Origin: Streptomyces sp. DG1A-41
GTDB taxonomy: Bacteria > Actinomycetota > Actinomycetes > Streptomycetales > Streptomycetaceae
DNA: 64,000 bases
Assembly: GCF_037055355.1 (NCBI RefSeq)
Contig: NZ_CP146350.1
Span: forward strand, 2,317,001 to 2,381,000
Direction: 5' to 3'
Under the pieces are notes generated by a model, which saw only the letters and a list, made by a program, of their open reading frames with translations, made no database searches and was not told the origin of the DNA. Below, piece by piece: positions 1-64,000 of the stretch. Made by a program: the position numbers and the translations under genes. The number at the start of each line of letters is the position of its first letter. The stretch's first letter is position 1.

Positions 1-991
1 CCGGCATCATCCCGACCGGGTCGTAGCGCACGGGTGCGCCGGGGTAGGGCGCGTGGATGACCTGGCCGTTGCCCATGTACATCCCGACATGGCTGGCGTC
101 GGACCGGTAGACGACCAGGTCACCGGGGCGCGCCTCGGACAGCGGGACCTGCCGGCCGGCGTACCGCTGGGCCTGCGAGGTGCGCGGCAGGGAGACTCCG
201 GCCTGCGCGTACGCCCACTGCATCAGGCCCGAGCAGTCGAAGCCGGAGGGGCCGTTGGCGCCCCAGATGTAGGGCTTGCCGAGCGCGCTGCGGGCGGCGG
301 CGACGGCGGCGGCTCCGCGTCCCGAGGCGGCGGTGGCGCTGCCGAGGTCGAGGATGCCGTCGCGGCCGGAGCGGGAGGCCCGGTCGTAGGCGTCGCGCTC
401 GGTGTCCGGAAGGGAGTTGAGCAGCCGCCGGGCTGTCGCGAGCTTCCGCTCGACGGCCTTCTTGTGGGCGGCGACGGCCTTGCGGCTCTCCTCCAGTTCG
501 CGGAGCTTGCCCGCGGCCTCCTCGCGGTCCTGGGCGAGTTCGCGCATGGCCTCCTGAAGCTCCTTCAGCTCACCGGCCTGGTGGCCCGTGATGCGGTCCA
601 GCCGGGAGGCCTTGTCGAGGTAGTCGTCCGGGTCGTCGGAGAACAGCAGGGCGAGGGACGGATCGATGCCGCCCGACCGGTACTGGGCGCCGGCGAGCGA
701 ACCGAGCGACTCCCGCATGGAGTTGATGCGCTGCTGCTGCCGGGCGACCCGCTCCCGGGCGATGCCGACCTCGTCACGCAGCTCGTCGGCGCGCTCGTCG
801 GCCTCGTTGTAGGCCTCGGTCGCCTTCTCGGCCTGCGCGTAGAGGCGGTACACCTTGGCCCGGGTGTCGTCGTACGGTGCGGCCACGGCCGGTACCGCGC
901 CCAGGGCGGCGGCCGTGACGGAAAGGAAGCTGACCGCGACACTGGCGCCCCGGTCGAACCCGGACGGTGCAAGGCGGCGATGGGACCCCAC
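1..991 (-). CDS. NlpC/P60 peptidoglycan hydrolase, C-terminus cut off by window edge
   Basis: Secreted cell-wall endopeptidase of the NlpC/P60 (C40) family, which cleaves stem peptides of peptidoglycan. The frame opens at a GTG (989-991) with AAGGAG about 11 nt upstream and runs off the window at base 1, so about 330 residues are visible. A Sec signal peptide covers roughly residues 1-39, followed by a long charged coiled coil (about 45-200) and the catalytic domain, with the nucleophile in a DCSG motif (Cys253) and HVGMY and IHAP motifs for the catalytic histidine region. It is paralogous to the next gene and shares its SIDPS/GGIDPS-DDYLDKAS linker segment. Regulation is not visible. The family call is firm. 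Confidence 0.9.
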   Translation of the reverse strand, partial: MGSHRRLAPSGFDRGASVAVSFLSVTAAALGAVPAVAAPYDDTRAKVYRLYAQAEKATEAYNEADERADELRDEVGIARERVARQQQRINSMRESLGSLAGAQYRSGGIDPSLALLFSDDPDDYLDKASRLDRITGHQAGELKELQEAMRELAQDREEAAGKLRELEESRKAVAAHKKAVERKLATARRLLNSLPDTERDAYDRASRSGRDGILDLGSATAASGRGAAAVAAARSALGKPYIWGANGPSGFDCSGLMQWAYAQAGVSLPRTSQAQRYAGRQVPLSEARPGDLVVYRSDASHVGMYMGNGQVIHAPYPGAPVRYDPVGMMP

Positions 992-1090
992 GGGAAGCCG
1001 CTCTCCTTCCGCTGGCGGACTAGGAAACGCGGCAGACAGTAGCCCCGCGACAGGGAGCCGCCAACGACCATCCGTGTGTATGCGGCACGA

Positions 1091-1124
1091 CGCCCCGCCA
1101 CTGACGCAGGTCACTGGCGGGGCG
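1091..1124 (-). terminator. GC-rich stem-loop after the second NlpC/P60 gene
   Basis: Ten-base perfect inverted repeat (CGCCCCGCCA / TGGCGGGGCG) around a 14-nt loop, about 100 nt downstream of the NlpC/P60 stop at 1222 and about 100 nt upstream of the next start. There is no U-tract, as is common for Streptomyces terminators. It would separate the two paralogues into different transcripts. Confidence 0.55.
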
Positions 1125-1221
1125 TGGGCTCAGTCGAGGCTGTCGCGATTCGCCCGAACGGCGGACACGGTGTCCTGATCTTGAAGACGCCGGGGGCTGT
1201 TGGGGGTCGCGGTGCGGAACG

Positions 1222-2262
1222 TCAGACGCGGACGCCGAACATGAACGGGCCGCCGATGGTGTCCATCGACTCGTAGCGGACGACCGTGCCGGTGCGCGGG
1301 GCGTGGATGATCTGCCCGTTGCCGGCGTAGAGGCCGACGTGGTGCAGGTCGTTGAAGAAGAAGACCAGGTCGCCGACCTTGAGCTGGCTGACCGAGTAGA
1401 TCTTGGTGCCGATCTGGGACTGCGCCTCCGAGGTACGCGGGATCTGCACGCCGGCCGCGGCGTAGGCCCGGGAGGTGAGGCCGGAGCAGTCGTAGGAGCT
1501 CATGCCGGTGGCGCCGTAGACGTAGGGCTTGCCGAGCTGGCTCTGGGCGAAGGCGAAGGCCGCGGCGGCCCGGCCCGAGCTGGGCGGGACGTCGGCGGTG
1601 AGGGCGTCGCGCTCGCTGGCCCGGCTGGCGCGGCTCTGCTCGGCGGCGAGTGCCGCCTTCTCGGCGGCGGTGAGGCTGTTGAGCAGCTTCTGCGCGGAGG
1701 CGAGCTTGCCCTGGACTTCCTTCTTCTTCTTGCCGAGTTCGGCGCGGGTGGAGGCGAGGTCCTTGAGCTTCTCGGAGGCCTCGGCGCGCTCCTGGGCGAG
1801 TTCGCGCTGCTTCTCCTGGACCTTCTTCAGCGCCTCGACCTGCTGGCTGCTCAACTGGTCGAGCGTGGAGGCCTTGTCGAGGTAGTCGTCCGGGTTCGCG
1901 GAGAGGAAGAGCTGGACGGAGGGGTCGATGGAGCCGGTCCGGTACTGCGACGCGGCCGCGAGACCCAGGCTGTCGCGCAGCTCGTTGAGCTCCTCCTGGC
2001 CGCGGGCGACGTTGTCCTGGATGGTGGAGATCTCCTTCTGGAGCTTCTCCTGCTTCTCCTTGGCCCCGTTGTACTTCTCGGTGGCCTGCTCCGCCTCTTC
2101 GTAGAGCTTGTCGACCTTGGCCTTGACCTCGTCCTTGCTCGGCTTCTCGCTGGGGGCGGCGTTGGCGGCCTGCGAGCTGAAGGCGACGGCAGCGGCAGCG
2201 GCGGTGGTCAACACGGTCACACGTGCGCGGCTCGGCTGCTTGGGACGACGGTGGGACGCCAC
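1222..2262 (-). CDS. NlpC/P60 family secreted endopeptidase
   Basis: A 346-residue secreted peptidoglycan hydrolase. Residues 1-36 form a signal peptide ending near AANAAP. Residues about 40-200 form a charged coiled coil, as in RipA-type and other actinobacterial hydrolases. The C-terminal C40 domain (about 225-346) has DCSG with nucleophile Cys259, HHVGLY and IHAP. The GTG start is preceded by GAAGGAG at good spacing. A sigma-70-like promoter and a structured 5' leader lie just upstream. The gene is close in sequence and architecture to the paralogue on its 3' side but has its own terminator. The exact cleavage specificity cannot be read from sequence. Confidence 0.92.
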   Translation of the reverse strand: MASHRRPKQPSRARVTVLTTAAAAAVAFSSQAANAAPSEKPSKDEVKAKVDKLYEEAEQATEKYNGAKEKQEKLQKEISTIQDNVARGQEELNELRDSLGLAAASQYRTGSIDPSVQLFLSANPDDYLDKASTLDQLSSQQVEALKKVQEKQRELAQERAEASEKLKDLASTRAELGKKKKEVQGKLASAQKLLNSLTAAEKAALAAEQSRASRASERDALTADVPPSSGRAAAAFAFAQSQLGKPYVYGATGMSSYDCSGLTSRAYAAAGVQIPRTSEAQSQIGTKIYSVSQLKVGDLVFFFNDLHHVGLYAGNGQIIHAPRTGTVVRYESMDTIGGPFMFGVRV

Positions 2263-2281
2263 GGGTGAGAAGCTCCTTCTC

Positions 2282-2335
2282 GGCCCCTCCGCCGTCGCTC
2301 CCAGTGAGCGATCACCCGAGCGGAGGTTCGGGGCC
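2282..2335 (-). promoter_or_regulatory. Hairpin-forming 5' leader of the NlpC/P60 gene
   Basis: The predicted leader is almost entirely one imperfect hairpin. The outer arms GGCCCCTCCGC and GCGGAGG-ttc-GGGGCC pair with one three-base bulge, and an inner stem TCGCTC/GAGCGA sits at 2295-2311. It ends a few bases before the Shine-Dalgarno sequence. It does not match the ydaO (c-di-AMP) consensus that I know from Streptomyces cell-wall hydrolase genes, so its ligand, if any, is unknown. Confidence 0.45.
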
Positions 2336-2337
2336 TG

Positions 2338-2367
2338 ACCCTAGTGACCTTCCTGTGATCAGTTCAA
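2338..2367 (-). promoter_or_regulatory. Vegetative-type promoter for the NlpC/P60 gene
   Basis: On the minus strand TTGAAC (2362-2367) is followed after exactly 18 nt by TAGGGT (2338-2343), a good match to HrdB-type promoters. Transcription would start near 2331 and give a leader of about 70 nt that contains the hairpin. Confidence 0.6.
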
Positions 2368-2510
2368 ATCCTCAGATGAAAAATCGCGTCACGGTAGGCC
2401 AACTTTTCCCCTCGACTCACAGGCAGTAAGGCACACTTGACGCAACGTGGCACATATGTCCCATCAATTCGGGCATCGCGCCCGGACGTTACGCATCGCC
2501 CGTACGGTCC

Positions 2511-3860
2511 CTAAGCTCGCGAAAGGCGCTTCAGCAGCATCGCCGAGGCCACGGGCCGGGCGCCCGCGCGGGCCACACCGTCGGCGACCTCGCGGTCGGT
2601 GGAGGCCACGATGACCGGCCGGCCGGGCGGTTCGGCGCGCACCAGCTGGCGGATCAGCTCGTCGGCGGTGACGCCCGGCTTCGAGAACAGCACCCGTACC
2701 CCGCGCGGAGGCGCGAGCAGTACCGGCGCGGCCAGTTCGGCCCCGTCGAAGACGCACGTCACCTCGGCGCCGCTCTGCGCCGCCAGCTGCGAGAGCTGCC
2801 CCAGCAGCCTCAGGCGCTGCTTCTCCAGCGGCATCTGCGGATAGCCGGTCTTGGTGACGTTGTAGCCGTCGACGACCAGGTGGGCCTGCGGCAGCGCCAG
2901 CAGCTGGTCCAGGACCTGCGGGTCGTTCTCGGACAGGGCGCGGGCGGCGATGTCCTTGGGGCTCATCCGGCCCGGCTCGACGGCGTCCACGGTCTCGGCG
3001 GGCCGCACCGACACCGGCGGCAGGGCCAGCTCGCGCCGAAGCCCCTGCGTGGCGTCCAGCAGGGTGTCCAGCAGCAGCCGCACCCGCATGTCCTCGACGC
3101 TGCGGCCCTCGCGCGCCGCCCGGCGCGCCGCCTCCAGGGCGGCCTCGGTCTCGCCCAGCCGGGCCTTGAGCCGCCGGGTCTCGCTCTCGGCGGCGGACAC
3201 CTGGGCCTGCCCCTCGGCGCGGACGGCCTCGATCTCACCGTGCGCCTTGCGCAGGGCGGCCTCGCCGCGCTTGACGTCGCTGAGGGCGGCGCGGAGCTTG
3301 CGGTGCAACGACTCGGCTTCCTTCTTGGCCGATTCCAGCTCCGTGCGCAGCCGCTCCGTCTCGGCCCTGGTGTGATCACGGGCCCGGGCCAGCTCGGCGC
3401 GCAGCCGCTCCAGCTCGGCGCGGTTCTCCTCGTCGGCCCGCTCGGCGTCGGCCCGCTGGGCCTCCTCGCCGGCGGCGGTCACGAGCTTCACCCAGCCGGG
3501 CGGCCGCAGTACGTAGGCCGCGGCCGCCACGTCGAGCGGGTCCGCGGCCGGGGGCGGGGAGCCTGAGTCGAGGGCGCCGGTCAGTTCCGACTGGGCCTCT
3601 CTGAGCTTCTCCCCGATGCGCTGGCGGAACAGCGGGTCGGTCTCCAGCGCCGCGGCCATGGCGTTGCCGGCGAACTTGGCCCGGCGATTCGGGGCGAACC
3701 GGGCGTACTGCCTGAGCTGCGCCGGCAGCTCGCCGACCGTCAGCGAACCGAAGCCGTCGGAGACGATCTGGACGACCCTGCGGCGCACGCCGTCGGGCAG
3801 CGGACGGTCGAGCACCTCGGCGGCGCCGTCGCCCGGCCCCCCGCCCGTGGTCTCCGCCAT
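2511..3860 (-). CDS. NYN-domain (YacP/Rae1-like) RNA-associated protein with coiled coil
   Basis: A 449-residue protein. The N-terminal part (1-135) is helical with no recognised domain. Residues about 140-265 form a long Glu/Arg-rich coiled coil. The C-terminal part (about 320-449) is a NYN/PIN-like nuclease domain of the YacP/Rae1 type, with the VVDGYNVTK start motif, VFDG and ASTDREV acidic motifs. Bacillus Rae1 is a ribosome-associated mRNA endonuclease. By analogy this protein probably handles RNA, but the fused coiled coil is specific to actinobacteria and the target is unknown. It lies 36 nt downstream of the small zinc-ribbon gene, so the two may be co-transcribed. Confidence 0.85.
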   Translation of the reverse strand: MAETTGGGPGDGAAEVLDRPLPDGVRRRVVQIVSDGFGSLTVGELPAQLRQYARFAPNRRAKFAGNAMAAALETDPLFRQRIGEKLREAQSELTGALDSGSPPPAADPLDVAAAAYVLRPPGWVKLVTAAGEEAQRADAERADEENRAELERLRAELARARDHTRAETERLRTELESAKKEAESLHRKLRAALSDVKRGEAALRKAHGEIEAVRAEGQAQVSAAESETRRLKARLGETEAALEAARRAAREGRSVEDMRVRLLLDTLLDATQGLRRELALPPVSVRPAETVDAVEPGRMSPKDIAARALSENDPQVLDQLLALPQAHLVVDGYNVTKTGYPQMPLEKQRLRLLGQLSQLAAQSGAEVTCVFDGAELAAPVLLAPPRGVRVLFSKPGVTADELIRQLVRAEPPGRPVIVASTDREVADGVARAGARPVASAMLLKRLSRA

Positions 3861-3896
3861 CCGTCACACCCCAATGCTGTGCGGGTCCCGCTCCCC

Positions 3897-4136
3897 TCAG
3901 GAGCCGGCACCCGGCCTGTCCACGAGTTCCACCTGGTCCACCGCGTTGCACCACCGGCAGCGCACCGACTCGATGGTCTCACTGAGCACCTCGCGCTCCT
4001 CGACCTTCGGCTCTCCGGCCAGGTCGAGGTGGACGTACTCGACGACCTTCGACGAGCGGGTCACGTCGAACCTCGTGAGGTTGCCGCAGAGGGAGCAGCG
4101 CCACCGCGTCGAGGCGGTCGGCAGGGGAACCGTCAT
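3897..4136 (-). CDS. Small zinc-ribbon-like protein
   Basis: A 79-residue soluble protein of unknown function. Two CxxC pairs, CSLC near residue 14 and CRWC near residue 60, could bind one zinc ion in a ribbon, separated by an acidic linker. It starts at an ATG preceded by GGAAAGAGAA and lies just upstream of the NYN gene in the same direction. The spacing of the cysteine pairs resembles FmdB and other Streptomyces small ribbon proteins, but I do not recognise a named family. It is divergent from the rhomboid gene. Confidence 0.7.
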   Translation of the reverse strand: MTVPLPTASTRWRCSLCGNLTRFDVTRSSKVVEYVHLDLAGEPKVEEREVLSETIESVRCRWCNAVDQVELVDRPGAGS

Positions 4137-4295
4137 CGTGGCCTGTTCTCTTTCCTTCTAGTGTCCGTGACGCCACCGGCATCCCCGGTGCGTGTGGCTC
4201 GTAACCCTACGGCCTGGCGAGTCCTCGCCGCCCGCGCGCCCACGGCGGCGAGGCGGTCTGTGCGGTTGCGTCCGGTTACGTCATGCTCTGTGTTC

Positions 4296-5048
4296 ATGAT
4301 CAGCAAGTGGAGTGCGCCGATCGTCCGGGCCGGCAGATCGGTCCGGGGGTCGTCGGCGCCGGTGACGTACTCACTGATCGCTCTGTGCTGCGCGGTCTTC
4401 CTCGCCGGCCCCGCCTCGGGCCTCAGTCCGGCCTACGGCACGGGCGACGACCTGCTCGCCGCGCAACGGGCCTATTTCCGGCGCTGGGGCGTGATCCCCG
4501 CAGAACTTTTCGAGGGGTCCGCCGGATCGGCCCTCACCCCCGCGACGGCCCTCTTCGTCCACGGCAGCTGGGTGCACCTGCTCGGCAACATGCTCTTCCT
4601 CTACGTCTTCGGGGCGATGACCGAGGAGCGGATGGGCCGGGTGCAGTTCACCCTGTTCTACGTCGGCTGCGGCTATCTGGCCCTGCTGGGCTACGCCGCA
4701 GCCAACGCGGACTCCGAGCAGTCCCTGGTCGGTGCCTCGGGGGCGATCTCGGCGGTCCTCGGTGCGTTCCTGTATCTGTTCCCCCGGGCCAGGGTGACCA
4801 GTCTCCTGCCGTTCCTCTTCTTCCTGCCGGTGCGCTTCCCGGCCTGGGTCGTGCTGCCGTTCTGGGCGGCGCTCCAGTGGCTGGCGGCGGGGCGGGCCTC
4901 GGACGGGCCGGGCGTGGCCTACCTCGCCCACCTGATCGGATTCGGGCTCGGCTTCGGCTATGCGTCGGTCCGCTACGGCCGTCCCACCAGCCCTACTAGA
5001 GTGAAGGCCGCCCCTGCTCCGGCCCCCGAGGGAGAGAACCAGCCGTGA
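4296..5048 (+). CDS. Rhomboid-family intramembrane serine protease
   Basis: A polytopic membrane protease of about 250 residues that would cut substrates inside the bilayer. Diagnostic motifs are HGSWVHLLGNM in the second helix region, the catalytic GASGA (Ser148), and the catalytic His212 in AHLIGFGLGF. Six hydrophobic segments are visible. The frame is open much further upstream, but coding composition begins near ATG 4296 (GTG 4290 is an alternative). Neither has a clear Shine-Dalgarno sequence, so leaderless translation is possible. Its stop overlaps the RAM-domain gene by four bases (GTGA), so the two are translationally coupled. The substrate is unknown. Confidence 0.88.
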   Translation: MISKWSAPIVRAGRSVRGSSAPVTYSLIALCCAVFLAGPASGLSPAYGTGDDLLAAQRAYFRRWGVIPAELFEGSAGSALTPATALFVHGSWVHLLGNMLFLYVFGAMTEERMGRVQFTLFYVGCGYLALLGYAAANADSEQSLVGASGAISAVLGAFLYLFPRARVTSLLPFLFFLPVRFPAWVVLPFWAALQWLAAGRASDGPGVAYLAHLIGFGLGFGYASVRYGRPTSPTRVKAAPAPAPEGENQP

Positions 5049-5326
5049 TCACCGCGATCGTCCTCATCAAGACCAGCGTGGACCGGATCCCCGAGATCGC
5101 GGAGTCGATCGCCGCGCTGGACAACGTCAGCGAGGTCTTCTCCGTCACCGGCACCTACGACCTCATCGCGATGGTCCGGGTGAAGGAGCACGAGGACCTG
5201 GCGGAGGTCATCCCCGGCCGGATCAGCAAGATCCCCGGCGTGGAGGGGACCGACACGCACGTGGCGTTCCGTACCTACTCGCAGCACGACCTGGAGGCGG
5301 CGTTCTCGATCGGGCTGGACAACTGA
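5045..5326 (+). CDS. Stand-alone RAM (Lrp/AsnC effector) domain protein
   Basis: A 93-residue protein that consists only of the regulator-of-amino-acid-metabolism fold (AIVLIKTSVDRIPEIA... VTGTYDLIAMV...). In Lrp/AsnC regulators this alpha-beta domain binds amino acids and drives oligomerisation. There is no helix-turn-helix here, so it cannot bind DNA by itself. It may act as an amino-acid sensor or a hetero-oligomer partner of full-length Lrp proteins. It starts at a GTG overlapping the rhomboid stop, with GGGAGAG upstream. The coupling to a membrane protease is unexplained. Confidence 0.88.
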   Translation: MITAIVLIKTSVDRIPEIAESIAALDNVSEVFSVTGTYDLIAMVRVKEHEDLAEVIPGRISKIPGVEGTDTHVAFRTYSQHDLEAAFSIGLDN

Positions 5327-5355
5327 GGAACCGCCCCTGATCACGGACCCGGGAC

Positions 5356-5388
5356 CCCGGATGAAGAGTTCTTCATCCGGGATTCATC
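5356..5388 (+). promoter_or_regulatory. 12-bp inverted repeat plus TTCATC direct repeats
   Basis: A perfect 12-base inverted repeat (CCCGGATGAAGA / TCTTCATCCGGG, spacer GT) at 5356-5381 lies 30 nt after the RAM stop. TTCATC occurs at 5372-5377 and again at 5383-5388 (11-bp period). It could end the upstream transcript and also serve as a response-regulator operator for the two-component system that follows, because TTCATC is repeated with the same period upstream of the SLC13 gene. Confidence 0.45.
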
Positions 5389-5422
5389 ATCGGCTCCGGG
5401 TTCCGGCCGCAGGATCGGGCAC

Positions 5423-5737
5423 ATGGCTTTCTCCCGTCGTATGGCGGCCCTGTCCGCGGTCGTGGTGATCCCGCTGGGCATCGCCGCGACCAGCTACGCC
5501 CTCTCGGACAGTCCCGAGTCGCCCAAGGTCCCGTCCCAGCAGGTGGAGCTGGACAACAGCTCGCCCACGCCCACCTCCACGCTCACACCCCCCGCGAAGC
5601 CCACGCCGGGCGACAAGGCCGTCTCGCGGCCTCCGGTGACCGACAGCTCAGCGAGTGACGATGACGACGACGACCGCAGCCGGGGCACCGGAGACGACGG
5701 ACCGGGCGACGACGACGGCGCCGGCTCTGACAACTGA
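5423..5737 (+). CDS. Small secreted Pro/Thr/Asp-rich protein
   Basis: A 104-residue protein with a Sec signal peptide (about 1-27, RRMAALSAVVVIPLGIAA), a Pro/Thr/Ser-rich stretch and an Asp/Gly-rich C-terminus containing a run of six aspartates. The composition suggests an extracytoplasmic unstructured tether or calcium-binding tail. Its last 83 bases overlap the start of the histidine kinase gene in another frame, which implies co-expression with the kinase and perhaps a role as its accessory or ligand protein. No family is recognised. Confidence 0.65.
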   Translation: MAFSRRMAALSAVVVIPLGIAATSYALSDSPESPKVPSQQVELDNSSPTPTSTLTPPAKPTPGDKAVSRPPVTDSSASDDDDDDRSRGTGDDGPGDDDGAGSDN

Positions 5738-7178
5738 CGCCGGCCGCCGGCGCGTCTCCGCCCGGGTCCGCATCCTGCTCTGGCTGCTGCTCGTGATGGC
5801 GGTCGCGCTCGCCTCCGTCGCCATGACCACCCGCTCGTTCCTGCTGCGGGACGTCGACAACCGGATCAACCGCCTGCTCACCCAGGAGACCGGCGAGTTC
5901 GCCAACTTCGAGGAGCAGGGCGGGGATCCGCGGACAGGCCGGCCGTTCACCGACGCGGACCGGCTGTTGACGGTGTTCCTGGAACGGCAGAACCCCGACG
6001 CGGACGAGGAGCTGATCGGCCTGGTGACCAGGACCGACGGCAGACTCCGGCCGCTCCGTCAGCAGCACGACGTGCCCGGCGCCCTGCCCCTGGACCGGGA
6101 CGTCGACGCCCTGCGCCGCATCTACGATTCGCCCGCGCCCTCCGGTGTGCTGCACCGGCCGGAGGGCGAGATCCGCTGGGCCAAGGTCACCGTGGCCCAG
6201 CAGGGCCGGGAGCCGGACGCCGCGTTCGTCGTCGCCTTCCATCCGGAGCGCGAGCAGGCCCGCGTGAACAACATGTTCCGCACGCTGCTCGTCATCTCCG
6301 GGGTCGCCCTGCTGCTGACCGTCGGCATAGCCTGGGCGGTCGCCGGGCGGATCCTCAGACCCGTGCGCGTGGTGCGCACGGCGGCCGCACAGCTCACCGA
6401 GCAGGACCTCACCCAACGGATCCCGGTACACGGCAACGACGACATAGCGGCTCTCGCCGAGACGTTCAACGGCATGCTCGACCGGCTGGAGCGGGCCTTC
6501 GCCGCCCAGCGCGAGTTCGTCGACGACGCGGGCCACGAGTTGCGCACGCCCATCACCATCGTGCGCGGCCATCTGGAACTGATGGGCGACGACCCGGCCG
6601 AACGCGAGGAGACCATCCGGCTGGTGACCGACGAGCTGGACCGGATGAGCCGCATCGTCGAGGACCTGCTGCTGCTCGCCAAAACCGAACGCCCCGACTT
6701 CGTCTCCCCCGAGCCGGTCCAGGTCGCCGAACTCACCGCCGACGTCTACGTCAAGGCCCGCACGCTCGGCGAACGCGACTGGCAGCTCGCCGAGGTCGCC
6801 GACCTGGAGGCCGAGCTGGATCCGCAGCGGATCACCCAGGCCATGGTGCAGCTCGCGCAGAACGCCGTACAGCACACCACGCCCGGCCAGACCATCCGCA
6901 TCGGCTCCCGCACCGACGGCCCGCACCTGGAGCTGTACGTCGCCGACTCCGGACCCGGTGTGCAGCCCCAGGACACCGAGGTGATCTTCGAACGCTTCCG
7001 GCGCGGCACGGCCCGCCGCGGCGCCCGGGGCTCCGGCGCCGGACTCGGGCTGTCCATCGTCAAGGCGATCGCCGAGGGGCACCGGGGCCGGGTACGGCTC
7101 CACGACACACCAGGTGGCGGCGCCACCTTCGCCCTCGTTCTGCACGCACCCCGGGCACCGGAAGGGAACCCCACGTGA
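5655..7178 (+). CDS. Two-component sensor histidine kinase (HAMP-HisKA-HATPase)
   Basis: An inner-membrane sensor kinase of about 507 residues. TM1 is at about residues 38-60, followed by an extracytoplasmic sensor region of about 145 residues, TM2, HAMP, and a HisKA domain with phospho-acceptor His294 in GHELRTP. The HATPase region has NAVQHTTPG, DSGPGV and GAGLGLSIV boxes. It would phosphorylate the regulator encoded immediately downstream (4-nt overlap). The start is GTG 5655 or ATG 5661, inside the preceding gene. No later in-frame start precedes TM1, so the overlap is likely genuine. The signal is unknown. Confidence 0.93.
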   Translation: MTMTTTTAAGAPETTDRATTTAPALTTDAGRRRVSARVRILLWLLLVMAVALASVAMTTRSFLLRDVDNRINRLLTQETGEFANFEEQGGDPRTGRPFTDADRLLTVFLERQNPDADEELIGLVTRTDGRLRPLRQQHDVPGALPLDRDVDALRRIYDSPAPSGVLHRPEGEIRWAKVTVAQQGREPDAAFVVAFHPEREQARVNNMFRTLLVISGVALLLTVGIAWAVAGRILRPVRVVRTAAAQLTEQDLTQRIPVHGNDDIAALAETFNGMLDRLERAFAAQREFVDDAGHELRTPITIVRGHLELMGDDPAEREETIRLVTDELDRMSRIVEDLLLLAKTERPDFVSPEPVQVAELTADVYVKARTLGERDWQLAEVADLEAELDPQRITQAMVQLAQNAVQHTTPGQTIRIGSRTDGPHLELYVADSGPGVQPQDTEVIFERFRRGTARRGARGSGAGLGLSIVKAIAEGHRGRVRLHDTPGGGATFALVLHAPRAPEGNPT

Positions 7179-7840
7179 ACCGCATCCTCATCGTCGAGGA
7201 CGAGGAGCGCATCGCCTCCTTCGTGGAGAAGGGCCTGCGCTCCAACGGCTTCACCACGACCGTCGTCACCGACGGCGACGCGGGCTACGAGTACGCCCTG
7301 ACCGGCGGCTTCGACCTCGTCGTCCTGGACATCGGACTGCCCGGCCGGGACGGCTTCACGATCCTGCGCGAGCTGCGCGAGGCGCGGGTGACGGTGCCGG
7401 TGATCGTGCTGACCGCGCGGGACTCGGTGCGGGACACGGTGGCCGGGCTGGAAGGCGGCGCCGACGACTGGATGACCAAGCCGTTCCGCTTCGAGGAGTT
7501 GCTGGCCCGGGTGCGGCTGAGGCTGCGGACGGCCGCGCGGGCGCCGGAGGTGACGGTGCTCAAATGCGGCTCCCTGAGCCTGGACCTGCGCACACGCCGG
7601 GCCCGCTCCGGGGAGCGGACCGTCGACCTGACGGCCCGTGAGTTCGTGCTGCTGGAACTGTTCCTGCGGCATCCCGGGCAGGTGCTGTCCCGGGAGCAGA
7701 TCCTGTCCCATGTGTGGGGGTACGACTTCGACCCGGGATCCAACATCGTGGACGTGTACGTGCGGACGCTGCGCAAGAAGCTGGGGGCGGAGCGGGTGGA
7801 GACGGTACGCGGGATGGGATACCGGCTGCCCACCGGCTGA
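7175..7840 (+). CDS. OmpR/PhoB-family response regulator
   Basis: A 221-residue DNA-binding regulator. The receiver (1-118) has the acidic pocket EDEE, phospho-acceptor Asp52 in VVLDIGLPG, the switch Thr in LTAR and Lys in TKPF. The C-terminal winged helix (about 128-221) ends in the VRTLRKKLG and VRGMGYRL motifs typical of the family. GTG start overlapping the kinase stop. Family members usually bind direct repeats with an 11-bp period, and such repeats (TTCATC) occur both upstream of this operon and just downstream, before the SLC13 gene. That makes the SLC13 gene its most likely target. Confidence 0.95.
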   Translation: MNRILIVEDEERIASFVEKGLRSNGFTTTVVTDGDAGYEYALTGGFDLVVLDIGLPGRDGFTILRELREARVTVPVIVLTARDSVRDTVAGLEGGADDWMTKPFRFEELLARVRLRLRTAARAPEVTVLKCGSLSLDLRTRRARSGERTVDLTAREFVLLELFLRHPGQVLSREQILSHVWGYDFDPGSNIVDVYVRTLRKKLGAERVETVRGMGYRLPTG

Positions 7841-7848
7841 GGGCCCGG

Positions 7849-7872
7849 TGAAGGCCCGAGTGAAGGCCCGGG
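7849..7872 (+). repeat. 12-bp tandem repeat after the response regulator
   Basis: TGAAGGCCCGAG and TGAAGGCCCGGG follow each other directly, and a third partial copy (TGAAC) begins at 7873. It lies in the gap between the regulator stop and the TTCATC repeats. It has no obvious role. Confidence 0.5.
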
Positions 7873-7882
7873 TGAACTTCCT

Positions 7883-7910
7883 TTCATCTTCGGCTCATCG
7901 ACGACTCACC
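7883..7910 (+). promoter_or_regulatory. Three 11-bp-spaced TTCATC-type half-sites upstream of SLC13 gene
   Basis: TTCATC (7883), CTCATC (7894) and CTCACC (7905) are spaced exactly 11 bp apart, the spacing expected for head-to-tail binding of an OmpR-family dimer. They end 22 bp before the GTG of the permease gene, so bound regulator would overlap or abut the promoter. Confidence 0.5.
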
Positions 7911-7932
7911 CCCCGGGCGAATCCTCGATGAC

Positions 7933-9348
7933 GTGACGCTGAACCTCCGATCCACCACCGCCCTGTGCGCGGCACTGACCGTCTGCCTCCTGCTCGCGGT
8001 CCCCGGGAACTTCCCGGGACTCGGCGCCGACGCCCGTTTCACGCTCGCCGTGTTCGTCCTGGCGACCTGCGCCTGGATCGGGACGTCGATCGACGACACC
8101 TACATCGCGCTGGGCGCCGGGCTCGCGCTCACGGTGACCGGGGTGATCAGCAGCGACACCTTGTTCGGCACCCTCGGCGATGCCACGGTGTGGCTGCTGA
8201 TCTGCGCGTTCGTGCTGGCGGCCGCGGTGAGCCGGACCGGGCTCGCCGGGCGGGCGGCGGTGTTCCTGGTCAGCGGGGCTCGCACGGTACGGCAGCTCGT
8301 GCACCTGACGACGGCGGCCCTGGTCGTCACGGCGTTCGCGGTGCCCGCGACCTCCGGCCGGGCCGCGCTCGCGCTGCCGGTGTTCCTCGCCCTCGCCAAG
8401 GTCCTCGCCGACCGGAAGCGGCTGGTCGTGATGCTTGCGCTGCTGTTCCCGACCGTGATCCTGCTGTCGGCGGTGGCGACCCTGATAGGCGCCGGCGCGC
8501 ATCTGATCACCGTGTCGGTGCTGTGGGAGGCGACCGGGCAGCACATCGGCTTCACGGAGTGGCTGTTGCTGGGTCTGCCGCTGGCCGTGGCCTCCTCGCA
8601 CCTGGCCGCCGAGCTGGTCCTGCTGACGACGACCCGGCGGGCGGACCGCCACGGCCCGGTCCACATCACCCCCGAGCAGATCCAGCAGCACAGCGAGCAG
8701 CCGGTGACCGGCCCCTGGAGCCAGGCCGAGAAGCACTGCGCCCTGCTCATGGCCACGGTGGTGCTGCTGTGGTGCAGCGAGCCGCTGCACCACGTGCCGC
8801 CCGCGCTGGTCGCGCTGATCGGCGCAGTCATCGCCTCCTCGCCCGCCCTCGGCACCGTACGTCTGAAGGACGCGCTGAAGACCGTGCCCTGGTCGCTGCT
8901 GCTGTTCATGGCGGCGACGATGGCGATGGGCGTCGCGCTCACCGACTCCGGAGCGGCCAAGTGGCTGGTTTCCGGGCTGCCGACAGGTGGGGCCCCGGTG
9001 GTGTTCCTGGCGGTCGTGATCGCGGTCAGCACGGCCGCCCACCTGGTCCTCCAGTCCCGCTCCGCCCGCTCCTCCGTCCTGGTCCCGCTCGTGGTGGCCG
9101 CCGCCGTCGGCGTCGGCGTCAATCCGGTCGCCGCCGCGCTCGCCTCCACCGCCGCCGCCGGCTTCTGCCACACGCTGCCCGCCTCCGCCAAGCCGGTCAC
9201 GCTCTTCGCGCAGATCCCCGGCACCCCCACCTACACCCCGCGCGACCTGCTGCGGCTGTCCGCCTTCCTGGCCCCGCTGACCGCCGCGCTCGTGCTGCTC
9301 TTCGCCGTCGCGGTGTGGCCGCTGCTCGGCATCTCCGTCACCCGTTAA
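7933..9348 (+). CDS. SLC13/DASS-family permease
   Basis: A polytopic membrane transporter of 471 residues with about 11-12 hydrophobic segments in two inverted halves. Each half carries a Ser/Thr-rich re-entrant region (around VPATSGRAAL and LPASAKPVT), consistent with divalent-anion or dicarboxylate/sodium symporters. The substrate is not determined. It is followed after 12 nt by glycerate kinase, so uptake of a hydroxy-acid or dicarboxylate that feeds glycerate metabolism is a reasonable inference. The GTG start has no strong Shine-Dalgarno sequence. TTCATC half-sites upstream suggest control by the adjacent two-component system. Confidence 0.85.
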   Translation: MTLNLRSTTALCAALTVCLLLAVPGNFPGLGADARFTLAVFVLATCAWIGTSIDDTYIALGAGLALTVTGVISSDTLFGTLGDATVWLLICAFVLAAAVSRTGLAGRAAVFLVSGARTVRQLVHLTTAALVVTAFAVPATSGRAALALPVFLALAKVLADRKRLVVMLALLFPTVILLSAVATLIGAGAHLITVSVLWEATGQHIGFTEWLLLGLPLAVASSHLAAELVLLTTTRRADRHGPVHITPEQIQQHSEQPVTGPWSQAEKHCALLMATVVLLWCSEPLHHVPPALVALIGAVIASSPALGTVRLKDALKTVPWSLLLFMAATMAMGVALTDSGAAKWLVSGLPTGGAPVVFLAVVIAVSTAAHLVLQSRSARSSVLVPLVVAAAVGVGVNPVAAALASTAAAGFCHTLPASAKPVTLFAQIPGTPTYTPRDLLRLSAFLAPLTAALVLLFAVAVWPLLGISVTR

Positions 9349-9360
9349 GGAGCCCCACCC

Positions 9361-10596
9361 ATGCTGACCCGTGTCGTCGTAGCCCCCAGCGGCTTCAAGG
9401 AGTCCCTGTCCGCGGAGGCCGCCGCCGACGCCATCGCCGCGGGCGTACGCCGTGTCCTGCCCGACGCCGAGCTCGATCTCGTCCCGCTGGTGGACGGCGG
9501 CGAGGGCACGGCCGTCGCCCTGGCCGCCGCGACCGGAGGCCGGCTCGTCGCCGTGCCCGCCACCGGCCCGATCGGGGAGACCGTCGGCACCCACTTCGCC
9601 CTGCTGGGCTCCGGGGACACTGCGGTCGTGGAGATGGCGGCCGTCGCGGGCCTCTCCCTCGTCCCGCGCGACCTGCGCGACCCGGGCGCCACCACCACGT
9701 ACGGCGTCGGCGAGCTGATCCGCTCCGCGCTCGACCGGGGCGTGCGGCGGATCCTCGTCGGCTGCGGCGACTCGGGCACCTCCGACGGCGGCGCGGGCGC
9801 GCTCCAGGCGCTCGGGGCCCGGCTGCTGGACGAGCAGGGCGAGGAACTGCCGCCCGGCGGACGCGAGTTGACGCGGCTGCACCGCGTCGACCCGCGGGGC
9901 CTGGACACCCGCCTCGCGGACGTGGAACTCCTCGTCGCCTGCAACCCGTACAACGTGCTGTGCGGCGAACGGGGCGTCGCCCGGGTCTTCGGCCCGCAGA
10001 AGGGCGCGACGCCCGAGCAGGTCGAACAGCTGTCGGCCGGGCTGGAGAACTGGGCCTTCGTCCTCACCCGCGACGTCGCCGTCCCGGACACCAACCTCCG
10101 GTACGGTCCCGGAACCGGGGCCTCCGGCGGCCTGGGCGCCGGCCTCGCCGCCCTGGGCGCCCGTCTCCTCCCCCGCTTCGACGTACTGCTGGACCACCTC
10201 GACCTGGACGCCCGGCTGGCCGGCGCGGACCTGGTGATCACCGCCGAGGGCGCCCTGGACCACCAGACGCCGCGCGGCAAGGTCCCCGCCGAGGTGGCCC
10301 GCCGCGCCAAGCTCCACGGCCGCCCGGTCCTGGCCCTGGCGGGCACGCTCGGCGAGGGCGCGCACGAGGTGCCCGGCGTGGACGCGTTCAGCGGCATCCT
10401 GCCGGCGCCGATGGCCCTGGCGGAGGCCCTGGTCCGGGCGAGCGAACTGCTCACGGACGCCACCGAGCGGGCCCTGCGGATGATCGTCCTCGGTACCCGG
10501 CTACCGGTGCTCCCCGGCGCGGCCGTTCAGACGGACGTACCCGCCGCCGTCGAGACGGAGGTGTCCGGCACGCAACGCCCGTCCTCCGTACGGTAG
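9361..10596 (+). CDS. glxK: Glycerate kinase (GlxK/GarK family)
   Basis: A 411-residue cytoplasmic kinase that phosphorylates D-glycerate and feeds it into glycolysis. The family signature is at the N-terminus (VVVAPSGFKESLSAEAAA), with VDGGEGT, GCGDSGTSDGGAGAL and the ASGGLGAGLAALGA glycine-rich loop. AAGGAG precedes the ATG. The last 30 or so residues (after about 380) extend beyond the usual family length and lie antisense to the end of the neighbouring PLP-enzyme gene: the two coding regions overlap by 70 bp, convergently. It is co-directional with the permease gene 12 nt upstream and probably in one operon with it. Confidence 0.93.
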   Translation: MLTRVVVAPSGFKESLSAEAAADAIAAGVRRVLPDAELDLVPLVDGGEGTAVALAAATGGRLVAVPATGPIGETVGTHFALLGSGDTAVVEMAAVAGLSLVPRDLRDPGATTTYGVGELIRSALDRGVRRILVGCGDSGTSDGGAGALQALGARLLDEQGEELPPGGRELTRLHRVDPRGLDTRLADVELLVACNPYNVLCGERGVARVFGPQKGATPEQVEQLSAGLENWAFVLTRDVAVPDTNLRYGPGTGASGGLGAGLAALGARLLPRFDVLLDHLDLDARLAGADLVITAEGALDHQTPRGKVPAEVARRAKLHGRPVLALAGTLGEGAHEVPGVDAFSGILPAPMALAEALVRASELLTDATERALRMIVLGTRLPVLPGAAVQTDVPAAVETEVSGTQRPSSVR

Positions 10597-11918
10597 GTCC
10601 ACCGCGCTCCGTCCGTCACGAGCTCCTTCACGGCCCGCACGAACCGCTCCACGTGCTCGTCCGGCGTGCCCGCGCCGAAGCTCACGCGGATGGCGTTGAG
10701 GGACTTCTCGCCGGGCGCGGCCTCCGGCGCCCCGCACTCGCCCTGCGTCTGCGGGTCGCTGCCGAGGAGCGTGCGCACCAGCGGGTGGGCGCAGAAGAGC
10801 CCGTCCCGCACGCCGATGCCGTACTCGGCGGAGAGGGCGGCGGCGAAGTGCGAGCTGTTCCAGCCCTCGACGACGAAGGAGAGCACACCGACGCGCGGCG
10901 CGTCGTTCCCGAAGAGGGACAGGAACCGCACCTGGGGGACGTCGGCGAGCCCTTCCCGCACCTTCCCGACCAGGTACTGCTCGCGGGCGACGAGCGTGTC
11001 GAAACCGGCCTCCGTCAGCGCCCTGCACGCGGAGGCGACGGCGTAGGCGCCGATGACGTTGGGCGATCCGGCCTCGTGACGGGCGGCGCTGTCGTGCCAC
11101 TCCACGTCCACTCCCCCGTCCGCGCGCCGGGTGACCTTGCGGCTGGCGCCGCCGCCCGCGAGGTACGGCTCCGCTTCGCGCAGCCAGTCGGCCCGCCCGG
11201 CCAGCACGCCGGAGCCGAAGGGCGCGTAGAGCTTGTGCCCGGAGAAGGCGACCCAGTCGACGTCGAGGTCCCGGACGGACACGGGGTGGTGGGGGGCCAG
11301 CTGGGCGGCGTCGAGCACGATCCGGGCGTCGTGGGCGCGCGCGGCCGCCGCGAGCTCCCGTACGGGCCACAGCTCGCCGGTGACGTTCGAGGCGCCGGTG
11401 ACGCAGACGAGGGCCGGGCCGTGGGAGTCCCGCTCGGCCAGGGCGCGCTCCAGGGTCTCCACGGCCTGGCGGGGGCTGCGCGGAGCGTCGAGGTAGGTGA
11501 CGCGGGCGTCGCGCCAGGGCAGCAGCGAGGCGTGGTGCTCGGTCTCGAAGACGAAGACCTGGCAGCCGGCCGGGAGCGCGGCGGCGAGCAGGTTGAGGGA
11601 GTCGGTGGTGGACCGGGTGAAGACCACCTCGTCACCGTCCCGGCAGTCGAGGAACTCCGCGACCGTCCGGCGGGCGTTCTCGAACAGGTCGGTCGACAGC
11701 TGGGACAGGTACCCGGCACCGCGGTGGACGCTGCCGTAGTACGGCGCGTAGGCGGCGACGTCGTCCCAGACGCGCTGGAGCGCCGGGGCGCTGGCGGCGT
11801 AGTCGAGCGCGGCGTAGGTGACCTCACCGCCGGTGACGAGCGGAACGGTGACGTCCCGGCCCAGAACGGGCAGTGGGGCACAAACGGACGGGGCGGCGGC
11901 GACGGTGGAGACGGACAT
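10527..11918 (-). CDS. SufS/NifS-like PLP enzyme (aminotransferase class V) under SAM-IV riboswitch
   Basis: A 463-residue PLP-dependent enzyme of the cysteine-desulfurase/class V aminotransferase family. It has VDWVAFSGHKLYAPFG with Schiff-base Lys229, TEHHASLLPW and an ASNVTGELWP motif. It probably removes sulfur from cysteine or a related substrate. The conserved C-terminal Cys-loop is atypical (DGLFCAHPL), so a C-S lyase or EgtE-like role is possible. The ATG has GGGAG upstream. The 5' region holds a SAM-IV riboswitch and a six-codon leader ORF, which ties expression to the methionine/SAM supply. The 3' end overlaps glxK by 70 bp on the opposite strand. Confidence 0.85.
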   Translation of the reverse strand: MSVSTVAAAPSVCAPLPVLGRDVTVPLVTGGEVTYAALDYAASAPALQRVWDDVAAYAPYYGSVHRGAGYLSQLSTDLFENARRTVAEFLDCRDGDEVVFTRSTTDSLNLLAAALPAGCQVFVFETEHHASLLPWRDARVTYLDAPRSPRQAVETLERALAERDSHGPALVCVTGASNVTGELWPVRELAAAARAHDARIVLDAAQLAPHHPVSVRDLDVDWVAFSGHKLYAPFGSGVLAGRADWLREAEPYLAGGGASRKVTRRADGGVDVEWHDSAARHEAGSPNVIGAYAVASACRALTEAGFDTLVAREQYLVGKVREGLADVPQVRFLSLFGNDAPRVGVLSFVVEGWNSSHFAAALSAEYGIGVRDGLFCAHPLVRTLLGSDPQTQGECGAPEAAPGEKSLNAIRVSFGAGTPDEHVERFVRAVKELVTDGARWTYRTEDGRCVPDTSVSTAAGTSV

Positions 11919-11984
11919 GGCGGAACTCCCGTGAGAGACAGGGGTGGAGAGAAAAAGGGTGTGCGGAGGCGGGGCTCTGCGGCC

Positions 11985-12005
11985 CTAGCGCATTCGCTTG
12001 CTCAC
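11985..12005 (-). CDS. Six-codon leader peptide MSKRMR
   Basis: GTG-AGC-AAG-CGA-ATG-CGC-TAG, preceded by GAGGAG seven nt upstream. It is located between the SAM-IV aptamer/hairpin and the PLP-enzyme gene (66 nt from its ATG). The good Shine-Dalgarno sequence and the position argue for real translation. It could couple ribosome entry to folding of the riboswitch expression platform. It is too short to be scored by ordinary gene finders. Confidence 0.5.
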   Translation of the reverse strand: MSKRMR

Positions 12006-12025
12006 GGAAGGCTCCTCGACGACCA

Positions 12026-12048
12026 GGACCCCTGGGATCGAGGGGTCC
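12026..12048 (-). promoter_or_regulatory. Expression-platform hairpin of the SAM-IV riboswitch
   Basis: GGACCCCT / AGGGGTCC, a perfect 8-bp stem with a 7-nt loop, lies directly downstream of the aptamer. On the minus strand the bases just after it (CCTGGTC, read from 12021-12027) are complementary to GACCAGG at the 3' end of the aptamer (12078-12084) and overlap the hairpin foot. Pairing of the two would compete with this hairpin and with aptamer closing, a plausible switch. Confidence 0.55.
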
Positions 12049-12055
12049 GCGCTTG

Positions 12056-12162
12056 CCGTAGACCTTGCTGACTACGGCCTGGTCTTCACCCGGGGCACCC
12101 CGCCACGGACGGAGGGTTGCCGGACAGCCTGCCGGGGCCTCATGACTGTCACTCATGACCTG
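12056..12162 (-). ncRNA. SAM-IV riboswitch
   Basis: The minus strand reads through all invariant SAM-IV blocks in order: GGTCATGAGTG, GGCCCCGGC, CCGGCAACCCTCC, GGCGGGGTGCCCCGGGTG and GACCAGG. The downstream CCGTAG/CTACGG hairpin (12056-12077) that distinguishes SAM-IV from SAM-I follows. It senses S-adenosylmethionine and controls the PLP-enzyme gene at 10527-11918. SAM-IV is almost confined to actinobacteria, which agrees with the genome. A covariance-model search should score it well above cutoff. Confidence 0.92.
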
Positions 12163-12190
12163 GAAAGGAACGTACGAGAATGATCGAGGT

Positions 12191-12216
12191 CCCGCAACCC
12201 GCGTCCGGATTGCGGG
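12191..12216 (-). terminator. Stem-loop after trpD
   Basis: CCCGCAA / TTGCGGG inverted repeat (7 bp, 12-nt loop) begins 11 nt downstream of the trpD stop. It would isolate trpD from the riboswitch transcript that starts just beyond. Confidence 0.5.
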
Positions 12217-12226
12217 ACACCCCGCG

Positions 12227-13291
12227 CTAGGCGTTGCTCGCCGCCACCCACCGCTCCAGCGTCCGCTTGGCGGCCCCGGAGTCGATCGACTCGGCCGCCT
12301 TCGCCATGCCGGCGCGGATCTGCTCGGCCAGCGGACCCTGGCCGGGATCGAGGGCCACCAGGGCAGCCGCCGAGTTCAGCAGGACCGCGTCGCGCACCGG
12401 GCCCGTCTCGCCGTCCAGCAGGCGGCGGGCGACCTCCGCGTTGTAGGAGGCGTCCGCGCCGCGCAGGGCCTCCACGGGGACGAGATCGAGGCCCACGTCG
12501 CGTGGGTCGAACGCCTCCTCGGTCACCTTGCCGTCCCGGACGACCCACACCCGGGACGTAGCCGTGGTGGTCAGTTCGTCGAGGCCGTCATCGCCCCGGA
12601 AGACCAGGGACGAGTGGCCGCGCTCGGCGAAGACGCCCGCGACGATCGGCGCCATGCGCGGGTCCGCGACACCGACGGCCTGGGACCGCACCTTCGCGGG
12701 GTTGGTCAGCGGACCGAGGACGTTGAAGATCGTCCGGATGCCCAACTGGCCGCGCGCCGCACCCGCGTGCCGCATCGCCGGGTGGAACTTCGCCGCGAAG
12801 CAGAAGGTGATCCCGGCGTCCTCGGCGACCTGGGCCACCCGGTGCGTCGGCAGCTCCAGATTGACGCCGAGCTTCTCCAGCACGTCCGACGCCCCGGAGG
12901 CCGAGGACGCCGCGCGGTTGCCGTGCTTGACGACCTTCGCACCGGTACCGGCGATGACGATCGCCGACATCGTCGAGATGTTGACGGTCTTCGCCCCGTC
13001 GCCGCCCGTGCCGACGATGTCGACGGCCGGGCCCGGCACCTCGATCACGTTCGCGTGCTCGTACATCGCCCGGACGAATCCGGCGATCTCCTCGACGGTC
13101 TCACCCTTGGCCCGCAGCGCCACCACGAACCCGGCGATCTGCGCGTCCGTCGCCTCGCCGCGCATGATCAGGTCCATCGCCCACGCGGTGTCGTCGGCGG
13201 TCAGGTCCCGGCGGTCCAGCAGACCGTTCAACAGCAGGGGCCAGGAGCGGCCCGCCGCGGTGTCGCCTCCAGCGGGGGTCACAGCGCTCAT
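12227..13291 (-). CDS. trpD: Anthranilate phosphoribosyltransferase
   Basis: A cytoplasmic 354-residue enzyme that transfers phosphoribose from PRPP to anthranilate, step 2 of tryptophan synthesis. The PRPP loop is [17 protein letters not shown], and the family motifs [13 protein letters not shown] and [10 protein letters not shown] follow. I chose the internal ATG at 13291 because GGAG lies six nt upstream; the open frame extends 27 codons further without a ribosome site. It is a solitary trp gene, placed directly downstream of the qcr terminator, a position shared with mycobacteria. Streptomyces often carry a second trpD elsewhere. Confidence 0.95.
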
Positions 13292-13373
13292 AAGCCGCTC
13301 CAGGGTCAGGCGTCCCGCACTACGGGACGAGAGTCTCAACGGGGTCCACCCTATCCAGCCCCGGGGCACCACG

Positions 13374-13407
13374 AAGGGCCCCGTCCGAACACCGGACGGG
13401 GCCCTTT
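13374..13407 (-). terminator. Strong terminator of the ctaE-qcrCAB operon
   Basis: A perfect 13-bp stem AAGGGCCCCGTCC / GGACGGGGCCCTT with a 7-nt loop, 23 nt past the qcrB stop. It is flanked by AAA/TTT, so it can act in both directions but mainly ends the minus-strand respiratory operon. Confidence 0.85.
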
Positions 13408-13429
13408 GCGTGGCGTGGCGAAGCAGTGA

Positions 13430-15052
13430 TCAGTGGTGGCCGTGGCCGCTCGTGATCTCCCGGTACTCCTCGGCGGTCGGCTTCGGGATCTGGGCTCCCT
13501 CGCCGTAGTAGGACTCGCTGAGCTTGGCGCGCAGCTTCTCGGAGCCCTTCACCTTGCGCTCGACACCGTTCTCGTCGACCGTCGGGCCGATCTCGGCCGG
13601 CACGTACTGCTCGTGCGCCGTGAGCGTGTACATCTGCTCCTGGCTGAGCGGCTCGTGCACCTCGATGAACTCACCGTGCGGCAGGCGCTTGATGATGCCG
13701 GTCTCGCGGCCGTGCAGCACCTTCTCCTTGTCCCGGCGCTGGAGGCCGAGGCAGATGCGCTTGGTGATGATGAAGGCGATGACCGGCCCGGCGAAGAACC
13801 CGATCCGGACGAACCAGGTGACCGCGTTGATCGACAGGTGGAAGTGGGTGGCGACGATGTCGTTGCCACCGCCGATCAGCATGATCATGTAGCCGGTGAC
13901 CCAGGCGACACCGAAGGCGGTGCGCGTCGGGGCGTTGCGCGGCCGGTCCAGGATGTGGTGTTCGCGCTTGTCCCCGGTGACCCACGACTCGATGAACGGG
14001 TAGAGGGCGATGATCCCGAGGAAGAGACCGAACAGCACCAGCGGGATGAACACGCCCAGGACGAGTGTGTGACCCCAGAAGTCGATCTCCCAGCCCGGCA
14101 TCGCTCGGACGAGACCCTCGGCGAAGCCCATGTACCAGTCGGGCTGTGCACCCGTCGACACCTGGTCGGGGCGGTAGGGGCCCAGGACCCAGATGGGGTT
14201 GACGGTCGCGATGCCGGCGAGGGCCGCGATGACACCGAAGACCAGGAAGAAGAAGCCTCCGGCCTTGGCCATGTAGACCGGCAGCAGCGGCATGCCGACG
14301 ACGTTCTTGTTGGTCCGGCCGGGACCCGCGAACTGCGTGTGCTTGTGGTAGAAGACCAGGATCAGGTGGCCGACCACGAGCCCGAGCATGATGCCGGGCA
14401 GCAGCAGGATGTGGATCGAGTAGAACCGGGCGACGAAGTCGGTGCCCGGGAACTCCCCGCCGAACAGGAACATCGAGATGTACGTGCCGACGATCGGCAT
14501 GGACAGGATCGCGCCCTGGGTGAAGCGGACACCGGTGCCGGAGAGCAGGTCGTCCGGGAGCGAGTAGCCGGTGAAACCGGTGAACATGCCCAGGACGAAC
14601 AGCAGGAAGCCGAACAGCCAGTTGATCTCACGCGGCTTGCGGAACGCGCCGGTGAAGAACACGCGCATCATGTGCACGAACATGCCGGCGAGGAAGATGA
14701 TCGCCGCCCAGTGGTGGATCTGCCGGATGAGCAGACCGCCGCGGACGTCGAAGCTGATGTCCAGGGTGGAGGCGAACGCCTCCGACATCAGCTGCCCCTG
14801 GAGCGGGACGTAACTGCCGTGGTACTCCACCTCGTTCATCGACGGGTGGAAGAACAGCGTCAGGTACACACCCGTCAGGATGATGATGATGAAGCTGTAG
14901 AGGCAGATCTCACCGAGCATGAAGGACCAGTGGTCCGGGAAGATCTTGCGCATGTTGGCCTTGGCCAGGGAGTAGATCCCCAGGCGGCCGTCGGCCCAGT
15001 CGGCGACCCGCTCTCCGGCGGGCGCCTTGCGGCGTTCTTGTGCAGTGCTCAT
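13430..15052 (-). CDS. qcrB: Cytochrome bc1 complex cytochrome b subunit
   Basis: A 540-residue integral membrane protein, the quinol-oxidising core of the bcc-aa3 supercomplex. It has about nine transmembrane helices, haem-ligand histidines in the RQIHHWAA and YSIHILLLP/VVGHLILVFYHKH regions, and the quinol-site motif as GPYRPDQV followed by PDWYMGF. The long hydrophilic C-terminus (after about residue 440) is typical of actinobacteria. ATG 15052 overlaps the qcrA stop by four bases, and the frame is open upstream only as antisense-like sequence. It is the last gene of ctaE-qcrC-qcrA-qcrB, followed by a strong terminator. Confidence 0.97.
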   Translation of the reverse strand: MSTAQERRKAPAGERVADWADGRLGIYSLAKANMRKIFPDHWSFMLGEICLYSFIIIILTGVYLTLFFHPSMNEVEYHGSYVPLQGQLMSEAFASTLDISFDVRGGLLIRQIHHWAAIIFLAGMFVHMMRVFFTGAFRKPREINWLFGFLLFVLGMFTGFTGYSLPDDLLSGTGVRFTQGAILSMPIVGTYISMFLFGGEFPGTDFVARFYSIHILLLPGIMLGLVVGHLILVFYHKHTQFAGPGRTNKNVVGMPLLPVYMAKAGGFFFLVFGVIAALAGIATVNPIWVLGPYRPDQVSTGAQPDWYMGFAEGLVRAMPGWEIDFWGHTLVLGVFIPLVLFGLFLGIIALYPFIESWVTGDKREHHILDRPRNAPTRTAFGVAWVTGYMIMLIGGGNDIVATHFHLSINAVTWFVRIGFFAGPVIAFIITKRICLGLQRRDKEKVLHGRETGIIKRLPHGEFIEVHEPLSQEQMYTLTAHEQYVPAEIGPTVDENGVERKVKGSEKLRAKLSESYYGEGAQIPKPTAEEYREITSGHGHH

Positions 15053-16113
15053 CCGCGCTCCCAGAAAGCAGGGCCGACGGGCTCTTCGAAGTCGCCGAGC
15101 GCCTCGAGGTAGCCCTCGTCGTTCACGGCGATGCGGAGCTGCGGCAGGGCGTGACCAGCGGGACCGAAGATCACTCGGGCACCGTCGGAGAGGTCGAAGG
15201 TGGACTGGTGGCAGGGGCAGAGCACGTGGTGCGTCTGCTGCTCGTACAGGGAGATCGGGCAACCGACGTGGGTGCAGATCTTCGAGTACGCGACGATGCC
15301 CTCGTGCGACCACTCGAGCTCGCGCTTGTCCTTGATGTTCTCCGGCTGGATCCGGACGATCATCAGGGCGGCCTTGGCGATCTCGTTCTGGAAATCGTGG
15401 TCGTGCTCCTCCAGGCCCTCGGGCTTGGCGAAGGTCAGCGAGCCGACCGCGACGTCCGACGGACGCAGCGGCTCGTTCGTGTTCATGTTGACGAGCAGCT
15501 TGCCCTTGGACCAGAGCGTGTGACGCAGCTTGTCCTCGGGCAGCGGGCCGAGGTCGCGCAGCAGCACGACGCCGGAGAGCGGCACCAGCGTGAGCGCGCC
15601 GAACATGGTGTTGCGGATCAGCTTGCGGCGGCCGAGCGCGGACTCCTTGGCGCCCTGCTTGAAGTCGGCGAAGACCTTCTCGCGGACCTCGGGCTCCGCC
15701 TCGATCGGGTGCCGCTCGTCGGCGATCTCCACGTCCGACATCAGGGTGCGGGCCCAGTGGACGGCGCCCGCGCCGATGCAGAACAGCGCGATGCCGAGCG
15801 TCATGCCCAGCGCGAAGTTCAGCGCGCTGATGTGGCCCAGCGGGAAGATGTAGACCGACTTGTCGACCGGGATCGCCACGAACGCGGCGATGAAGGCGAT
15901 GGTGGCCAGCATCGACACCGTGAACATCAGGGCGACCGAGCGCTCGGACCGCTTGGCGGCCCGCTCGTCGACGTCCTGGATCCGGTGCTCGTGGGGAGGC
16001 AGGCCCGGGTCGGCGAACGGGTGCTCGTCCGCGGGGCTCAGCGCGCCGTGCCCGTCATGTCCTGCGGACTGCTCGGCAGGCAGGTTCTCTTCTGGAATGT
16101 CTTGGCTACTCAT
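15049..16113 (-). CDS. qcrA: Cytochrome bc1 complex Rieske iron-sulfur subunit
   Basis: A 354-residue membrane-anchored Rieske protein that carries electrons from quinol to the dihaem cytochrome c. It has three transmembrane segments instead of one, as in other actinobacteria. The Rieske cluster ligands are in CTHVGC (about 280-285) and CPCHQS (about 299-304). A His/Asp-rich N-terminus precedes TM1. ATG 16113 overlaps the qcrC stop (ATGA), and its own stop overlaps qcrB, so the three subunits are translationally coupled. Confidence 0.97.
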   Translation of the reverse strand: MSSQDIPEENLPAEQSAGHDGHGALSPADEHPFADPGLPPHEHRIQDVDERAAKRSERSVALMFTVSMLATIAFIAAFVAIPVDKSVYIFPLGHISALNFALGMTLGIALFCIGAGAVHWARTLMSDVEIADERHPIEAEPEVREKVFADFKQGAKESALGRRKLIRNTMFGALTLVPLSGVVLLRDLGPLPEDKLRHTLWSKGKLLVNMNTNEPLRPSDVAVGSLTFAKPEGLEEHDHDFQNEIAKAALMIVRIQPENIKDKRELEWSHEGIVAYSKICTHVGCPISLYEQQTHHVLCPCHQSTFDLSDGARVIFGPAGHALPQLRIAVNDEGYLEALGDFEEPVGPAFWERG

Positions 16114-16922
16114 GACTTCTTGGCCTTTGCGGTCCGGGCGGCGACCCACACGGCGACGGCGATCAGCCCGCCGAGACCGAAGACCCAGCCGAACAGGCCC
16201 TCGCTGACCGGCCCGAGGCCGCCGAGCTCGAGGCCGCCGGGGCTCTCGGTCTTTTCGCTGTTGACCGCGTCGAGGTAAGCGATGATGTCCTTCTTGTTCT
16301 TCTCCGACAGCGTGGTGTCGGGGAAGGACGGCATGTTCTGCGGGCCGGTCTGCATGGCCTCGTAGATGTGCTTCGGGGCGACACCCTCGAGGGTCGGCGC
16401 GTACTTGCCGTGCGTCAGCGCACCGCCCTTGCCGGTGAAGTTGTGGCACTGCGCGCAGTTGGTGCGGAACAGCTCACCGCCCTTGGCGATGTCGGCACCC
16501 TGGGGGCCGTACTGCTCCTCCGTCGGGATGGCGGGACCGGCGCCCAGCGAGGCGATGTAGGCCGCGAGCTGGTCGATCTCGGCCTGGGTGTAGATGTTCT
16601 TCTTCTTGGGGACCTGCGGGCCCTGGGAGGTGGCGGCCGGCATACGGCCGGTGGCCACCTGGAAGTCCACGGCCGCGGCGCCCACACCCACCAGGCTCGG
16701 CCCGTCGGAGGTGCCCTGACCGCCGGTGCCGTGGCAACTGGCGCAGCCGACCGAGTAGAGCTTCTTGCCCTCCTCGATGGTGAGGGACTGGGCGGTTTCG
16801 TCGGCCTCAGCCTTGCTCGTGGGTGCGAACACGGCGTACAGCCCCCCGCTGAAGAGCAGCGCGAGGAGTAGGACGACGACCGCCGCCAACGGGTGGCGTC
16901 GTCGTGCGGAGAGCTTTTTCAC
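16110..16922 (-). CDS. qcrC: Dihaem cytochrome c subunit of the bcc complex
   Basis: A 270-residue membrane-anchored cytochrome with two c-type haem sites, CASCH (Cys60/63, His64) and CAQCH (Cys156/159, His160). It has an N-terminal signal/anchor and a C-terminal transmembrane helix. In actinobacteria it replaces cytochrome c1 plus a soluble cytochrome c and passes electrons directly to CtaC of the aa3 oxidase, so no soluble carrier is needed. The second methionine ligand regions (GRMPA, NMPSFP) are visible. It lies 77 nt downstream of ctaE. Confidence 0.97.
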   Translation of the reverse strand: MKKLSARRRHPLAAVVVLLLALLFSGGLYAVFAPTSKAEADETAQSLTIEEGKKLYSVGCASCHGTGGQGTSDGPSLVGVGAAAVDFQVATGRMPAATSQGPQVPKKKNIYTQAEIDQLAAYIASLGAGPAIPTEEQYGPQGADIAKGGELFRTNCAQCHNFTGKGGALTHGKYAPTLEGVAPKHIYEAMQTGPQNMPSFPDTTLSEKNKKDIIAYLDAVNSEKTESPGGLELGGLGPVSEGLFGWVFGLGGLIAVAVWVAARTAKAKKS

Positions 16923-16999
16923 GGATTACCCCGGTGTCAGGATCTTCTGCGTCGGTGCTTCTGGGATGCGTGCCTCGTCGGGCGCGCGCTGCGGTCCCG

Positions 17000-17620
17000 C
17001 TACTTGATCATGTAGATCGTGGCGAAGAGGCCGATCCAGACGACATCGACGAAGTGCCAGTAGTAGGACACGACGATCGCGGCGGTCGCCTGCTCGTGGG
17101 TGAACCTCCGGGCCGCGTAGGTCCGGCCCAGGACCAGCAGGAAGGCGATGAGACCGCCCGTCACATGCAGGCCGTGGAAGCCGGTGGTCAGGTAGAAGAC
17201 CGAGCCGTACGGGTCGGAGGACAGGGACAGGCCCGCCTCCTTGACCAGCTCGGTGTACTCGAAGACCTGACCGCCGATGAAGATCGCACCCATCACGAAC
17301 GTGACGATGAACCACATCCGCAGCTTCTTCACGTCACCGCGCTCGGCGGCGAAGACGCCGAGCTGGCAGGTGAGCGAGGAGAGCACCAGGATGGTGGTGT
17401 TCGTCGCCGAGAACGGGAAGTTGAGATGGCTGGCCATCTCCTTCCAGTGATCGGGACCCGTCACCGATCGCAGGGTGAAGTACATCGCGAAGAGGGCCGC
17501 GAAGAACATCAGCTCGGAACTCAGCCAGATGATGGTTCCGACGCTGGTGAGGTTCGGCCGGTTGACCGACGGGTGCGCGTGCCCGGTTTCTACTGTCGTT
17601 GCTGTCGCCACGACCGACAT
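17000..17620 (-). CDS. ctaE: Cytochrome c oxidase subunit III
   Basis: A 206-residue membrane protein with five hydrophobic helices. Subunit III motifs include [24 protein letters not shown] and the C-terminal [15 protein letters not shown]. It is part of the aa3 oxidase, but as in mycobacteria it is encoded with qcrCAB and not with ctaCDF. The ATG (17620) lies in the centre of a 21-bp palindrome, with only a weak GGGCGGGAT upstream, so initiation may be controlled. Confidence 0.96.
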
Positions 17621-17631
17621 TATGTCGGTCG
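17611..17631 (-). promoter_or_regulatory. Palindrome spanning the ctaE start codon
   Basis: CGACCGACAT-T-ATGTCGGTCG is a perfect 10-bp inverted repeat around a single base. On the mRNA it can fold as a 7-bp stem with the AUG in a 7-nt loop. On DNA it could be an operator. It partly encodes the first codons of ctaE, but perfect symmetry into the untranslated side is not required for coding. Confidence 0.5.
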
Positions 17632-17765
17632 CTTATCCCGCCCTCACTCCGGGGGGTGCCGTTCGGAGTGTCCGAACCGGTCGTACCGGTGTTGACGTGG
17701 TGTTCAAGGGAGTAGCATCCGGCCCAACGGGCCTGTCCTTACGACGCTGACGTCACGGAGGAACA

Positions 17766-18167
17766 ATGCAGCCGACCGCCACGGTGCTGGTCTACAGCGA
17801 CGACTCCAACACCCGCGAGCAGGTGCGGCTCGCCACGGGACGGCGGCCGGCGCCGGACGTTCCCTTGGTGGAGTTCGTGGAGTGTGCGACTCCGGGGGCG
17901 GTGCTCAAGGAGTTGGACCGGGGTGGGATCGACGTCTGTGTGCTGGACGGCGAGGCCGTGCCGATGGGGGGCATGGGGGTCTGCCGGCAGATCAAGGACG
18001 AGGTGTTCGACTGTCCGCCGGTGTTGTTGCTCATCGGGCGGCCGCAGGATGCGTGGCTCGCGACCTGGAGTCGCGCGGAGTCGGCGGTGACGTTGCCGGT
18101 GGAGCCCGTGGAGTTCGCTGCGGCCTTGGCTTCCCTGCTGCGGGAGAGGGCGGCTTCGAACGCCTAG
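17766..18167 (+). CDS. Degenerate receiver-domain protein divergent from ctaE
   Basis: A 133-residue single-domain protein with the response-regulator receiver fold. The acidic pair SDD (12-13) and Asp61 in VCVLDGEAVP are retained. The conserved switch Thr/Ser and Lys positions read LLLIGRP and VTLPVEP, so normal phosphorylation is doubtful and it may work as a pseudo-receiver through protein contacts. GGAGG lies six nt before the ATG. It is transcribed divergently from ctaE-qcrCAB, which suggests a role in oxidase regulation or assembly. No output domain is present. Confidence 0.8.
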   Translation: MQPTATVLVYSDDSNTREQVRLATGRRPAPDVPLVEFVECATPGAVLKELDRGGIDVCVLDGEAVPMGGMGVCRQIKDEVFDCPPVLLLIGRPQDAWLATWSRAESAVTLPVEPVEFAAALASLLRERAASNA

Positions 18168-18180
18168 GAGCCCGGGACGT

Positions 18181-18264
18181 CCGGTTGTGTGGCGACCTGC
18201 GGGTGCGTGGGGGTTGTTCGCGCCCACGCGGCGACCGCGTATCGACACTGCCCCGCGCCCCTTC
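18181..18264 (+). repeat. Interspersed GC-rich repeat, family A copy 1
   Basis: Contains the core TTCGCGCCCACGCGGCG followed by CGCGTATCGACACTGCCCCGCGCCCC. Similar cores occur at 22951, 24439 (inverted), 38386, 49490 and 53502. It lies between convergent gene ends. Confidence 0.65.
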
Positions 18265-18267
18265 TGG

Positions 18268-19518
18268 TCAGGCGCTCTGAGGGCGTAGACGGGCCCTGTC
18301 CGCCGGTGTGGGGCCCTCTGGGGTGCCGGCTGTCAGGGCGCTGCCTGTGCGCCACTGCTTCCACTCGAGGTTCCAGTCGCCGAAGCCGTTGCCGAAGGGG
18401 GCCATCGTGTCGCCGGCGGAGTTTACGACCTTGACGATGTCGCCCTCGCGGATGTTCTCGTAGAACCACGCGGCGTTCTCGGTGCTCATGCCGGTGCAGC
18501 CGTGACTGACGTTGGCGTAGCCCTGGGAGCCGACGGACCAGGGGGCGGCGTGGACGTACTCGCCGCTGTGGGTGACCCGTACGGAGTGGTGGACGATCAG
18601 GTCGTAGAAGTCCGAGGCGCCGATGCTGGCGCTGGTCATGCGAACGGTGCCTTCCTTGGCCAGGACGACCTTGACGCCGTTGCGGGTTTCGTAGCCGGGC
18701 ATGCCCGTGGTGACCGGGATCTGCCGGACGATCTCGTCGTTCTTGTAGACGGTCATCTGGTGTGCCGCCGCGTCCGTGACGGCTATGACCTTGTCGGCGG
18801 TGTTGATCGTCAGGGGCTTGGCCTTGCCGCCCCGTATACGGTCGCCGATCTTGATGCCCTCCAGGTTGCTGCGGGCCTGGAGGGTGGCCTGTGCGGGCCA
18901 GTAGTCCTTGGGGCGGTAATGGAGCTTCTTGTCGTCCACCCAGTGCCAGGCGCCCTCCGTGGCGGGTATGGAGGAGACCTTGAGGGCCCGTTCCACGACG
19001 GCCCTCTGGGCCCTGTCCTTGACGGGCTGGCTCAGCTCGGCCGTGACGGGCTGGCCGACGCCGTAGGTCCCCGCCTTGGGGCCGAAGGTGACGTCCAGGC
19101 GCTTGTGGGTGGTGGGCTTGCCGGTGTCGAAGGTGAGGACCTTGCGGCCGGGCGCCCCGTCCTCGTCCTCGGTGCTCACACGGACCGTGTAGCTGGCGTT
19201 GGCGGCGAGCGGTGAGGTGCTGTGCCAGCGGCCTCCGTCGGCGGCGAGTTCGCCGGCCACGTAGCGTCCGGCGGCGTCGTAGGCCGTGACGTCCGTGATA
19301 CGCCCGCCGGAGTCCTCGGCGACCACTTCCAGGGGCTTGTCCGGGTCGGCCTTCTTGCGGCCCCCCGAGGGGGCGTTGAAGGAGATCTGGTCCGCCGCGT
19401 CGTAGGGGCGGTGGGAGAGCGGGTTGCCGTCCGAGCCGCAGGCGGTGACGCCCGCGCAGAGGGCTATCACCAGCAGCGTGCAGCTGACGACGGGGCGGGA
19501 GGTCGCTATATGGCTCAT
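18268..19518 (-). CDS. L,D-transpeptidase lipoprotein (YkuD/Ldt)
   Basis: A 416-residue peptidoglycan cross-linking enzyme that makes 3-3 bonds. It has a lipoprotein signal with lipobox Cys27 (GVTAC). Two Ig-like domains (about 45-245) precede the YkuD domain (about 247-375), whose nucleophile is in SHGCTGMS with HHSVRVTH upstream. The architecture matches mycobacterial LdtMt2-type enzymes. It sits between the qcr and cta operons in the same direction as ctaF, but a strong terminator separates it from them. ATG start. Confidence 0.93.
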   Translation of the reverse strand: MSHIATSRPVVSCTLLVIALCAGVTACGSDGNPLSHRPYDAADQISFNAPSGGRKKADPDKPLEVVAEDSGGRITDVTAYDAAGRYVAGELAADGGRWHSTSPLAANASYTVRVSTEDEDGAPGRKVLTFDTGKPTTHKRLDVTFGPKAGTYGVGQPVTAELSQPVKDRAQRAVVERALKVSSIPATEGAWHWVDDKKLHYRPKDYWPAQATLQARSNLEGIKIGDRIRGGKAKPLTINTADKVIAVTDAAAHQMTVYKNDEIVRQIPVTTGMPGYETRNGVKVVLAKEGTVRMTSASIGASDFYDLIVHHSVRVTHSGEYVHAAPWSVGSQGYANVSHGCTGMSTENAAWFYENIREGDIVKVVNSAGDTMAPFGNGFGDWNLEWKQWRTGSALTAGTPEGPTPADRARLRPQSA

Positions 19519-19595
19519 GGCCTCACGCTAGGAAGCCGCGTCAAGCGCGGCACGCCGGATGACTCGAACGAGTGACACGTATTGCGGCAAAAGCA

Positions 19596-19631
19596 GGGGC
19601 CCGGACGCTCCTTTCGGAGTGTCCGGGCCCC
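19596..19631 (-). terminator. Terminator of ctaCDF
   Basis: A 16-bp stem (one G-U pair) GGGGCCCGGACGCTCC / GGAGTGTCCGGGCCCC with loop TTTC, 17 nt beyond the ctaF stop. On the minus strand it is followed by TGCTTTTGCCG, a short U-rich tail. Confidence 0.85.
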
Positions 19632-19648
19632 CAGGCGCTCGGCTCGTG

Positions 19649-20047
19649 TTACTGGGTGCGGTTCTCACCGCGGTAGTACTCGAAGACCCAGCCCCAGACA
19701 CCGATCAGGATGATCGGCAGCGAGAAGTACAGCAGCCACCAGCCGATCGCGATGGACAGGAAGGCGAGGGCGCCGCCGATGGCCAGGGAGAGCGGCTGCC
19801 AGCTGTGCGGGCTGAAGAACCCGACCTCGCCGGCGTCGTCCGCGACGTCCGCCTCCTTGTCGTCCTGCGCACCGACGTCGACCCGCTTGGCCGTGAAGCC
19901 GAGGTAGAAGCCGATCATGATGCACAGGCCGAAGGTCAGGAAGAGGGCTGTGGTGCCGGCCGGCTCCTTCGACCACACGCCATAGACGATCGCCATGACG
20001 AGCACGAAGGCGCTCAGCCACATGAACATCTTGCCCTGGATCTTCAC
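19649..20047 (-). CDS. ctaF: Cytochrome c oxidase subunit IV (actinobacterial)
   Basis: A 132-residue membrane subunit found in actinobacterial aa3 oxidases. It has four hydrophobic segments: two at the N-terminus (about 7-26, 32-50), then a charged Asp/Glu loop, and two at the C-terminus (about 87-120). The GTG start overlaps the ctaD stop (GTGA). It helps stabilise the bcc-aa3 supercomplex. No catalytic residues are expected. Confidence 0.95.
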
Positions 20048-21780
20048 TTGCCGGCCTCCTTGCCGCCAGCGAGGGCCTTGTCGCCGTGGCCCACGTTCTC
20101 GAGCTGGTCGAGAGCGGCGATCTCCGGGTGGTGCAGGTCGAACGCCGGGGATTCACTGCGGATCCGCGGCATGGTGATGAAGTTGTGCCGCGGCGGCGGG
20201 CAGGAGGTCGCCCACTCCAGGGAGCGGCCGTAGCCCCACGGGTCGTCGACGCCGACCGGCTTGCCGTACTTGGCCGTCTTCCAGACGTTGTAGAAGAACG
20301 GCAGGATCGACATGCCGAGCAGGAACGAGCTGATCGTCGAGATCGTGTTCAGCGCGGTGAAGCCGTCGGCCGCGAGGTAGTCCGCGTACCGGCGCGGCAT
20401 GCCCTCGGCACCCAGCCAGTGCTGGACCAGGAACGTGCCGTGGAAGCCGATGAACAGCGTCCAGAAGGTGATCTTGCCGAGGCGCTCGTCCAGCATCTTG
20501 CCGGTCCACTTCGGCCACCAGAAGTGGAAGCCGGAGAACATCGCGAAGACCACGGTGCCGAAGACGACGTAGTGGAAGTGGGCCACCACGAAGTACGAGT
20601 CCGAGACGTGGAAGTCCATCGGCGGCGAGGCCAGGATGACACCGGTCAGACCACCGAAGGTGAAGGTGATGAGGAAGCCGGTCGCCCACAGCATCGGTGT
20701 CTCGAAGGACAGCGAGCCCTTCCACATGGTGCCGATCCAGTTGAAGAACTTCACACCGGTCGGGACCGCGATCAGGAAGGTCATGAAGGAGAAGAACGGC
20801 AGCAGCACACCGCCGGTGACGTACATGTGGTGCGCCCACACCGTCACGGACAGGCCCGCGATCGCGATGGTCGCGCCGATCAGACCCGTGTAACCGAACA
20901 TCGGCTTGCGGGAGAAGACCGGAATGACCTCGGAGATGATCCCGAAGAACGGTAGCGCGATGATGTACACCTCTGGATGGCCGAAGAACCAGAAGAGGTG
21001 TTGCCACAGCAACGCGCCGCCGTTGGCGGAGTCGAAGACGTGGGCACCGAACTTGCGGTCCGCCTCGAGGGCGAACAGCGCGGCCGCCAGGACCGGGAAG
21101 GCGAGCAGGACCAGCACACCGGTCAGCAGCACGTTCCAGGTGAAGATCGGCATGCGGAACATCGTCATGCCCGGAGCGCGCATGCAGATGATCGTGGTGA
21201 TGAAGTTGACCGAGCCGAGGATGGTGCCGAAGCCGGAGAAGGCCAGACCCATGATCCACATGTCGGCGCCGATGCCCGGGGAACGGACCGCGTCCGAGAG
21301 CGGGCTGTAGGCGAACCAACCGAAGTCGGCCGCGCCCTGCGGCGTGAGGAAGCCGCCCACCGCGATGAGCGAGCCGAACAGGTACAGCCAGTAGGCGAAC
21401 ATGTTCAGCCGGGGGAAGGCCACGTCCGGCGCGCCGATCTGGAGCGGCATGATCCAGTTCGCGAAGCCGGCGAACAACGGCGTCGCGAACATCAGCAGCA
21501 TGATCGTGCCGTGCATCGTGAACGCCTGGTTGAACTGCTCGTTCGACATGATCTGGAGACCAGGCCGGGCGAGCTCGGCGCGCATGAACAGCGCCATCAC
21601 GCCACCGATGACGAAGAACGCGAACGACGTCACCAGGTACAGCGTGCCGATCGTCTTGTGGTCCGTCGTCGTCAGCCACTTGACCACGACACTGCCGCGG
21701 TTCTGGCGCCTGACCGGCAGCTCGTCCTCGTAGTGGGACCCTGCTGCCGCGGCACCCTGGGGTTCGTTGAGGATGCTCAC
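20044..21780 (-). CDS. ctaD: Cytochrome c oxidase subunit I
   Basis: A 578-residue catalytic subunit that reduces O2 at the haem a3-CuB centre. Twelve transmembrane helices; HGTIM carries the low-spin haem ligand, FGHPEVYI and VWAHHMY give the CuB ligands with the crosslinked Tyr, and VAHFHYV gives the haem a/a3 ligands. The GTG start at 21780 overlaps the ctaC stop by four bases. The frame upstream is open only because of antisense composition. It is the middle gene of ctaC-ctaD-ctaF. Confidence 0.97.
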
Positions 21781-22742
21781 AGGTTGTTCGTCTCCCGGTT
21801 CTTCTCGTGGCTCGTCTGCGCGATGCCGGCGGGAACGTAACCGGTCTGCTGCTTGTCCACGAGGTCCTTGAGGTGCTGCTCGTAGCGCTCGGGGGAGACG
21901 ACCTTCACGTTGAACAGCATCCGAGAGTGGTCGACGCCGCAGAGCTCGGCGCACTTGCCCAGGAAGGTGCCCTCCTTGTTGGGGGTCACCTCGAAGGCGT
22001 TGGTGTGGCCCGGGATGACGTCCTGCTTCATCAGGAACGGCACCACCCAGAAGGAGTGGATGACGTCACGCGAGGTGAGGACGAAGCGGACCGTCTTGCC
22101 CTTGGGCAGCCAGAGCGTCGGACCCGGGTTGTTGGTCTGCGGGTTCCGCGTACCGGGGGTGCCGCAGTCGTAGACGCCGCCGGCGCCTGCCGGGAAGTCG
22201 TCCTTGAACCGGTCCGGGATCGCGTCCAGGTCCGGCGACTTCTTGGCGTCACCGGTGGAACCGGCGACCGGCTCGATGTAGTTGAAGCACCAGCTCCACT
22301 GGAAGCCGACCACGTTGACCGTGACGTCGGGCTTCTTCTTGAGGCTGAGCAGCTCGGACTCGTCACGGGCGGTGAAGTAGAACAGCACCGAGACGATGAC
22401 GAGCGGGACCACGGTGTACAGCGCCTCGATGGGCATGTTGTACCGGGTCTGCGGAGGAACCTCGACCTTGGTGCGGCTGCGCCGGTGGAAGAAAGCACTC
22501 CACAGGATCAGACCCCACACCAGCACGCCAACGGCGAGCGCAGCCGCCCAGGACCCCTGCCACAGGGAGAGGATCCGCGGAGCCTCTTCCGTGGTCGGGG
22601 TGGGCATACCAAGGCGGGGGAAGTCTTCCCAGTTGTACGAGCAACCGGTGGCTGTCGCCAAGACCAGGCCCGCGGTCAGTGCCTGCAGCAGCTTCCGCCG
22701 CATCGGGCGCCGCGGCGAGCGGTCGGAGCCGTTGGGACTCAC
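21777..22742 (-). CDS. ctaC: Cytochrome c oxidase subunit II
   Basis: A 321-residue lipoprotein subunit holding the CuA centre that receives electrons from QcrC. The signal peptide with lipobox ends at Cys34 (ATATGC), followed by two transmembrane helices. The cupredoxin domain carries ligands in [12 protein letters not shown] (Cys264, Cys268, His272, Met275) and the WSWCFNY aromatic patch. GTG 22742 has GGAAGG eight nt upstream. Upstream on the same strand a TAGGGT box occurs near 22851, but no convincing -35 box. Confidence 0.96.
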
Positions 22743-22950
22743 GTAGCGCCTTCCCGAGAGTCTCGCCCGCGCGGATCGGCTGCGGCCTGGCCTTCTCGCT
22801 GGTCGGTCGCCGCCCTGCGTCGGGCAGGGGTTTGGATGTTTATGCGGACCAAACCCTAGCCGACGCCCTCCGGGGGTTCGCGGGGAGGGGGGCGTTCGCG
22901 CGCCGTCGGTCACCCCGAAGGGGTGGGCGGGGTGCCTATTGGGTTGGGGG

Positions 22951-23033
22951 TGCGGCTTGTGGGGCGGGTGCGGGTGGTTGGGGGGCATTCGCGCCCACGC
23001 GGCGGAGCCGCATATGGACGCAGCCCCGCGCCC
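22951..23033 (+). repeat. Interspersed GC-rich repeat, family A copy 2
   Basis: Lies in the 312-bp gap between divergent ctaC and the cysteine-desulfurase gene. Core TTCGCGCCCACGCGGCGG then AGCCGCATATGGACGCAGCC and CCGCGCCCCTCGGG. Apart from this repeat, a T-rich patch near 22830 and possible promoters, the gap shows nothing else. Confidence 0.65.
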
Positions 23034-23054
23034 CTCGGGCGTTAGCGTTGCTGT

Positions 23055-24432
23055 GTGGCTTACTTCGATGCTGCTTCCTCCGCTCCTTTGCATCCCGTTG
23101 CTCGTCAGGCGCTCTTGGCCTCGCTCGACGAGGGGTGGGCCGATCCTGCTCGGTTGTACCGGGAAGGACGGCGGGCTCGGATGGTGCTGGACGCGGCGCG
23201 GGAGGCTGCTGCCGAGGCGGTGGGGTGTCGGGCGGACGAGTTGGTTTTCGTGTCGTCGGGGACCCGGGCTGTGCATTCGGGGATCGCGGGTGCGTTGGCC
23301 GGGCGGCGGCGGGTCGGGCGTCACCTGATCGTGTCAGCGGTCGAACACTCCTCCGCGCTGCATGCGGCCGAGGTGCACGAGGCGGCCGGCGGGACGGTCA
23401 CGCAGGTGCCGGTCGACCGGGGCGGGGCGGTGGATCCGGCGGCGTACGGCGATGCCCTGCGCGCGGACACGGCACTGGCCTGTCTCCAGTCGGCCAACCA
23501 CGAGGTGGGGACCGAGCAGCCGGTGGCCGAGGTGGCCGAGGCGTGCCGGGCGGCGGGGGTGCCGTTGCTGGTGGACGCGGCGCAGTCGCTGGGGTGGGGG
23601 CCGGTGGAGGGTGGCTGGTCGCTGCTCACGGCCAGCGCCCACAAGTGGGGCGGGCCGGCGGGTCGGGCTGCTCGTCGTCCGCAAGGGTGTGCGGTTCGCG
23701 CCACAAGGGCCGGTGGACGAGCGGGAGTCGGGCCGGGCGGCCGGTTTCGAGAACATCCCGGCGATCGTGGCGGCGGCCGCGTCGCTGCGCGCCGTACGGG
23801 CCGAGGCGGCCGAGGAGGCCCTGCGGCTGCGGGAGCTGACGGAGCGGATCCGGGTACGGGTGCCGCGGACGGTGCCGGACGTCGAGGTGGTCGGCGACCC
23901 GGTGCGCAGACTGCCCGGCGTCGTCACCTTCTCTTGTCTCTATGTCGACGGAGAGGTCCTGCTGCACGAGCTGGACCGGGAGGGTTTCTCGGTCTCGTCC
24001 GGGTCGTCCTGCACGAGCAGCACGCTGACGCCGAGCCATGTGCTCCGGGCGATGGGCGTGCTGAGTGAGGGGAACGTGCGGGTGTCGCTGCCGCCGGGGG
24101 CGGCGGAGGAGGATGTCGAGCGGTTCCTGACCGTCCTCCCCGGGGTCGTGGCGGCGGTGCGGGAGAAGCTGGGGGCGCCGGTCGCCTCCGACGTCGCCCG
24201 CGAGGAGAACGTCCTGGTCGTCGACTCCCTCGGCAAGCGCTGTCCGATTCCGGTGATCGAGCTGGCGAAGGTCATCGGCGACGTACCGGTGGGGGGCATG
24301 GTCCGGGTGCTGTCGGACGACGAGGCGGCGCGGCTCGACATCCCGGCGTGGTGCGAGATGAGGAACCAGGAGTACGTCGGGGAGGAACCGGCGGACCGAG
24401 GAACGGCGTACCTGGTCCGCCGAGCGAGCTGA
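23055..24432 (+). pseudogene. Cysteine desulfurase-TusA fusion, frameshifted as sequenced
   Basis: Frame one (from GTG 23055) encodes a NifS-like enzyme up to the PLP site ASAHKWGGPAG. The rest, starting VGLLVVRKG, continues in the next frame to 24432. The break is at 23658-23663, where a G-tract (GCGGGTCGGG) has lost two bases or gained one. The second part completes the fold, with the active-site loop SSGSSCTSST, and then a C-terminal TusA/SirA-like domain (about 385-460) with the sulfur-carrier motif KRCPIPV. A fused desulfurase and carrier would hand persulfide sulfur on directly. Codon bias stays high after the break, which favours a sequencing error. The start has no Shine-Dalgarno sequence; TAGCGT seven bases upstream suggests a leaderless mRNA. 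Confidence 0.85.
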
Positions 24433-24438
24433 ACACCT

Positions 24439-24502
24439 CAGGGGCGCGGGGCTGTGTCGGTGTGCGGCTCCGCCGCACGGGCGCGACCAGCCCCCACGCG
24501 CC
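24439..24502 (-). repeat. Interspersed GC-rich repeat, family A copy 3 (inverted)
   Basis: The minus strand reads GTCGCGCCCGTGCGGCGGAG, then CCGCACACCGACACAGCC and CCGCGCCCCTGAG. It lies between the convergent desulfurase-TusA and adoK genes. Confidence 0.65.
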
Positions 24503-24521
24503 CTCAGCCGGACCCTGTGGG

Positions 24522-25496
24522 TCAGGCCAGGTGCGCCTGAACCTCCGCCGCGGCCTCATCCCCGTACGCCTTGGTGAACCGCTCCATGAAATGCCCGCGG
24601 CGCAACTGGTACTCCTGCGTCCCGACCGTCTCGATGACGAGGGTCGCCAGCATGCAGCCGACCTGGGCGGCACGCTCCAGGGAGACGCCCCACGCGAGGC
24701 CCGAGAGGAACCCCGCGCGGAAGGCGTCGCCGACGCCGGTGGGATCGGCCTTGCGCTCCTCGTCCGGGGTGCCGACCTCGATCGGGTCTTCGCCGGCCCG
24801 CTCGATGCGCACGCCCTGCGCGCCGAGGGTGGTCACACGGTGGCCCACCCTGGACAGGATCTCCGCGTCGGTCCAGCCGGTCTTGGACTCGATGAGGCCC
24901 TTCTCGTACTCGTTGGAGAAGAGGTACGTCGCCCCGTCCAGCAGGATGCGGATCTCATCGCCGTCCATCCGGGCGATCTGCTGGGAGAAGTCGGCGGCGA
25001 ACGGGATGGACCGGGAGCGGCACTCCTCGGTGTGGCGGAGCATGGCCTCCGGGTCGTCCGCGCCGATGGAGACCAGGTCGAGACCGCCGACGCGGTCGGC
25101 GACGGTCTTCAGCTCGATGAGGCGGGCCTCGCTCATGGCGCCGGTGTAGAAGGAGCCGATCTGGTTGTGGTCGGCGTCGGTGGTGCACACGAAGCGGGCG
25201 GTGTGCAGCGTGTCGGAGATGCGGACGGATTCGGTGTCGACGCCGTGCCGGTCGAGCCAGGCCCGGTACTCGTCGAAGTCCGCGCCCGCGGCGCCGACCA
25301 GGATCGGGCGGGTGCCGAGCTGTCCCATGCCGAACGCGATGTTCGCGGCGACGCCGCCGCGGCGGACGTCGAGTTTGTCGACCAGGAACGACAGCGAGAC
25401 CGTGTGCAGTTGGTCCGCTACAAACTGGTCGGCGAAGCGGCCGGGGAAGGTCATGAGGTGGTCGGTGGCGATGGAGCCGGTGACTGCGATGCGCAC
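24522..25496 (-). CDS. adoK: PfkB-family kinase, probable adenosine kinase
   Basis: A 324-residue ribokinase-family enzyme with N-terminal IAVTGSIATD, the RRGGVAANIAFG substrate motif and the PfkB signature DPTGVGDAFRAG (catalytic Asp257). In Mycobacterium tuberculosis the gene in the same position near ctaC and the erpA homologue (Rv2202c) is a bacterial-type adenosine kinase, so phosphorylation of adenosine to AMP is the best inference. A sugar substrate is not excluded by sequence. GTG 25496 has AGGAG upstream and is preferred to the earlier in-frame codon. Confidence 0.85.
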   Translation of the reverse strand: MRIAVTGSIATDHLMTFPGRFADQFVADQLHTVSLSFLVDKLDVRRGGVAANIAFGMGQLGTRPILVGAAGADFDEYRAWLDRHGVDTESVRISDTLHTARFVCTTDADHNQIGSFYTGAMSEARLIELKTVADRVGGLDLVSIGADDPEAMLRHTEECRSRSIPFAADFSQQIARMDGDEIRILLDGATYLFSNEYEKGLIESKTGWTDAEILSRVGHRVTTLGAQGVRIERAGEDPIEVGTPDEERKADPTGVGDAFRAGFLSGLAWGVSLERAAQVGCMLATLVIETVGTQEYQLRRGHFMERFTKAYGDEAAAEVQAHLA

Positions 25497-25538
25497 GGCG
25501 TGGACTCTCCTGAGGGAGGCGGACCTTGACACTTCACG

Positions 25539-25586
25539 CTATCGGGTGGGCGGGGCCGCTCTGAAGGCATCAAAACTACCCGATAG
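25539..25586. repeat. 9-bp inverted repeat between adoK and a divergent small gene
   Basis: CTATCGGGT (25539-25547) and ACCCGATAG (25578-25586) are perfect reverse complements 30 bp apart, in the divergent intergenic region. They could be paired half-sites of a dimeric or looping regulator. A second, smaller palindrome, CTACCCGATAGTAG, overlaps the right arm. Confidence 0.4.
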
Positions 25587-25628
25587 TAGATCTTTCTCCG
25601 TGAGGTCCGGCGTGCATACGGTGCGGAT

Positions 25629-25838
25629 ATGACGAACCTCAAGATCCAGGTGCCCGTTCCGGTCGATCTCGAAGGCGATCTCGCGTCGCTGCCGGGCGAC
25701 GGGGCCCGGATGGCTCCCCACTGGGCGGTTCCCGACCGGGTCGCCTCCCGGCCGGTCTCCCCGGCCCTGATCCACGGTGTGACCGTACCCCCGGCGTCGG
25801 CGCGGATGCTCGACGCGATGTCGGACTACGGGGACTGA
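25629..25838 (+). CDS. Small conserved-looking protein of unknown function
   Basis: A 69-residue soluble protein with no recognised family. Third codon positions are almost all G or C in this frame, which supports coding. It contains hydrophobic segments (IQVPVPVDLEGDL, ALIHGVTVPP) but no transmembrane helix or cysteine. It lies divergent from adoK and 146 nt before the large acidic membrane protein gene. The start ATG lacks a clear Shine-Dalgarno sequence. Confidence 0.55.
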   Translation: MTNLKIQVPVPVDLEGDLASLPGDGARMAPHWAVPDRVASRPVSPALIHGVTVPPASARMLDAMSDYGD

Positions 25839-25984
25839 GGGGAGCACTGCCGGGAACCGTGCGCTCCCCCGCTGCGTCCCATCGCTGTCCCCCGTAAAGG
25901 GGATGCGGGATACGACCCGACAGCGGCCCGTTTCGGACCGGGCCGGGTCCCATGGGACAGCTGTGCAGCCGAAGGAGCGATGCG

Positions 25985-27862
25985 GTGAACACCGAGCGAC
26001 CCGACAACGACGACGACGCCAGGGAAGTGGGCGGCGCCGGATCCGCCGACACCCCGGAGGTCGAGGAGCGGGGTTCGGCGGACGCCGCTGAGGCCGCTGG
26101 GGCTTCTGATGCCGCTGAGGCTTCCGAGACGCCGGGTGTTGACGCGGCCGCCTCCACCGCGGGGGCAGAGGCTGATGCTGAGGCGATGGACGGCGCCGAT
26201 GCCGCCGAGGCCGGAAAGGGCGACGCGCCCCCGGCGGCCGAGGAGACCAGCCCATCGGAGACCGAAGCCGGGAAGACCGACACGCCCGAGGCCCGGGAAG
26301 GCGACGCCGAGGAAGCCGGTACCGACAGTGCCGGCACCGAGGAAACCGGCCCGGCACCGGAAGCAGACGCGGAAACGGCCCCCGCGCCCCACCACGAGCT
26401 CCCCCACGACGAAGAGCCCCCGGTCCGTCCGGGCAGTGGGCGGTCTCGGACGCCCGCGATCATCGCCTCCGTCGCCGCCGCCGTGCTGCTGATCGGCGGT
26501 GGTGGGGCCTGGCTCGCGGCCAACGCCTCCGGCGGATCCGGCGGCGGTACGACGTCCGGCGCGCCCGGTGGGGACGGCACTCCCCCGCCGCTCGCGCTCG
26601 ACGGGTACTCGGAATCGACGTCGGGCGGCGGCAACGGCTTCGCGCCCGGTGAGCCCAACCCCTACGGCGTCACCTACCGGGTCGACGGCCCGCTCCCGGA
26701 CGGCCCCGGTGAAGCCCCGGTGTACCGGGCGCGGGGCGAGGTCACCAAGGGGGAGGTGGCCCGGCTGGCGAAGGCCCTCGGGGTCGCGGGGTCGCCGGTT
26801 GCGCAGGGCGAGGTCTGGAAGGTCGGGGCCGGTCAGGACGGTTCGGGGCCGAGCCTCCAGGTGAACAGGCAGGCGCCGGGGGCATGGACCTTCAGCCGGT
26901 ACGCCCCGGGCACCGACGACTGCAAGGGCACCGCCTGCACCGCTCCGCAGTCCGGCGGCAGTCCGGTGAGCGAGGCGGAGGCCGAGAAGGCCGCGGCGCC
27001 CGTGCTGAAGGCATTGGGTCAGGACGACGCGAAGCGGGACGCGAGCCAGGTCATGGGCGCCCAGCGGGTGGTGAACGCCGCTCCCGAGGTCGGCGGGCTG
27101 CCGACGTACGGCTGGTCGACCGGGGTCACGGTCGGTTCCGACGGCGAGGTCGTCGGCGGCAGCGGTCAGCTGAAGACGCCGGTGAAGGGGGACACGTACC
27201 CCGTGGTCGACGCGAAGAAGGCGCTGAAGCTGATGGAGGAGCGGCCGGCCGGCGACCACCGCATGGGCATCGGCGGCTGCGCGAGCCCCGTGCCGCTGAA
27301 GGACCGGCTGGAGCAGCCCTGCGGGTCGTCGGCGAGCGGCGCTCCGCAGAAGGACGCGGTGACGGTGGAGAACGCGGTGTTCGGGCTGGCCTCGCACTTC
27401 GTGGACGGGCGGCAGGCGCTGGTGCCGTCCTGGCTGTTCGAGGTGACGGCGCCGGGTGCGAAGGACCCGTTCACGGTGACGTATCCGGCGGTCGACCCGA
27501 AGTACCTGGCCTCCCCCAAGCCGAGCGGGCCGAGTGACAAGCCGACGTCGGCTCCCGAGCCGCGTGACGTCAAGGTGGACGGCTACCGGGCCGAGGGCTC
27601 GGAGCTGACCGTGACCTTCACGGGCGGGGTGTGCTCCGACTACGACGTGAAGGCGAGCGAGAACGGGGACGAGGTGAAGGTCACGGTGACCTCGACCCCG
27701 TGGCCGGACAAGATCTGCATCATGATCGCGAAGCAGTTCCAGCAGACCGTGCAGCTGGACGAGCCGCTCGGCGACCGCGAGGTCGTGGGCTCGAACGGCA
27801 AGGCGGTCCCACTGGCCAAGGAGGGCGCACGGCTGCCGGCTCCCCCGACGCGGGAGCGGTAG
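25985..27862 (+). CDS. Large membrane-anchored protein with acidic cytoplasmic region
   Basis: A 625-residue single-pass protein of unknown function. Residues 1-145 are Ala/Glu/Asp-rich and disordered. A transmembrane helix covers about 158-180 (IIASVAAAVLLIGGGGAWLA). The outer part (about 215-490) is globular and is followed by a further beta-rich domain (about 520-610) with paired cysteines (VCSDYD, KICIMI). GTG 25985 is chosen for GAAGGAG seven nt upstream. It is an exported, anchored sensor or binding protein by architecture. In mycobacteria a membrane protein gene also sits between adoK and erpA. A terminator follows. Confidence 0.75.
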   Translation: MNTERPDNDDDAREVGGAGSADTPEVEERGSADAAEAAGASDAAEASETPGVDAAASTAGAEADAEAMDGADAAEAGKGDAPPAAEETSPSETEAGKTDTPEAREGDAEEAGTDSAGTEETGPAPEADAETAPAPHHELPHDEEPPVRPGSGRSRTPAIIASVAAAVLLIGGGGAWLAANASGGSGGGTTSGAPGGDGTPPPLALDGYSESTSGGGNGFAPGEPNPYGVTYRVDGPLPDGPGEAPVYRARGEVTKGEVARLAKALGVAGSPVAQGEVWKVGAGQDGSGPSLQVNRQAPGAWTFSRYAPGTDDCKGTACTAPQSGGSPVSEAEAEKAAAPVLKALGQDDAKRDASQVMGAQRVVNAAPEVGGLPTYGWSTGVTVGSDGEVVGGSGQLKTPVKGDTYPVVDAKKALKLMEERPAGDHRMGIGGCASPVPLKDRLEQPCGSSASGAPQKDAVTVENAVFGLASHFVDGRQALVPSWLFEVTAPGAKDPFTVTYPAVDPKYLASPKPSGPSDKPTSAPEPRDVKVDGYRAEGSELTVTFTGGVCSDYDVKASENGDEVKVTVTSTPWPDKICIMIAKQFQQTVQLDEPLGDREVVGSNGKAVPLAKEGARLPAPPTRER

Positions 27863-27875
27863 GACGACAGAGCGC

Positions 27876-27912
27876 GAAGGCGGCGGCCCCGTCGGAGGGG
27901 GCCGCCGCCTTC
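27876..27912. terminator. Bidirectional terminator between convergent genes
   Basis: A perfect 15-bp stem GAAGGCGGCGGCCCC / GGGGCCGCCGCCTTC with a 7-nt loop, between the membrane-protein stop (27862, plus strand) and the erpA stop (27949, minus strand). Confidence 0.85.
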
Positions 27913-27948
27913 GTCATGTCCGCGGCCGCGGGAAGCGGCTCGGCAGGC

Positions 27949-28305
27949 TCAGCTGAAGGAGTCGCCGCAGGCGCAGGAGCCCGTCGCGTTCGGGTTGTCG
28001 ATCGTGAAACCCTGCTTCTCGATCGTGTCCACGAAGTCGATCGTGGCGCCGCCCAGGTACGGGGCGCTCATGCGGTCGGTGACGACCTTCACACCCCCGA
28101 AGTCCTTCTCCACGTCACCGTCGAGGGAACGCTCGTCGAAGAAGAGCTGGTAGCGCAGGCCGGAGCAGCCGCCGGGCTGGACGGCGACGCGCAGCGCGAG
28201 GTCGTCGCGGCCTTCCTGGTCGAGCAGCGCCTTGACCTTGGACGCGGCGGCGTCGGTCAGGATGATGCCGTCGGTGACGGTGCTGGTCTCGTCCGATACG
28301 GACAT
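27949..28305 (-). CDS. erpA: Iron-sulfur cluster insertion protein (ErpA/HesB/IscA)
   Basis: A 118-residue A-type Fe-S carrier that delivers clusters to apo-enzymes. The conserved cysteines are present: GGCSG (mid-protein) and CACGDSFS at the C-terminus. It is divergent from nadA, which encodes a 4Fe-4S enzyme and is a natural client. The position next to adoK is shared with mycobacteria (Rv2204c). Confidence 0.94.
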   Translation of the reverse strand: MSVSDETSTVTDGIILTDAAASKVKALLDQEGRDDLALRVAVQPGGCSGLRYQLFFDERSLDGDVEKDFGGVKVVTDRMSAPYLGGATIDFVDTIEKQGFTIDNPNATGSCACGDSFS

Positions 28306-28587
28306 CTACATCTCTCCCGGGTTGTACGGAGACTGCTTGCCGACGGTTGCAACCGGCGGGGCCGCGGATTCATTCCGGGGCCGGGCGCTCGATCTCGGCT
28401 CCTTTTCATGCTCGCACACGCGCCGGGAACCGGAAAACGGCTCTTTCCCGGCCTTCCCGGGAATGAACGGCGGCCCATCGGGATTCACGTCACACCGACG
28501 CTATGGCCATCGTCAACGTGACGTGAAGCGGTTATGATAGATAGCGTCAAATCGACGAAAAGTCGCGGAACAGAAAGGGTGCGTGTC

Positions 28588-29772
28588 GTGACCACCGCCC
28601 AAACCCAGGAGCTCGACGTACAGCCGACGCCCCTCGCCCTGCTGCTCCTCGGCCGTGAGGCCGACCCGAAGAGCGAGCGGGGCGTGGAGTGTCCCGGCGA
28701 CCTGCCCTCGCCGTCCGACCCGGACCTGGTGGAGCGCGCCCGCAAGGCGAAGGAGAAGCTCGGGGACAAGGTCTTCGTGCTCGGCCACCACTACCAGCGC
28801 GACGAGGTCATCCAGTTCGCCGACGTCACGGGGGACTCCTTCAAGCTGGCCCGGGACGCGGCGGCGCGTCCGGAGGCCGAGTACATCGTGTTCTGCGGTG
28901 TGCACTTCATGGCGGAGTCCGCGGACATCCTGACGTCCGACGACCAGAAGGTCGTCCTGCCCGACCTCGCCGCCGGCTGCTCGATGGCCGACATGGCGAC
29001 GGCCGAGCAGGTCGCCGAGTGCTGGGACGTGCTGACCGAGGCCGGCATAGCCGAGCAGGTCGTGCCCGTCTCGTACATGAACTCGTCCGCGGACATCAAG
29101 GCGTTCACGGGCAAGCACGGCGGCACGATCTGCACCTCCTCGAACGCCAAGCGCGCCCTGGACTGGGCCTTCGAGCAGGGCGAGAAGGTGCTCTTCCTGC
29201 CGGACCAGCACCTCGGCCGGAACACGGCCGTGCGGGACATGGGCATGTCCCTGGACGACTGCGTCGTCTACAACCCGCACAAGCCGAACGGCGGTCTGAC
29301 CGCCGACGAGCTGCGCGCCGCGACGATGATCCTGTGGCGCGGCCACTGCTCGGTGCACGGCCGCTTCAGCCTGGACTCGGTCAACGACGTGCGCGAGCGC
29401 ATCCCGGGCGTGAACGTCCTGGTCCACCCCGAGTGCAAGCACGAGGTCGTGGCCGCGGCGGACCACGTCGGCTCGACGGAGTACATCATCAAGGCCCTGG
29501 AGGCCGCGCCGGCCGGTTCCAAATGGGCCATCGGCACGGAGCTGAACCTGGTCCGCCGCCTGGCGAACCGTTTCGCGCCGGAGGGCAAGGAGATCGTCTT
29601 CCTCGACAAGACGGTCTGCTTCTGCTCGACCATGAACCGCATCGACCTCCCCCACCTGGTCTGGGCCCTGGAGTCCCTGGCCGAGGGCAACCTCGTCAAC
29701 CGCATCGAGGTGGACGAGGAGACGGAGGCGTTCGCGAAGCTGGCGCTGGAGCGGATGCTGGCGCTGCCGTAA
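28588..29772 (+). CDS. nadA: Quinolinate synthase
   Basis: A cytoplasmic 4Fe-4S enzyme of about 394 residues that condenses iminoaspartate with dihydroxyacetone phosphate to quinolinate in de novo NAD synthesis. Key motifs are LGHHYQRDEVI, CGVHFMAES, SSNAKRAL, HPECKHEV and KTVCFCSTMN, with the three cluster cysteines in place. GTG 28588 follows AAAGG at good spacing; GTG 28579 is the alternative. A TATGAT -10-like box occurs at 28533-28538. No nadB/nadC is linked in this window. The downstream strong hairpin ends the transcript. Confidence 0.96.
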   Translation: MTTAQTQELDVQPTPLALLLLGREADPKSERGVECPGDLPSPSDPDLVERARKAKEKLGDKVFVLGHHYQRDEVIQFADVTGDSFKLARDAAARPEAEYIVFCGVHFMAESADILTSDDQKVVLPDLAAGCSMADMATAEQVAECWDVLTEAGIAEQVVPVSYMNSSADIKAFTGKHGGTICTSSNAKRALDWAFEQGEKVLFLPDQHLGRNTAVRDMGMSLDDCVVYNPHKPNGGLTADELRAATMILWRGHCSVHGRFSLDSVNDVRERIPGVNVLVHPECKHEVVAAADHVGSTEYIIKALEAAPAGSKWAIGTELNLVRRLANRFAPEGKEIVFLDKTVCFCSTMNRIDLPHLVWALESLAEGNLVNRIEVDEETEAFAKLALERMLALP

Positions 29773-29787
29773 GGGTCTGCCCGCATG

Positions 29788-29826
29788 ACGTGAGGCCCCA
29801 CCCGGTGTCCGGGTGGGGCCTCACGT
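29788..29826. terminator. Bidirectional terminator nadA / RND exporter
   Basis: A perfect 18-bp stem with a 3-nt loop, arms starting ACGTGAGGCCCC and ending GGGGCCTCACGT, between convergent stops at 29772 and 29839. Confidence 0.9.
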
Positions 29827-29838
29827 GTCGTCCGAGGG

Positions 29839-32800
29839 TCAGACCTGCGCCGGATCCGGCTCCTCCGCCGCCGCCTTCCGCTGGGCCGGGAGGCCCTTCT
29901 TCGCCGCCCGCTTCCTCGCCCGGCGCTCCTTGCGGAGTTCGAACATCGCGTACAGCGTGGGCACCAGCAGCAGGGTCAGCAGGGTCGACGTCACCAGGCC
30001 GCCGATCACGACCACGGCCAGCGGCTGGGCGATGAAGCCGCCCTCGCCGGTGATGCCGAGGGCCATCGGCAGCAGGGCGAAGATCGTCGCCAGGGCGGTC
30101 ATGAGGATGGGCCGCAGACGGTGCCGGCCGCCCTCGACCACGGCCTCGACGACGCCGTAGCCCTGCTTGCGGTACTGGTTGATCAGGTCGATCAGCACGA
30201 TCGCGTTCGTCACCACGATGCCGATCAGCATCAGCATGCCGATCATCGCGGGGACGCCCATCGGCGTGCCGGTGGCGACCAGGAGGCCGATCGCGCCGGT
30301 GGCCGCGAACGGGATGGAGACGAGCAGGATCAGCGGCTGGACCAGGGACCGGAAGGTGCCGACCAGCAGCATGAAGACGATCGCGATGGCCGCGAGCATC
30401 GCCAGGCCCAGGTTGGCGAACGCCTCTTCCTGGTCCTCGGAGACACCGCCGATCGACGCCGTGGCGCCGTCCGGGAGCTTCAGCGCGTTGATCTCGGACT
30501 GGAGCTTGGTGCTCACCGCGCCCGTGTTGTCGCCGGTCGGCTTCGCGGTGATGGTGGCCGCGCGCTGACCGTCGATACGCGTCATCGACACCGGTCCGTC
30601 GACCAGCTTCACCGTCGCGATGTCGCCGAGCTTCACCGCGCCCAGGCGCAGGTCCCGGAGCTGCTTCAGGGTCTGCGCGGGCTTCGCCGAGCGGATGACG
30701 ACATCGCGCTCGGTGTCGTCCAGGACCGCCTTGGCGGCCGTGGTGCCGCGGACGGCCTGGGCGACGACGGCGCCGAGGGTCTGGTCGTCGAAACCGGCTG
30801 CGGCCGCCTTGTCGTTGGCCTTCACGGAGATGCGCGGCACACTGGTCGCCAGGTCGCTGGTGACGTCCGTGACGTCGTCGAGGGAGGCGACCGTCTTGCG
30901 GACCTCCTCGGCCGCCGTGCGCAGGACGTCGGCGTCGGCGGCCTTCACGACCACGCTGAGGTCCTGGGCGCCGAAGCCGTCACCGGCGGAGATGGTGGTC
31001 GTGCCGATGCCCTTCAGCCCGGCCAGGCCCTTCTCGATGCGGTCCTGGACGTCCGCGTACGACGCCGAGTCGTCCAGCATCACCTGGTACGAGGCCTGGT
31101 TGGTGTCCGTACCGCCGCCGAAGGCCGCCATGAAGCCGGACGAGCCGACGGTGACCTGGTAGTCCTTGACGCCCTTGGTGTCGGCCAGGAGCCGCTCGAC
31201 CTTCTTGGCCTGGGCGTCGGTCGCCGCGAGGCTCGTGCCGGGCTTCAGCTCCTGCTTGACCGTGAGGACCTCCACCTCGCCCTGGTCGAAGAAGTTCGTC
31301 TTCAGCAGCGGTGCCATGCCGAACGTGCCGACCAGGACGACGATCGCGATGGCCACGCTGGTGAGCCGGCGGCGGGTCGCGAAGCGCAGGACCGGGACGT
31401 AGATGCGCTGGAGGCGGCTCTTGGCCTCCTTCTCCTCGGCCAGCCGGCGTGCCTTGTCCGGGTCCTCGGGGGTGCCCTTCGGGGCGCGCAGGAACCAGTA
31501 CGACAGGACCGGCACGACCGTCAGGGAGACGAGCAGGGACGCCAGCAGTGCGGCCGTCACCGTCAGGCTGAACGAGCCGAACAGCTCGCCCACCATGCCG
31601 CCGACCAGGCCGATCGGCAGGAACACCGCGACCGTGGTGAGCGTCGAGGAGGTCACCGCGCCCGCGACCTCGCGGACGGCGTCGAGGATGGCCGACCGGC
31701 GCTCCTCGCCGTAGCCGAGGTGCCGCTTGATGTTCTCCAGGACCACGATCGAGTCGTCGACGACCCGGCCGATGGCGATCGTCAGCGCGCCCAGCGTCAG
31801 GACGTTCAGCGACAGGTCGCGGGTCCACAGCACGATCAGGGCGAGGACCACGGACAGCGGGATGGACACCGCCGTCACGAGGGTGGAGCGGATCGAGGCC
31901 AGGAAGACCAGGATCACCAGAACCGCGAAGAGCAGACCGAGCGCGCCTTCGGTGGTGAGGCCCTTGATGGACTTGGACACGGCCGGGCCCTGGTCGCTGA
32001 CGACCGTGAGGGTCGCCCCGGAGCCGAGGTCCTTGCGGAGGTCCGGGAGCTTGTCCTGGACGGCGTCGGAGATCTCGACCGCGCTGCCGTCGCGGTCCAT
32101 GGTGACGGCGACGGCGAGGCTGGGCCTGCCGTCCGTGCGGGTGATGGAGTCGGCCGGGGCCTCCTGCTGCTTCACCGTGGCGACGTCGGCGAGGCGCACC
32201 GGCTCGCCCTTGCCGGGCTCGCCCGTGACCATCAGGTCCTGGATCTGCTTCAGCGACGTGAAGCCGCCGCCGACCTGGACCGTGCGGTTGGCGCCGCCCT
32301 CGTCGAAGGCGCCGGCCGGGACGGTCGCGCCGCCCGCCTGGAGTGCCTGGGCGAGGGACTGCGAGGTCAGCCCCGCCTTGGCCAGCTTGGCGTCGTCGGG
32401 CGTGACGGCGACCTGGAGCTCCCGCACACCGTCGACGGTGACCTGGCCGACGCCGTCGATGCTCTTCAGGTCCGGTACGACGGTCCTGTCGAGCTGATCG
32501 GCCAGGGCCTGCTGGTCCCGGTCGGAGGTGACGGCGAGGACGACGGTCGGGATGTCGTCCGTGGAACCGGCGACGACCTGCGGGTCCACGTCGTCCGGGA
32601 GCTGGACGCGGGCCCGGTTGACGGCCTGCTGGACGTCGGCGGCGAGCTGTTCGGTGCCGTTGCCGTAGTCGAAGGACGCCATGATCACGGCGTTGCCCTC
32701 GGTGGCGGTGGAGGTCACGCCGCTGATGCCGTCGACGGCTTCGAGGCTGTCCTCGATGGGCTCGACGACCTGCTTCTCGACCACGTCCGGGGACGCGCCC

Positions 32801-32958
32801 TGGTACGGCGCCAGCACGGACACCATGGGCAGTTCGATGGTGGGCAACAGCTGCTGCTTGAGCTGGGGTATCGCGATCGCCCCGAAGACGAGCGCGATGA
32901 TAGACATCAGCCCTGTCAGGGCCCGTTGCGCGAGGCTGAATCTCGACAGCCAGGACAT
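29839..32958 (-). CDS. RND-family efflux permease (AcrB/SwrC-like)
   Basis: A 1039-residue inner-membrane proton-driven exporter. Two repeats each have a large extracytoplasmic porter region, and there are twelve helices. TM4 keeps the proton-relay acidic pair in GRVVDDSIVVLEN, and GMLMLIGIVVTNAIVLID marks the second half. The length matches HAE1-type RND pumps, but no membrane-fusion or outer-membrane partner is linked, as expected for a Gram-positive (compare Bacillus SwrC). The C-terminus is Lys/Arg-rich and cytoplasmic. A NarL-type two-component pair lies immediately upstream in the same direction and could control it. The substrate is unknown. Confidence 0.92.
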   Translation of the reverse strand: MSWLSRFSLAQRALTGLMSIIALVFGAIAIPQLKQQLLPTIELPMVSVLAPYQGASPDVVEKQVVEPIEDSLEAVDGISGVTSTATEGNAVIMASFDYGNGTEQLAADVQQAVNRARVQLPDDVDPQVVAGSTDDIPTVVLAVTSDRDQQALADQLDRTVVPDLKSIDGVGQVTVDGVRELQVAVTPDDAKLAKAGLTSQSLAQALQAGGATVPAGAFDEGGANRTVQVGGGFTSLKQIQDLMVTGEPGKGEPVRLADVATVKQQEAPADSITRTDGRPSLAVAVTMDRDGSAVEISDAVQDKLPDLRKDLGSGATLTVVSDQGPAVSKSIKGLTTEGALGLLFAVLVILVFLASIRSTLVTAVSIPLSVVLALIVLWTRDLSLNVLTLGALTIAIGRVVDDSIVVLENIKRHLGYGEERRSAILDAVREVAGAVTSSTLTTVAVFLPIGLVGGMVGELFGSFSLTVTAALLASLLVSLTVVPVLSYWFLRAPKGTPEDPDKARRLAEEKEAKSRLQRIYVPVLRFATRRRLTSVAIAIVVLVGTFGMAPLLKTNFFDQGEVEVLTVKQELKPGTSLAATDAQAKKVERLLADTKGVKDYQVTVGSSGFMAAFGGGTDTNQASYQVMLDDSASYADVQDRIEKGLAGLKGIGTTTISAGDGFGAQDLSVVVKAADADVLRTAAEEVRKTVASLDDVTDVTSDLATSVPRISVKANDKAAAAGFDDQTLGAVVAQAVRGTTAAKAVLDDTERDVVIRSAKPAQTLKQLRDLRLGAVKLGDIATVKLVDGPVSMTRIDGQRAATITAKPTGDNTGAVSTKLQSEINALKLPDGATASIGGVSEDQEEAFANLGLAMLAAIAIVFMLLVGTFRSLVQPLILLVSIPFAATGAIGLLVATGTPMGVPAMIGMLMLIGIVVTNAIVLIDLINQYRKQGYGVVEAVVEGGRHRLRPILMTALATIFALLPMALGITGEGGFIAQPLAVVVIGGLVTSTLLTLLLVPTLYAMFELRKERRARKRAAKKGLPAQRKAAAEEPDPAQV

Positions 32959-33118
32959 GGGTCAGGGTCTCTCTTCTGTTTAACGGCAGAAGCGGAAGCG
33001 GGCGCGCAGATGAGCGCCCGCCCTTACACCCTGAGCCATCGGCGAGACCTGATCCGTAGGTCCCAAGTCCCGTTCCTTATACGGCGCATACTCCGGCCGC
33101 AGTACGCCCGGGTCGAGC

Positions 33119-33802
33119 TCACTCCACCCTTGGACGGACCAGGCCGGACTCGTACGCGACGACCACGAGCTGGGCCCGGTCCCGGGCGCCCAGCTTGGCC
33201 ATGGCCCGGTTGACGTGCGTCTTCACCGTCAGCGGGCTGACCTCCAGCCGCTCGGCGATCTCGTCGTTGGAGAGTCCGCCCGCGACGTGCACGAGCACCT
33301 CGCGCTCCCGCCCGGTGAGCGAGTCGAGCCGCTCGGCGCGGGCCGGGTCGCGGTCGCCCGCGTCGGGGTCCTCCTGGGCGAGGAAACGGGCGATCAGGCC
33401 CGTGGTGGCCGCCGGGGACAGCAGGGCCTGACCGCCGGCCGCGGTACGGATGGCGGTCAGCAGTTCCTCGGGCTCGGAGCCCTTGCCGAGGAAGCCGGAG
33501 GCGCCGGCGCGCAGCGACTGCACGACGTAGTCGTCGACCTCGAACGTCGTCAGGATGACCACGCGGACATCGGCGAGGTCGGGGTCGGCGCTGATCAAGC
33601 GGGTCGCCGCGAGACCGTCGGTGCCGGGCATCCGGATGTCCATGAGGACGACGTCGGCGCGCTGCTCCTTCGTCAGCCGCACCGCCTCCGCGCCGTCGGA
33701 GGCCTCCCCCACCACCTCCATGTCGGGCTCGGAGTCGACGAGCACACGAAAGGCGCTGCGGAGCAGCGCCTGGTCGTCGGCGAGCAGGACACGGATCGTC
33801 AT
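33119..33802 (-). CDS. NarL/LuxR-family response regulator
   Basis: A 227-residue regulator. The receiver has ADDQ, phospho-acceptor Asp in VVLMDIRMPG, switch Thr in LTTF and Lys in LGKGSEP. The C-terminal LuxR helix-turn-helix reads LTGREREVLVHVAGGLSNDEIA with VKTHVNRAMAKL. ATG start overlaps the kinase stop (ATGA). 160 bp upstream of the RND exporter in the same direction, which is its most likely target besides itself. Confidence 0.95.
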   Translation of the reverse strand: MTIRVLLADDQALLRSAFRVLVDSEPDMEVVGEASDGAEAVRLTKEQRADVVLMDIRMPGTDGLAATRLISADPDLADVRVVILTTFEVDDYVVQSLRAGASGFLGKGSEPEELLTAIRTAAGGQALLSPAATTGLIARFLAQEDPDAGDRDPARAERLDSLTGREREVLVHVAGGLSNDEIAERLEVSPLTVKTHVNRAMAKLGARDRAQLVVVAYESGLVRPRVE

Positions 33803-35016
33803 GCGGGGTCCTCCCCAGGGTTGCGGTTCTTGACCGGCAGGATCGCATGCACGCGGAAACCACCGCCGTAGCGGGGACCGGTGGTGAGGGTGCCGCGCAG
33901 GGCCGTGACGCGTTCCCGCATGCCGAGCAGCCCGTGCCCGCCGCCGCTGCCCGGGGCCTCGTTCTCGCCGCTGCCGTCGTCCAGGACGGTGATCTCGATG
34001 TTCGGTCCGACCCGTACGACGCTGACCTCGGCCCTGGCCTGCGGCCCGGCGTGCTTCTGCACGTTCGTGAGGGCCTCCTGGATGATCCGGTAGGCGGCCA
34101 GGTCGACGGCTGCGGGGAGGGTGGTGCCCTGGTCGGCGCGGGCAACCTCGACACGCAGGCCGGCGTTGCGGAAGGTGCCGGTGAGCTCGTCCAGGCGGTC
34201 CAGGCCGGGGGCTGGTTCGGTGGGAGCCTCCGGGTCACCGGACTGTCTGAGCAGCCCGACGGTGGCCCGGAGTTCGTTCAGGGCGGAGCGGCTGGCCTCC
34301 CGGACGTGGGCGAGGGCCTCCTTGGCCTGGTCGGGGCGCTTGTCCATGACGTGCGCGGCGACGCCGGCCTGGACGTTGACCAGGGCGATGTGGTGGGCCA
34401 CGACGTCGTGCAGGTCGCGGGCGATCCGCAGGCGCTCCTCGGCGACCCGGCGGCGGGCCTCCTCCTCGCGGGTGCGTTCGGCGCGTTCGGCGCGTTCCCG
34501 GATGGCCTGGACGAAGGCGCGGCGGCTGCGGACCGCGTCACCGGCGGTGGCTCCGATGCCGGTCCAGGCGAAGATCGCGAGGTTCTCCTGGGCGTACCAG
34601 GGCAGGGGCCCCGCGGACATGGCTGCGCCGGTCAGGACGGACATGGTGAGCAGGCCGACGCGCCAGGTGGTGGGGCGGTCGGTGGTGGAGGCGACGGTGT
34701 ACAGGGCGATGACCGCGGACATGGCGACGGGGGCGCGGGGGTCGCCGGTGACGGATTCGATGACGGCGACCGTGCCGGTGAGGCAGAGGACCGTGATGGG
34801 GGCGCGGCGGCGGAAGACCAGTGCGGCGGCGCCGAGGGCCATGAGGACGATGCTGAGGAGGTCGGGAGTGCGCAGGGCCCAGCTGACGCTGTCGCGGTGG
34901 CGGGGCTCGACGAACGACCCGGCGACCATGCAGACCAGGACGCCTGCGGCCAGGACCGCGTCCATGGCCAGGGGGTGTGCCTTGGCCTGGCATTTGGCCC
35001 GTTGGAGGGTGCTCAC
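33799..35016 (-). CDS. HisKA_3-type sensor histidine kinase
   Basis: A 405-residue membrane kinase with an N-terminal block of five or six helices and almost no extracytoplasmic loop (intramembrane-sensing type). A HisKA_3 dimerisation helix carries the phospho-acceptor His in ARDLHDVVAHHIA, and a HATPase has NVQKHAG, DDGSGE and GHGLLGMRER. It pairs with the NarL regulator (4-nt overlap). The GTG start has no Shine-Dalgarno sequence, but TACCGT lies eight nt upstream, so the transcript may be leaderless. The lack of a sensor loop suggests that it detects membrane-active compounds, in line with the linked RND pump and PspA genes. Confidence 0.94.
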   Translation of the reverse strand: MSTLQRAKCQAKAHPLAMDAVLAAGVLVCMVAGSFVEPRHRDSVSWALRTPDLLSIVLMALGAAALVFRRRAPITVLCLTGTVAVIESVTGDPRAPVAMSAVIALYTVASTTDRPTTWRVGLLTMSVLTGAAMSAGPLPWYAQENLAIFAWTGIGATAGDAVRSRRAFVQAIRERAERAERTREEEARRRVAEERLRIARDLHDVVAHHIALVNVQAGVAAHVMDKRPDQAKEALAHVREASRSALNELRATVGLLRQSGDPEAPTEPAPGLDRLDELTGTFRNAGLRVEVARADQGTTLPAAVDLAAYRIIQEALTNVQKHAGPQARAEVSVVRVGPNIEITVLDDGSGENEAPGSGGGHGLLGMRERVTALRGTLTTGPRYGGGFRVHAILPVKNRNPGEDPA

Positions 35017-35110
35017 GGGGGTTTACGGTAGCCGGGCGGGGTGCGCGGGGACATGGGGGTCGGGTGTCGGGAAAGAGGTGCCCGGCGGCAAGGCTGAGGC
35101 ACGGCGACTG

Positions 35111-35175
35111 CGCAACCCGGCGGTGCGGGGTGCCGCCTCTTCGGGACGGGCACCCAGCGGCACGAGTGCCCGCGG
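35111..35175 (-). repeat. Interspersed repeat, family B copy 1
   Basis: Contains GGGGTGCCGCCTCTTCGGGAC then GGGCACCCAGCGGCACGAGT and GCCCGCGG, which can fold into nested hairpins. It sits directly after the PspAA stop. A close copy follows the methyltransferase stop at 39802, in the same position relative to a minus-strand gene end. It may act as a terminator. Confidence 0.65.
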
Positions 35176-35180
35176 CTCAG

Positions 35181-35459
35181 TCAGCCCGGAATCAAGCCGT
35201 CGTCGCTCAGCAGCTCCCTGACCTCTTCCAGGGTCGCGTCCGGGGACGGGAGGATCAGCTCGGACGGCTCCAGGGAGTCGTCCGGCAGGGGTTCGCCCAG
35301 GTCTCGGACCCTGGTCAGCAGGGCCTGGAGGGTGCGGCGGAAGCCCAGGCCGTCGCCGTTCTCCATCTCGGCCAGGAGTTCGTCGTCGAGCTTGTTCAGT
35401 TCGGCGAGGTGGCTGTCGGCCAGCCTCACCTGGCCCTCCCCCATGATCCGTACGATCAT
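35181..35459 (-). CDS. PspA-associated protein PspAA
   Basis: A 92-residue soluble protein matching the PspA-associated domain: N-terminal MIVRIMGEGQVRL, a central helical LNKLDDELLAEME, and a C-terminal acidic tail. Its gene follows pspA by 23 nt in the same direction, as in other actinobacteria. It probably helps PspA sense or cope with membrane stress. The mechanism is not established. Confidence 0.82.
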   Translation of the reverse strand: MIVRIMGEGQVRLADSHLAELNKLDDELLAEMENGDGLGFRRTLQALLTRVRDLGEPLPDDSLEPSELILPSPDATLEEVRELLSDDGLIPG

Positions 35460-35482
35460 GTCGCCCTCCTAGGCGTGGGCCC

Positions 35483-36268
35483 CTACTGCTTGTCGAAGCG
35501 CGGGGTGTCCTGCGGCTGCTGCTGGCTCGTGCCACCTTCGAGGGCCTGCTGATCACCGCTCGAGCCGCCGGCCAGCTCGGCCTTCATCCGCTGAAGTTCC
35601 AGCTCTACATCCGTACCACCGGACAGCCGGTCCAGCTCGGCCTGGAGGTCGTCCTTGTGCATGCCGGAGGGGTCCTCCAGGGCACCGGAGGCGAGCAGCT
35701 CGTCGATGGCGCCGGCGCGGGCCTGGAGCTGGGCCGTCTTGTCCTCGGCCCGCTGGATCGCCAGGCCGACGTCGCCCATCTCCTCGGAGATGCCGGAGAA
35801 GGCTTCGCCGATGCGGGTCTGTGCCTGGGCCGCCGTGTACGTCGCCTTGATCGTCTCCTTCTTCGTACGGAAGGCGTCGACCTTGGCCTGGAGCCGCTGG
35901 GCCGCGAGGGTGAGCTTCTCCTCCTCGCCCTGGAGCGTCGCGTGCTGGGTCTCCAGGTCGGTCACCTGCTGCTGGAGGGCGGCCCGGCGGGACAGCGCTT
36001 CACGGGCCAGGTCCTCACGGCCCAGCGCGAGCGCCTTGCGGCCCTGGTCCTCCAGCTTGGTGGACTGGGACTGCAACTGGTTCAGCTGGAGTTCCAGGCG
36101 CTTGCGCGAGGTCGCCACGTCGGCGACGCCACGGCGGACCTTCTGGAGCAGCTCCAGCTGCTTCTGGTACGAGTAATCGAGGGTCTCGCGCGGGTCCTCG
36201 GCCCGGTCAAGGGCCTTGTTCGCCTTCGCGCGGAAGATCATCCCCATACGCTTCATGACACCGCTCAT
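35483..36268 (-). CDS. pspA: PspA/IM30-family membrane-stress protein
   Basis: A 261-residue helical ESCRT-III-like protein that polymerises on damaged membranes. The N-terminal amphipathic helix (MSGVMKRMGMIFRAKANKALD) and the conserved EDPRETLDYSYQKQ motif start a long coiled coil (about 25-220). ATG 36268 is chosen over an earlier in-frame codon by homology of the helix, although the Shine-Dalgarno match is weak (AGGGGG at 13 nt). The PspAA gene follows. No pspC or pspB is nearby. Confidence 0.9.
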   Translation of the reverse strand: MSGVMKRMGMIFRAKANKALDRAEDPRETLDYSYQKQLELLQKVRRGVADVATSRKRLELQLNQLQSQSTKLEDQGRKALALGREDLAREALSRRAALQQQVTDLETQHATLQGEEEKLTLAAQRLQAKVDAFRTKKETIKATYTAAQAQTRIGEAFSGISEEMGDVGLAIQRAEDKTAQLQARAGAIDELLASGALEDPSGMHKDDLQAELDRLSGGTDVELELQRMKAELAGGSSGDQQALEGGTSQQQPQDTPRFDKQ

Positions 36269-36432
36269 GGGCTTCGCGCGCCCCCTTCTGACCGACTCCG
36301 GCTCCAGCTCCTGCGACAGAACCCACAGTACGGGCCCTGCATCCATTACCGCACTGTTCGGGGACGGATGCGCTCATCCCCAAGGACGACTGAGCACGCT
36401 CCCGCTCCGGCGTAGGGAGTAGGTGGTCCCCG

Positions 36433-36461
36433 GGGTTACCGGGGATACCCCGGGTTACCGG
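36433..36461. repeat. Symmetric repeat cluster in the pspA / DUF3043 divergent region
   Basis: GGGTTACCGG occurs at 36433-36442 and 36452-36461, flanking and partly overlapping the palindrome CCGGGG-ATA-CCCCGG (36439-36453). The element lies in the 324-bp divergent gap between pspA and the DUF3043 gene. The rest of the gap holds possible leaderless promoter boxes (TACCCT at 36579) and nothing else I can name. Confidence 0.45.
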
Positions 36462-36592
36462 AGCCGTACATCCCGGGAACGACCGGGTGCGCACACAACG
36501 TCCCCTCTGTCCCCTTACAGACGACTGGTGTTGCCGGATCGTTCCCCGCGGGACTGGGGTCCATGCCCGGGAAGCCCTTACCCTTGGGTTTT

Positions 36593-37192
36593 GTGTTCCG
36601 TAGCCGTTCGAAGGATGAGAAGGCCCAGGCAGCCGACAAGGCGCCGGTGAACTTCTCCAAGCAGCCCCGCGACCCGCAGGCCCCGAAGGGCAGGCCCACG
36701 CCCAAGCGCAGTGAGGCCCAGTCCCAGCGCCGCAGCGTCGCCAACACGTCGATGACGCGGAAGGAGGCCGCCAAGCGGCAGCGCGAGGAGCGCCGTGCCG
36801 CGCTGGAGCGGCAGCGCCAGGCACTGGCGAGCGGTGACGAGCGGTACCTGCCCGCGCGTGACAAGGGACCGGTCCGCCGGTTCGCGCGCGACTTCGTCGA
36901 CTCGCGGTTCAACATCGCGGAGTTCTTCCTGCCGATGGCCGTCGTCATCCTCGTGCTGAGCATGGTGCGGGTGGCGGCGCTCCAGAACATCGCGCTGCTG
37001 CTGTGGCTCGTGGTGATCGTGCTGATCGTGCTCGACTCGTTCCTCACGGCGTTCCGTCTGAAGAAGCAACTGAACGAGCGCTTCGCGGGCGAGAACAAGC
37101 GTGGCGCGGTCGCCTACGCCCTGATGCGCTCTCTCCAGATGCGCCGGCTCCGTCTGCCGAAGCCGCAGGTCAAGCGCGGAGAGCGGCCCTGA
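36593..37192 (+). CDS. DUF3043 membrane protein
   Basis: A 199-residue protein (209 if ATG 36563 is used). The basic N-terminal half (about 1-110) is coiled and Arg/Lys/Gln-rich (TRKEAAKRQREERRAALE). Two transmembrane helices follow (about 120-140 and 144-164) and a basic C-terminus. The family is DUF3043, universal in actinobacteria and of unknown function; in mycobacteria it lies beside cobT. GTG 36593 is preferred because the family usually begins FRRRSK-like and TACCCT eight bases upstream would make a leaderless mRNA. The stop overlaps the downstream methyltransferase start. Confidence 0.82.
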   Translation: MFRSRSKDEKAQAADKAPVNFSKQPRDPQAPKGRPTPKRSEAQSQRRSVANTSMTRKEAAKRQREERRAALERQRQALASGDERYLPARDKGPVRRFARDFVDSRFNIAEFFLPMAVVILVLSMVRVAALQNIALLLWLVVIVLIVLDSFLTAFRLKKQLNERFAGENKRGAVAYALMRSLQMRRLRLPKPQVKRGERP

Positions 37193-37977
37193 CCGCGACG
37201 TCGTTCTCCGGGGGCGCGGCGGATGCCTGGCTGGACAAGCTGGGCGGACTGCGCGATGTCGTCCGGCAGGAGCTGGTGGCCCGGCAGCTGGACGAGCAGA
37301 TGGTCGGGCGGTTCCCGGTCGGGCAGCGGCTGCGGGTGCTCGACGTCGGGATGGGCCAGGGCACGCAGGCGCTGCGGCTGGCCCGGGCCGGGCACCAGGT
37401 GACCGGTCTGGAGCAGGACTCGAAGATGATCGCCGTGGCCCGGGAGTCCCTCGCCGGCGAACCGGAGGGTATCCGGGAGCGGATGCGGATCATCGAGGGC
37501 GACGGCCGGGACACCGGTGTGCACTTCCTGCCGGGCAGCTTCGACGTGGTGCTGTGCCACGGCGTCCTCATGTACGTGGAGGAGCCCGACCCGCTGCTGG
37601 CGGGCCTGGCCCGGATGCTCGCGCCGGGCGGGCTGCTGTCCCTGCTCGTGCGCAACGGGGACGCGCTCGCGATACGGCCGGGGCTGTCCGGCGACTGGGC
37701 CGGCGCGCTGGCCGCCTTCGACACGACCGCTTATCGCAACCGCCTGGGGCTGGACGTACGGGCGGACCGGCTGAAGGACCTGACGGCGACGCTCGCCGGG
37801 ATCGGGGCGCCGCTGCACGCCTGGTACGGGGTGCGCGTGTTCACGGACACGGCGGCGGACGGCGCCGGGGTCCCGACCGAGGTGGAGACGCTGCTCGCGG
37901 TGGAGGAGAAGGCCGGGCGGACGGATCCGTACCGCGGGGTGGCGGCGCTGCTGCACCTGTGCGGCGTACGGGGCTGA
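37189..37977 (+). CDS. SAM-dependent methyltransferase with apparent CTG start
   Basis: A class I methyltransferase of about 262 residues. The SAM-binding motif I is VLDVGMGQGTQALRLA (about 50-65), acidic motif II is LEQDSKM, and FDVVLCHGVLMYV is motif IV. It resembles SmtA/CmoM-like enzymes. Coding starts around LTATSFSGGAADAWL, and the only initiation codon with a ribosome site is CTG 37189: GGAG lies seven nt upstream and the CTGA overlaps the preceding stop. The first GTG (about 37278) would remove conserved helices. The substrate is unknown. Confidence 0.8.
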   Translation: MTATSFSGGAADAWLDKLGGLRDVVRQELVARQLDEQMVGRFPVGQRLRVLDVGMGQGTQALRLARAGHQVTGLEQDSKMIAVARESLAGEPEGIRERMRIIEGDGRDTGVHFLPGSFDVVLCHGVLMYVEEPDPLLAGLARMLAPGGLLSLLVRNGDALAIRPGLSGDWAGALAAFDTTAYRNRLGLDVRADRLKDLTATLAGIGAPLHAWYGVRVFTDTAADGAGVPTEVETLLAVEEKAGRTDPYRGVAALLHLCGVRG

Positions 37978-38006
37978 ATCACCCCGAAGAGCCGGGAAGA
38001 GGGGGT

Positions 38007-38031
38007 GGGCGAGGGCCGTGGGCCCCCGCCC
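38007..38031. terminator. Stem-loop between convergent genes
   Basis: GGGCGAGGGCC / GGCCCCCGCCC, an 11-bp stem with one mismatch and a GTG loop, between the methyltransferase stop (37977) and the small-gene stop (38038). Confidence 0.6.
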
Positions 38032-38037
38032 CCGGGC

Positions 38038-38250
38038 TCACGCCTCGGCCGCGTGCAGGCTCATCGGCCCGTAGATCTCCGTGGCGTCCTCGAACAGCCG
38101 CACCTGGTCGGCACCGCCTTCCAGCAGTGCCTTCCAGTGCTCCCCGATCCAGGACTCGGCGTCCCCCTGGGTGGGGAACTCCTCCGGCGGCACCGCGGGC
38201 TGGACCTCCGTCCCGTCGGTCTTCTCGAACCGCCACGTCCATGCCGCCAT
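38038..38250 (-). CDS. Small conserved actinobacterial protein
   Basis: A 70-residue soluble protein of unknown function that starts MAAWTWRFEKTDG and contains a WIGEHWKALLEGGADQVRLFED segment, suggesting a compact alpha-beta fold. GGGAGG six nt before ATG 38250 fixes the start; the frame is open a little further upstream. It is tryptophan-rich for its size. It is convergent with the methyltransferase gene. No signal peptide or transmembrane helix. Confidence 0.75.
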   Translation of the reverse strand: MAAWTWRFEKTDGTEVQPAVPPEEFPTQGDAESWIGEHWKALLEGGADQVRLFEDATEIYGPMSLHAAEA

Positions 38251-38385
38251 GTACGCCTCCCATGTGTGTGAGCACACTGCACAGCGAAAGCCGGATCTTG
38301 GTCCGGCTCCTGACCAGAGCCTATGCGCTCCGCTGGGTGAGGCGGGATATGTGGTCGGGAGTGATGGTCAGTGGGCGCGTGCGGG

Positions 38386-38448
38386 TCGTGGTGGGCTGGG
38401 CGCGCTCGCGCGGCGGAGCCGCGTGTCGATACGGCCCGCGCCCCTGGG
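38386..38448 (+). repeat. Interspersed GC-rich repeat, family A copy 4
   Basis: Core CGCTCGCGCGGCGGAGCCGC then GTGTCGATACGG and CCCGCGCCCCTGG, in the divergent gap upstream of the cobU fusion gene. Confidence 0.6.
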
Positions 38449-38496
38449 GGGCGTCTCCATCACGCATGTTCCATGCTCACGGGTGAGAATCGGGGC

Positions 38497-39696
38497 GTGG
38501 AACTTACTCTGCTCGGTACCGGGGCCTCCTCGGGACTCCCCCGCCCCGACTGTCCCTGCGCGGCATGTGCCGCTGCTCTCGGCCCTGACGCGCGGGCGGC
38601 CACCGCGCTGCTCCTGGACGGGGCGCTGCTGCTCGACCTGACGCCCGGGGCCGCGTTCGCGGCGGCGCGGGCGGGCCGTTCCCTGACCGGCGTGCGGCAG
38701 GTGCTGCTGTCGCATCCGCACGACGGGCCCGCGGTCGAGGTGCCGGCCGGGCTGCCGCAACCCGGACGGGTGCCGGACGGGCGGGAGTTGACGCTGCTGA
38801 CGGGGCACCGGGTGAGGGCGGTGGCGATGGACGCGCCGGGCACGGGCTACGCGGTGTCCGGGCCGGAGGGGCAGCGGTTGCTGTACCTGCCGCCGGGCGG
38901 AGCCCCTGCGGGTCTCGAGGAGGCGGCCGAGTCGTACGACATGGTGCTCGCGGACGTCGTGGGGCGGCCGGACGCGCTGGCGAAGCTGCGGGCGGTCGGG
39001 GCGGTGGGGCCGACGACCGATGTGGTCGCCGTCCATCTGGATCACGACGTGCCGCCCGGGCCCGAGCTCCGGCGGCGGCTCGCGGCGGCCGGGGCGCGGG
39101 CCGTGGCGGACGGGACGACGCTGGCGGTGGGGGTGTACGAGGACGTGCCGGACGTGCCGCGGCGGACGCTGGTGCTGGGCGGGGCGCGGTCGGGCAAGTC
39201 GGTGGAGGCCGAGCGGAGGCTGGAGGCCTTTCCGGACGTGCTGTACGTGGCGACGGGCGGGTCGCGGAACGGGGACACCGAGTGGTCGGCGCGGGTGGCC
39301 GCGCATCGGGAGCGGCGGCCGGGGTCGTGGCAGACAGTCGAGACGTGCGATCTGGTGCCGTTGCTCAAGGCGGAGGGGCCGCCGTTGCTCATCGACTGTC
39401 TGTCGTTGTGGCTGACGGATGCGATGGATTCCGCGGGGGCGTGGGATGACGCGGTGTGGGCGGAGCGGGGGGAGAAGGCTCTGCGGGAGCGGGTGCGGGA
39501 ACTGTCCGAGGCCGTGCGTGCGACTCGGCGGACCGTTGTCGCCGTGTCGAATGAGGTGGGGTCGGGGATTGTGCCGTCGACTGCGTCGGGGCGGCGGTAC
39601 CGGGATGAGCTCGGGCGGTTGAACGCGGGTTTCGCGGACGAGTGTGAGCATGTGCTGTTGGTGGTGGCGGGGCAGGCTGTGGTGCTGCGGGGGTGA
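38497..39696 (+). CDS. cobU: Metallo-beta-lactamase-like / CobU (adenosylcobinamide kinase-guanylyltransferase) fusion
   Basis: A two-domain protein of about 399 residues. Residues 1-215 resemble a metallo-beta-lactamase fold (LLGTGASSGLPRP, then CPCAAC), but the metal motif is reduced to SHPHDGP, so hydrolysis is doubtful. Residues about 222-399 are CobU/CobP, with P-loop GGARSGKS, DCLSLWLTD and SNEVGSGIVP. CobU phosphorylates adenosylcobinamide and attaches GMP, late steps of B12 synthesis. GTG 38497 is chosen; ATG 38473 is an alternative. It works with CobT and CobS encoded 1.3 and 4 kb downstream. Confidence 0.9.
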   Translation: MELTLLGTGASSGLPRPDCPCAACAAALGPDARAATALLLDGALLLDLTPGAAFAAARAGRSLTGVRQVLLSHPHDGPAVEVPAGLPQPGRVPDGRELTLLTGHRVRAVAMDAPGTGYAVSGPEGQRLLYLPPGGAPAGLEEAAESYDMVLADVVGRPDALAKLRAVGAVGPTTDVVAVHLDHDVPPGPELRRRLAAAGARAVADGTTLAVGVYEDVPDVPRRTLVLGGARSGKSVEAERRLEAFPDVLYVATGGSRNGDTEWSARVAAHRERRPGSWQTVETCDLVPLLKAEGPPLLIDCLSLWLTDAMDSAGAWDDAVWAERGEKALRERVRELSEAVRATRRTVVAVSNEVGSGIVPSTASGRRYRDELGRLNAGFADECEHVLLVVAGQAVVLRG

Positions 39697-39730
39697 CATG
39701 TGCGGCGGGTTTGGGCTGGGGCGGGGTGGG

Positions 39731-39801
39731 TCCGCGGCCCGGCGTAGCGGGGTGCCGCCTCTTTGGGACGGGTGCCGCCCCAGCGGCACGACTGCCCGCA
39801 G
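39731..39801 (-). repeat. Interspersed repeat, family B copy 2
   Basis: Contains GGGGTGCCGCCTCTTTGGGAC then GGGTGCCGCCCCAGCGGCAC and GACTGCCCGCAG, nearly the same as the copy at 35111. It abuts the stop codon of the minus-strand methyltransferase gene. The inverted repeats GTGCCGC/GCGGCAC allow a strong hairpin. Confidence 0.65.
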
Positions 39802-40848
39802 CTAAGCCGGTTTGCGGGCGATCAGGCGGTATGTGTTTGCGAAGCGGGTGCGGCGGACCACGGGGGCCAGGAGGTGGTCCGCCGCTGCCGCCAGGGCCAC
39901 CAGAGGGATGCCCGCTCGGAGCAGGGCCTCGCGGAGGTGCTGGTGAGCCTGGGGCGGGGGGATCGCTCGCCAGGGGGTGTCGGGGGCGGGGAGGGCGTGG
40001 GAGAGGGTCAGGGCCGTGGCGCCGGCGAGGTCGTGGGGGATGTGGACGGGGCGGTGGTCGAGGAGGGCGATCGTGCAGCCGGCCGCCTCCAGTTCGGCGC
40101 GGATGTTGTGCGGGGGGAGCAGGTGCAGATGGCGGGGCTGGTCGTAGGCGAGCCACCAGCGGCCCAGGAGGGCGGCGTACAGGCTGCGGGGGTTCGGGGT
40201 CTCGATGAGCAGGTGGCCGCCGGGGCGCAGGACTTCGAGGGCTGCGTGGAGTTCCGCCCGGGGGTCGGGGGTGCCCTCCAGGTGGTGGAGCATGCTGACC
40301 ACGTCGTAGCGGGCGCGCAGTGGGGCCGAGATCCGGGGGTTCGTCAGGCGGCCGACGTGGGCCTCCTCGACGCGGTCGGCCGAGCGGGCGCGGACCACGC
40401 GCGGGGTGTGGTCCAGGCCGTCGAACGAGGTGTACGGGAAGAACTCCCGGGCCGTCGAGGGGAAGCGGGCGTGGCCCGTCCCCACGTCCAGCCAGCTCTC
40501 CGGCTCCCCGAACCGCAGCATCGCGCGGGCGGCCGAACGGTGGCGGAGCCGGCTGCCGCGCAGCGCGAGGAGGGTGTCGGCCGCGACGTCCCGGGGCGCT
40601 CCGCGCACCGTCCCGTGGTAGAGCGCGAGTCCCTCGAAGGTGAGGCGGGGGTTCTGGAAGGTGTGGCCGCAGTCCCGGCACTCGTCGACGGTGAAGCTGC
40701 CCGGCTTGTACTGCCGCAGGTCACCGGTGCGCAGCCGGTTCCGCAGCCGGGCGGAGCCGCACCAGGGGCAGTCCTCGCGGCGCGGCTCGTGGACGCGGGT
40801 GGTCGCTTGGGGGGCGGGGGGTGCGGAGGGGGCGGGATGTTCGGTCAT
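39802..40848 (-). CDS. Zinc-ribbon class I methyltransferase
   Basis: A 348-residue enzyme. An N-terminal zinc ribbon (CPWC near 27, CRDC near 58) is followed by a class I SAM-binding domain: WLDVGTGHARF (motif I), FDGLDHTPR, YDVVSMLHHLEGT, and VLRPGGHLLIETPNP (post-motif). This Methyltransf_23 layout with a ribbon is common in sugar or polyketide methyltransferases, but no biosynthetic cluster is linked. ATG 40848 with GGGAG. It lies convergent to the cobU fusion and divergent from cobT. Confidence 0.85.
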   Translation of the reverse strand: MTEHPAPSAPPAPQATTRVHEPRREDCPWCGSARLRNRLRTGDLRQYKPGSFTVDECRDCGHTFQNPRLTFEGLALYHGTVRGAPRDVAADTLLALRGSRLRHRSAARAMLRFGEPESWLDVGTGHARFPSTAREFFPYTSFDGLDHTPRVVRARSADRVEEAHVGRLTNPRISAPLRARYDVVSMLHHLEGTPDPRAELHAALEVLRPGGHLLIETPNPRSLYAALLGRWWLAYDQPRHLHLLPPHNIRAELEAAGCTIALLDHRPVHIPHDLAGATALTLSHALPAPDTPWRAIPPPQAHQHLREALLRAGIPLVALAAAADHLLAPVVRRTRFANTYRLIARKPA

Positions 40849-41019
40849 GGGCGGCTCCCGGGCGCGAAGGCGTACGGCAGGGACGTCCGACGAACGACAT
40901 ACGACAATCCGCTGCAAAACGGAACGTATGGGATGCCGATCCGGGGTGCAACGACGTCGCCGCCGCGGAGTCGTGATGTGGCGCCGTGCTGTTCGAGCGG
41001 TGCCGGTACTGTTCGGCGA

Positions 41020-42156
41020 ATGAGCTCGCTTAATCTCGACGACTTCACCGATCTGATCGAGCGTCCGGACGGCGGGGTGCGCCGTGACGCCGAGGCGCGC
41101 CGGGAGCGGCAGATCGTGCCGCCCGGGTCGCTGGGCCGCCTGGACGACCTGGGTGAGTGGCTGGCGGCGGCGCAGTCCGCCGTGCCGGTGCGGCCGATCG
41201 AACGGCCGCGGGTGGTGCTCTTCGCCGGTGACCACGGCGTCGCAGAGCTGGGCGTCTCGGCCCGGCCGGCGGGCGGCGCCGGGGAGTTGGTGCGGGAGGT
41301 GCTGGAGGGCGGCCTGCCCGTGTCGGTGCTGGCGCGGCGGCTGGGCGTGCCGGTCCGGATCGTCGACATGGCCCTGGACTGCGCCCCGGAGGCCCTGCCC
41401 GCGGACGTCGTACGGCACCGGGTGCGGCGCGGCAGCGGGCGTATCGACGTCGAGGACGCGCTGACCCTTGAGGAGGCCGAGGCGGCGTTCCGGGCCGGGG
41501 TCGCGGTGGCCGACGAGGAGGCCGACTCCGGTACGGATCTGGTGGTGCTCGGCGATGTGAGCGTCGGCGGCACCACGGCGGCGGGCGTGCTGGTCGCGGC
41601 GCTGTGCGGGGTCGACGCGTCGGTCGTCACCGGCCGGGGCGGGCTGGCGATCGACGACCTGGCGTGGATGCGCAAGTGCGCGGCGATCCGGGACGCGCTG
41701 CGCCGGGCCCGGCCGGTGCTCGGGGACCAGCTGCAGCTGCTGGCGACGGTGGGCGGTGCCGACCTCGCCGCGATGACGGGCTTCCTGCTCCAGAGCGCGG
41801 TGCGGAAGCTGCCCGTGGTGCTCGACGGGGTCGTGACGGCCGCGTGCGCGCTGGTCGGGCAGCGGATCGCGTTCCGCGCGCCGGACTGGTGGCTGGCCGC
41901 GCACGACAGCGGCGAGCCCGGGCAGGCCAAGGCGCTGGACCGGATGGCCCTGGAACCGCTGCTGACCCAGGGCGTGACCGTCGGCGAGGGCGCGGGCGGC
42001 CTGCTCGCGCTCCCCCTGGTGCAGGCCGCGGCCGCGCTGGCGGCGGAGCTGCCCGAGAAGCCCAAGGAGTCCGAGGGGCCGGAGATCTCCGAGGCCGCCG
42101 AGGCATCCGAGGCTTCCGAGGTCTCCGAGGTCTCCGAGGTTCCCTCCGAGCAGTAG
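41020..42156 (+). CDS. cobT: Nicotinate-nucleotide-dimethylbenzimidazole phosphoribosyltransferase
   Basis: A 378-residue cytoplasmic enzyme that activates the lower ligand (DMB to alpha-ribazole phosphate) of cobalamin. Motifs include IVPPGSLGRLDDL, FAGDHGVAELGVSA and the DVSVGGTTAAG glycine-rich loop, and the catalytic base Glu lies in GVTVGEGAGGLLA. The last 30 residues are a Glu/Ser repeat tail absent from typical CobT. TACTGT seven bases before ATG 41020 and no Shine-Dalgarno sequence suggest a leaderless transcript. No cobalamin riboswitch is visible upstream. Confidence 0.95.
   Translation: MSSLNLDDFTDLIERPDGGVRRDAEARRERQIVPPGSLGRLDDLGEWLAAAQSAVPVRPIERPRVVLFAGDHGVAELGVSARPAGGAGELVREVLEGGLPVSVLARRLGVPVRIVDMALDCAPEALPADVVRHRVRRGSGRIDVEDALTLEEAEAAFRAGVAVADEEADSGTDLVVLGDVSVGGTTAAGVLVAALCGVDASVVTGRGGLAIDDLAWMRKCAAIRDALRRARPVLGDQLQLLATVGGADLAAMTGFLLQSAVRKLPVVLDGVVTAACALVGQRIAFRAPDWWLAAHDSGEPGQAKALDRMALEPLLTQGVTVGEGAGGLLALPLVQAAAALAAELPEKPKESEGPEISEAAEASEASEVSEVSEVPSEQ
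42064..42150 (+). repeat. Imperfect 9-bp tandem repeats encoding the CobT tail
   Basis: Units of the type GTCTCCGAG / GCTTCCGAG / GCATCCGAG follow one another at the 3' end of cobT and encode (S-E-x)n. The number of units is likely to vary between strains through replication slippage, without shifting the frame. Confidence 0.6.
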
Positions 42157-42297
42157 CGTTCCGGGAGATCCAGGTCACGCGCACCTGGCTCAACTTCGTC
42201 CCGTTCCGGTCGGTCTTCGCGTGTGGTGTCGGTGTGGCTGAGCCACGGACACCCCGCACTTCCGCCGACGTACCGACATCCGGACGAGGACGACCCG

Positions 42298-43155
42298 ATG
42301 ACCACGCTCGCCCGCTGGGCCCGTGCCGAATGGGGGCCGCTGTACGCGGCCGTGCGCGGGCCGCTGCGGGAGCGGCGGCTGCGGGCCGTGCCGATGGCGG
42401 TCACGGCCGTGTGCCTCACTGCCGTGCTGCACTTCGCGCACCACCAGACGTGGGGCTACCGGTTCGTGCAGGACATCGGGGCGGTACGGGCCGAGGACCC
42501 GCTGTGGCTCGCGCTCCTTCGGACGCCGCTGTCGCTGTTCGTGCCCGCGCTGGACCTGCCGGTGTGGGGCGCACTGGTGCAGATCCTGCTGGTGTTCGGC
42601 ATCGCGGAGCTCTGCCTGGGCCGGAGACGGACGCTGCTCCTCGCGTACGTAGCGACGCTCGCGGGGACGCTGTACGCCCGTATGGGCATCTGGCTGGGCC
42701 AGGACGCCCCGCTGGGCCTGCCCGCCTCGGACGCGCGGGTGGTGGACACCGGGCCGTCGGCGGCGGTGGTGGGACTGGCCGTCTACCTGGGGTGGCGCTA
42801 CCGCGCGTACGTCACGGCCGGGACGGCGATCGTGGCGATGGTGGCCGAGGTCGCCGTGAAGGAGAACCTGGCGGGCAAGGAGCACCTGGCGGCGATCGTG
42901 GCCGTCCTGGTGCTGTGCGCGGTCGGCGCGGTGCGCCGGCGGCGCGTCAGCGGTGTTCCAGGGACCGGGCCGGCTCGGGGTCGGGCGCGCCGCCGATCCA
43001 GTCCTGGAACGCACGCCGGGGGCCGATCCAGCGGCGGTCGTGGCGGTAGGCCCGCAGGCTTGACTTGGCGCGGGCGCGGGGGCGGCGCCGGTAGAAGCGC
43101 TTGGCCCAGTAGGAGCCGGGGCGGGCCAGCCGTACGGCGCCGATCAGGGCGATGA
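42298..43155 (+). CDS. Rhomboid-like integral membrane protein
   Basis: A membrane protein with about six helices between residues 40 and 215, resembling the rhomboid-like family: HFAHHQTWGY at the first conserved site, DTGPSAAVVGL in the Ser-helix position, and AGKEHLAAIVAV in the His-helix position. Only part of the classical Ser-His dyad can be matched, so protease activity is uncertain. The frame continues 209 bp into the antisense of the next gene (42947-43155), where the sequence becomes Arg/Gly-rich and non-homologous. The true end may lie near 42950 if a stop has been lost. ATG 42298. Confidence 0.65.
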   Translation: MTTLARWARAEWGPLYAAVRGPLRERRLRAVPMAVTAVCLTAVLHFAHHQTWGYRFVQDIGAVRAEDPLWLALLRTPLSLFVPALDLPVWGALVQILLVFGIAELCLGRRRTLLLAYVATLAGTLYARMGIWLGQDAPLGLPASDARVVDTGPSAAVVGLAVYLGWRYRAYVTAGTAIVAMVAEVAVKENLAGKEHLAAIVAVLVLCAVGAVRRRRVSGVPGTGPARGRARRRSSPGTHAGGRSSGGRGGRPAGLTWRGRGGGAGRSAWPSRSRGGPAVRRRSGR

Positions 43156-43711
43156 GGGGGACGATCACGCCGAAGACCGCGAGGCGGGTCTTTCCCTTGA
43201 ACAGGGCGATGAGGGCGAACACGAAGTTCACGACGACGTTCACGATCACGGTGGCGCGGTTCTGCTCCTGGTCCTCCGAGAGGTCGTCGACGCCCAGGGG
43301 CGAGAAGCCGATCAGGAGCAGTCCGACGAGGGAGGCGGTGAGGACGACCATCTCGACGCTCTTGCGGCCGGCCTCGGTCCAGTAGACGTCGGCCAGGTGC
43401 AGGACCAGCGCGAACTCGTCGAGGACGAGGCCGGCGCCGATCCCGAAGAGCACGGCGGCGAGCCCCGAACCGAAGCCGTGCTGCCCTCCGGCCACCGCGC
43501 CGAAGCCGCCGATGATCGTCAGGATGACGCCGGGCACCACGTGGTGGACGTGGACGCCGCCGCTGCCGCTGACGTTGCGGAAGGGACCCTTGCCCGCCCG
43601 GATGAGGCGGGTGATGACCCGGGTGATCAGGAAGGTCAGCACGAACGAGACCAGGGCCAGGAGCAGCGGCAGCTTGCCGGGTTCGATGATGTTCTGCTCC
43701 ATCCATCCCAT
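42947..43711 (-). CDS. Conserved multi-pass membrane protein
   Basis: A 254-residue protein with five or six transmembrane helices (first about 13-33), a VHVHHVVPG motif after the first helix, a GAGLVLDEFALVLHL acidic/His helix, and a long basic C-terminal tail. The combination of conserved His and Asp/Glu in helices suggests metal or lipid chemistry, but I recognise no family. It lies divergent from cobS (61 bp) and convergent with, and overlapping, the rhomboid-like gene. Confidence 0.7.
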   Translation of the reverse strand: MGWMEQNIIEPGKLPLLLALVSFVLTFLITRVITRLIRAGKGPFRNVSGSGGVHVHHVVPGVILTIIGGFGAVAGGQHGFGSGLAAVLFGIGAGLVLDEFALVLHLADVYWTEAGRKSVEMVVLTASLVGLLLIGFSPLGVDDLSEDQEQNRATVIVNVVVNFVFALIALFKGKTRLAVFGVIVPLIALIGAVRLARPGSYWAKRFYRRRPRARAKSSLRAYRHDRRWIGPRRAFQDWIGGAPDPEPARSLEHR

Positions 43712-43771
43712 AGGGGAACTTTATCCTCGGCCGCCGCATCCGCTCTTCTGACCTGCGGGTAGCCTGCGCCG

Positions 43772-44554
43772 GTGCCCAGAACCTCGCCCCTCGACGGTGT
43801 CCGCTTCGCCTTCGGCACCCTCACGGTGTTCCCGGTCCGGGTGACCCGGTGGGACCGGGAGGCCGCGCGCGGCGGCATGCTGTGCGCTCCGCTGGCCGGG
43901 CTCGCGGTCGGTGCCGCTGCCGCCGCCGTCGGGCTGGCGCTGCTGTTCCTGGGGGCGGGCGGACTGCTCGCCGCCGTGGCCACCGTCGCGGTCCCCGCCG
44001 TCCTGACCCGGGGGCTGCACCTGGACGGGCTCGCGGACACCGCCGACGGGCTGGGCAGCGGGAAGCCCGCCGAGGACGCCCTGCGGATCATGAAGCAGTC
44101 GGACATCGGGCCCTTCGGGGTCATCACCCTCGTCCTCGCCCTGCTCACGCAGGTCGCCGCACTCGCCCAGGCCTACGACGTGTCTTGGGCCCGGGGCGCG
44201 TGCGCCGCCGTCGTCTCCGCGACGGCCGCCCGGCTGGCCCTGACGCTCGCGGCCCGGGCCGGGGTGCCGGCGGCGCGGCCGGAGGGACTGGGGGCGGCGG
44301 TCGCGGGTGTGGTGCCGATCCGTGGGGCGCTGCTCGCCGGTGTCGCCGTCACGGGCGTGGCGGCAGCGGGCGCCACCTTCCTCGGGCCGTACGACGTCGC
44401 CCGTACCGTGCTCGCGCTCCTGCTCTCCCTGGCCGCCGCCGAAGCGCTCCTGCGCCACTGCACGCGGCGCTTCGGCGGGATCACCGGGGACGTGTTCGGC
44501 GGCCTGGCGGAGACGACGGCGACGACGGCACTGGTCGTCCTGTCACTGGGCTGA
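43772..44554 (+). CDS. cobS: Adenosylcobinamide-GDP ribazoletransferase (cobalamin synthase)
   Basis: A 260-residue integral membrane enzyme that joins adenosylcobinamide-GDP and alpha-ribazole in the final nucleotide-loop step. Signature HLDGLADTADGLG with conserved Asp residues (about 88-100), KQSDIGPFGV, and FGGITGDVFGG near the C-terminus. GTG start 43772. It completes the cobU-cobT-cobS set of this window, although the three genes are separated by unrelated ones. Its downstream neighbour is a broken RDD gene. Confidence 0.95.
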   Translation: MPRTSPLDGVRFAFGTLTVFPVRVTRWDREAARGGMLCAPLAGLAVGAAAAAVGLALLFLGAGGLLAAVATVAVPAVLTRGLHLDGLADTADGLGSGKPAEDALRIMKQSDIGPFGVITLVLALLTQVAALAQAYDVSWARGACAAVVSATAARLALTLAARAGVPAARPEGLGAAVAGVVPIRGALLAGVAVTGVAAAGATFLGPYDVARTVLALLLSLAAAEALLRHCTRRFGGITGDVFGGLAETTATTALVVLSLG

Positions 44555-44632
44555 AACGATCCCCTCATCCCCCCTGCTGCCCGGGCCGCCCAGCCGCTGG
44601 CTTCCTGCCTCGACCACACAAGTGATCGGGGG

Positions 44633-45011
44633 ATGTTCACGCCGAAGCTGCGCCGTGCCGTGGCCTGGTCCGTCGACTTCGTGGCTGTGTCTGGCCCTGG
44701 CCGGGCGGACGGCCGGCCAGGGCCTGGTCGGGCTGCAGGTCACGCCGCGGCTGCCGCGCCGGGCGGCGCTGCCAGCCGCCGTGACCACCGCGGACGTCGC
44801 CGTGTACGCGGTGGCCTGTGTGCTGCTGGTCGAGGGTCGAATCGTGCTGTCGGTGCTGGTGTGGGCGATCGCGGTGGCGCTGATCCTGCTGAACGCGCTG
44901 CCCGTCCTCTCCCCCGGCCGCCGGTCCCTCGCCGACCGGGTGGCGGGCACGGAGGTCACCGGGATCGGGCTCAGCACGCCTGTCGCCACGCCCCTAGTTC
45001 GTACTTCTTGA
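44633..45011 (+). pseudogene. RDD-family membrane protein remnant
   Basis: The beginning MFTPKLRRAVAWSVDFVA (frame of ATG 44633) is the first RDD helix start. After 44684 the homologous sequence continues in another frame with LALAGRTAGQGLVGLQV and ends with RRSLADRVAGTEV. The rest of TM1, the loop and the start of TM2 (tens of residues) are missing, and the frame changes. This is an internal deletion with frameshift, so a true remnant. Its end overlaps the GH114 gene convergently by 41 bp. It lies at the border of the exopolysaccharide-like operon. Confidence 0.7.
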
Positions 45012-45747
45012 GCAGTGAACTCAAGCGCAGGCGGCGGGACTCGGCGCAGAAGCGGCCGGTGGGCACCTCGTACTCGACGTGGAAGACGGCCTTGCCCGCC
45101 TCGACGAACGGCTTCAGCGCACCGCACTCGTCGTACTGGGCGCACTGTTCGTTGACCGCGAAGTCGAAGTCCCCGACCAGCTCCGGGATCTGGTCCAGGT
45201 CGTTCTTCAGGCCGACGGCCAGGCCCCGGTCGTGGGCCAGGCGGGCGATGAGGCGGTTGTAGCGGAGCTGGTCGGCGGCGGCCAGCGGGAAGCCCGTGTC
45301 GTTGCGGTAGCCGTCCATGTTGTCGGGCTCCACCGCGTCGAAGCCCTTGTCGCGGCACATGTCCATGCGGGCCGCCATGAGCGGCTCCAGGACGTCGGTG
45401 CGGCGGATGTCGAGCCAGCGTTCGCCCTCCCAGCCGTTGCCGCGGCCGAGGACCGACGCCGGGAACTTCTTGGCGTCCGGCCGGAACTCCTCCCAGGCTC
45501 CCGTGGACAGATAGCAGATGACCTTGCGGCCCTCGCGGTGCAGCCGGGCGACGGTGGCCTCGGAGTGGTCGAAGCCGTCGATGTCGTAGACGGGCACGTC
45601 GACGGAGGTGTCCAGACGCCCGCTGAGCTGCCACTGCCAGGCCGTGCCGGGGCGGGGCTGCCAGCGGGGGCCGGGCTTGTCGTCGGGGTCCTGGGTGCAG
45701 CCCGCGAGCAGCAGGACGAGCAGGGCGGCGAGCAGGGGGCGTCTCAC
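44971..45747 (-). CDS. GH114 endo-alpha-1,4-polygalactosaminidase lipoprotein
   Basis: A 258-residue surface lipoprotein (lipobox LLLAGC, residues about 12-17). The GH114 TIM-barrel starts at WQWQLSG and carries DVPVYDIDGFD, ICYLSTGAWEEFRPD and the catalytic-region motif GFDAVEPDNMDGY. Characterised relatives are Aspergillus Ega3 and the hydrolase domain of Pseudomonas PelA, which cut alpha-1,4-linked galactosamine polymers. GTG 45747 overlaps the upstream spherulin-4 stop (GTGA). It is the last gene of the five-gene operon and probably trims the polymer or releases it from the cell. Confidence 0.9.
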   Translation of the reverse strand: MRRPLLAALLVLLLAGCTQDPDDKPGPRWQPRPGTAWQWQLSGRLDTSVDVPVYDIDGFDHSEATVARLHREGRKVICYLSTGAWEEFRPDAKKFPASVLGRGNGWEGERWLDIRRTDVLEPLMAARMDMCRDKGFDAVEPDNMDGYRNDTGFPLAAADQLRYNRLIARLAHDRGLAVGLKNDLDQIPELVGDFDFAVNEQCAQYDECGALKPFVEAGKAVFHVEYEVPTGRFCAESRRLRLSSLLKKYELGAWRQAC

Positions 45748-46403
45748 CGGGCGTTCTCCGGGTTGTGCAAGGTGTACGGCAGTGTGCCCCAAGGATGATC
45801 TCCGGTTCCGGGCACCGCGCAGTGCACCGCCGCGCCCCGCTCCCGCGCCAGGCCCTCCGGGTCGGCGCCGGGCGGCACGTCGTACACCAGGTGGCACAAC
45901 CGCACCCCGCCGTCGCCGGGCCAGGGCTGGGGCGGCAGGGCGCGGTAGGACGCCCAGGTCCCCTCGAAGGTGACGAGGACGTCGGCGATGCGGGCGTAGC
46001 AGGGGTGCGGTGCCGTGCCGTGGTTGAGGACGAGGGTGCCGCAGCCGACGCCCCAGGCGGCCACCGCCAGCCTCTGGTAGTGCTCGAACTGTTCGGGCCC
46101 GGAGGGGACCTGGTCGAGGAAGGCGCCGTCGGTGCCGTACCAGTCGCGGTGCCGGGTGAGGTCGCGGACGACGTCGGTGGCGGCGCGGCGGCCGTAGTCG
46201 CTGTCGGCGTACCCCAGCACCCGGACGCCCGCCCCCCTGAGCCGTTCGGCGACCTCGGCGAACGCCTCGTCGGGGCGGTCGCCGGGGCCGCTGGCCGGGT
46301 TGAGGACGACGCCGTAGAGGCGTGGCGCGGCCGCCACGATCGCGTCCCATTCGGCGGGGCGGGCGGACGGGTGCTCGTAGTAGGGGACCAGGAGAGTGCT
46401 CAT
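45744..46403 (-). CDS. Spherulin-4 family (GH135-like) protein
   Basis: A 219-residue TIM-barrel of the spherulation-specific family 4, whose characterised member Aspergillus Sph3 (GH135) cuts N-acetylgalactosamine-containing galactosaminogalactan. LLVPYYEHPS opens the barrel, VVLNPASGPG and VLGYADSDYG follow, and the acidic active-site strand reads GAFLDQVPS, with FEG later. The usual Asp-Glu pair is here Asp-Gln, so activity may differ. No signal peptide is visible, which is odd for a polymer hydrolase. It is translationally coupled on both sides (ATGA, GTGA). Confidence 0.85.
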   Translation of the reverse strand: MSTLLVPYYEHPSARPAEWDAIVAAAPRLYGVVLNPASGPGDRPDEAFAEVAERLRGAGVRVLGYADSDYGRRAATDVVRDLTRHRDWYGTDGAFLDQVPSGPEQFEHYQRLAVAAWGVGCGTLVLNHGTAPHPCYARIADVLVTFEGTWASYRALPPQPWPGDGGVRLCHLVYDVPPGADPEGLARERGAAVHCAVPGTGDHPWGTLPYTLHNPENAR

Positions 46404-47914
46404 CGGTGGGCGGTTGCCCTCCCGAGCAGCACGCACACCAGGACGGCCTGGACGACGGCCGCCGCGCCGTACACGATCAGGCCCGCCGTGTGCGGGTCGC
46501 CGGTGCGGGTGGCGAGGAGCAGGGTCTGGGCGAGGGCCGCGGCGCAGCACACCACCGTCGCGCCGGTCACCGCGCCGAACGACTGGAGCAGCAGGCCCGT
46601 CCACAGGACCACGCCCAGCAGGAGCAGCCCGGCCAGCCGGACGCCGCCCGGGACCGGGGAGTGCGGCCACAGGAGGGAGGCGGCGAGGCTCAGCGCGAGC
46701 AGGGCGGCGAGATAGGCGGCCAGGCACTGGACGACCGTCAGGGCCGTGGTGCACCAGAAGTCCCGGGCGGTGCCGCTGGAACGCAGTCCGGCGAGGCTGT
46801 CGCTGCGGAAGCGGTACAGCAGCCACTCGGCGGGGCCCATGCTGAGGGTGAGCGCCACGGCGGCGGGCGCGGCGACCGCGCTGTGGTCCTCGCCGGCGAG
46901 GACGTCGCCGAGTGCCGCGTACAGCACGAGGACGCCGGTGCCGAGCCCGAACAGGGCGTACGGCAGGGAGCCCGTGAGCCGGGGTCCGGCGGGGCGCCGG
47001 TGTGCGGGGGTGGTGCCGAACCCGCCGAAGGGCAGCAGGGCGACGAGGCCGGCGGTCCAGCCGCCCTCGCCCGGTTCCTTGAGGGCGGGTGCCACTTCGC
47101 GGACGGCGAGGGCCGCGACCGCCGCCAGGGAACCCAGCAGCAGGACCAGGCTCGCGGCCTCGGGCAGCGGGTCGACCAGGGACAGGACCGCGCCCATCGC
47201 CATAGGTGCGAGCGCGGCCAGCAGGAACCGCTCCCGGCCCATCACCAGCAGGACGGTCGCCGCCGCCAGATAGCAGGACTGCCCGGCGGCGAAGGCCACC
47301 ACGGCCGGGGCGGCGCCGCCCGCGGACGCCAGGGCGACCAGCGAGCCGAGCAGCGCGCCGACCGGGGCGCCGAGCAGCAGGGCACGCCGGGCGGCCATCC
47401 GGTCGCCCAGCCCCAGCCAGGCGTACGCCCGGTGGGCGAGGCCCTGGTTCCACGTCCAGCCGCACAGGGCGCCGGCCAGGAGCGGGACCGTGCCCGCGGG
47501 GAGGCCGAAGTCGTCGGGGCCCGTGAACAGGGGTGCGCCGAGGACGTAGGCGAGGCCGGGCAGGGCGAAGACGACGCCGCGCAGCAGGCAGCCGAGCAGG
47601 CCGATCCGCCACGGGTCGTGGACCGGGCCGTCGGGCTCGGGGTAGTGGCGCTCGACGCGTTCGTAGAGGGTCTCGGCGAGCGCGAAGGAGTTCTTCAAGC
47701 CGTAGCGTTCGCGTATCTGGTCGTCGGAGAGGCCGTCGGACTCCAGGAGGGCGGCTATCTCGTCCGGGTGGACGGCCGCTGCTATGAAGTCCTCCAGGCG
47801 GGCGGCGAGTTCGTCGACCGGGTCGGGCTGGGCCCAGCTGGGGGTGCGCTGCCGGGGGATGCCGGGCAGGGTGTCCGGGCGGGAGCCCGGGGGCAGCCAG
47901 ACGCTTCCGCTCAC
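46400..47914 (-). CDS. Polytopic membrane protein of the polysaccharide operon (PelG-like position)
   Basis: A 504-residue protein. A cytoplasmic helical N-terminus (1-110, with DEIAALLESDGLSDDQIRERYG) is followed by 11-12 transmembrane helices. I cannot assign a named family with certainty. Its place directly after PelF and the helix number are those of PelG, the polymer exporter that works with PelF, so export or lipid-carrier translocation of the polysaccharide is the likely role. GTG 47914 overlaps the pelF stop, and its own stop overlaps the spherulin-4 start. Confidence 0.75.
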   Translation of the reverse strand: MSGSVWLPPGSRPDTLPGIPRQRTPSWAQPDPVDELAARLEDFIAAAVHPDEIAALLESDGLSDDQIRERYGLKNSFALAETLYERVERHYPEPDGPVHDPWRIGLLGCLLRGVVFALPGLAYVLGAPLFTGPDDFGLPAGTVPLLAGALCGWTWNQGLAHRAYAWLGLGDRMAARRALLLGAPVGALLGSLVALASAGGAAPAVVAFAAGQSCYLAAATVLLVMGRERFLLAALAPMAMGAVLSLVDPLPEAASLVLLLGSLAAVAALAVREVAPALKEPGEGGWTAGLVALLPFGGFGTTPAHRRPAGPRLTGSLPYALFGLGTGVLVLYAALGDVLAGEDHSAVAAPAAVALTLSMGPAEWLLYRFRSDSLAGLRSSGTARDFWCTTALTVVQCLAAYLAALLALSLAASLLWPHSPVPGGVRLAGLLLLGVVLWTGLLLQSFGAVTGATVVCCAAALAQTLLLATRTGDPHTAGLIVYGAAAVVQAVLVCVLLGRATAHR

Positions 47915-49434
47915 CAGCCGGCTCCGTCCGTCGCCACGGCCGCGTACCAGGGGTCGCGCAGTTCCAGGGTCCAGTCGGCGACGGTCTCCAGCGTCGGCTC
48001 GTACACCTCGTCCTCGCCCGCGAGTTCCTTGTAGATGGTGCGGAAGGCGTCCACCGAGCGGCGCAGCGTGAACCGGTCGATGACGCGCTGCCGCGACAAC
48101 TGCCCGAGTTCGAGACGCCGTTCGTCGTCCTTGAGCAGGGTCAGCGCGGCGGCGGCCATCTTCTCCGGCTCGCGCGGGGGCACGACCAGGCCCGTGTCGC
48201 CGACGGCCTCGCGCACTCCCCCGACGTCCGTCGACACCGTCGTACGGCCGCACGACATGGCCTCGATGATGGAGAACGGGAAGCCCTCGGAGATCGACGA
48301 CAGCATGACCAGGTGCCCGGCCGCGTAGGCCCTCCAGACCTCGCTGATGCGGCCCTCGAAGGTCAGGCCGTCGGTGACGCCCAGTTCGGCGGCGAGCTTC
48401 TCCAGCCGGGTGCGGTAGGCCTCGCCGCCGGGCGGGACCGGGCCGAAGAGCCTCAGCCGGGTCGCCGGTATCTCGGCGCGCACCATCGCGTAGGCGCGGA
48501 TCAGGGTCTCCAGGTCCTTGATGGGGTCGATCCGGCCGCACCAGGAGAGGGTGGGGACCTCGGGCTCGGGGCCGGCGTGCGGGAAGGCGGCCGGGTCGAC
48601 GCCGTTGTAGACCGTGCGGATCTTGCCGGAGTCGGCGCCGCCGCGCTCCTCCCAGCGGCGGTTGTACTGGTTGCACGGCGTGATCAGGTCGGCGGCCCGG
48701 TAGCCGTAGGAGTTCAGCTCCCGGTAGAAGCCCAGCATGAACGCCTTCACGGGCCAGCGCTGGGCGTCGCGGCGGTGGCCGAGGTAGCGCTCGCGCAGGT
48801 AGATGCCGTGCTCGGTGAGCAGGAACGGCACGCCGTCCAGGTGGCGGGCGGCGAGCGCGGGCAGGGTCGCGAGGCCGCTGCTGACGGCGTGCGCGACGGA
48901 CTCCTCGGGGATACGGACGCCGAGCGGGCGCAGGGCGTGTTCCAGCAGGTCGGTCGCGGTCAGCGCATCGTGCACGGTGGGCCGGGCGGCGGCCGTCGGC
49001 AGATGCGGCATCGTCCAGATCCACATCAGCGACCGCAGCGCCGACTCCGTGCGCAGGGCCGCCGACAGGCGGCCGTCCCGGGCGAGTTCGGCCAGCTCGT
49101 TCAGGGACTCGCCGAAGTCGGCGTGCGAGCCGGGGTCGAGGAAGGAGAGCAGGAAACGCTCGTAGGTCTCGGTGAAGCGGCGGCGGGCCCTGCCGTACGG
49201 CGGCCTCGCGCGCCCGGGGCGCGGGCCCCAGGTGGGCACGGAGGTGTGCCGGTAGACGTTGGGCGGCAGCTCCCAGGTGACGGGTTCGCGGCCGCTGCCG
49301 GTGAGCGCGACTATGTGGAAGTCGACCTCGGGCATGCCCTTGACGAGCTGGTCGCACCAGGTGCTGACGCCGCCGTGGACGTGCGGGTAGGTGCCTTCGG
49401 TGAGCATGGTGACATGACGGCCTGTTCGCCTCAT
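47911..49434 (-). CDS. pelF: PelF-like GT4 glycosyltransferase
   Basis: A 507-residue cytoplasmic retaining glycosyltransferase. The PelF-type N-terminus MLTEGTYPHVHGGVSTWCDQ is distinctive. Nucleotide-sugar binding follows in YNGVDPAAFP and WCGRIDPIKDLETLIRA, and the GT4 acceptor motif SEGFPFSIIEAMSCG holds the E-x7-E pair. PelF in Pseudomonas polymerises GalNAc from UDP-GalNAc; Gtb3 in the Aspergillus galactosaminogalactan cluster is a GT4 relative. ATG start; 138 bp, including a repeat, separate it from the deacetylase gene upstream. No PelD-type c-di-GMP receptor is encoded here. Confidence 0.9.
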   Translation of the reverse strand: MRRTGRHVTMLTEGTYPHVHGGVSTWCDQLVKGMPEVDFHIVALTGSGREPVTWELPPNVYRHTSVPTWGPRPGRARPPYGRARRRFTETYERFLLSFLDPGSHADFGESLNELAELARDGRLSAALRTESALRSLMWIWTMPHLPTAAARPTVHDALTATDLLEHALRPLGVRIPEESVAHAVSSGLATLPALAARHLDGVPFLLTEHGIYLRERYLGHRRDAQRWPVKAFMLGFYRELNSYGYRAADLITPCNQYNRRWEERGGADSGKIRTVYNGVDPAAFPHAGPEPEVPTLSWCGRIDPIKDLETLIRAYAMVRAEIPATRLRLFGPVPPGGEAYRTRLEKLAAELGVTDGLTFEGRISEVWRAYAAGHLVMLSSISEGFPFSIIEAMSCGRTTVSTDVGGVREAVGDTGLVVPPREPEKMAAAALTLLKDDERRLELGQLSRQRVIDRFTLRRSVDAFRTIYKELAGEDEVYEPTLETVADWTLELRDPWYAAVATDGAGW

Positions 49435-49489
49435 GCGTGGTTTTCCCCCTGTGATGCGGATTGTGTGGCGGGGATGCCGAGTGCGGGCA

Positions 49490-49567
49490 CCGTGTGGCTG
49501 GTCGCGCCCCCGCGGCGGAGCCGTATGTCGAATACGGCCCCTGTCGAATACGGCCCCGCGCCCCTGA
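49490..49567 (+). repeat. Interspersed GC-rich repeat, family A copy 5, with 16-bp tandem duplication
   Basis: The usual core GTCGCGCCCCCGCGGCGGAG leads into TGTCGAATACGGCCCC at 49526-49541, which is repeated exactly at 49542-49557. It lies inside the operon between the deacetylase and pelF genes. The duplication is a recent slippage or unequal-exchange event. Confidence 0.7.
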
Positions 49568-49572
49568 AGGCT

Positions 49573-51606
49573 CTAGGGCAACTTCAGAGTCAGAGCCGAC
49601 TGGAGTGCTGCCGGGGTCGTCCAGTCCGAGCGGGCTCCCGCGTACGGGGTGCCGAAGGCGGTCGTGCCCAGCAGGAGTTCCTTCTTCGTGCCCTCCGGCG
49701 CGGTCACTGGGATCTGCGTTCCGGACGGGGCGGTGACCGTGACCGTGTCACCGACGCGGTACGCGGTCACGCGGCCGTTGGCCAGGGCCGTCTGCCAGGC
49801 GGCGCGGCGCTGTACCTCGGTGCCGATGGCGCTGTGCCGGGGGTTCTCCAGCGGAGTGTTGTCGGCGAACAGCGCCCGGTAGTCGTCCAGCACCTTCTCC
49901 ATGACCGGGTAGAGCAGCCGCTCCTCCGCCAGGTTGGACTGGTGCGCGTAGTGCGGCCGGGGGTCGCCGGCGAGGGCGTGGCCGAGGGCGGTGCGCGCCT
50001 CCTGCGGGACGATGTGCTCGGCGTAGCCGGTGGTGGGGTCGAGCGGCTCGTCGAGGCAGGTCGAGGTGGGGTTGTCCTCGCAGACGCCGCTGCCGCCGTC
50101 GGTTCGCGAGGTGTAGACCCAGTTGTACTCGTCGGCCATCTCGGCCGCCGTGCCCACGTTGTAGTACACGTTCATCGGGTGGCGCGGCACGGTCAGGGCG
50201 TTGCCGATCGCGCGCTGGTCGGGCTCGCGGGAGTTGTCCGAGGCGATCCACTTGACGCCGGTGTCGGCGAGGGCGCCGGCCAGGTCGGGGTTGTCGTCGG
50301 GCTGCTGGGGCAGCGTCCTGAGGCCCGAGTGCTCACCGGTGACCAGCTCGGCACGGTCGACGGTCAGGCCCTTGTTCACGGCCCAGTCGTGGTTGTCGCG
50401 GATCTGCGCGGCGATCTCGGCGCGGCTCATGTACTGGGTGGAGCCGTCGGCGTTCTTCGCGCAGCTCCACGGCACGGTGGAGGTGTCCTGGACGCAGCCC
50501 AGGAAGGGGTGCGTGTAGGTGTGGTTGACCCAGCGGTACTGCGCCTTGTCGGCGAGCAGCCGGTCGGTGAGCGCGTCGGTGCCGCCGTGCTGGGCCTTCC
50601 ACTCCTCGCCGGAGCCGGCGTTGTAGACCATGTCCATCGTGAAGCCGTGCTCGCGCTGCCACTGGGCGGCGTAGGCGGCGTCGTCCGCGGTCATGCGGAT
50701 CGGCGTGGTGCCCTCGCCGTCGCCGCCCGCGCAGTCGAAGTCGCCCGGGGTGCAGTCGCGCTCGGTGTCCCAGCGGCTGTCCGGGGCGAACACGTCGTCG
50801 ATGTGCACGGCGAAGGAATGGCGGGTCCGGCCGAGGTGCACGCCCTGGGTGAGCCACTCGACGATGCCGCGGGCCAGCAGCCGGAACTGCTGCTGGTTGC
50901 TGTTGTAGGCGAAGGTCACCACGAGTTCGCGGCGGCCGTCGTGGGAGTACTCGCCGACGAGGCTGCCGCGGCCGGTGCCACCGGGCACGGGGATGTCGAC
51001 GTAGCTGGTGAAGCCGGTGCGGGGCCGGGCGACATAGCCGTAACTCTCCTGTACGGCCGGGGCGTTGTCCTCGAACCGGAACGCGCCGTCGAGGTAGCCG
51101 AACCAGCCGGCCTTCCCGGCCGCGGTGACGGATGCCTCGCGCCCGTCGAGAGTGCCCGCCCAGCCACCCTCGCTGGTGTAGTCGAGGCCGACCCCCGGGT
51201 GCGCCCAGGTGTAGGCGTCGACCTGCGGGATGCCGTACGTCCGCTCGTAGGTCTCCAGCGCGGTCTGCTCGGCGGAGCCCGCGCCGAACGGGGACTCGTT
51301 CGGCAGGACGACGCCCTGGTACCTGGCGCGGGGGCTGCCGTTCACCGTGTCACTCAGGAACGACTCGGTGATCTTCGGGCGGCCGGCGTTGTTCAGGTCG
51401 ATGGTCGTGTACGGGACACCCGTGCTCCTCAGCTGGGCGGTGACGGCCCGGACCGGGCTGTCGCCGTTGTCCACCACCAGCACCTTCAGATCGATGCGCG
51501 GTTCCTCCGCGGCCGCCGCCCCGGGCGCCACCGCCCCGGCCGTGATCATGCCCGCCGCCGTCACCGCGGCGGCCGTGCCTCTCCATCCGCGCGCACGCTG
51601 CGCCAT
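49573..51606 (-). CDS. Secreted Agd3/CE18-like polysaccharide deacetylase
   Basis: A 677-residue secreted enzyme. Signal peptide 1-33. Residues about 40-250 form the carbohydrate-binding/flavodoxin-like N-terminal region (KVLVVDNGDSPV...). The deacetylase region has HIDDVFAPD (Asp270/Asp271) and the metal pair in NHTYTH (His362, His366), then VTGEHSGLRT and PRHPMNVYYN. A beta-rich C-terminus (about 600-677) follows. The closest described enzyme is Agd3 of Aspergillus, which deacetylates galactosaminogalactan; PelA has an analogous activity. GGGAGGAACC before the ATG. First gene of the operon, facing pepA across a 346-bp divergent region. Confidence 0.88.
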   Translation of the reverse strand: MAQRARGWRGTAAAVTAAGMITAGAVAPGAAAAEEPRIDLKVLVVDNGDSPVRAVTAQLRSTGVPYTTIDLNNAGRPKITESFLSDTVNGSPRARYQGVVLPNESPFGAGSAEQTALETYERTYGIPQVDAYTWAHPGVGLDYTSEGGWAGTLDGREASVTAAGKAGWFGYLDGAFRFEDNAPAVQESYGYVARPRTGFTSYVDIPVPGGTGRGSLVGEYSHDGRRELVVTFAYNSNQQQFRLLARGIVEWLTQGVHLGRTRHSFAVHIDDVFAPDSRWDTERDCTPGDFDCAGGDGEGTTPIRMTADDAAYAAQWQREHGFTMDMVYNAGSGEEWKAQHGGTDALTDRLLADKAQYRWVNHTYTHPFLGCVQDTSTVPWSCAKNADGSTQYMSRAEIAAQIRDNHDWAVNKGLTVDRAELVTGEHSGLRTLPQQPDDNPDLAGALADTGVKWIASDNSREPDQRAIGNALTVPRHPMNVYYNVGTAAEMADEYNWVYTSRTDGGSGVCEDNPTSTCLDEPLDPTTGYAEHIVPQEARTALGHALAGDPRPHYAHQSNLAEERLLYPVMEKVLDDYRALFADNTPLENPRHSAIGTEVQRRAAWQTALANGRVTAYRVGDTVTVTAPSGTQIPVTAPEGTKKELLLGTTAFGTPYAGARSDWTTPAALQSALTLKLP

Positions 51607-51952
51607 GGTTCCTCCCCCAGAAGATCCCCGAGATCCCCTTGCGGTCGAACAAAGGAGGATCCGTGGAAATCATGCAAAGCGGCGAGCAGGTCGCTCACCG
51701 GATCTCGATGAGTGTGACTCAGTTCACCGACATAGAGGATCAAGAAATGGCCACTACGCCACCGACAGGTGAACGCCCGCAGGAATGAGCGAACACGACC
51801 ACACGCGTAGTCTCGTCGTCGAGTGTTCGCCGCACCGGGGAAGGCCCCGTGACATCCGAACCCTGAGGTCGCCATAGGGTCGGCTGTCGGGCCCGGTCGA
51901 CCCACACCGTTCGACCACAGCAACTTCACATCGGAAGCGAGATTTCACCACC
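51607..51952. other. Divergent intergenic region between the deacetylase operon and pepA
   Basis: 346 bp without a gene. On the plus strand a TAGGGT box (51875-51880) lies 72 bp before pepA, with GTGACA 20 bp upstream, a poor spacing. A small hairpin CGGGG-AAGG-CCCCG is at 51836-51849. On the minus strand no standard promoter is convincing. The region is AT-richer than its surroundings between 51640 and 51760, which may mark the operon's regulatory DNA. Confidence 0.5.
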
Positions 51953-53479
51953 GTGACTGCTCTCACTCTCAGCACCGCCGCGGCGCCCGGTCTGCGGGCC
52001 GACGCCATCGTGATCGGTGTCGCCAAGGGTGCCAAGGGGCCGGTCGTCGCACCGGGCGCCGAGGCCGTGGACAAGGCGTACGACGGCAGGCTCGCCGGCG
52101 TTCTGGAGACTCTCGGCGCCTCCGGTGCCGAGGGCGAGGTGACGAAGCTGCCGGCACCGTCCGGCTTCAAGGCGCCGCTCGTGCTGGCGGTGGGCCTGGG
52201 CGCGGTGCCCGAGAAGGACGCCGACTACGGCACCGAGGCCCTGCGCAAGGCCGCCGGCGTCGCCGCCCGCTCCCTGGCCGGGTCCAAGAAGGCCGCCTTC
52301 GCCCTGCCCCTGACGGACGCCGTCGACGCCGGCGCGATCGGGGAGGGCGCGCTGCTCGGCGCCTACTCCTTCAACGCCTACAAGGACAACGGCAAGGACC
52401 CCAAGGCGAAGAACGCCAAGGCCCCGCTCGCCGAGGTCGCCCTGCTCGGCGGCAAGCCCCGCGACAAGGCGCACAAGGCCGCCGTCGAGCGTGCCGTCGC
52501 CGTGTCCGAGGAGCTCAACCGCGCCCGCGACCTGGTCAACACCCCGCCGAACGACCTGAACCCCGAGTCGTTCGCCGCGATCGCCCAGGCCGCGGCCAAG
52601 GAGCACGGCATCAAGGTGCAGGTGCTCGACGTGAAGGCCCTGGAGAAGGGCGGCTACGGCGGCATCCTCGGCGTCGGGGCCGGCTCGGTGGCGGGACCGC
52701 GCCTGGTGAAGCTGTCGTACACCTCCTCCAAGGCGAAGAAGCACCTCGCCTTCGTCGGCAAGGGCATCACGTACGACTCGGGCGGCATCTCGCTGAAGCC
52801 GGCCGGTCACAACGAGACGATGAAGTGCGACATGAGCGGCGCGGCCGCCGTGTTCGCCGCGGTCGTCGCCGCCGCACGCCTCGGTCTGGAGGTCAACGTC
52901 ACCGGCTGGCTGGCCCTGGCCGAGAACATGCCCTCCGGCTCCGCGACCCGTCCGGGTGACGTGCTGCGGATGTACAGCGGCAAGACCGTGGAGGTGCTCA
53001 ACACGGACGCGGAGGGCCGGCTGGTGCTGGCCGACGCGCTGTGGGCGGCGTCGCAGGAGAAGCCGGACGCGATCGTGGACGTCGCGACGCTGACCGGGGC
53101 GATGGTGCTGGCGCTGGGGAACCGGACGTTCGGGATCATGGGCAACGACGACTCCTTCCGTACGGCGCTGTTCGAGGCCGCGGGGGAGGTCGGGGAGCCG
53201 GCGTGGCCGATGCCGCTGCCGGAGCACCTGCGCAAGGGGATGGACTCGCCGACGGCCGACATCGCGAACATGGGCGAGCGGATGGGCGGCGGTCTGGTCG
53301 CCGGTCTGTTCCTGCGCGAGTTCGTGGGCGAGGGCATCACCTGGGCACACCTCGACATCGCCGGGCCGGCCTTCAATGAGGGCGGTCCGTTCGGGTACAC
53401 GCCGAAGGGCGGGACCGGCAGTGGTGTGCGGACGCTGGTTCGGCTCGCCGAGCTGACGGCTGCGGGTGATCTGGGCTGA
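51953..53479 (+). CDS. pepA: Leucyl aminopeptidase (M17)
   Basis: A 508-residue cytosolic aminopeptidase with two metal ions that removes N-terminal Leu and other residues. The N-terminal domain (1-180) is followed by the catalytic domain with VGKGITYDSGGISLKP, MKCDMSGAAAV and the M17 signature NTDAEGRLVLADAL. The GTG has GGAAGCGAG upstream. It is followed by lpdA-sucB, as in other actinobacteria, where pepA/pepB sits near the lipoyl enzymes. In this window it marks where conserved gene order resumes after the exopolysaccharide-like operon. Confidence 0.96.
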   Translation: MTALTLSTAAAPGLRADAIVIGVAKGAKGPVVAPGAEAVDKAYDGRLAGVLETLGASGAEGEVTKLPAPSGFKAPLVLAVGLGAVPEKDADYGTEALRKAAGVAARSLAGSKKAAFALPLTDAVDAGAIGEGALLGAYSFNAYKDNGKDPKAKNAKAPLAEVALLGGKPRDKAHKAAVERAVAVSEELNRARDLVNTPPNDLNPESFAAIAQAAAKEHGIKVQVLDVKALEKGGYGGILGVGAGSVAGPRLVKLSYTSSKAKKHLAFVGKGITYDSGGISLKPAGHNETMKCDMSGAAAVFAAVVAAARLGLEVNVTGWLALAENMPSGSATRPGDVLRMYSGKTVEVLNTDAEGRLVLADALWAASQEKPDAIVDVATLTGAMVLALGNRTFGIMGNDDSFRTALFEAAGEVGEPAWPMPLPEHLRKGMDSPTADIANMGERMGGGLVAGLFLREFVGEGITWAHLDIAGPAFNEGGPFGYTPKGGTGSGVRTLVRLAELTAAGDLG

Positions 53480-53501
53480 TGATCGCCCAGTAGCCCGGTC
53501 T

Positions 53502-53565
53502 CGCCGGTTGTGTGGCGAGTGCGGGGGCGTGGGGGTTGTTCGCGCAGTTCCCCGCGCCCCTGGTC
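53502..53565 (+). repeat. Interspersed GC-rich repeat, family A copy 6 (variant)
   Basis: CCGGTTGTGTGGCGAGTGCG, then GGGGGCGTGGGGGTTGTTCG and CGCAGTTCCCCGCGCCCCTGG. It shares the left part with the copy at 18181 and the right end with all copies, but the middle stem differs. Between pepA and lpdA. Confidence 0.6.
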
Positions 53566-53740
53566 ACAACGTGGGGCGTCTCACACAGCAGCCCGGCGTC
53601 TCCTTCTGTGCTGACAAGTGCGAAGATGGGGCTCGGCAGGACAGGGCCCCACCGAAGGGCCGAAGAACGAGCGGCCGGACACCAGCCGCCTGCCGGTCAG
53701 TGAAGACCGGCGTACGGCGCACATGCATGGAGGACGTGAC

Positions 53741-55129
53741 GTGGCGAACGACGCCAGCACCGTTTTCGACCTAGTGATCCTCGGCGGTGGCAGCGGTGGT
53801 TACGCCGCGGCCCTGCGCGGGGCGCAGCTGGGCCTGGACGTCGCCCTGATCGAGAAGGACAAGGTCGGCGGCACCTGCCTGCACCGAGGATGCATCCCCA
53901 CCAAGGCCCTGTTGCACGCGGGCGAGATCGCCGACCAGGCCCGCGAGAGCGAGCAGTTCGGTGTGAAGGCCACTCTCGAGGGCATCGACATCGCCGGGGT
54001 CCACAAGTACAAGGACGGCGTCGTCGCCGGCCTGTACAAGGGCCTGCAGGGGCTCGTCGCCTCCCGCAAGGTGACCTACATCGAGGGTGAGGGCCGGCTG
54101 TCCTCCCCCACCTCCGTCGACGTGAACGGCCGCCGCGTCGAGGGCCGTCACGTCCTGCTCGCGACCGGCTCCGTGCCGAAGTCGCTGCCCGGCCTGGAGA
54201 TCGACGGCGACCGGATCATCTCCTCCGACCACGCTCTCGTCCTGGACCGCGTGCCGAAGTCCGCGATCATCCTGGGCGGCGGTGTCATCGGCGTCGAGTT
54301 CGCCTCCGCGTGGAAGTCCTTCGGCACCGAGGTCACGATCGTCGAGGGCCTGAAGCACCTCGTCCCGGTCGAGGACGAGAACTCCTCCAAGCTCCTGGAG
54401 CGCGCGTTCCGCAAGCGCGGCATCAAGTTCAACCTGGGCACCTTCTTCGAGAAGGCCGAGTACACCCAGGACGGCGTCAAGGTCACCCTCGCCGACGGCA
54501 AGGAGTTCGAGGCCGAGGTCCTGCTGGTCGCCATCGGCCGCGGCCCGGTCTCCCAGGGCCTGGGCTACGAGGAGGCCGGCGTCGCCATGGACCGCGGCTA
54601 CGTCCTGGTCGACGAGTACATGCGCACCAACGTGCCGACCATCTCCGCCGTCGGTGACCTCGTCCCGACCCTCCAGCTCGCGCACGTCGGCTTCGCCGAG
54701 GGCATCCTGGTGGCGGAGCGTCTGGCCGGCCTGAAGACCGTCCCGATCGACTACGACGGTGTCCCGCGGGTGACGTACTGCCACCCGGAGGTCGCCTCCG
54801 TCGGTATCACCGAGGCCAAGGCCAAGGAGGTCTACGGCGCGGACAAGGTCGTCGCTCTGAAGTACAACCTCGCGGGCAACGGCAGGAGCAAGATCCTGGG
54901 CACCGCGGGCGAGATCAAGCTCGTCCAGGTCAAGGACGGTGCCGTCGTCGGCGTCCACATGGTCGGCGACCGCATGGGCGAGCAGGTCGGCGAAGCCCAG
55001 CTGATCTACAACTGGGAGGCGCTGCCCGCAGAGGTCGCGCAGCTCATCCACGCCCACCCGACGCAGAACGAGGCGCTCGGCGAGGCCCACCTGGCCCTGG
55101 CCGGCAAGCCGCTCCACGCGCACGACTGA
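53741..55129 (+). CDS. lpdA: Dihydrolipoyl dehydrogenase (E3)
   Basis: A 462-residue flavoprotein that re-oxidises dihydrolipoyl groups with NAD+ for the 2-oxo acid dehydrogenase complexes. FAD motif ILGGGSGGYAAALRGAQLG, redox disulfide GGTCLHRGCIP, NAD motif ILGGGVIGVEFASAW, and the C-terminal HAHPTQNEALGEA with the catalytic His-Glu pair. GTG 53741 follows GGAGG by seven nt; earlier codons are not used. It directly precedes sucB by 61 nt in a common operon. Confidence 0.97.
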   Translation: MANDASTVFDLVILGGGSGGYAAALRGAQLGLDVALIEKDKVGGTCLHRGCIPTKALLHAGEIADQARESEQFGVKATLEGIDIAGVHKYKDGVVAGLYKGLQGLVASRKVTYIEGEGRLSSPTSVDVNGRRVEGRHVLLATGSVPKSLPGLEIDGDRIISSDHALVLDRVPKSAIILGGGVIGVEFASAWKSFGTEVTIVEGLKHLVPVEDENSSKLLERAFRKRGIKFNLGTFFEKAEYTQDGVKVTLADGKEFEAEVLLVAIGRGPVSQGLGYEEAGVAMDRGYVLVDEYMRTNVPTISAVGDLVPTLQLAHVGFAEGILVAERLAGLKTVPIDYDGVPRVTYCHPEVASVGITEAKAKEVYGADKVVALKYNLAGNGRSKILGTAGEIKLVQVKDGAVVGVHMVGDRMGEQVGEAQLIYNWEALPAEVAQLIHAHPTQNEALGEAHLALAGKPLHAHD

Positions 55130-55190
55130 CCCCTCGGTCGACGAACGCGACGACAGACTTCCGCACTTTCCGTAAGGAGCAACCGAAACC

Positions 55191-57013
55191 ATGGCGGTTT
55201 CCGTAACCCTTCCGGCGCTCGGCGAGAGCGTCACCGAGGGCACTGTCACCCGCTGGCTGAAGGCCGAGGGTGAGCGCGTCGAGGCCGACGAGCCGCTGCT
55301 CGAGGTCTCCACCGACAAGGTCGACACCGAGATCCCCTCCCCCGCCGCCGGCGTCCTGGCCTCCATCAAGGTCGCCGAGGACGAGACGGTCGAGGTCGGT
55401 GCCGAGCTGGCCGTGATCGACGACGGCACGGGCGCACCCGCTGCCGCCCCGGCCCCGGCCGCCGAGCAGGTCGCCGAGCCCGCTCCCGAGCCGGCCCCGG
55501 CCGCCCCGTCCACCGAGCAGGCCGCTCCGGCGCCCGCTCCCACCGCCGACGCCGCCGCCGGCGGCGGCTCCGCCGAGGGCACGGACGTGGTCCTGCCCGC
55601 GCTCGGCGAGTCCGTCACCGAGGGCACCGTCACCCGCTGGCTGAAGTCGGTCGGTGACAGCGTCGAGGCCGACGAGCCGCTGCTCGAGGTCTCCACCGAC
55701 AAGGTCGACACCGAGATCCCGGCTCCCGCTTCGGGCACGCTGCTGGAGATCGTGGTCGGCGAGGACGAGACCGCCGAGGTCGGCGCCAAGCTCGCCGTCA
55801 TCGGAGAGGCGGGTGCCGCTCCGGCCGCCGCCCCCGCGCAGGAGGCCCCGGCCGCCCCGGCCCAGCCCGAGCCCACCCCGGCTCCGGCGCAGCCCGCCCA
55901 GGCCCCCCAGGCCCCGGCTCCGGCCCCCAAGGCTCCGTCGGCACCGGCCCCCCAGGCTCCGTCGGCACCGGCTCCGCAGCAGCAGGTCACCCCGGCTCCC
56001 GAGCCGGCCCGGCCGCGCCTGCTCCCGCCCCGGCTCCGGCCCAGGCACCGGCCGCCCCGGCCGCCGCCAAGCCGACCGACGAGGGCGCCTACGTCACCCC
56101 GCTGGTGCGCAAGCTCGCCGCCGAGCACGGCGTCGACCTGGGCGCCGTCAAGGGCACCGGCGTCGGCGGCCGTATCCGCAAGCAGGACGTCATGGCCGCC
56201 GCCGAGGCCGCCAAGGCCGCCGCCGCTGCCCCGGCTCCGGCCGCGGCTGCTCCGGCCGCGGCGAAGAAGGCCCCGGTGCTGGAGGCGTCCCCGCTGCGCG
56301 GCCAGACCATCAAGATGCCGCGGATCCGCAAGGTCATCGGCGACAACATGGTCAAGGCCCTGCACGAGCAGGCCCAGCTGTCCTCGGTCGTCGAGGTCGA
56401 CGTCACCCGCCTGATGAAGCTGCGCGGCCGGGCGAAGGACTCCTTCGCCGCCCGCGAGGGCGTCAAGCTCTCCCCGATGCCGTTCTTCGTCAAGGCCGCG
56501 GCCCAGGCGCTGAAGGCCCACCCGGCCATCAACGCCAAGATCAACGAGGCCGAGGGGACCATCACCTACTTCGACACCGAGAACATCGGTATCGCGGTGG
56601 ACTCCGAGAAGGGCCTGATGACCCCGGTCATCAAGAACGCCGGTGACCTCAACCTCGCCGGTATCGCCAAGGCCACGGCGGAGCTGGCCGGCAAGGTCCG
56701 CGCCAACAAGATCACCCCGGACGAGCTGTCCGGCGCGACCTTCACCATCAGCAACACCGGGTCGCGCGGCGCGCTCTTCGACACGATCATCGTGCCGCCG
56801 GGCCAGGTCGCCATCCTCGGCATCGGTGCCACGGTCAAGCGCCCCGCGGTCATCGAGACGGAGGAGGGCACGGCCATCGGCGTCCGCGACATGACGTACC
56901 TGACCCTGTCCTACGACCACCGCCTGGTGGACGGCGCCGACGCGGCCCGTTACCTGACGGCGGTCAAGGCCATCCTGGAGGCGGGCGAGTTCGAGGTCGA
57001 GCTCGGGCTGTAG
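55191..57013 (+). pseudogene. sucB: Dihydrolipoamide acyltransferase E2 (sucB), frameshifted as sequenced
   Basis: About 607 residues when the break is repaired. Two lipoyl domains (1-77 and about 128-203), each with the lipoyl-lysine in STDKVDTE, are joined by Ala/Pro-rich linkers. An E3-binding domain ([16 protein letters not shown]) and the catalytic domain with SYDHRLVDG follow. The frame changes once in the Ala/Pro linker at about 56008-56022: one base is missing around GAGCCGGCCCGGCCGCG. Codon bias stays high on both sides, and this E2 serves the essential pyruvate/2-oxoglutarate dehydrogenases, so I suspect an error in GC-rich sequence. AAGGAG precedes ATG 55191. Confidence 0.9.
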
Positions 57014-57032
57014 TTGCCAGGAGCAGCAGTAC

Positions 57033-57067
57033 GGTGCCCCCGTCCGGATATCCCGGGCGGGGGCACC
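57033..57067 (+). terminator. Terminator after sucB
   Basis: GGTGCCCCCGTCCGG / CCGGGCGGGGGCACC, 15 bp with one G-U pair and a short ATATC loop, followed by GCCTTTTG. It ends the lpdA-sucB transcript. Confidence 0.85.
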
Positions 57068-57174
57068 GCCTTTTGTAAGTCTCGTCTCACCTGCACCAAA
57101 GCACCCCCACCCACATCACCCCCGGAGCGACCCGGCCTTATTGTCTAAACGTCAAACCCCGTTAAGGAGCCTTC

Positions 57175-57798
57175 ATGACCGCGCCCGTCATCCACTCGCT
57201 GCGCGAGCAGATCCGCGAGCACATCCTGGAGGGGATCATCAGCGGACGCTGGCAGCCGGGCGAGCGGATCGTCGAGCGCCGGATCGCCACCGAACTGGAG
57301 GTCAGCCAGACCCCGGTCCGCGAGGCCCTGCGCGAACTGGAGTCCCTGCGCCTGATCGAGTCCGCCCCGAACAAGGGCGTCCGCGTGCGGAACCTGACCG
57401 CCGCCGACCTGGAGGAGAGCTACCCGGTCCGGGCCGGACTGGAGGCCATCGCCGCCGAGCTGGCCGCCCAGACCCTCGCCGAGGACTGCTCGGCCCTGGA
57501 ACCCCACGTCAGCGCCCTGTACGAGGCCGACCGCATGTCCGACGGCACCGCCCAGGTCCGGCACACCGTCGCCTTCCACCGCGAACTGGTCCGCGCGGCC
57601 GGCAACTCCGTCCTGCTGCACACCTGGGAAGGCCTCGGCATCGAGGTGTTCACGGCCCTGTCGATCCGCTGGCTGGGCACCCAGCAGCAGTCGTACGCCG
57701 AGGAGCACGAGGAGCTGGTCGCCGCCTTCAAGCGCCGCGACCCCCGAATCGCCGAACTCGTGAAGGACCACGTCCTGGGCTGCGCGCCCCGGGCGTGA
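57175..57798 (+). CDS. GntR-family (FCD) transcriptional regulator
   Basis: A 207-residue repressor-type regulator. The N-terminal winged helix-turn-helix (about 8-72, QTPVREALRELESLRLI) and C-terminal FCD helical ligand domain (about 78-205, with metal-binding Asp/His positions such as HRELVRAAGN) are of the FadR subfamily. TTAAGGAG before ATG 57175. It lies between sucB and aceE, so pyruvate/2-oxo acid metabolism is the likely subject. TTGTCTAAACGTCAA in its own 5' region and the palindrome before aceE are candidate operators. Confidence 0.93.
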   Translation: MTAPVIHSLREQIREHILEGIISGRWQPGERIVERRIATELEVSQTPVREALRELESLRLIESAPNKGVRVRNLTAADLEESYPVRAGLEAIAAELAAQTLAEDCSALEPHVSALYEADRMSDGTAQVRHTVAFHRELVRAAGNSVLLHTWEGLGIEVFTALSIRWLGTQQQSYAEEHEELVAAFKRRDPRIAELVKDHVLGCAPRA

Positions 57799-57928
57799 CA
57801 CCCGAGCGTGCCCCCGCTCAAACGCCTCCCACCTGCGAAAACCCCTGGAAGGACCGTCACCGGGTGCCACCGCCGGAGGCACCCCGTGCCTACTTTCTCG
57901 TGATCAAGAGGTTTTGCCTCTCAACCCT

Positions 57929-57958
57929 TTGATCGATCATCGATCAGCGAGTTAGAGT
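57929..57958 (+). promoter_or_regulatory. aceE promoter
   Basis: TTGATC (57929-57934), an 18-bp spacer and TAGAGT (57953-57958) match a vegetative promoter. Transcription would start near 57965, giving a leader of about 127 nt before aceE. The 17-bp palindrome covers the -35 box and much of the spacer. Confidence 0.6.
57930..57946. promoter_or_regulatory. 17-bp palindromic operator TGATCGATCATCGATCA
   Basis: Perfect 8-bp inverted repeat (TGATCGAT / ATCGATCA) around one base, overlapping the aceE -35 region. Bound protein would block RNA polymerase. The GntR regulator encoded 130 bp upstream is the obvious candidate; FCD-type proteins bind short palindromes of this size. Confidence 0.6.
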
Positions 57959-58091
57959 CGCCGACGGGCCCACGCGGCGGAGCCGCAAGGTGTTACAGCA
58001 CCCAAGCCCCAGCCCTGTCCTGCCAAAGACAAAGGGCACCCCCGAACCCTTACCGATGAGGGAACCCCCTTCGACTGAGGAAGGCGGCGAC

Positions 58092-60794
58092 ATGACCGAC
58101 CCCAACGCCATCCAGCCGAGCGAGCTCGACCAGCTCCCGGACCGGGACCCGGAGGAGACCGCCGAATGGCAGGCCTCCCTGGACGCCGTCGCCGAAGCGG
58201 CCGGGCCGCATCGTGCCGCGTACCTGATGCGCCGCACGCTGGAGCGCGCCGAGGGCGCCGGCATCGCGCTGCCGAAGCTCCTGGAGACCGACTACGTCAA
58301 CTCCATCCCCACCGCCGCCGAGCCGGCCGTGCCCGGTGACGAGGCGATGGAGCAGCGGATCACCGCGTGGAACCGCTGGAACGCGGCCGCGATGGTCACC
58401 CGTGGCAGCAAGTACGGCGTCGGCGGCCACATCGCCACCTTCGCCTCCGCGGCCTGGCTGTACGAGACCGGCTTCAACCACTTCTTCAAGGGCAAAGAGG
58501 CCGACGGCTCCGGCGACCAGCTCTACATCCAGGGCCACGCCTCCCCCGGCATCTACGCTCGCGCCTTCCTCGACGGCCGTCTGAACGAGGAGCAGCTCGA
58601 CAACTTCCGCCGCGAGTCGGGCGGCAACGGCCTGCCCTCCTACCCGCACCCGCGCCGCCTGCCCTGGCTGTGGGAGTTCCCGACCGTCTCCATGGGCCTG
58701 GGCCCGCTCTCCGCCATCTACCAGGCGCGCTTCAACCGCTATCTCACCAACCGCGGCATCAAGGACACCTCCGCCTCGCACGTGTGGGCGTTCCTCGGTG
58801 ACGGCGAGATGGACGAGCCCGAGTCGACGGCGGCCCTCGCGCTGGCGGCCCGTGAGGAGCTGGACAACCTCACGTTCGTCATCAACTGCAACCTCCAGCG
58901 CCTCGACGGCCCGGTCCGCGCCAACTTCAAGATCGTGCAGGAGCTGGAGGCCCAGTTCCGCGGCGCCGGCTGGAACGTCATCAAGACGCTGTGGGGCACG
59001 GCCTGGGACGAGCTGTTCCAGCTCGACACCACGGGCGCGCTCGTACGCCGTCTGCGCCAGGTGCCGGACGCGCAGATCCAGACGTACCAGACCCGCGACG
59101 CCGCCTACATCCGCCAGGACTTCTTCGGCGCCGACCCGGCGCTGGCGGAGATGGCGAAGCTGCTGAGCGACGACAAGATCCTCGAGTGCTTCCACCTCTC
59201 GCGCGGCGGACACGAGGCGCGCAAGGTGTACGCGGCGTACAAGGCGGCCGTCGAGCACAAGGGCGCGCCGACCGTGATCCTGGCCCAGACGGTCAAGGGC
59301 CACACCCTCGGCGAGGGCTTCGCGTCGAAGAACGCCAACCACCAGATGAAGAAGCTGACGGTGGACGAGTTCAAGAACATGCGCGACCTGCTCGGCCTGC
59401 CGATCAAGGACAGCGACTTCGTCGACGGCGTGGTGCCCTACGGCCACCCGGGCTCCGACTCTCCCGAGGTCCGCTACCTCCAGGAGCGCCGCGCCGCCCT
59501 CGGCGGTCCGGCCCCGGCCCGCCGCGTCCACCCGGTCGCGCCGCTGCCCGCCCCGGCGGAGAAGGCGTTCGCGGCCTTCGACAAGGGCTCCGGGGCGCAG
59601 AACGTGGCCACCACCATGGCGTTCGTCCGCCTGGTGAAGGACCTGGTCCGCGACAAGGAGACCGGCAAGCGCTGGGTGCCGATCGTCCCGGACGAGGCGC
59701 GTACCTTCGGCATGGAGTCGCTGTTCCCGTCGCTCGGCATCTACTCGCCCAAGGGCCAGACGTACGAGCCGGTCGACCGCGACCAGCTGATGTACTACAA
59801 GGAGGCCCGAAACGGCCAGATCCTCAACGAGGGGATCACCGAGGCCGGTTCGATGGCCGACTTCATCGCCGCTTCGACGTCGTACGCGACGCACGGCGAG
59901 ACGATGATCCCGTTCTACATCTTCTACTCGATGTTCGGCTGGCAGCGCACGGCCGACCAGATGTGGCAGCTCGGCGACCAGCTCGGCCGCGGCTTCCTCA
60001 TCGGTGCGACGGCCGGCCGTACGACGCTGACCGGTGAGGGACTCCAGCACGCCGACGGCCACTCCCCCGTCATCGCCGCGACCAACCCGGCGGCGCTGAC
60101 GTACGACCCGGCGTTCGCGTACGAGGTCGCGGCCATCGTCAAGGACGGTCTGCGCCGGATGTACGGCGAGGCGGCCCCGGGTGAGGACCAGAACGTCTTC
60201 TACTACCTGACCGTCTACAACGAGCCGCTGCCGCAGCCCGCGAAGCCGTCCGTCGACGGCATCGACGAGGGCATCGTCAAGGGCCTGTACCGCTTCAACA
60301 CGGCGGAGTCGGCGGGCATCACTCCTGCGGCCAACGCCCCGCGGATCCAGCTGCTCGGCTCCGGTACGGCGATCCACTGGGCGCTCAAGGCGCAGGCGCT
60401 GCTCGCCGAGGAGTGGGGCGTGGCGGCCGACGTGTGGTCGGCGACGTCCTGGAGCGAGCTGCGCCGGGACGCTCTGGAGGCGGACGAGGCGCTGCTGCGC
60501 GGCGAGGAGCGGGTGCCGTTCGTCCGGCAGGCGCTCCAAAGCGCCGAGGGCCCGGTGCTGGCGGTCTCCGACTACATGCGCCAGGTCCCTGACCAGATCG
60601 CGCAGTGGGTCGAGCAGGACTGGTCCTCGCTGGGCGCCGACGGCTTCGGCCTCTCGGACACCCGCGAGGCGGCCCGCCGTCACTTCGGCGTGGACGCCGA
60701 GTCCATCGTCGTCGCGGCGCTGGCCCAGCTCGCCAAGCGCGGCGAGGTCAAGGCGACGGCCGTGAAGGAAGCGCGCGCGAAGTACGGTCTGTAG
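58092..60794 (+). CDS. aceE: Pyruvate dehydrogenase E1 component, homodimeric type
   Basis: A 900-residue thiamine-diphosphate enzyme that decarboxylates pyruvate and acetylates the lipoyl group of E2. The N-terminal [20 protein letters not shown] and the ThDP motif [10 protein letters not shown]... NLQRLDGPV are visible, as are [12 protein letters not shown] and [16 protein letters not shown]. The length equals that of other single-chain AceE. ATG 58092 with GAGGAAGG; an in-frame ATG at 58056 is an alternative. It uses the E2/E3 encoded upstream (sucB, lpdA). Controlled by the palindrome-bearing promoter. Confidence 0.97.
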
Positions 60795-60806
60795 GAGCTG
60801 TTCGGC

Positions 60807-60836
60807 AGGAGGCCCCCGCTGCGGCGGGGGCCTCCT
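60807..60836 (+). terminator. Terminator after aceE
   Basis: A perfect 13-bp stem AGGAGGCCCCCGC / GCGGGGGCCTCCT with a TGCG loop, 13 nt beyond the aceE stop. It overlaps the start region of the WYL gene. Confidence 0.85.
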
Positions 60837-60853
60837 CCTGCATGATGTGCTGC

Positions 60854-61840
60854 ATGCGCGCTGCCCGGCTCATCAAGATGGTGCTGCTGCTCCAGTCCCG
60901 GCCCTCCATGACCGCCGCCGAGCTCGCCCGTGAGCTGGAGGTGTCGGAGCGGACGGTCACCCGGGACGCCCAGGCGCTGTCGGAGGCGGGTGTGCCGGTG
61001 TACGCGGACCGGGGCCGGGCCGGCGGGTACCGGCTGGTCGGCGGGTACCGTACGCGGCTGACCGGGCTGCACCGCAGCGAGGCCGAGGCGCTGTTTTTGT
61101 CCGGGGTGCCGGGGGCGCTGCGCGAGATGGGGTTGGAGGACGCCGCCTCGGCGGCCCGGCTGAAGGTGTCGGCCGCGCTGCTGCCCTCCCTGCGGGACGC
61201 GTCGAGGACGGCGGCGCAGCGGTTCCATCTGGACGCGCCGAACTGGTTCAAGGAGCCGAAGACGCCCGCCCTGCTGCCGGCCGTCGCCGACGCGGTGTGG
61301 GACGACCGGCGGATCACCGCGCGCTACCGGCGCGGTGACGACGAGGTCGTCCGGGAGCTGGAGCCGTACGGGCTCGTGCTGAAGGCGGGTGTCTGGTACC
61401 TGTGCGCTCGGGTGGCCGGGGGCGGGTCCTTCAGGGTGTACCGGATCGACCGGTTCACGGCGGTGGACACGGGCGAGGAGCTCTTCGAGCGGGAGCCGGA
61501 GTTCGACCTGCCGGCCTTCTGGGAGGAACGGGCGGAGCAGTTCGCGCGGTCCATCCTGCGGGTGCGGGTCGTGGTGCGGCTGTCCCGCGACGGTGTGCGC
61601 CGGCTGCCGTACGCCCTCGACTCGCTGTCCGCCCGCGAGGCCCTGGCGGACGCGGACGCCCCGGACGACGACGGCTGGGTGACGGTGGCCCTTCCGGTGG
61701 AGTCCGAGGAGGTCGCCCACGCCCAGCTGACGGCGCTGGGCCCGGAGGCGGAGGTCCTGGCGCCCGGGAGCCTGCGGGAGCGGTTCGCCGGGGACGCGCT
61801 GCGGCTGGCCGGGCTGTACCACCGCCAGGACGACGTATAA
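60854..61840 (+). CDS. YafY/WYL-type transcriptional regulator
   Basis: A 328-residue regulator. The N-terminal HTH_11 domain (about 1-62, AELARELEVSERTVTRDAQAL) is followed by a WYL ligand domain (about 135-215; here ending VWYLCARV) and a C-terminal WCX region. WYL proteins respond to small or nucleic-acid ligands and regulate DNA-damage or stress genes. ATG 60854 is preferred; ATG codons at 60842 and 60845 are possible. No Shine-Dalgarno sequence lies in front, and the aceE terminator hairpin is directly upstream, so the transcript may start within a few bases. The target is unknown. Confidence 0.9.
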   Translation: MRAARLIKMVLLLQSRPSMTAAELARELEVSERTVTRDAQALSEAGVPVYADRGRAGGYRLVGGYRTRLTGLHRSEAEALFLSGVPGALREMGLEDAASAARLKVSAALLPSLRDASRTAAQRFHLDAPNWFKEPKTPALLPAVADAVWDDRRITARYRRGDDEVVRELEPYGLVLKAGVWYLCARVAGGGSFRVYRIDRFTAVDTGEELFEREPEFDLPAFWEERAEQFARSILRVRVVVRLSRDGVRRLPYALDSLSAREALADADAPDDDGWVTVALPVESEEVAHAQLTALGPEAEVLAPGSLRERFAGDALRLAGLYHRQDDV

Positions 61841-61896
61841 CGATCCCGCGCACTCCGGGTGCGCCCCCGTGTCCCAGGCCCGATGCTGGACCCGTG

Positions 61897-62415
61897 ATGG
61901 ACGAGACGGAGTTCTGGGAGCTGGTGGACGACGCCCGGGAGGCCGCCGAGGGCGACCCGGAGGAGCAGGCCGACCTGCTCGTGGAACGGCTCGCGCAGCT
62001 GGACCCGGACTCGGTCCTGGACTTCGCCCGGCACTTCGAATCCCGCTACAACCGGGCCTACCGTTGGGACCTGTGGGGCGCCGCCTGGGTGCTGCTCGAC
62101 GGGGCGAGCGACGACGCCTTCGACTTCTTCCGGTGCTGGCTGATCGGCCAGGGCCGCCATGTCTTCGAGGGCGCCGTGCACGACCCGGACTCGCTCGCCG
62201 ATCTGCTGGACGACTTCGACGAGGAGATCGACGGCGACGGCGAGGAACTCGGCTACGCGGCGGACGAGGCCTACGAGCAGCTCACCGGCACGGTCGCCCC
62301 CGACCTGGGGGTCCCGCCCGCGCCCCCGGAACCGGAGGGCGCCCCGATCGACTTCGAGGACGAGGACCTGCTCGCCGAGCGCTATCCCCGGCTGTGGGAG
62401 CGCTTCAGGGGCTGA
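61897..62415 (+). CDS. DUF4240 protein
   Basis: A 172-residue acidic soluble protein. The N-terminal MDETEFWELVDDAREAAEGD and the central WDLWGAAWVLLDGASDDAF / FFRCWLIGQG region fit DUF4240, a family of unknown function widespread in Streptomyces. The start is ATG 61897, with GTG 61894 directly in front of it. There are no transmembrane helices or catalytic motifs. It ends one base before the stop of the convergent small secreted-protein gene. Confidence 0.8.
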   Translation: MDETEFWELVDDAREAAEGDPEEQADLLVERLAQLDPDSVLDFARHFESRYNRAYRWDLWGAAWVLLDGASDDAFDFFRCWLIGQGRHVFEGAVHDPDSLADLLDDFDEEIDGDGEELGYAADEAYEQLTGTVAPDLGVPPAPPEPEGAPIDFEDEDLLAERYPRLWERFRG

Positions 62416-62640
62416 TCAGGCGACCCGGCGGCGGCTGGTGTCGGACGGGAGGTACGCGTGCGTCTGGTCGGCGTTGACCGCGTGGTACAGCGGGGCGGCG
62501 TTGGCCTGGTCGAGGGCGGACGCGGTGGCCGCGGCCGGGCCCAGGACGACGGTCGCGACGGCGCAGAGCACCGCCCAGGGGCCGCGCGACATCCCGGTCC
62601 GGGTGCGCGCCGCCGGGTCCTTCGTACGGCTGCTGTTCAT
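62416..62640 (-). CDS. Small secreted protein
   Basis: A 74-residue protein with a signal peptide (about 20-42, VLCAVATVVLGPAAATASA) and a short mature part that contains YHAVNADQTHAYLP. No family is recognised. GGTGGGGATC before the ATG. Its start overlaps the stop of the PGRP amidase gene (ATGA), so the two are co-translated and both act outside the membrane. Confidence 0.7.
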   Translation of the reverse strand: MNSSRTKDPAARTRTGMSRGPWAVLCAVATVVLGPAAATASALDQANAAPLYHAVNADQTHAYLPSDTSRRRVA

Positions 62641-63569
62641 GATCCCCACCTCCGGTCGGCTGGTTGTGGGGTCGACCGTAGGGCGCCGGGATCTGAGGAC
62701 CCTGCGCTTCGGCTGTGGCCTTCCTGTGGATGGGCCAGGCCCTGCAACCGGGCGGCCAGCTGTCTGATCTCCGGCAGTCTGGCGTGCAGGGCGGCGCCCG
62801 GGCAGCTGGTCATGTAGCCGTCGTTGTGGCCGGCGAGGGCGGGCAGCTTCGCGGTGGTGCCGGCCGCGTACCGGCTCAGGCCGTTGCTGGAGACCAGGTG
62901 GACGCTCGCCCGCGGGTCGGTGCCGGTCAGGCCCAGCTTCCAGGCGGAGAGCGCGGCGATGGCGTGGGTCATCGCCCGGGGTACGGGCATGCCCGCGGTG
63001 AAGGTGCCGAGGGCGGCGATGCCGGTGGTGCCGTGGTTGAAGCCCTGGGTGTGGGCGCCGGTGACGGCCCGCTCGACGCCGCCGGCGCGGCCCTCGTAGA
63101 CGGTGCCGCAGCGGTCGACGACGAAGTTGTAGCCGATGTCGTCCCAGTCGCGGGTGCCGGTCTGGCCGATGTAGAGGTCCCTGAGGATGCGGGGCGCGTC
63201 GGCGCAGTCGTAGCCGTTGGGCGAGTCGGTGTGGTGGACGAAGACGGCGAGGACCCGGTCGTCGTAGCGCGGGCGCGGCTGCTTGCGGGCGGCGTCGCCC
63301 AGCCACCGCGCCCTCGGCACGATGTGCGGGCGCGGGGCGGTGTAGGGCGTGGCGGCGGGGCGGTGCGTGGCCGGGCGGGCGCTGGTCTCGGCGGCGTGCT
63401 CGACGCCGTAGGCGCACAGCACGAGCGCCACGACGGCGGCGACGCCCGGCAGGCAGCCGAGCAGCACCCGGGTCGCGCGTGGCATGCCGGCTATGCCGGG
63501 TGTCCCGGCGCCGCGGTGCCTGCGCGTACCCCGTCGTCTTCGGAAGAGCCGTCTTCGGAAGACACGCAT
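62637..63569 (-). CDS. N-acetylmuramoyl-L-alanine amidase / PGRP-type
   Basis: A 310-residue exported amidase. A very basic N-terminus (RRRLFRRRRGTRRHRG) and a hydrophobic segment (about 38-58) form an anchor or signal. The peptidoglycan-recognition domain (about 85-270) has zinc ligands in FVHHTDSP and the later ALAGHNDGYMTSCPG, plus DIGYNFVVDRCGTVYEGR. It cleaves the bond between muramic acid and the stem peptide. ATG 63569 is chosen. It is divergent from the MarP-like gene. Confidence 0.92.
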   Translation of the reverse strand: MRVFRRRLFRRRRGTRRHRGAGTPGIAGMPRATRVLLGCLPGVAAVVALVLCAYGVEHAAETSARPATHRPAATPYTAPRPHIVPRARWLGDAARKQPRPRYDDRVLAVFVHHTDSPNGYDCADAPRILRDLYIGQTGTRDWDDIGYNFVVDRCGTVYEGRAGGVERAVTGAHTQGFNHGTTGIAALGTFTAGMPVPRAMTHAIAALSAWKLGLTGTDPRASVHLVSSNGLSRYAAGTTAKLPALAGHNDGYMTSCPGAALHARLPEIRQLAARLQGLAHPQEGHSRSAGSSDPGALRSTPQPADRRWGS

Positions 63570-63755
63570 GATCCCACTGTCGGCCTGATCCGGCCCGTCC
63601 GCGATGTGTGATGTGCCACCCGGTGGAACCATCGTCACGGTCCGCGACGTTTTTCCGAGTGCACGCGCGCGTGGCCGGTTCTGATCATTTACGCGCGTGT
63701 GACTGATCAACGAGCCCTTCCCCCACGTACTAAGGGGTTCCGAGAGAAAGAAGGC

Positions 63756-64000
63756 GTGGTGGACCTGCTCGACATCCTGCTGTTGCTGGTCGTCCTGGCC
63801 TACGCGGCATCCGGCTACCGGCGCGGGCTGGTGGCCGGCTGTGTGTCGCTGGCGGGCTTCGTGGGCGGTGCGGTCGTCGGCGTGTGGATCCTGCCGTGGG
63901 TGATGGACCTGGTGCCGCCGGGTACGACGGGCGCGACGGTGACGGCGGTGTTCACGGTGCTGCTCCCGGCGGTGGTGGGGCACGAACTGGCCGGGCGCCT
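63756..64000 (+). CDS. MarP-like membrane serine protease, N-terminal part
   Basis: The visible 81 codons encode a Colicin-V-production (CvpA)-like membrane domain: DLLDILLLLVVLAYAASGYRRG, a GCVSLAGFVGG motif and a helix with the conserved Gly and Pro positions. In actinobacteria this domain opens MarP-type periplasmic serine proteases that maintain pH homeostasis and cell-wall integrity. The gene continues past the window, so the protease domain cannot be confirmed. GTG 63756 or 63759, preceded by AAAGAAGG. Confidence 0.7.
   Translation, partial: MVDLLDILLLLVVLAYAASGYRRGLVAGCVSLAGFVGGAVVGVWILPWVMDLVPPGTTGATVTAVFTVLLPAVVGHELAGR

Follow-up and report, generated by a model that had tools for sequence, protein, structure and literature searches.

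A candidate operon for a Pel/galactosaminogalactan-type cationic exopolysaccharide on a Streptomyces chromosome

Introduction

Five co-directional genes on the chromosome of Streptomyces sp. DG1A-41 raise the question of whether this actinomycete makes and processes its own cationic galactosamine polymer, as an earlier note on the same DNA had proposed. Bacterial agd3-like operons that also encode a glycosyltransferase, GH114 and a multispanning protein, joined in some Actinobacteria by spherulin-4, were described in the operon section of Bamford et al. 2020 (PMC7229062), and the kind of operon is hence not new. Here we describe the protein families of the Streptomyces operon, its distribution and sister loci, and the function that these suggest.

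Operon organization

Coordinates are positions in the window, the whole 64,000-nt stretch that was analysed (contig NZ_CP146350.1, positions 2,317,001 to 2,381,000). All five open reading frames of the earlier note were located on the minus strand, at the coordinates that it gave:

51606-49573, minus: CE18 (Agd3-type) polysaccharide deacetylase, 677 aa, presumed secreted
49434-47911, minus: PelF-type GT4 glycosyltransferase, 507 aa (NF038011, DUF3492, EX7E)
47914-46400, minus: MOP-fold polytopic membrane protein, 504 aa, GTG start, in the PelG position, presumed polymer exporter
46403-45744, minus: GH135 / Spherulin-4 protein, 219 aa (PF12138, Sph3 5c5g)
45747-44971, minus: GH114 endo-alpha-1,4-galactosaminidase-type lipoprotein, 258 aa, GTG start (PF03537, Ega3 6oj1)
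51607-51952, no strand: intergenic region common to a divergent aminopeptidase gene, presumed operon promoter region from the ORF layout

The gene order and the coupling reported earlier were borne out: coordinates and start codons place 4-nt overlaps (GTGA, ATGA and GTGA) between the last four genes, and 138 nt separate the CE18 gene from the PelF-type gene. Scans for sigma-70-like promoters and for terminators gave 0 matches and 1 match, neither above shuffled sequences.

Families of the encoded proteins

The 677-aa protein by itself scores below the Pfam Agd3_CE cut-off (14.5 vs 27.6 bits, E 0.017), and PDB searches with the single sequence or with a narrow Streptomyces profile gave no match. 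A profile of 18 diverse sequences matched Agd3 (6nwz) at 2.8e-17 (N-terminal stretch alone 3e-12, C-terminal stretch 0.053), and the assignment thus became possible because divergent relatives had entered the profile. The full-length fold comprises an N-terminal CBM87-type domain, a CE barrel and a C-terminal beta domain. Profile alignment, numbered by hand, equates D270 and D271 with CM1 (Agd3 D377 and D378) and H555 with CM4 (H668), while CM2 (HxxxH) was assigned to H362 and H366 by pattern and order; these five catalytic and metal-binding residues are invariant in 103 sequences. Arginines R460, R465 and R475 are also invariant, and none is aligned to Agd3 CM3 R613. In one protein (P0315), CE18 is fused to GH114. 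On the strength of profile, full-length fold and invariant motifs, we assign the 677-aa protein to CE18, with a predicted deacetylase activity.

The 507-aa protein exceeds the equivalog cut-off of NCBIfam PelF (NF038011, 166.4 bits vs 100), contains DUF3492 (6.4e-58) and GT4 domains in Pfam, carries the EX7E motif at 383-391, and has no apparent signal peptide. The GH114 protein likewise belongs to the expected family (PF03537, 3.6e-88; Ega3 structure 6oj1, 8e-61), with D142 and E200 aligned to the catalytic D189 and E247 of Ega3, and with a lipobox (LAGC), the lipoprotein model PF08139 falling just below its cut-off. The earlier note had named these two proteins, and the deacetylase, correctly by family.

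For the 504-aa membrane protein the earlier comparison with PelG needs correction. Pfam assigned no family to this protein, and PF16933 (PelG) was absent from the Pfam matches of the protein (P0003) and its 57 aligned relatives at E 10; hhalign against three actinobacterial PelG proteins gave a probability below 1%, and PelG membership by sequence was rejected. The predicted fold, however, is that of the MOP superfamily (MATE/Wzx/MurJ-type), in which PelG itself has been placed as a 12-helix bundle (PMC13254593), with about 100 extra N-terminal residues that include a small helical domain. No PelG structure was among the listed structural matches, in a library that may hold none. The superfamily fold is thus shared with PelG, but sequence homology is not detectable, and from the modelled fold the protein is presumed to be the polymer exporter.

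The 219-aa protein is a GH135 member, as earlier supposed (Pfam Spherulin4 PF12138, 5.7e-29; Sph3 structure 5c5g, 2.5e-11), and retains the catalytic pair, with D97 and E147 aligned to Sph3 D166 and E222 and conserved in relatives. No signal peptide or membrane anchor was seen on it, and the upstream in-frame sequence contains no hydrophobic stretch. Since simple hydropathy failed to separate it from the presumed-secreted CE18 N-terminus (1.54 vs 1.65), the case rests on the homology to the Sph3 barrel, which starts at residue 2. With no visible export signal, the GH135 protein is probably cytosolic.

Distribution, sister loci and decay

Co-occurrence was scored as the earlier note had suggested, in the 64 Streptomyces loci with at least 6500 bases beyond CE18. 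All five genes occur in the same order in 42 of them, the other 22 having no match to one or more of the five, and 61 of 64 have both PelF-type and membrane-protein matches. The full operon is carried, for instance, by the soil strain S. coeruleorubidus ATCC 13740 (L047). The neighbourhood gene caller, home-made and based on codon GC bias, performs poorly on L037 and misses genes: L024 lost its GH114 in this way, for example, and L019 and L025 both their GH135 and their membrane protein, all placed instead by homology searches. At genome level, where the candidates scored per genome were capped in number (up to 25, 19 for CE18, or 4, depending on the search), CE18 is present among candidates scored in 33 of 61 Streptomyces genomes, and a PelF-type gene of at least 60% identity accompanies it closely (32/33 CE18-positive and 0/28 CE18-negative genomes, again among candidates scored). 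GH114 at this identity is found in 24/33 CE18-positive and also 6/28 CE18-negative genomes (counted by hand), and at E 1e-3 the GH135 and GH114 families occur in 59/61 and 55/61 genomes, respectively; these two families are widespread and not operon-specific. A locus from a different actinobacterial family (L035, CE18 identity 45%) contains the five-gene set in the same order, and because the arrangement recurs in many species and in this other family, it exceeds chance.

Three locus types are distinguishable, one of them in 55/61 genomes. Type II operons, the longer sisters, carry an extra LegB-like NAD-dependent 4,6-dehydratase (445 bits in L017, 454 in L018 and 459 in L019, all below the family cut-off of 475), together with a nucleotidyltransferase and a second SDR, these two family-scanned in L017. 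The sister locus adjoining moeZ, found in 55 of the 61 genomes, contains a PelF-type GT4, a membrane protein, an SDR and a GH135 relative; CE18 and GH114 were not seen there. The acid/base Glu of this GH135 relative is lost in every retrieved copy. The protein may act as a sensor, or as an altered enzyme on a glycan not yet described.

The operon decays piecemeal at one chromosomal address. A lone GH114 or CE18 occupies the same address with the synthesis genes missing (L164, L165, L166 and L169; L076 and L097), and L091 has both, again without synthesis genes. In the orphan CE18 whose motifs were checked (genome G047, L015) the residues aligned with metal ligands D271, H362 and H366 are lost, which fits a CE18 without use once the operon is gone.

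Proposed function and alternatives

Judged from these families, the locus is likely (roughly three chances in four) to be a chromosomal operon whose product is a cationic exopolysaccharide of the Pel/galactosaminogalactan type. In the cytosol, the PelF-type GT4 would polymerise UDP-GalNAc, and the MOP-fold protein would move the chain through the membrane, as predicted for PelG. Outside the cell, CE18 would deacetylate the chain into a cationic, adhesive polymer, as Agd3 does, and the surface-bound GH114 lipoprotein would cleave stretches that have lost their acetyl groups, as does Aspergillus Ega3. The GH135 protein would cut the still-acetylated chain intracellularly, for length control or clearance of stalled chains. 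The polymer could serve in adhesion, hyphal aggregation or matrix formation. The operon contains no sugar-nucleotide gene; the genome encodes four galE-type epimerases that score over cut-off and could supply UDP-GalNAc. Consistent with the earlier note's remark on PelD, a genome-wide search gave no PelD_GGDEF match over cut-off (at most 13.3 bits against 27), nor any to the PelG family. The PelD search also drew a blank in all 14 control genomes, which leaves its sensitivity unproven; PelG is rare across the phylum sample (3/296 genomes at 1e-20). Because neither PelD, the c-di-GMP switch, nor PelG is found over cut-off, control of the operon must differ from that of Pel.

A more tentative proposal, to which we give somewhat under even odds, joins hydrolases in two compartments with the moeZ sister locus and its altered GH135 relative. 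Here the cytosolic GH135 would trim the acetylated nascent chain beside the PelF-type enzyme, and surface GH114 would trim after CE18, so that acetylation state would mark the membrane side of the chain.

Substrate specificity is not readable from sequence, and the product might instead be a different amino-sugar glycan (for example a wall-linked glycan, or one whose hexosamine is modified or deoxy), with the specificities of CE18, GH135 and GH114 shifted. The LegB-like dehydratase and nucleotidyltransferase of type II operons could mean another amino sugar, and the residue following the catalytic Asp is Glu in Sph3 and Gln in the operon GH135 proteins. We consider this unlikely: the window operon has none of the type II extra genes, its GH114 is strongly Ega3-like (8e-61) with both catalytic residues retained, and the CE18, GH135 and GH114 members described in the relevant parts of PMC7229062 and PMC12054363 act on alpha-1,4-GalNAc/GalN polymers. 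Less probable still is that the secreted enzymes are directed against galactosamine polymers made by fungi or other bacteria, as weapons or for their exploitation, and not at a polymer of the cell's own. The endogalactosaminidase of Streptomyces griseus, cited in PMC7229062 and PMC12054363, and the lone GH114 or CE18 genes at decayed loci would suit such a role, but the deacetylase is encoded alongside PelF-type and membrane-protein genes in 61/64 loci, and the orphan of L015 has lost its metal ligands where the operon is absent.

If synthesis of a self-made cationic polymer is correct, about half of the sampled Streptomyces genomes (33/61 with CE18) could produce a cationic galactosamine polymer like that of moulds. 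Galactosaminogalactan could then be modelled in a tractable bacterium, and the polymer would be a candidate for a second adhesin besides the MatAB poly-N-acetylglucosamine of Streptomyces (as presented in PMC5972031). A cytosolic GH135 would also render the puzzling requirement for a hydrolase in polymer synthesis directly testable.

Comparison with known systems

A search of the open-licence literature found no experimental study of the operon in Streptomyces and no paper pairing DUF3492 with Streptomyces. As in the Aspergillus galactosaminogalactan cluster (Agd3, Ega3, Sph3, Gtb3, Uge3), CE18, GH114 and GH135 are separate proteins. By contrast, the Aspergillus synthase is an integral membrane glycosyltransferase acting with a dedicated epimerase (PMC12054363), whereas the Streptomyces operon has a soluble PelF-type GT4 and a MOP-fold protein, and lacks the epimerase that the fungal cluster contains. 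That paper describes Sph3 as a membrane-bound protein that works outside the cell, unlike the GH135 protein, on which no export signal is seen. The resemblance to the fungal set claimed in the earlier note therefore holds for the hydrolases and deacetylase, but the synthesis/export pair is Pel-like.

The Gram-positive pel operon (pelDEADAFG) of Bacillus cereus, as outlined in PMC7112168 and PMC13254593, similarly encodes a PelF-family GT4 followed by a MOP-superfamily protein, and an extracellular three-domain deacetylase. The Streptomyces operon differs in having no PelD or PelE, a membrane protein not PelG-homologous by profile, a CE18 in place of a CE26 deacetylase, and GH135 and GH114 as separate proteins. 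Closest are the operons of Bamford et al. (PMC7229062), which share the agd3-like gene, the cytoplasmic glycosyltransferase, the multispanning protein, GH114 and sometimes spherulin-4, and our loci provide more examples for the relationship between bacterial operons and the fungal gene set that has been suggested in print. The operon section of that paper gives no membrane-protein fold, spherulin-4 location or division into locus types; added here are the MOP fold, a GH135 protein without visible export signal, three locus types, and piecemeal decay of the operon.

Operon layout and surroundings

The five minus-strand genes that the earlier note had described as a Pel/galactosaminogalactan-like operon were borne out exactly in their positions by ORF calls, and are arranged between two flanking genes as follows:

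44971-51606, - strand, the operon
Gene 1, - strand, CE18-like protein (Agd3-type deacetylase family), 677 aa
Gene 2, - strand, PelF-type GT4, 507 aa
Gene 3, - strand, membrane protein, 504 aa
Gene 4, - strand, Spherulin-4/GH135 protein, 219 aa
Gene 5 (last), - strand, GH114 lipoprotein, 258 aa
51953-53479, M17 aminopeptidase gene, here named pepA, divergent from the operon, at one flank
43772-44554, cobS, at the other flank

The CE18 gene is separated from the GT4 gene by a gap of 138 nt, and the last four genes are joined by 4-nt overlaps. The polytopic membrane protein has a modelled MOP fold. The genome is a single contig of 8.99 Mb, and among the matches listed those closest to the membrane protein and to CE18 come from Streptomyces, at 95% identity. 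The gene identities, modelled folds, conserved motifs and linkage are computational results; we infer the operon's substrate and product, probably the cationic alpha-1,4-GalN/GalNAc polymer suggested in the earlier note, together with its biological role; the membrane protein would be the transporter, presumably in the direction of export.

Directly past the end of the GH114 gene, and convergent with it, lies a plus-strand gene (window 44633-45011) for a membrane protein that is RDD-like by eye; it is apparently split across two reading frames, neither of which has a Pfam match when taken singly.

Distribution and gene order

Among 61 Streptomyces genomes, the window's own included, CE18 is present in 33 (counts for CE18, PelF-type protein, membrane protein and GH114 were summed by hand from result tables). 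The genes co-occur in this genus, as the earlier note's reading would lead one to expect: 32/33 CE18-positive and 0/28 other genomes have a PelF-type protein of 60% identity or more. The sole exception, G047, has a CE18 (L015) with altered metal-ligand residues. The membrane protein is present in 31 of the 33; it is missing from G047 and from G028, which is truncated at a contig end. Three of the 28 CE18-negative genomes match it, solely over a short N-terminal stretch. GH114 at at least 60% identity occurs in 24/33 and 6/28, respectively. Counted at family level, both GH135 and GH114 are more widespread than the operon (59/61 and 55/61 genomes, E 1e-3).

Scanning named genomes yielded 222 CE18 relatives, the best 80 of which were retained (79 titled Streptomyces and one ‘Actinobacteria bacterium OK074’). 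In the 64 loci with at least 6500 bases past CE18, gene content was assigned by tblastn at 1e-8: all five genes are present in order on a single strand in 42, GH114 is absent in 12, GH135 in five and both in two, while two retain CE18 alone and one CE18 and GH114. The 16 loci with shorter sequence still include five complete sets. A class-wide search found matches in 19/296 genomes and 7/114 genera; 13 of the 19 belong to the same genus, and three of the six outside it are weak (3e-14 to 6e-4). L035, a locus from another family, has five genes in the same order, and its protein at the membrane position has 9 predicted helices and 24% identity in the alignment; no phmmer match to that protein was found. 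A 972-aa protein, P0315, is a natural fusion of CE18 deacetylase and GH114 hydrolase.

Between pepA and cobS, some genomes retain GH114 alone (L164, L166, L169 and, by coordinates, L165), CE18 alone (L076, L097), both (L091), or GH135, GH114 and a membrane-gene fragment (L009). The operon seems to be eroded piece by piece at a single chromosomal position, and the exported enzymes are often what remains.

Related loci

Three locus types are distinguished, the window's being type I. Type II loci (L017, L018, L019, L025) have CE18 at 56-61% identity and, after the membrane protein and ahead of GH135, three additional genes, for a LegB-like 4,6-dehydratase, a sugar-1-phosphate nucleotidyltransferase and another SDR; the family scans covered the dehydratase of L017, L018 and L019, and the other two proteins of L017. 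These longer operons hint at a second type of amino-sugar polymer. Two further loci, L040 and L041, resemble them.

Type III comprises a PelF-type GT4 (41-50% identity), a membrane protein, a GH135 relative and an SDR, the last assigned from its N-terminal sequence; the six stretches inspected (L008, L010-L013, L021) gave hits to neither CE18 nor GH114. In 7 genomes the N-terminal domain of the window's membrane protein was matched beside the type III GT4; in the window's own genome (L021, G000:C1:6055000-6074000) the likeness is by eye only. The GH135 relative occurs in 55/61 genomes (1e-60), the window's own among them. In the 30 best-scoring of these 55 loci, the 1.5-kb flanks always contain a moeZ-type N-terminal motif. 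The catalytic Asp is retained in 28 of these 30 GH135 relatives and the catalytic Glu replaced in all (Ser in 22, Ala in three, Thr in two, Gln, Cys and Arg in one each). This near-universal moeZ-linked locus also carries an alpha/beta hydrolase and a DUF3152 protein (L021; L008, L010-L013, L122-L151). In the window's own genome, its SDR gene (L021:10337-11297) apparently spans two reading frames.

GH114 and GH135 hydrolases

The GH114 protein matches Ega3 at 8e-61, and its D142 and E200, the sole Asp/Glu pair of the right spacing, align with D189 and E247, named as the Ega3 catalytic residues (PMC12054363). The GH135 protein matches Sph3 at 2.5e-11 over query residues 2-186, its D97 and E147 aligning with a Sph3 Asp and Glu spaced 56 residues apart, which fits D166 and E222; the Asp is printed as Asp196 in PMC12054363, and the inactive variant is D166A according to PMC8546845. 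Across the window protein and 61 Streptomyces loci, the catalytic-position Glu is present in 62/62 rows and Asp followed by Gln in 61/62, the remaining row (L045) having an alignment gap caused by a badly chosen start. Glu167 of Sph3 is presumably important for activity.

No signal peptide is visible at the GH135 N-terminus or in the in-frame upstream sequence: the barrel homology starts immediately and the upstream stretch is not hydrophobic; the hydropathy value by itself is not decisive.

Comparison with known systems

In the published literature searched, nothing was found on the MOP fold of the membrane protein, the lack of an export signal on the GH135 protein, or the three locus types and the type III Glu loss. 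The two Aspergillus enzymes are both described as membrane-bound, Sph3 acting specifically on acetylated and Ega3 on deacetylated polymer (PMC12054363), whereas the GH135 protein here has no visible export signal; the bacterial layout would fit a division of GH135 and GH114 between compartments. According to Bamford et al. 2020 (PMC7229062), 45 bacterial species carry agd3-like genes; every operon that they identified encodes both a multispanning membrane protein and a cytoplasmic glycosyltransferase, GH114 is a consistent companion, and spherulin-4 genes are present in some of the actinobacterial operons. The window operon has counterparts of all four, and is therefore a further example of this published kind.
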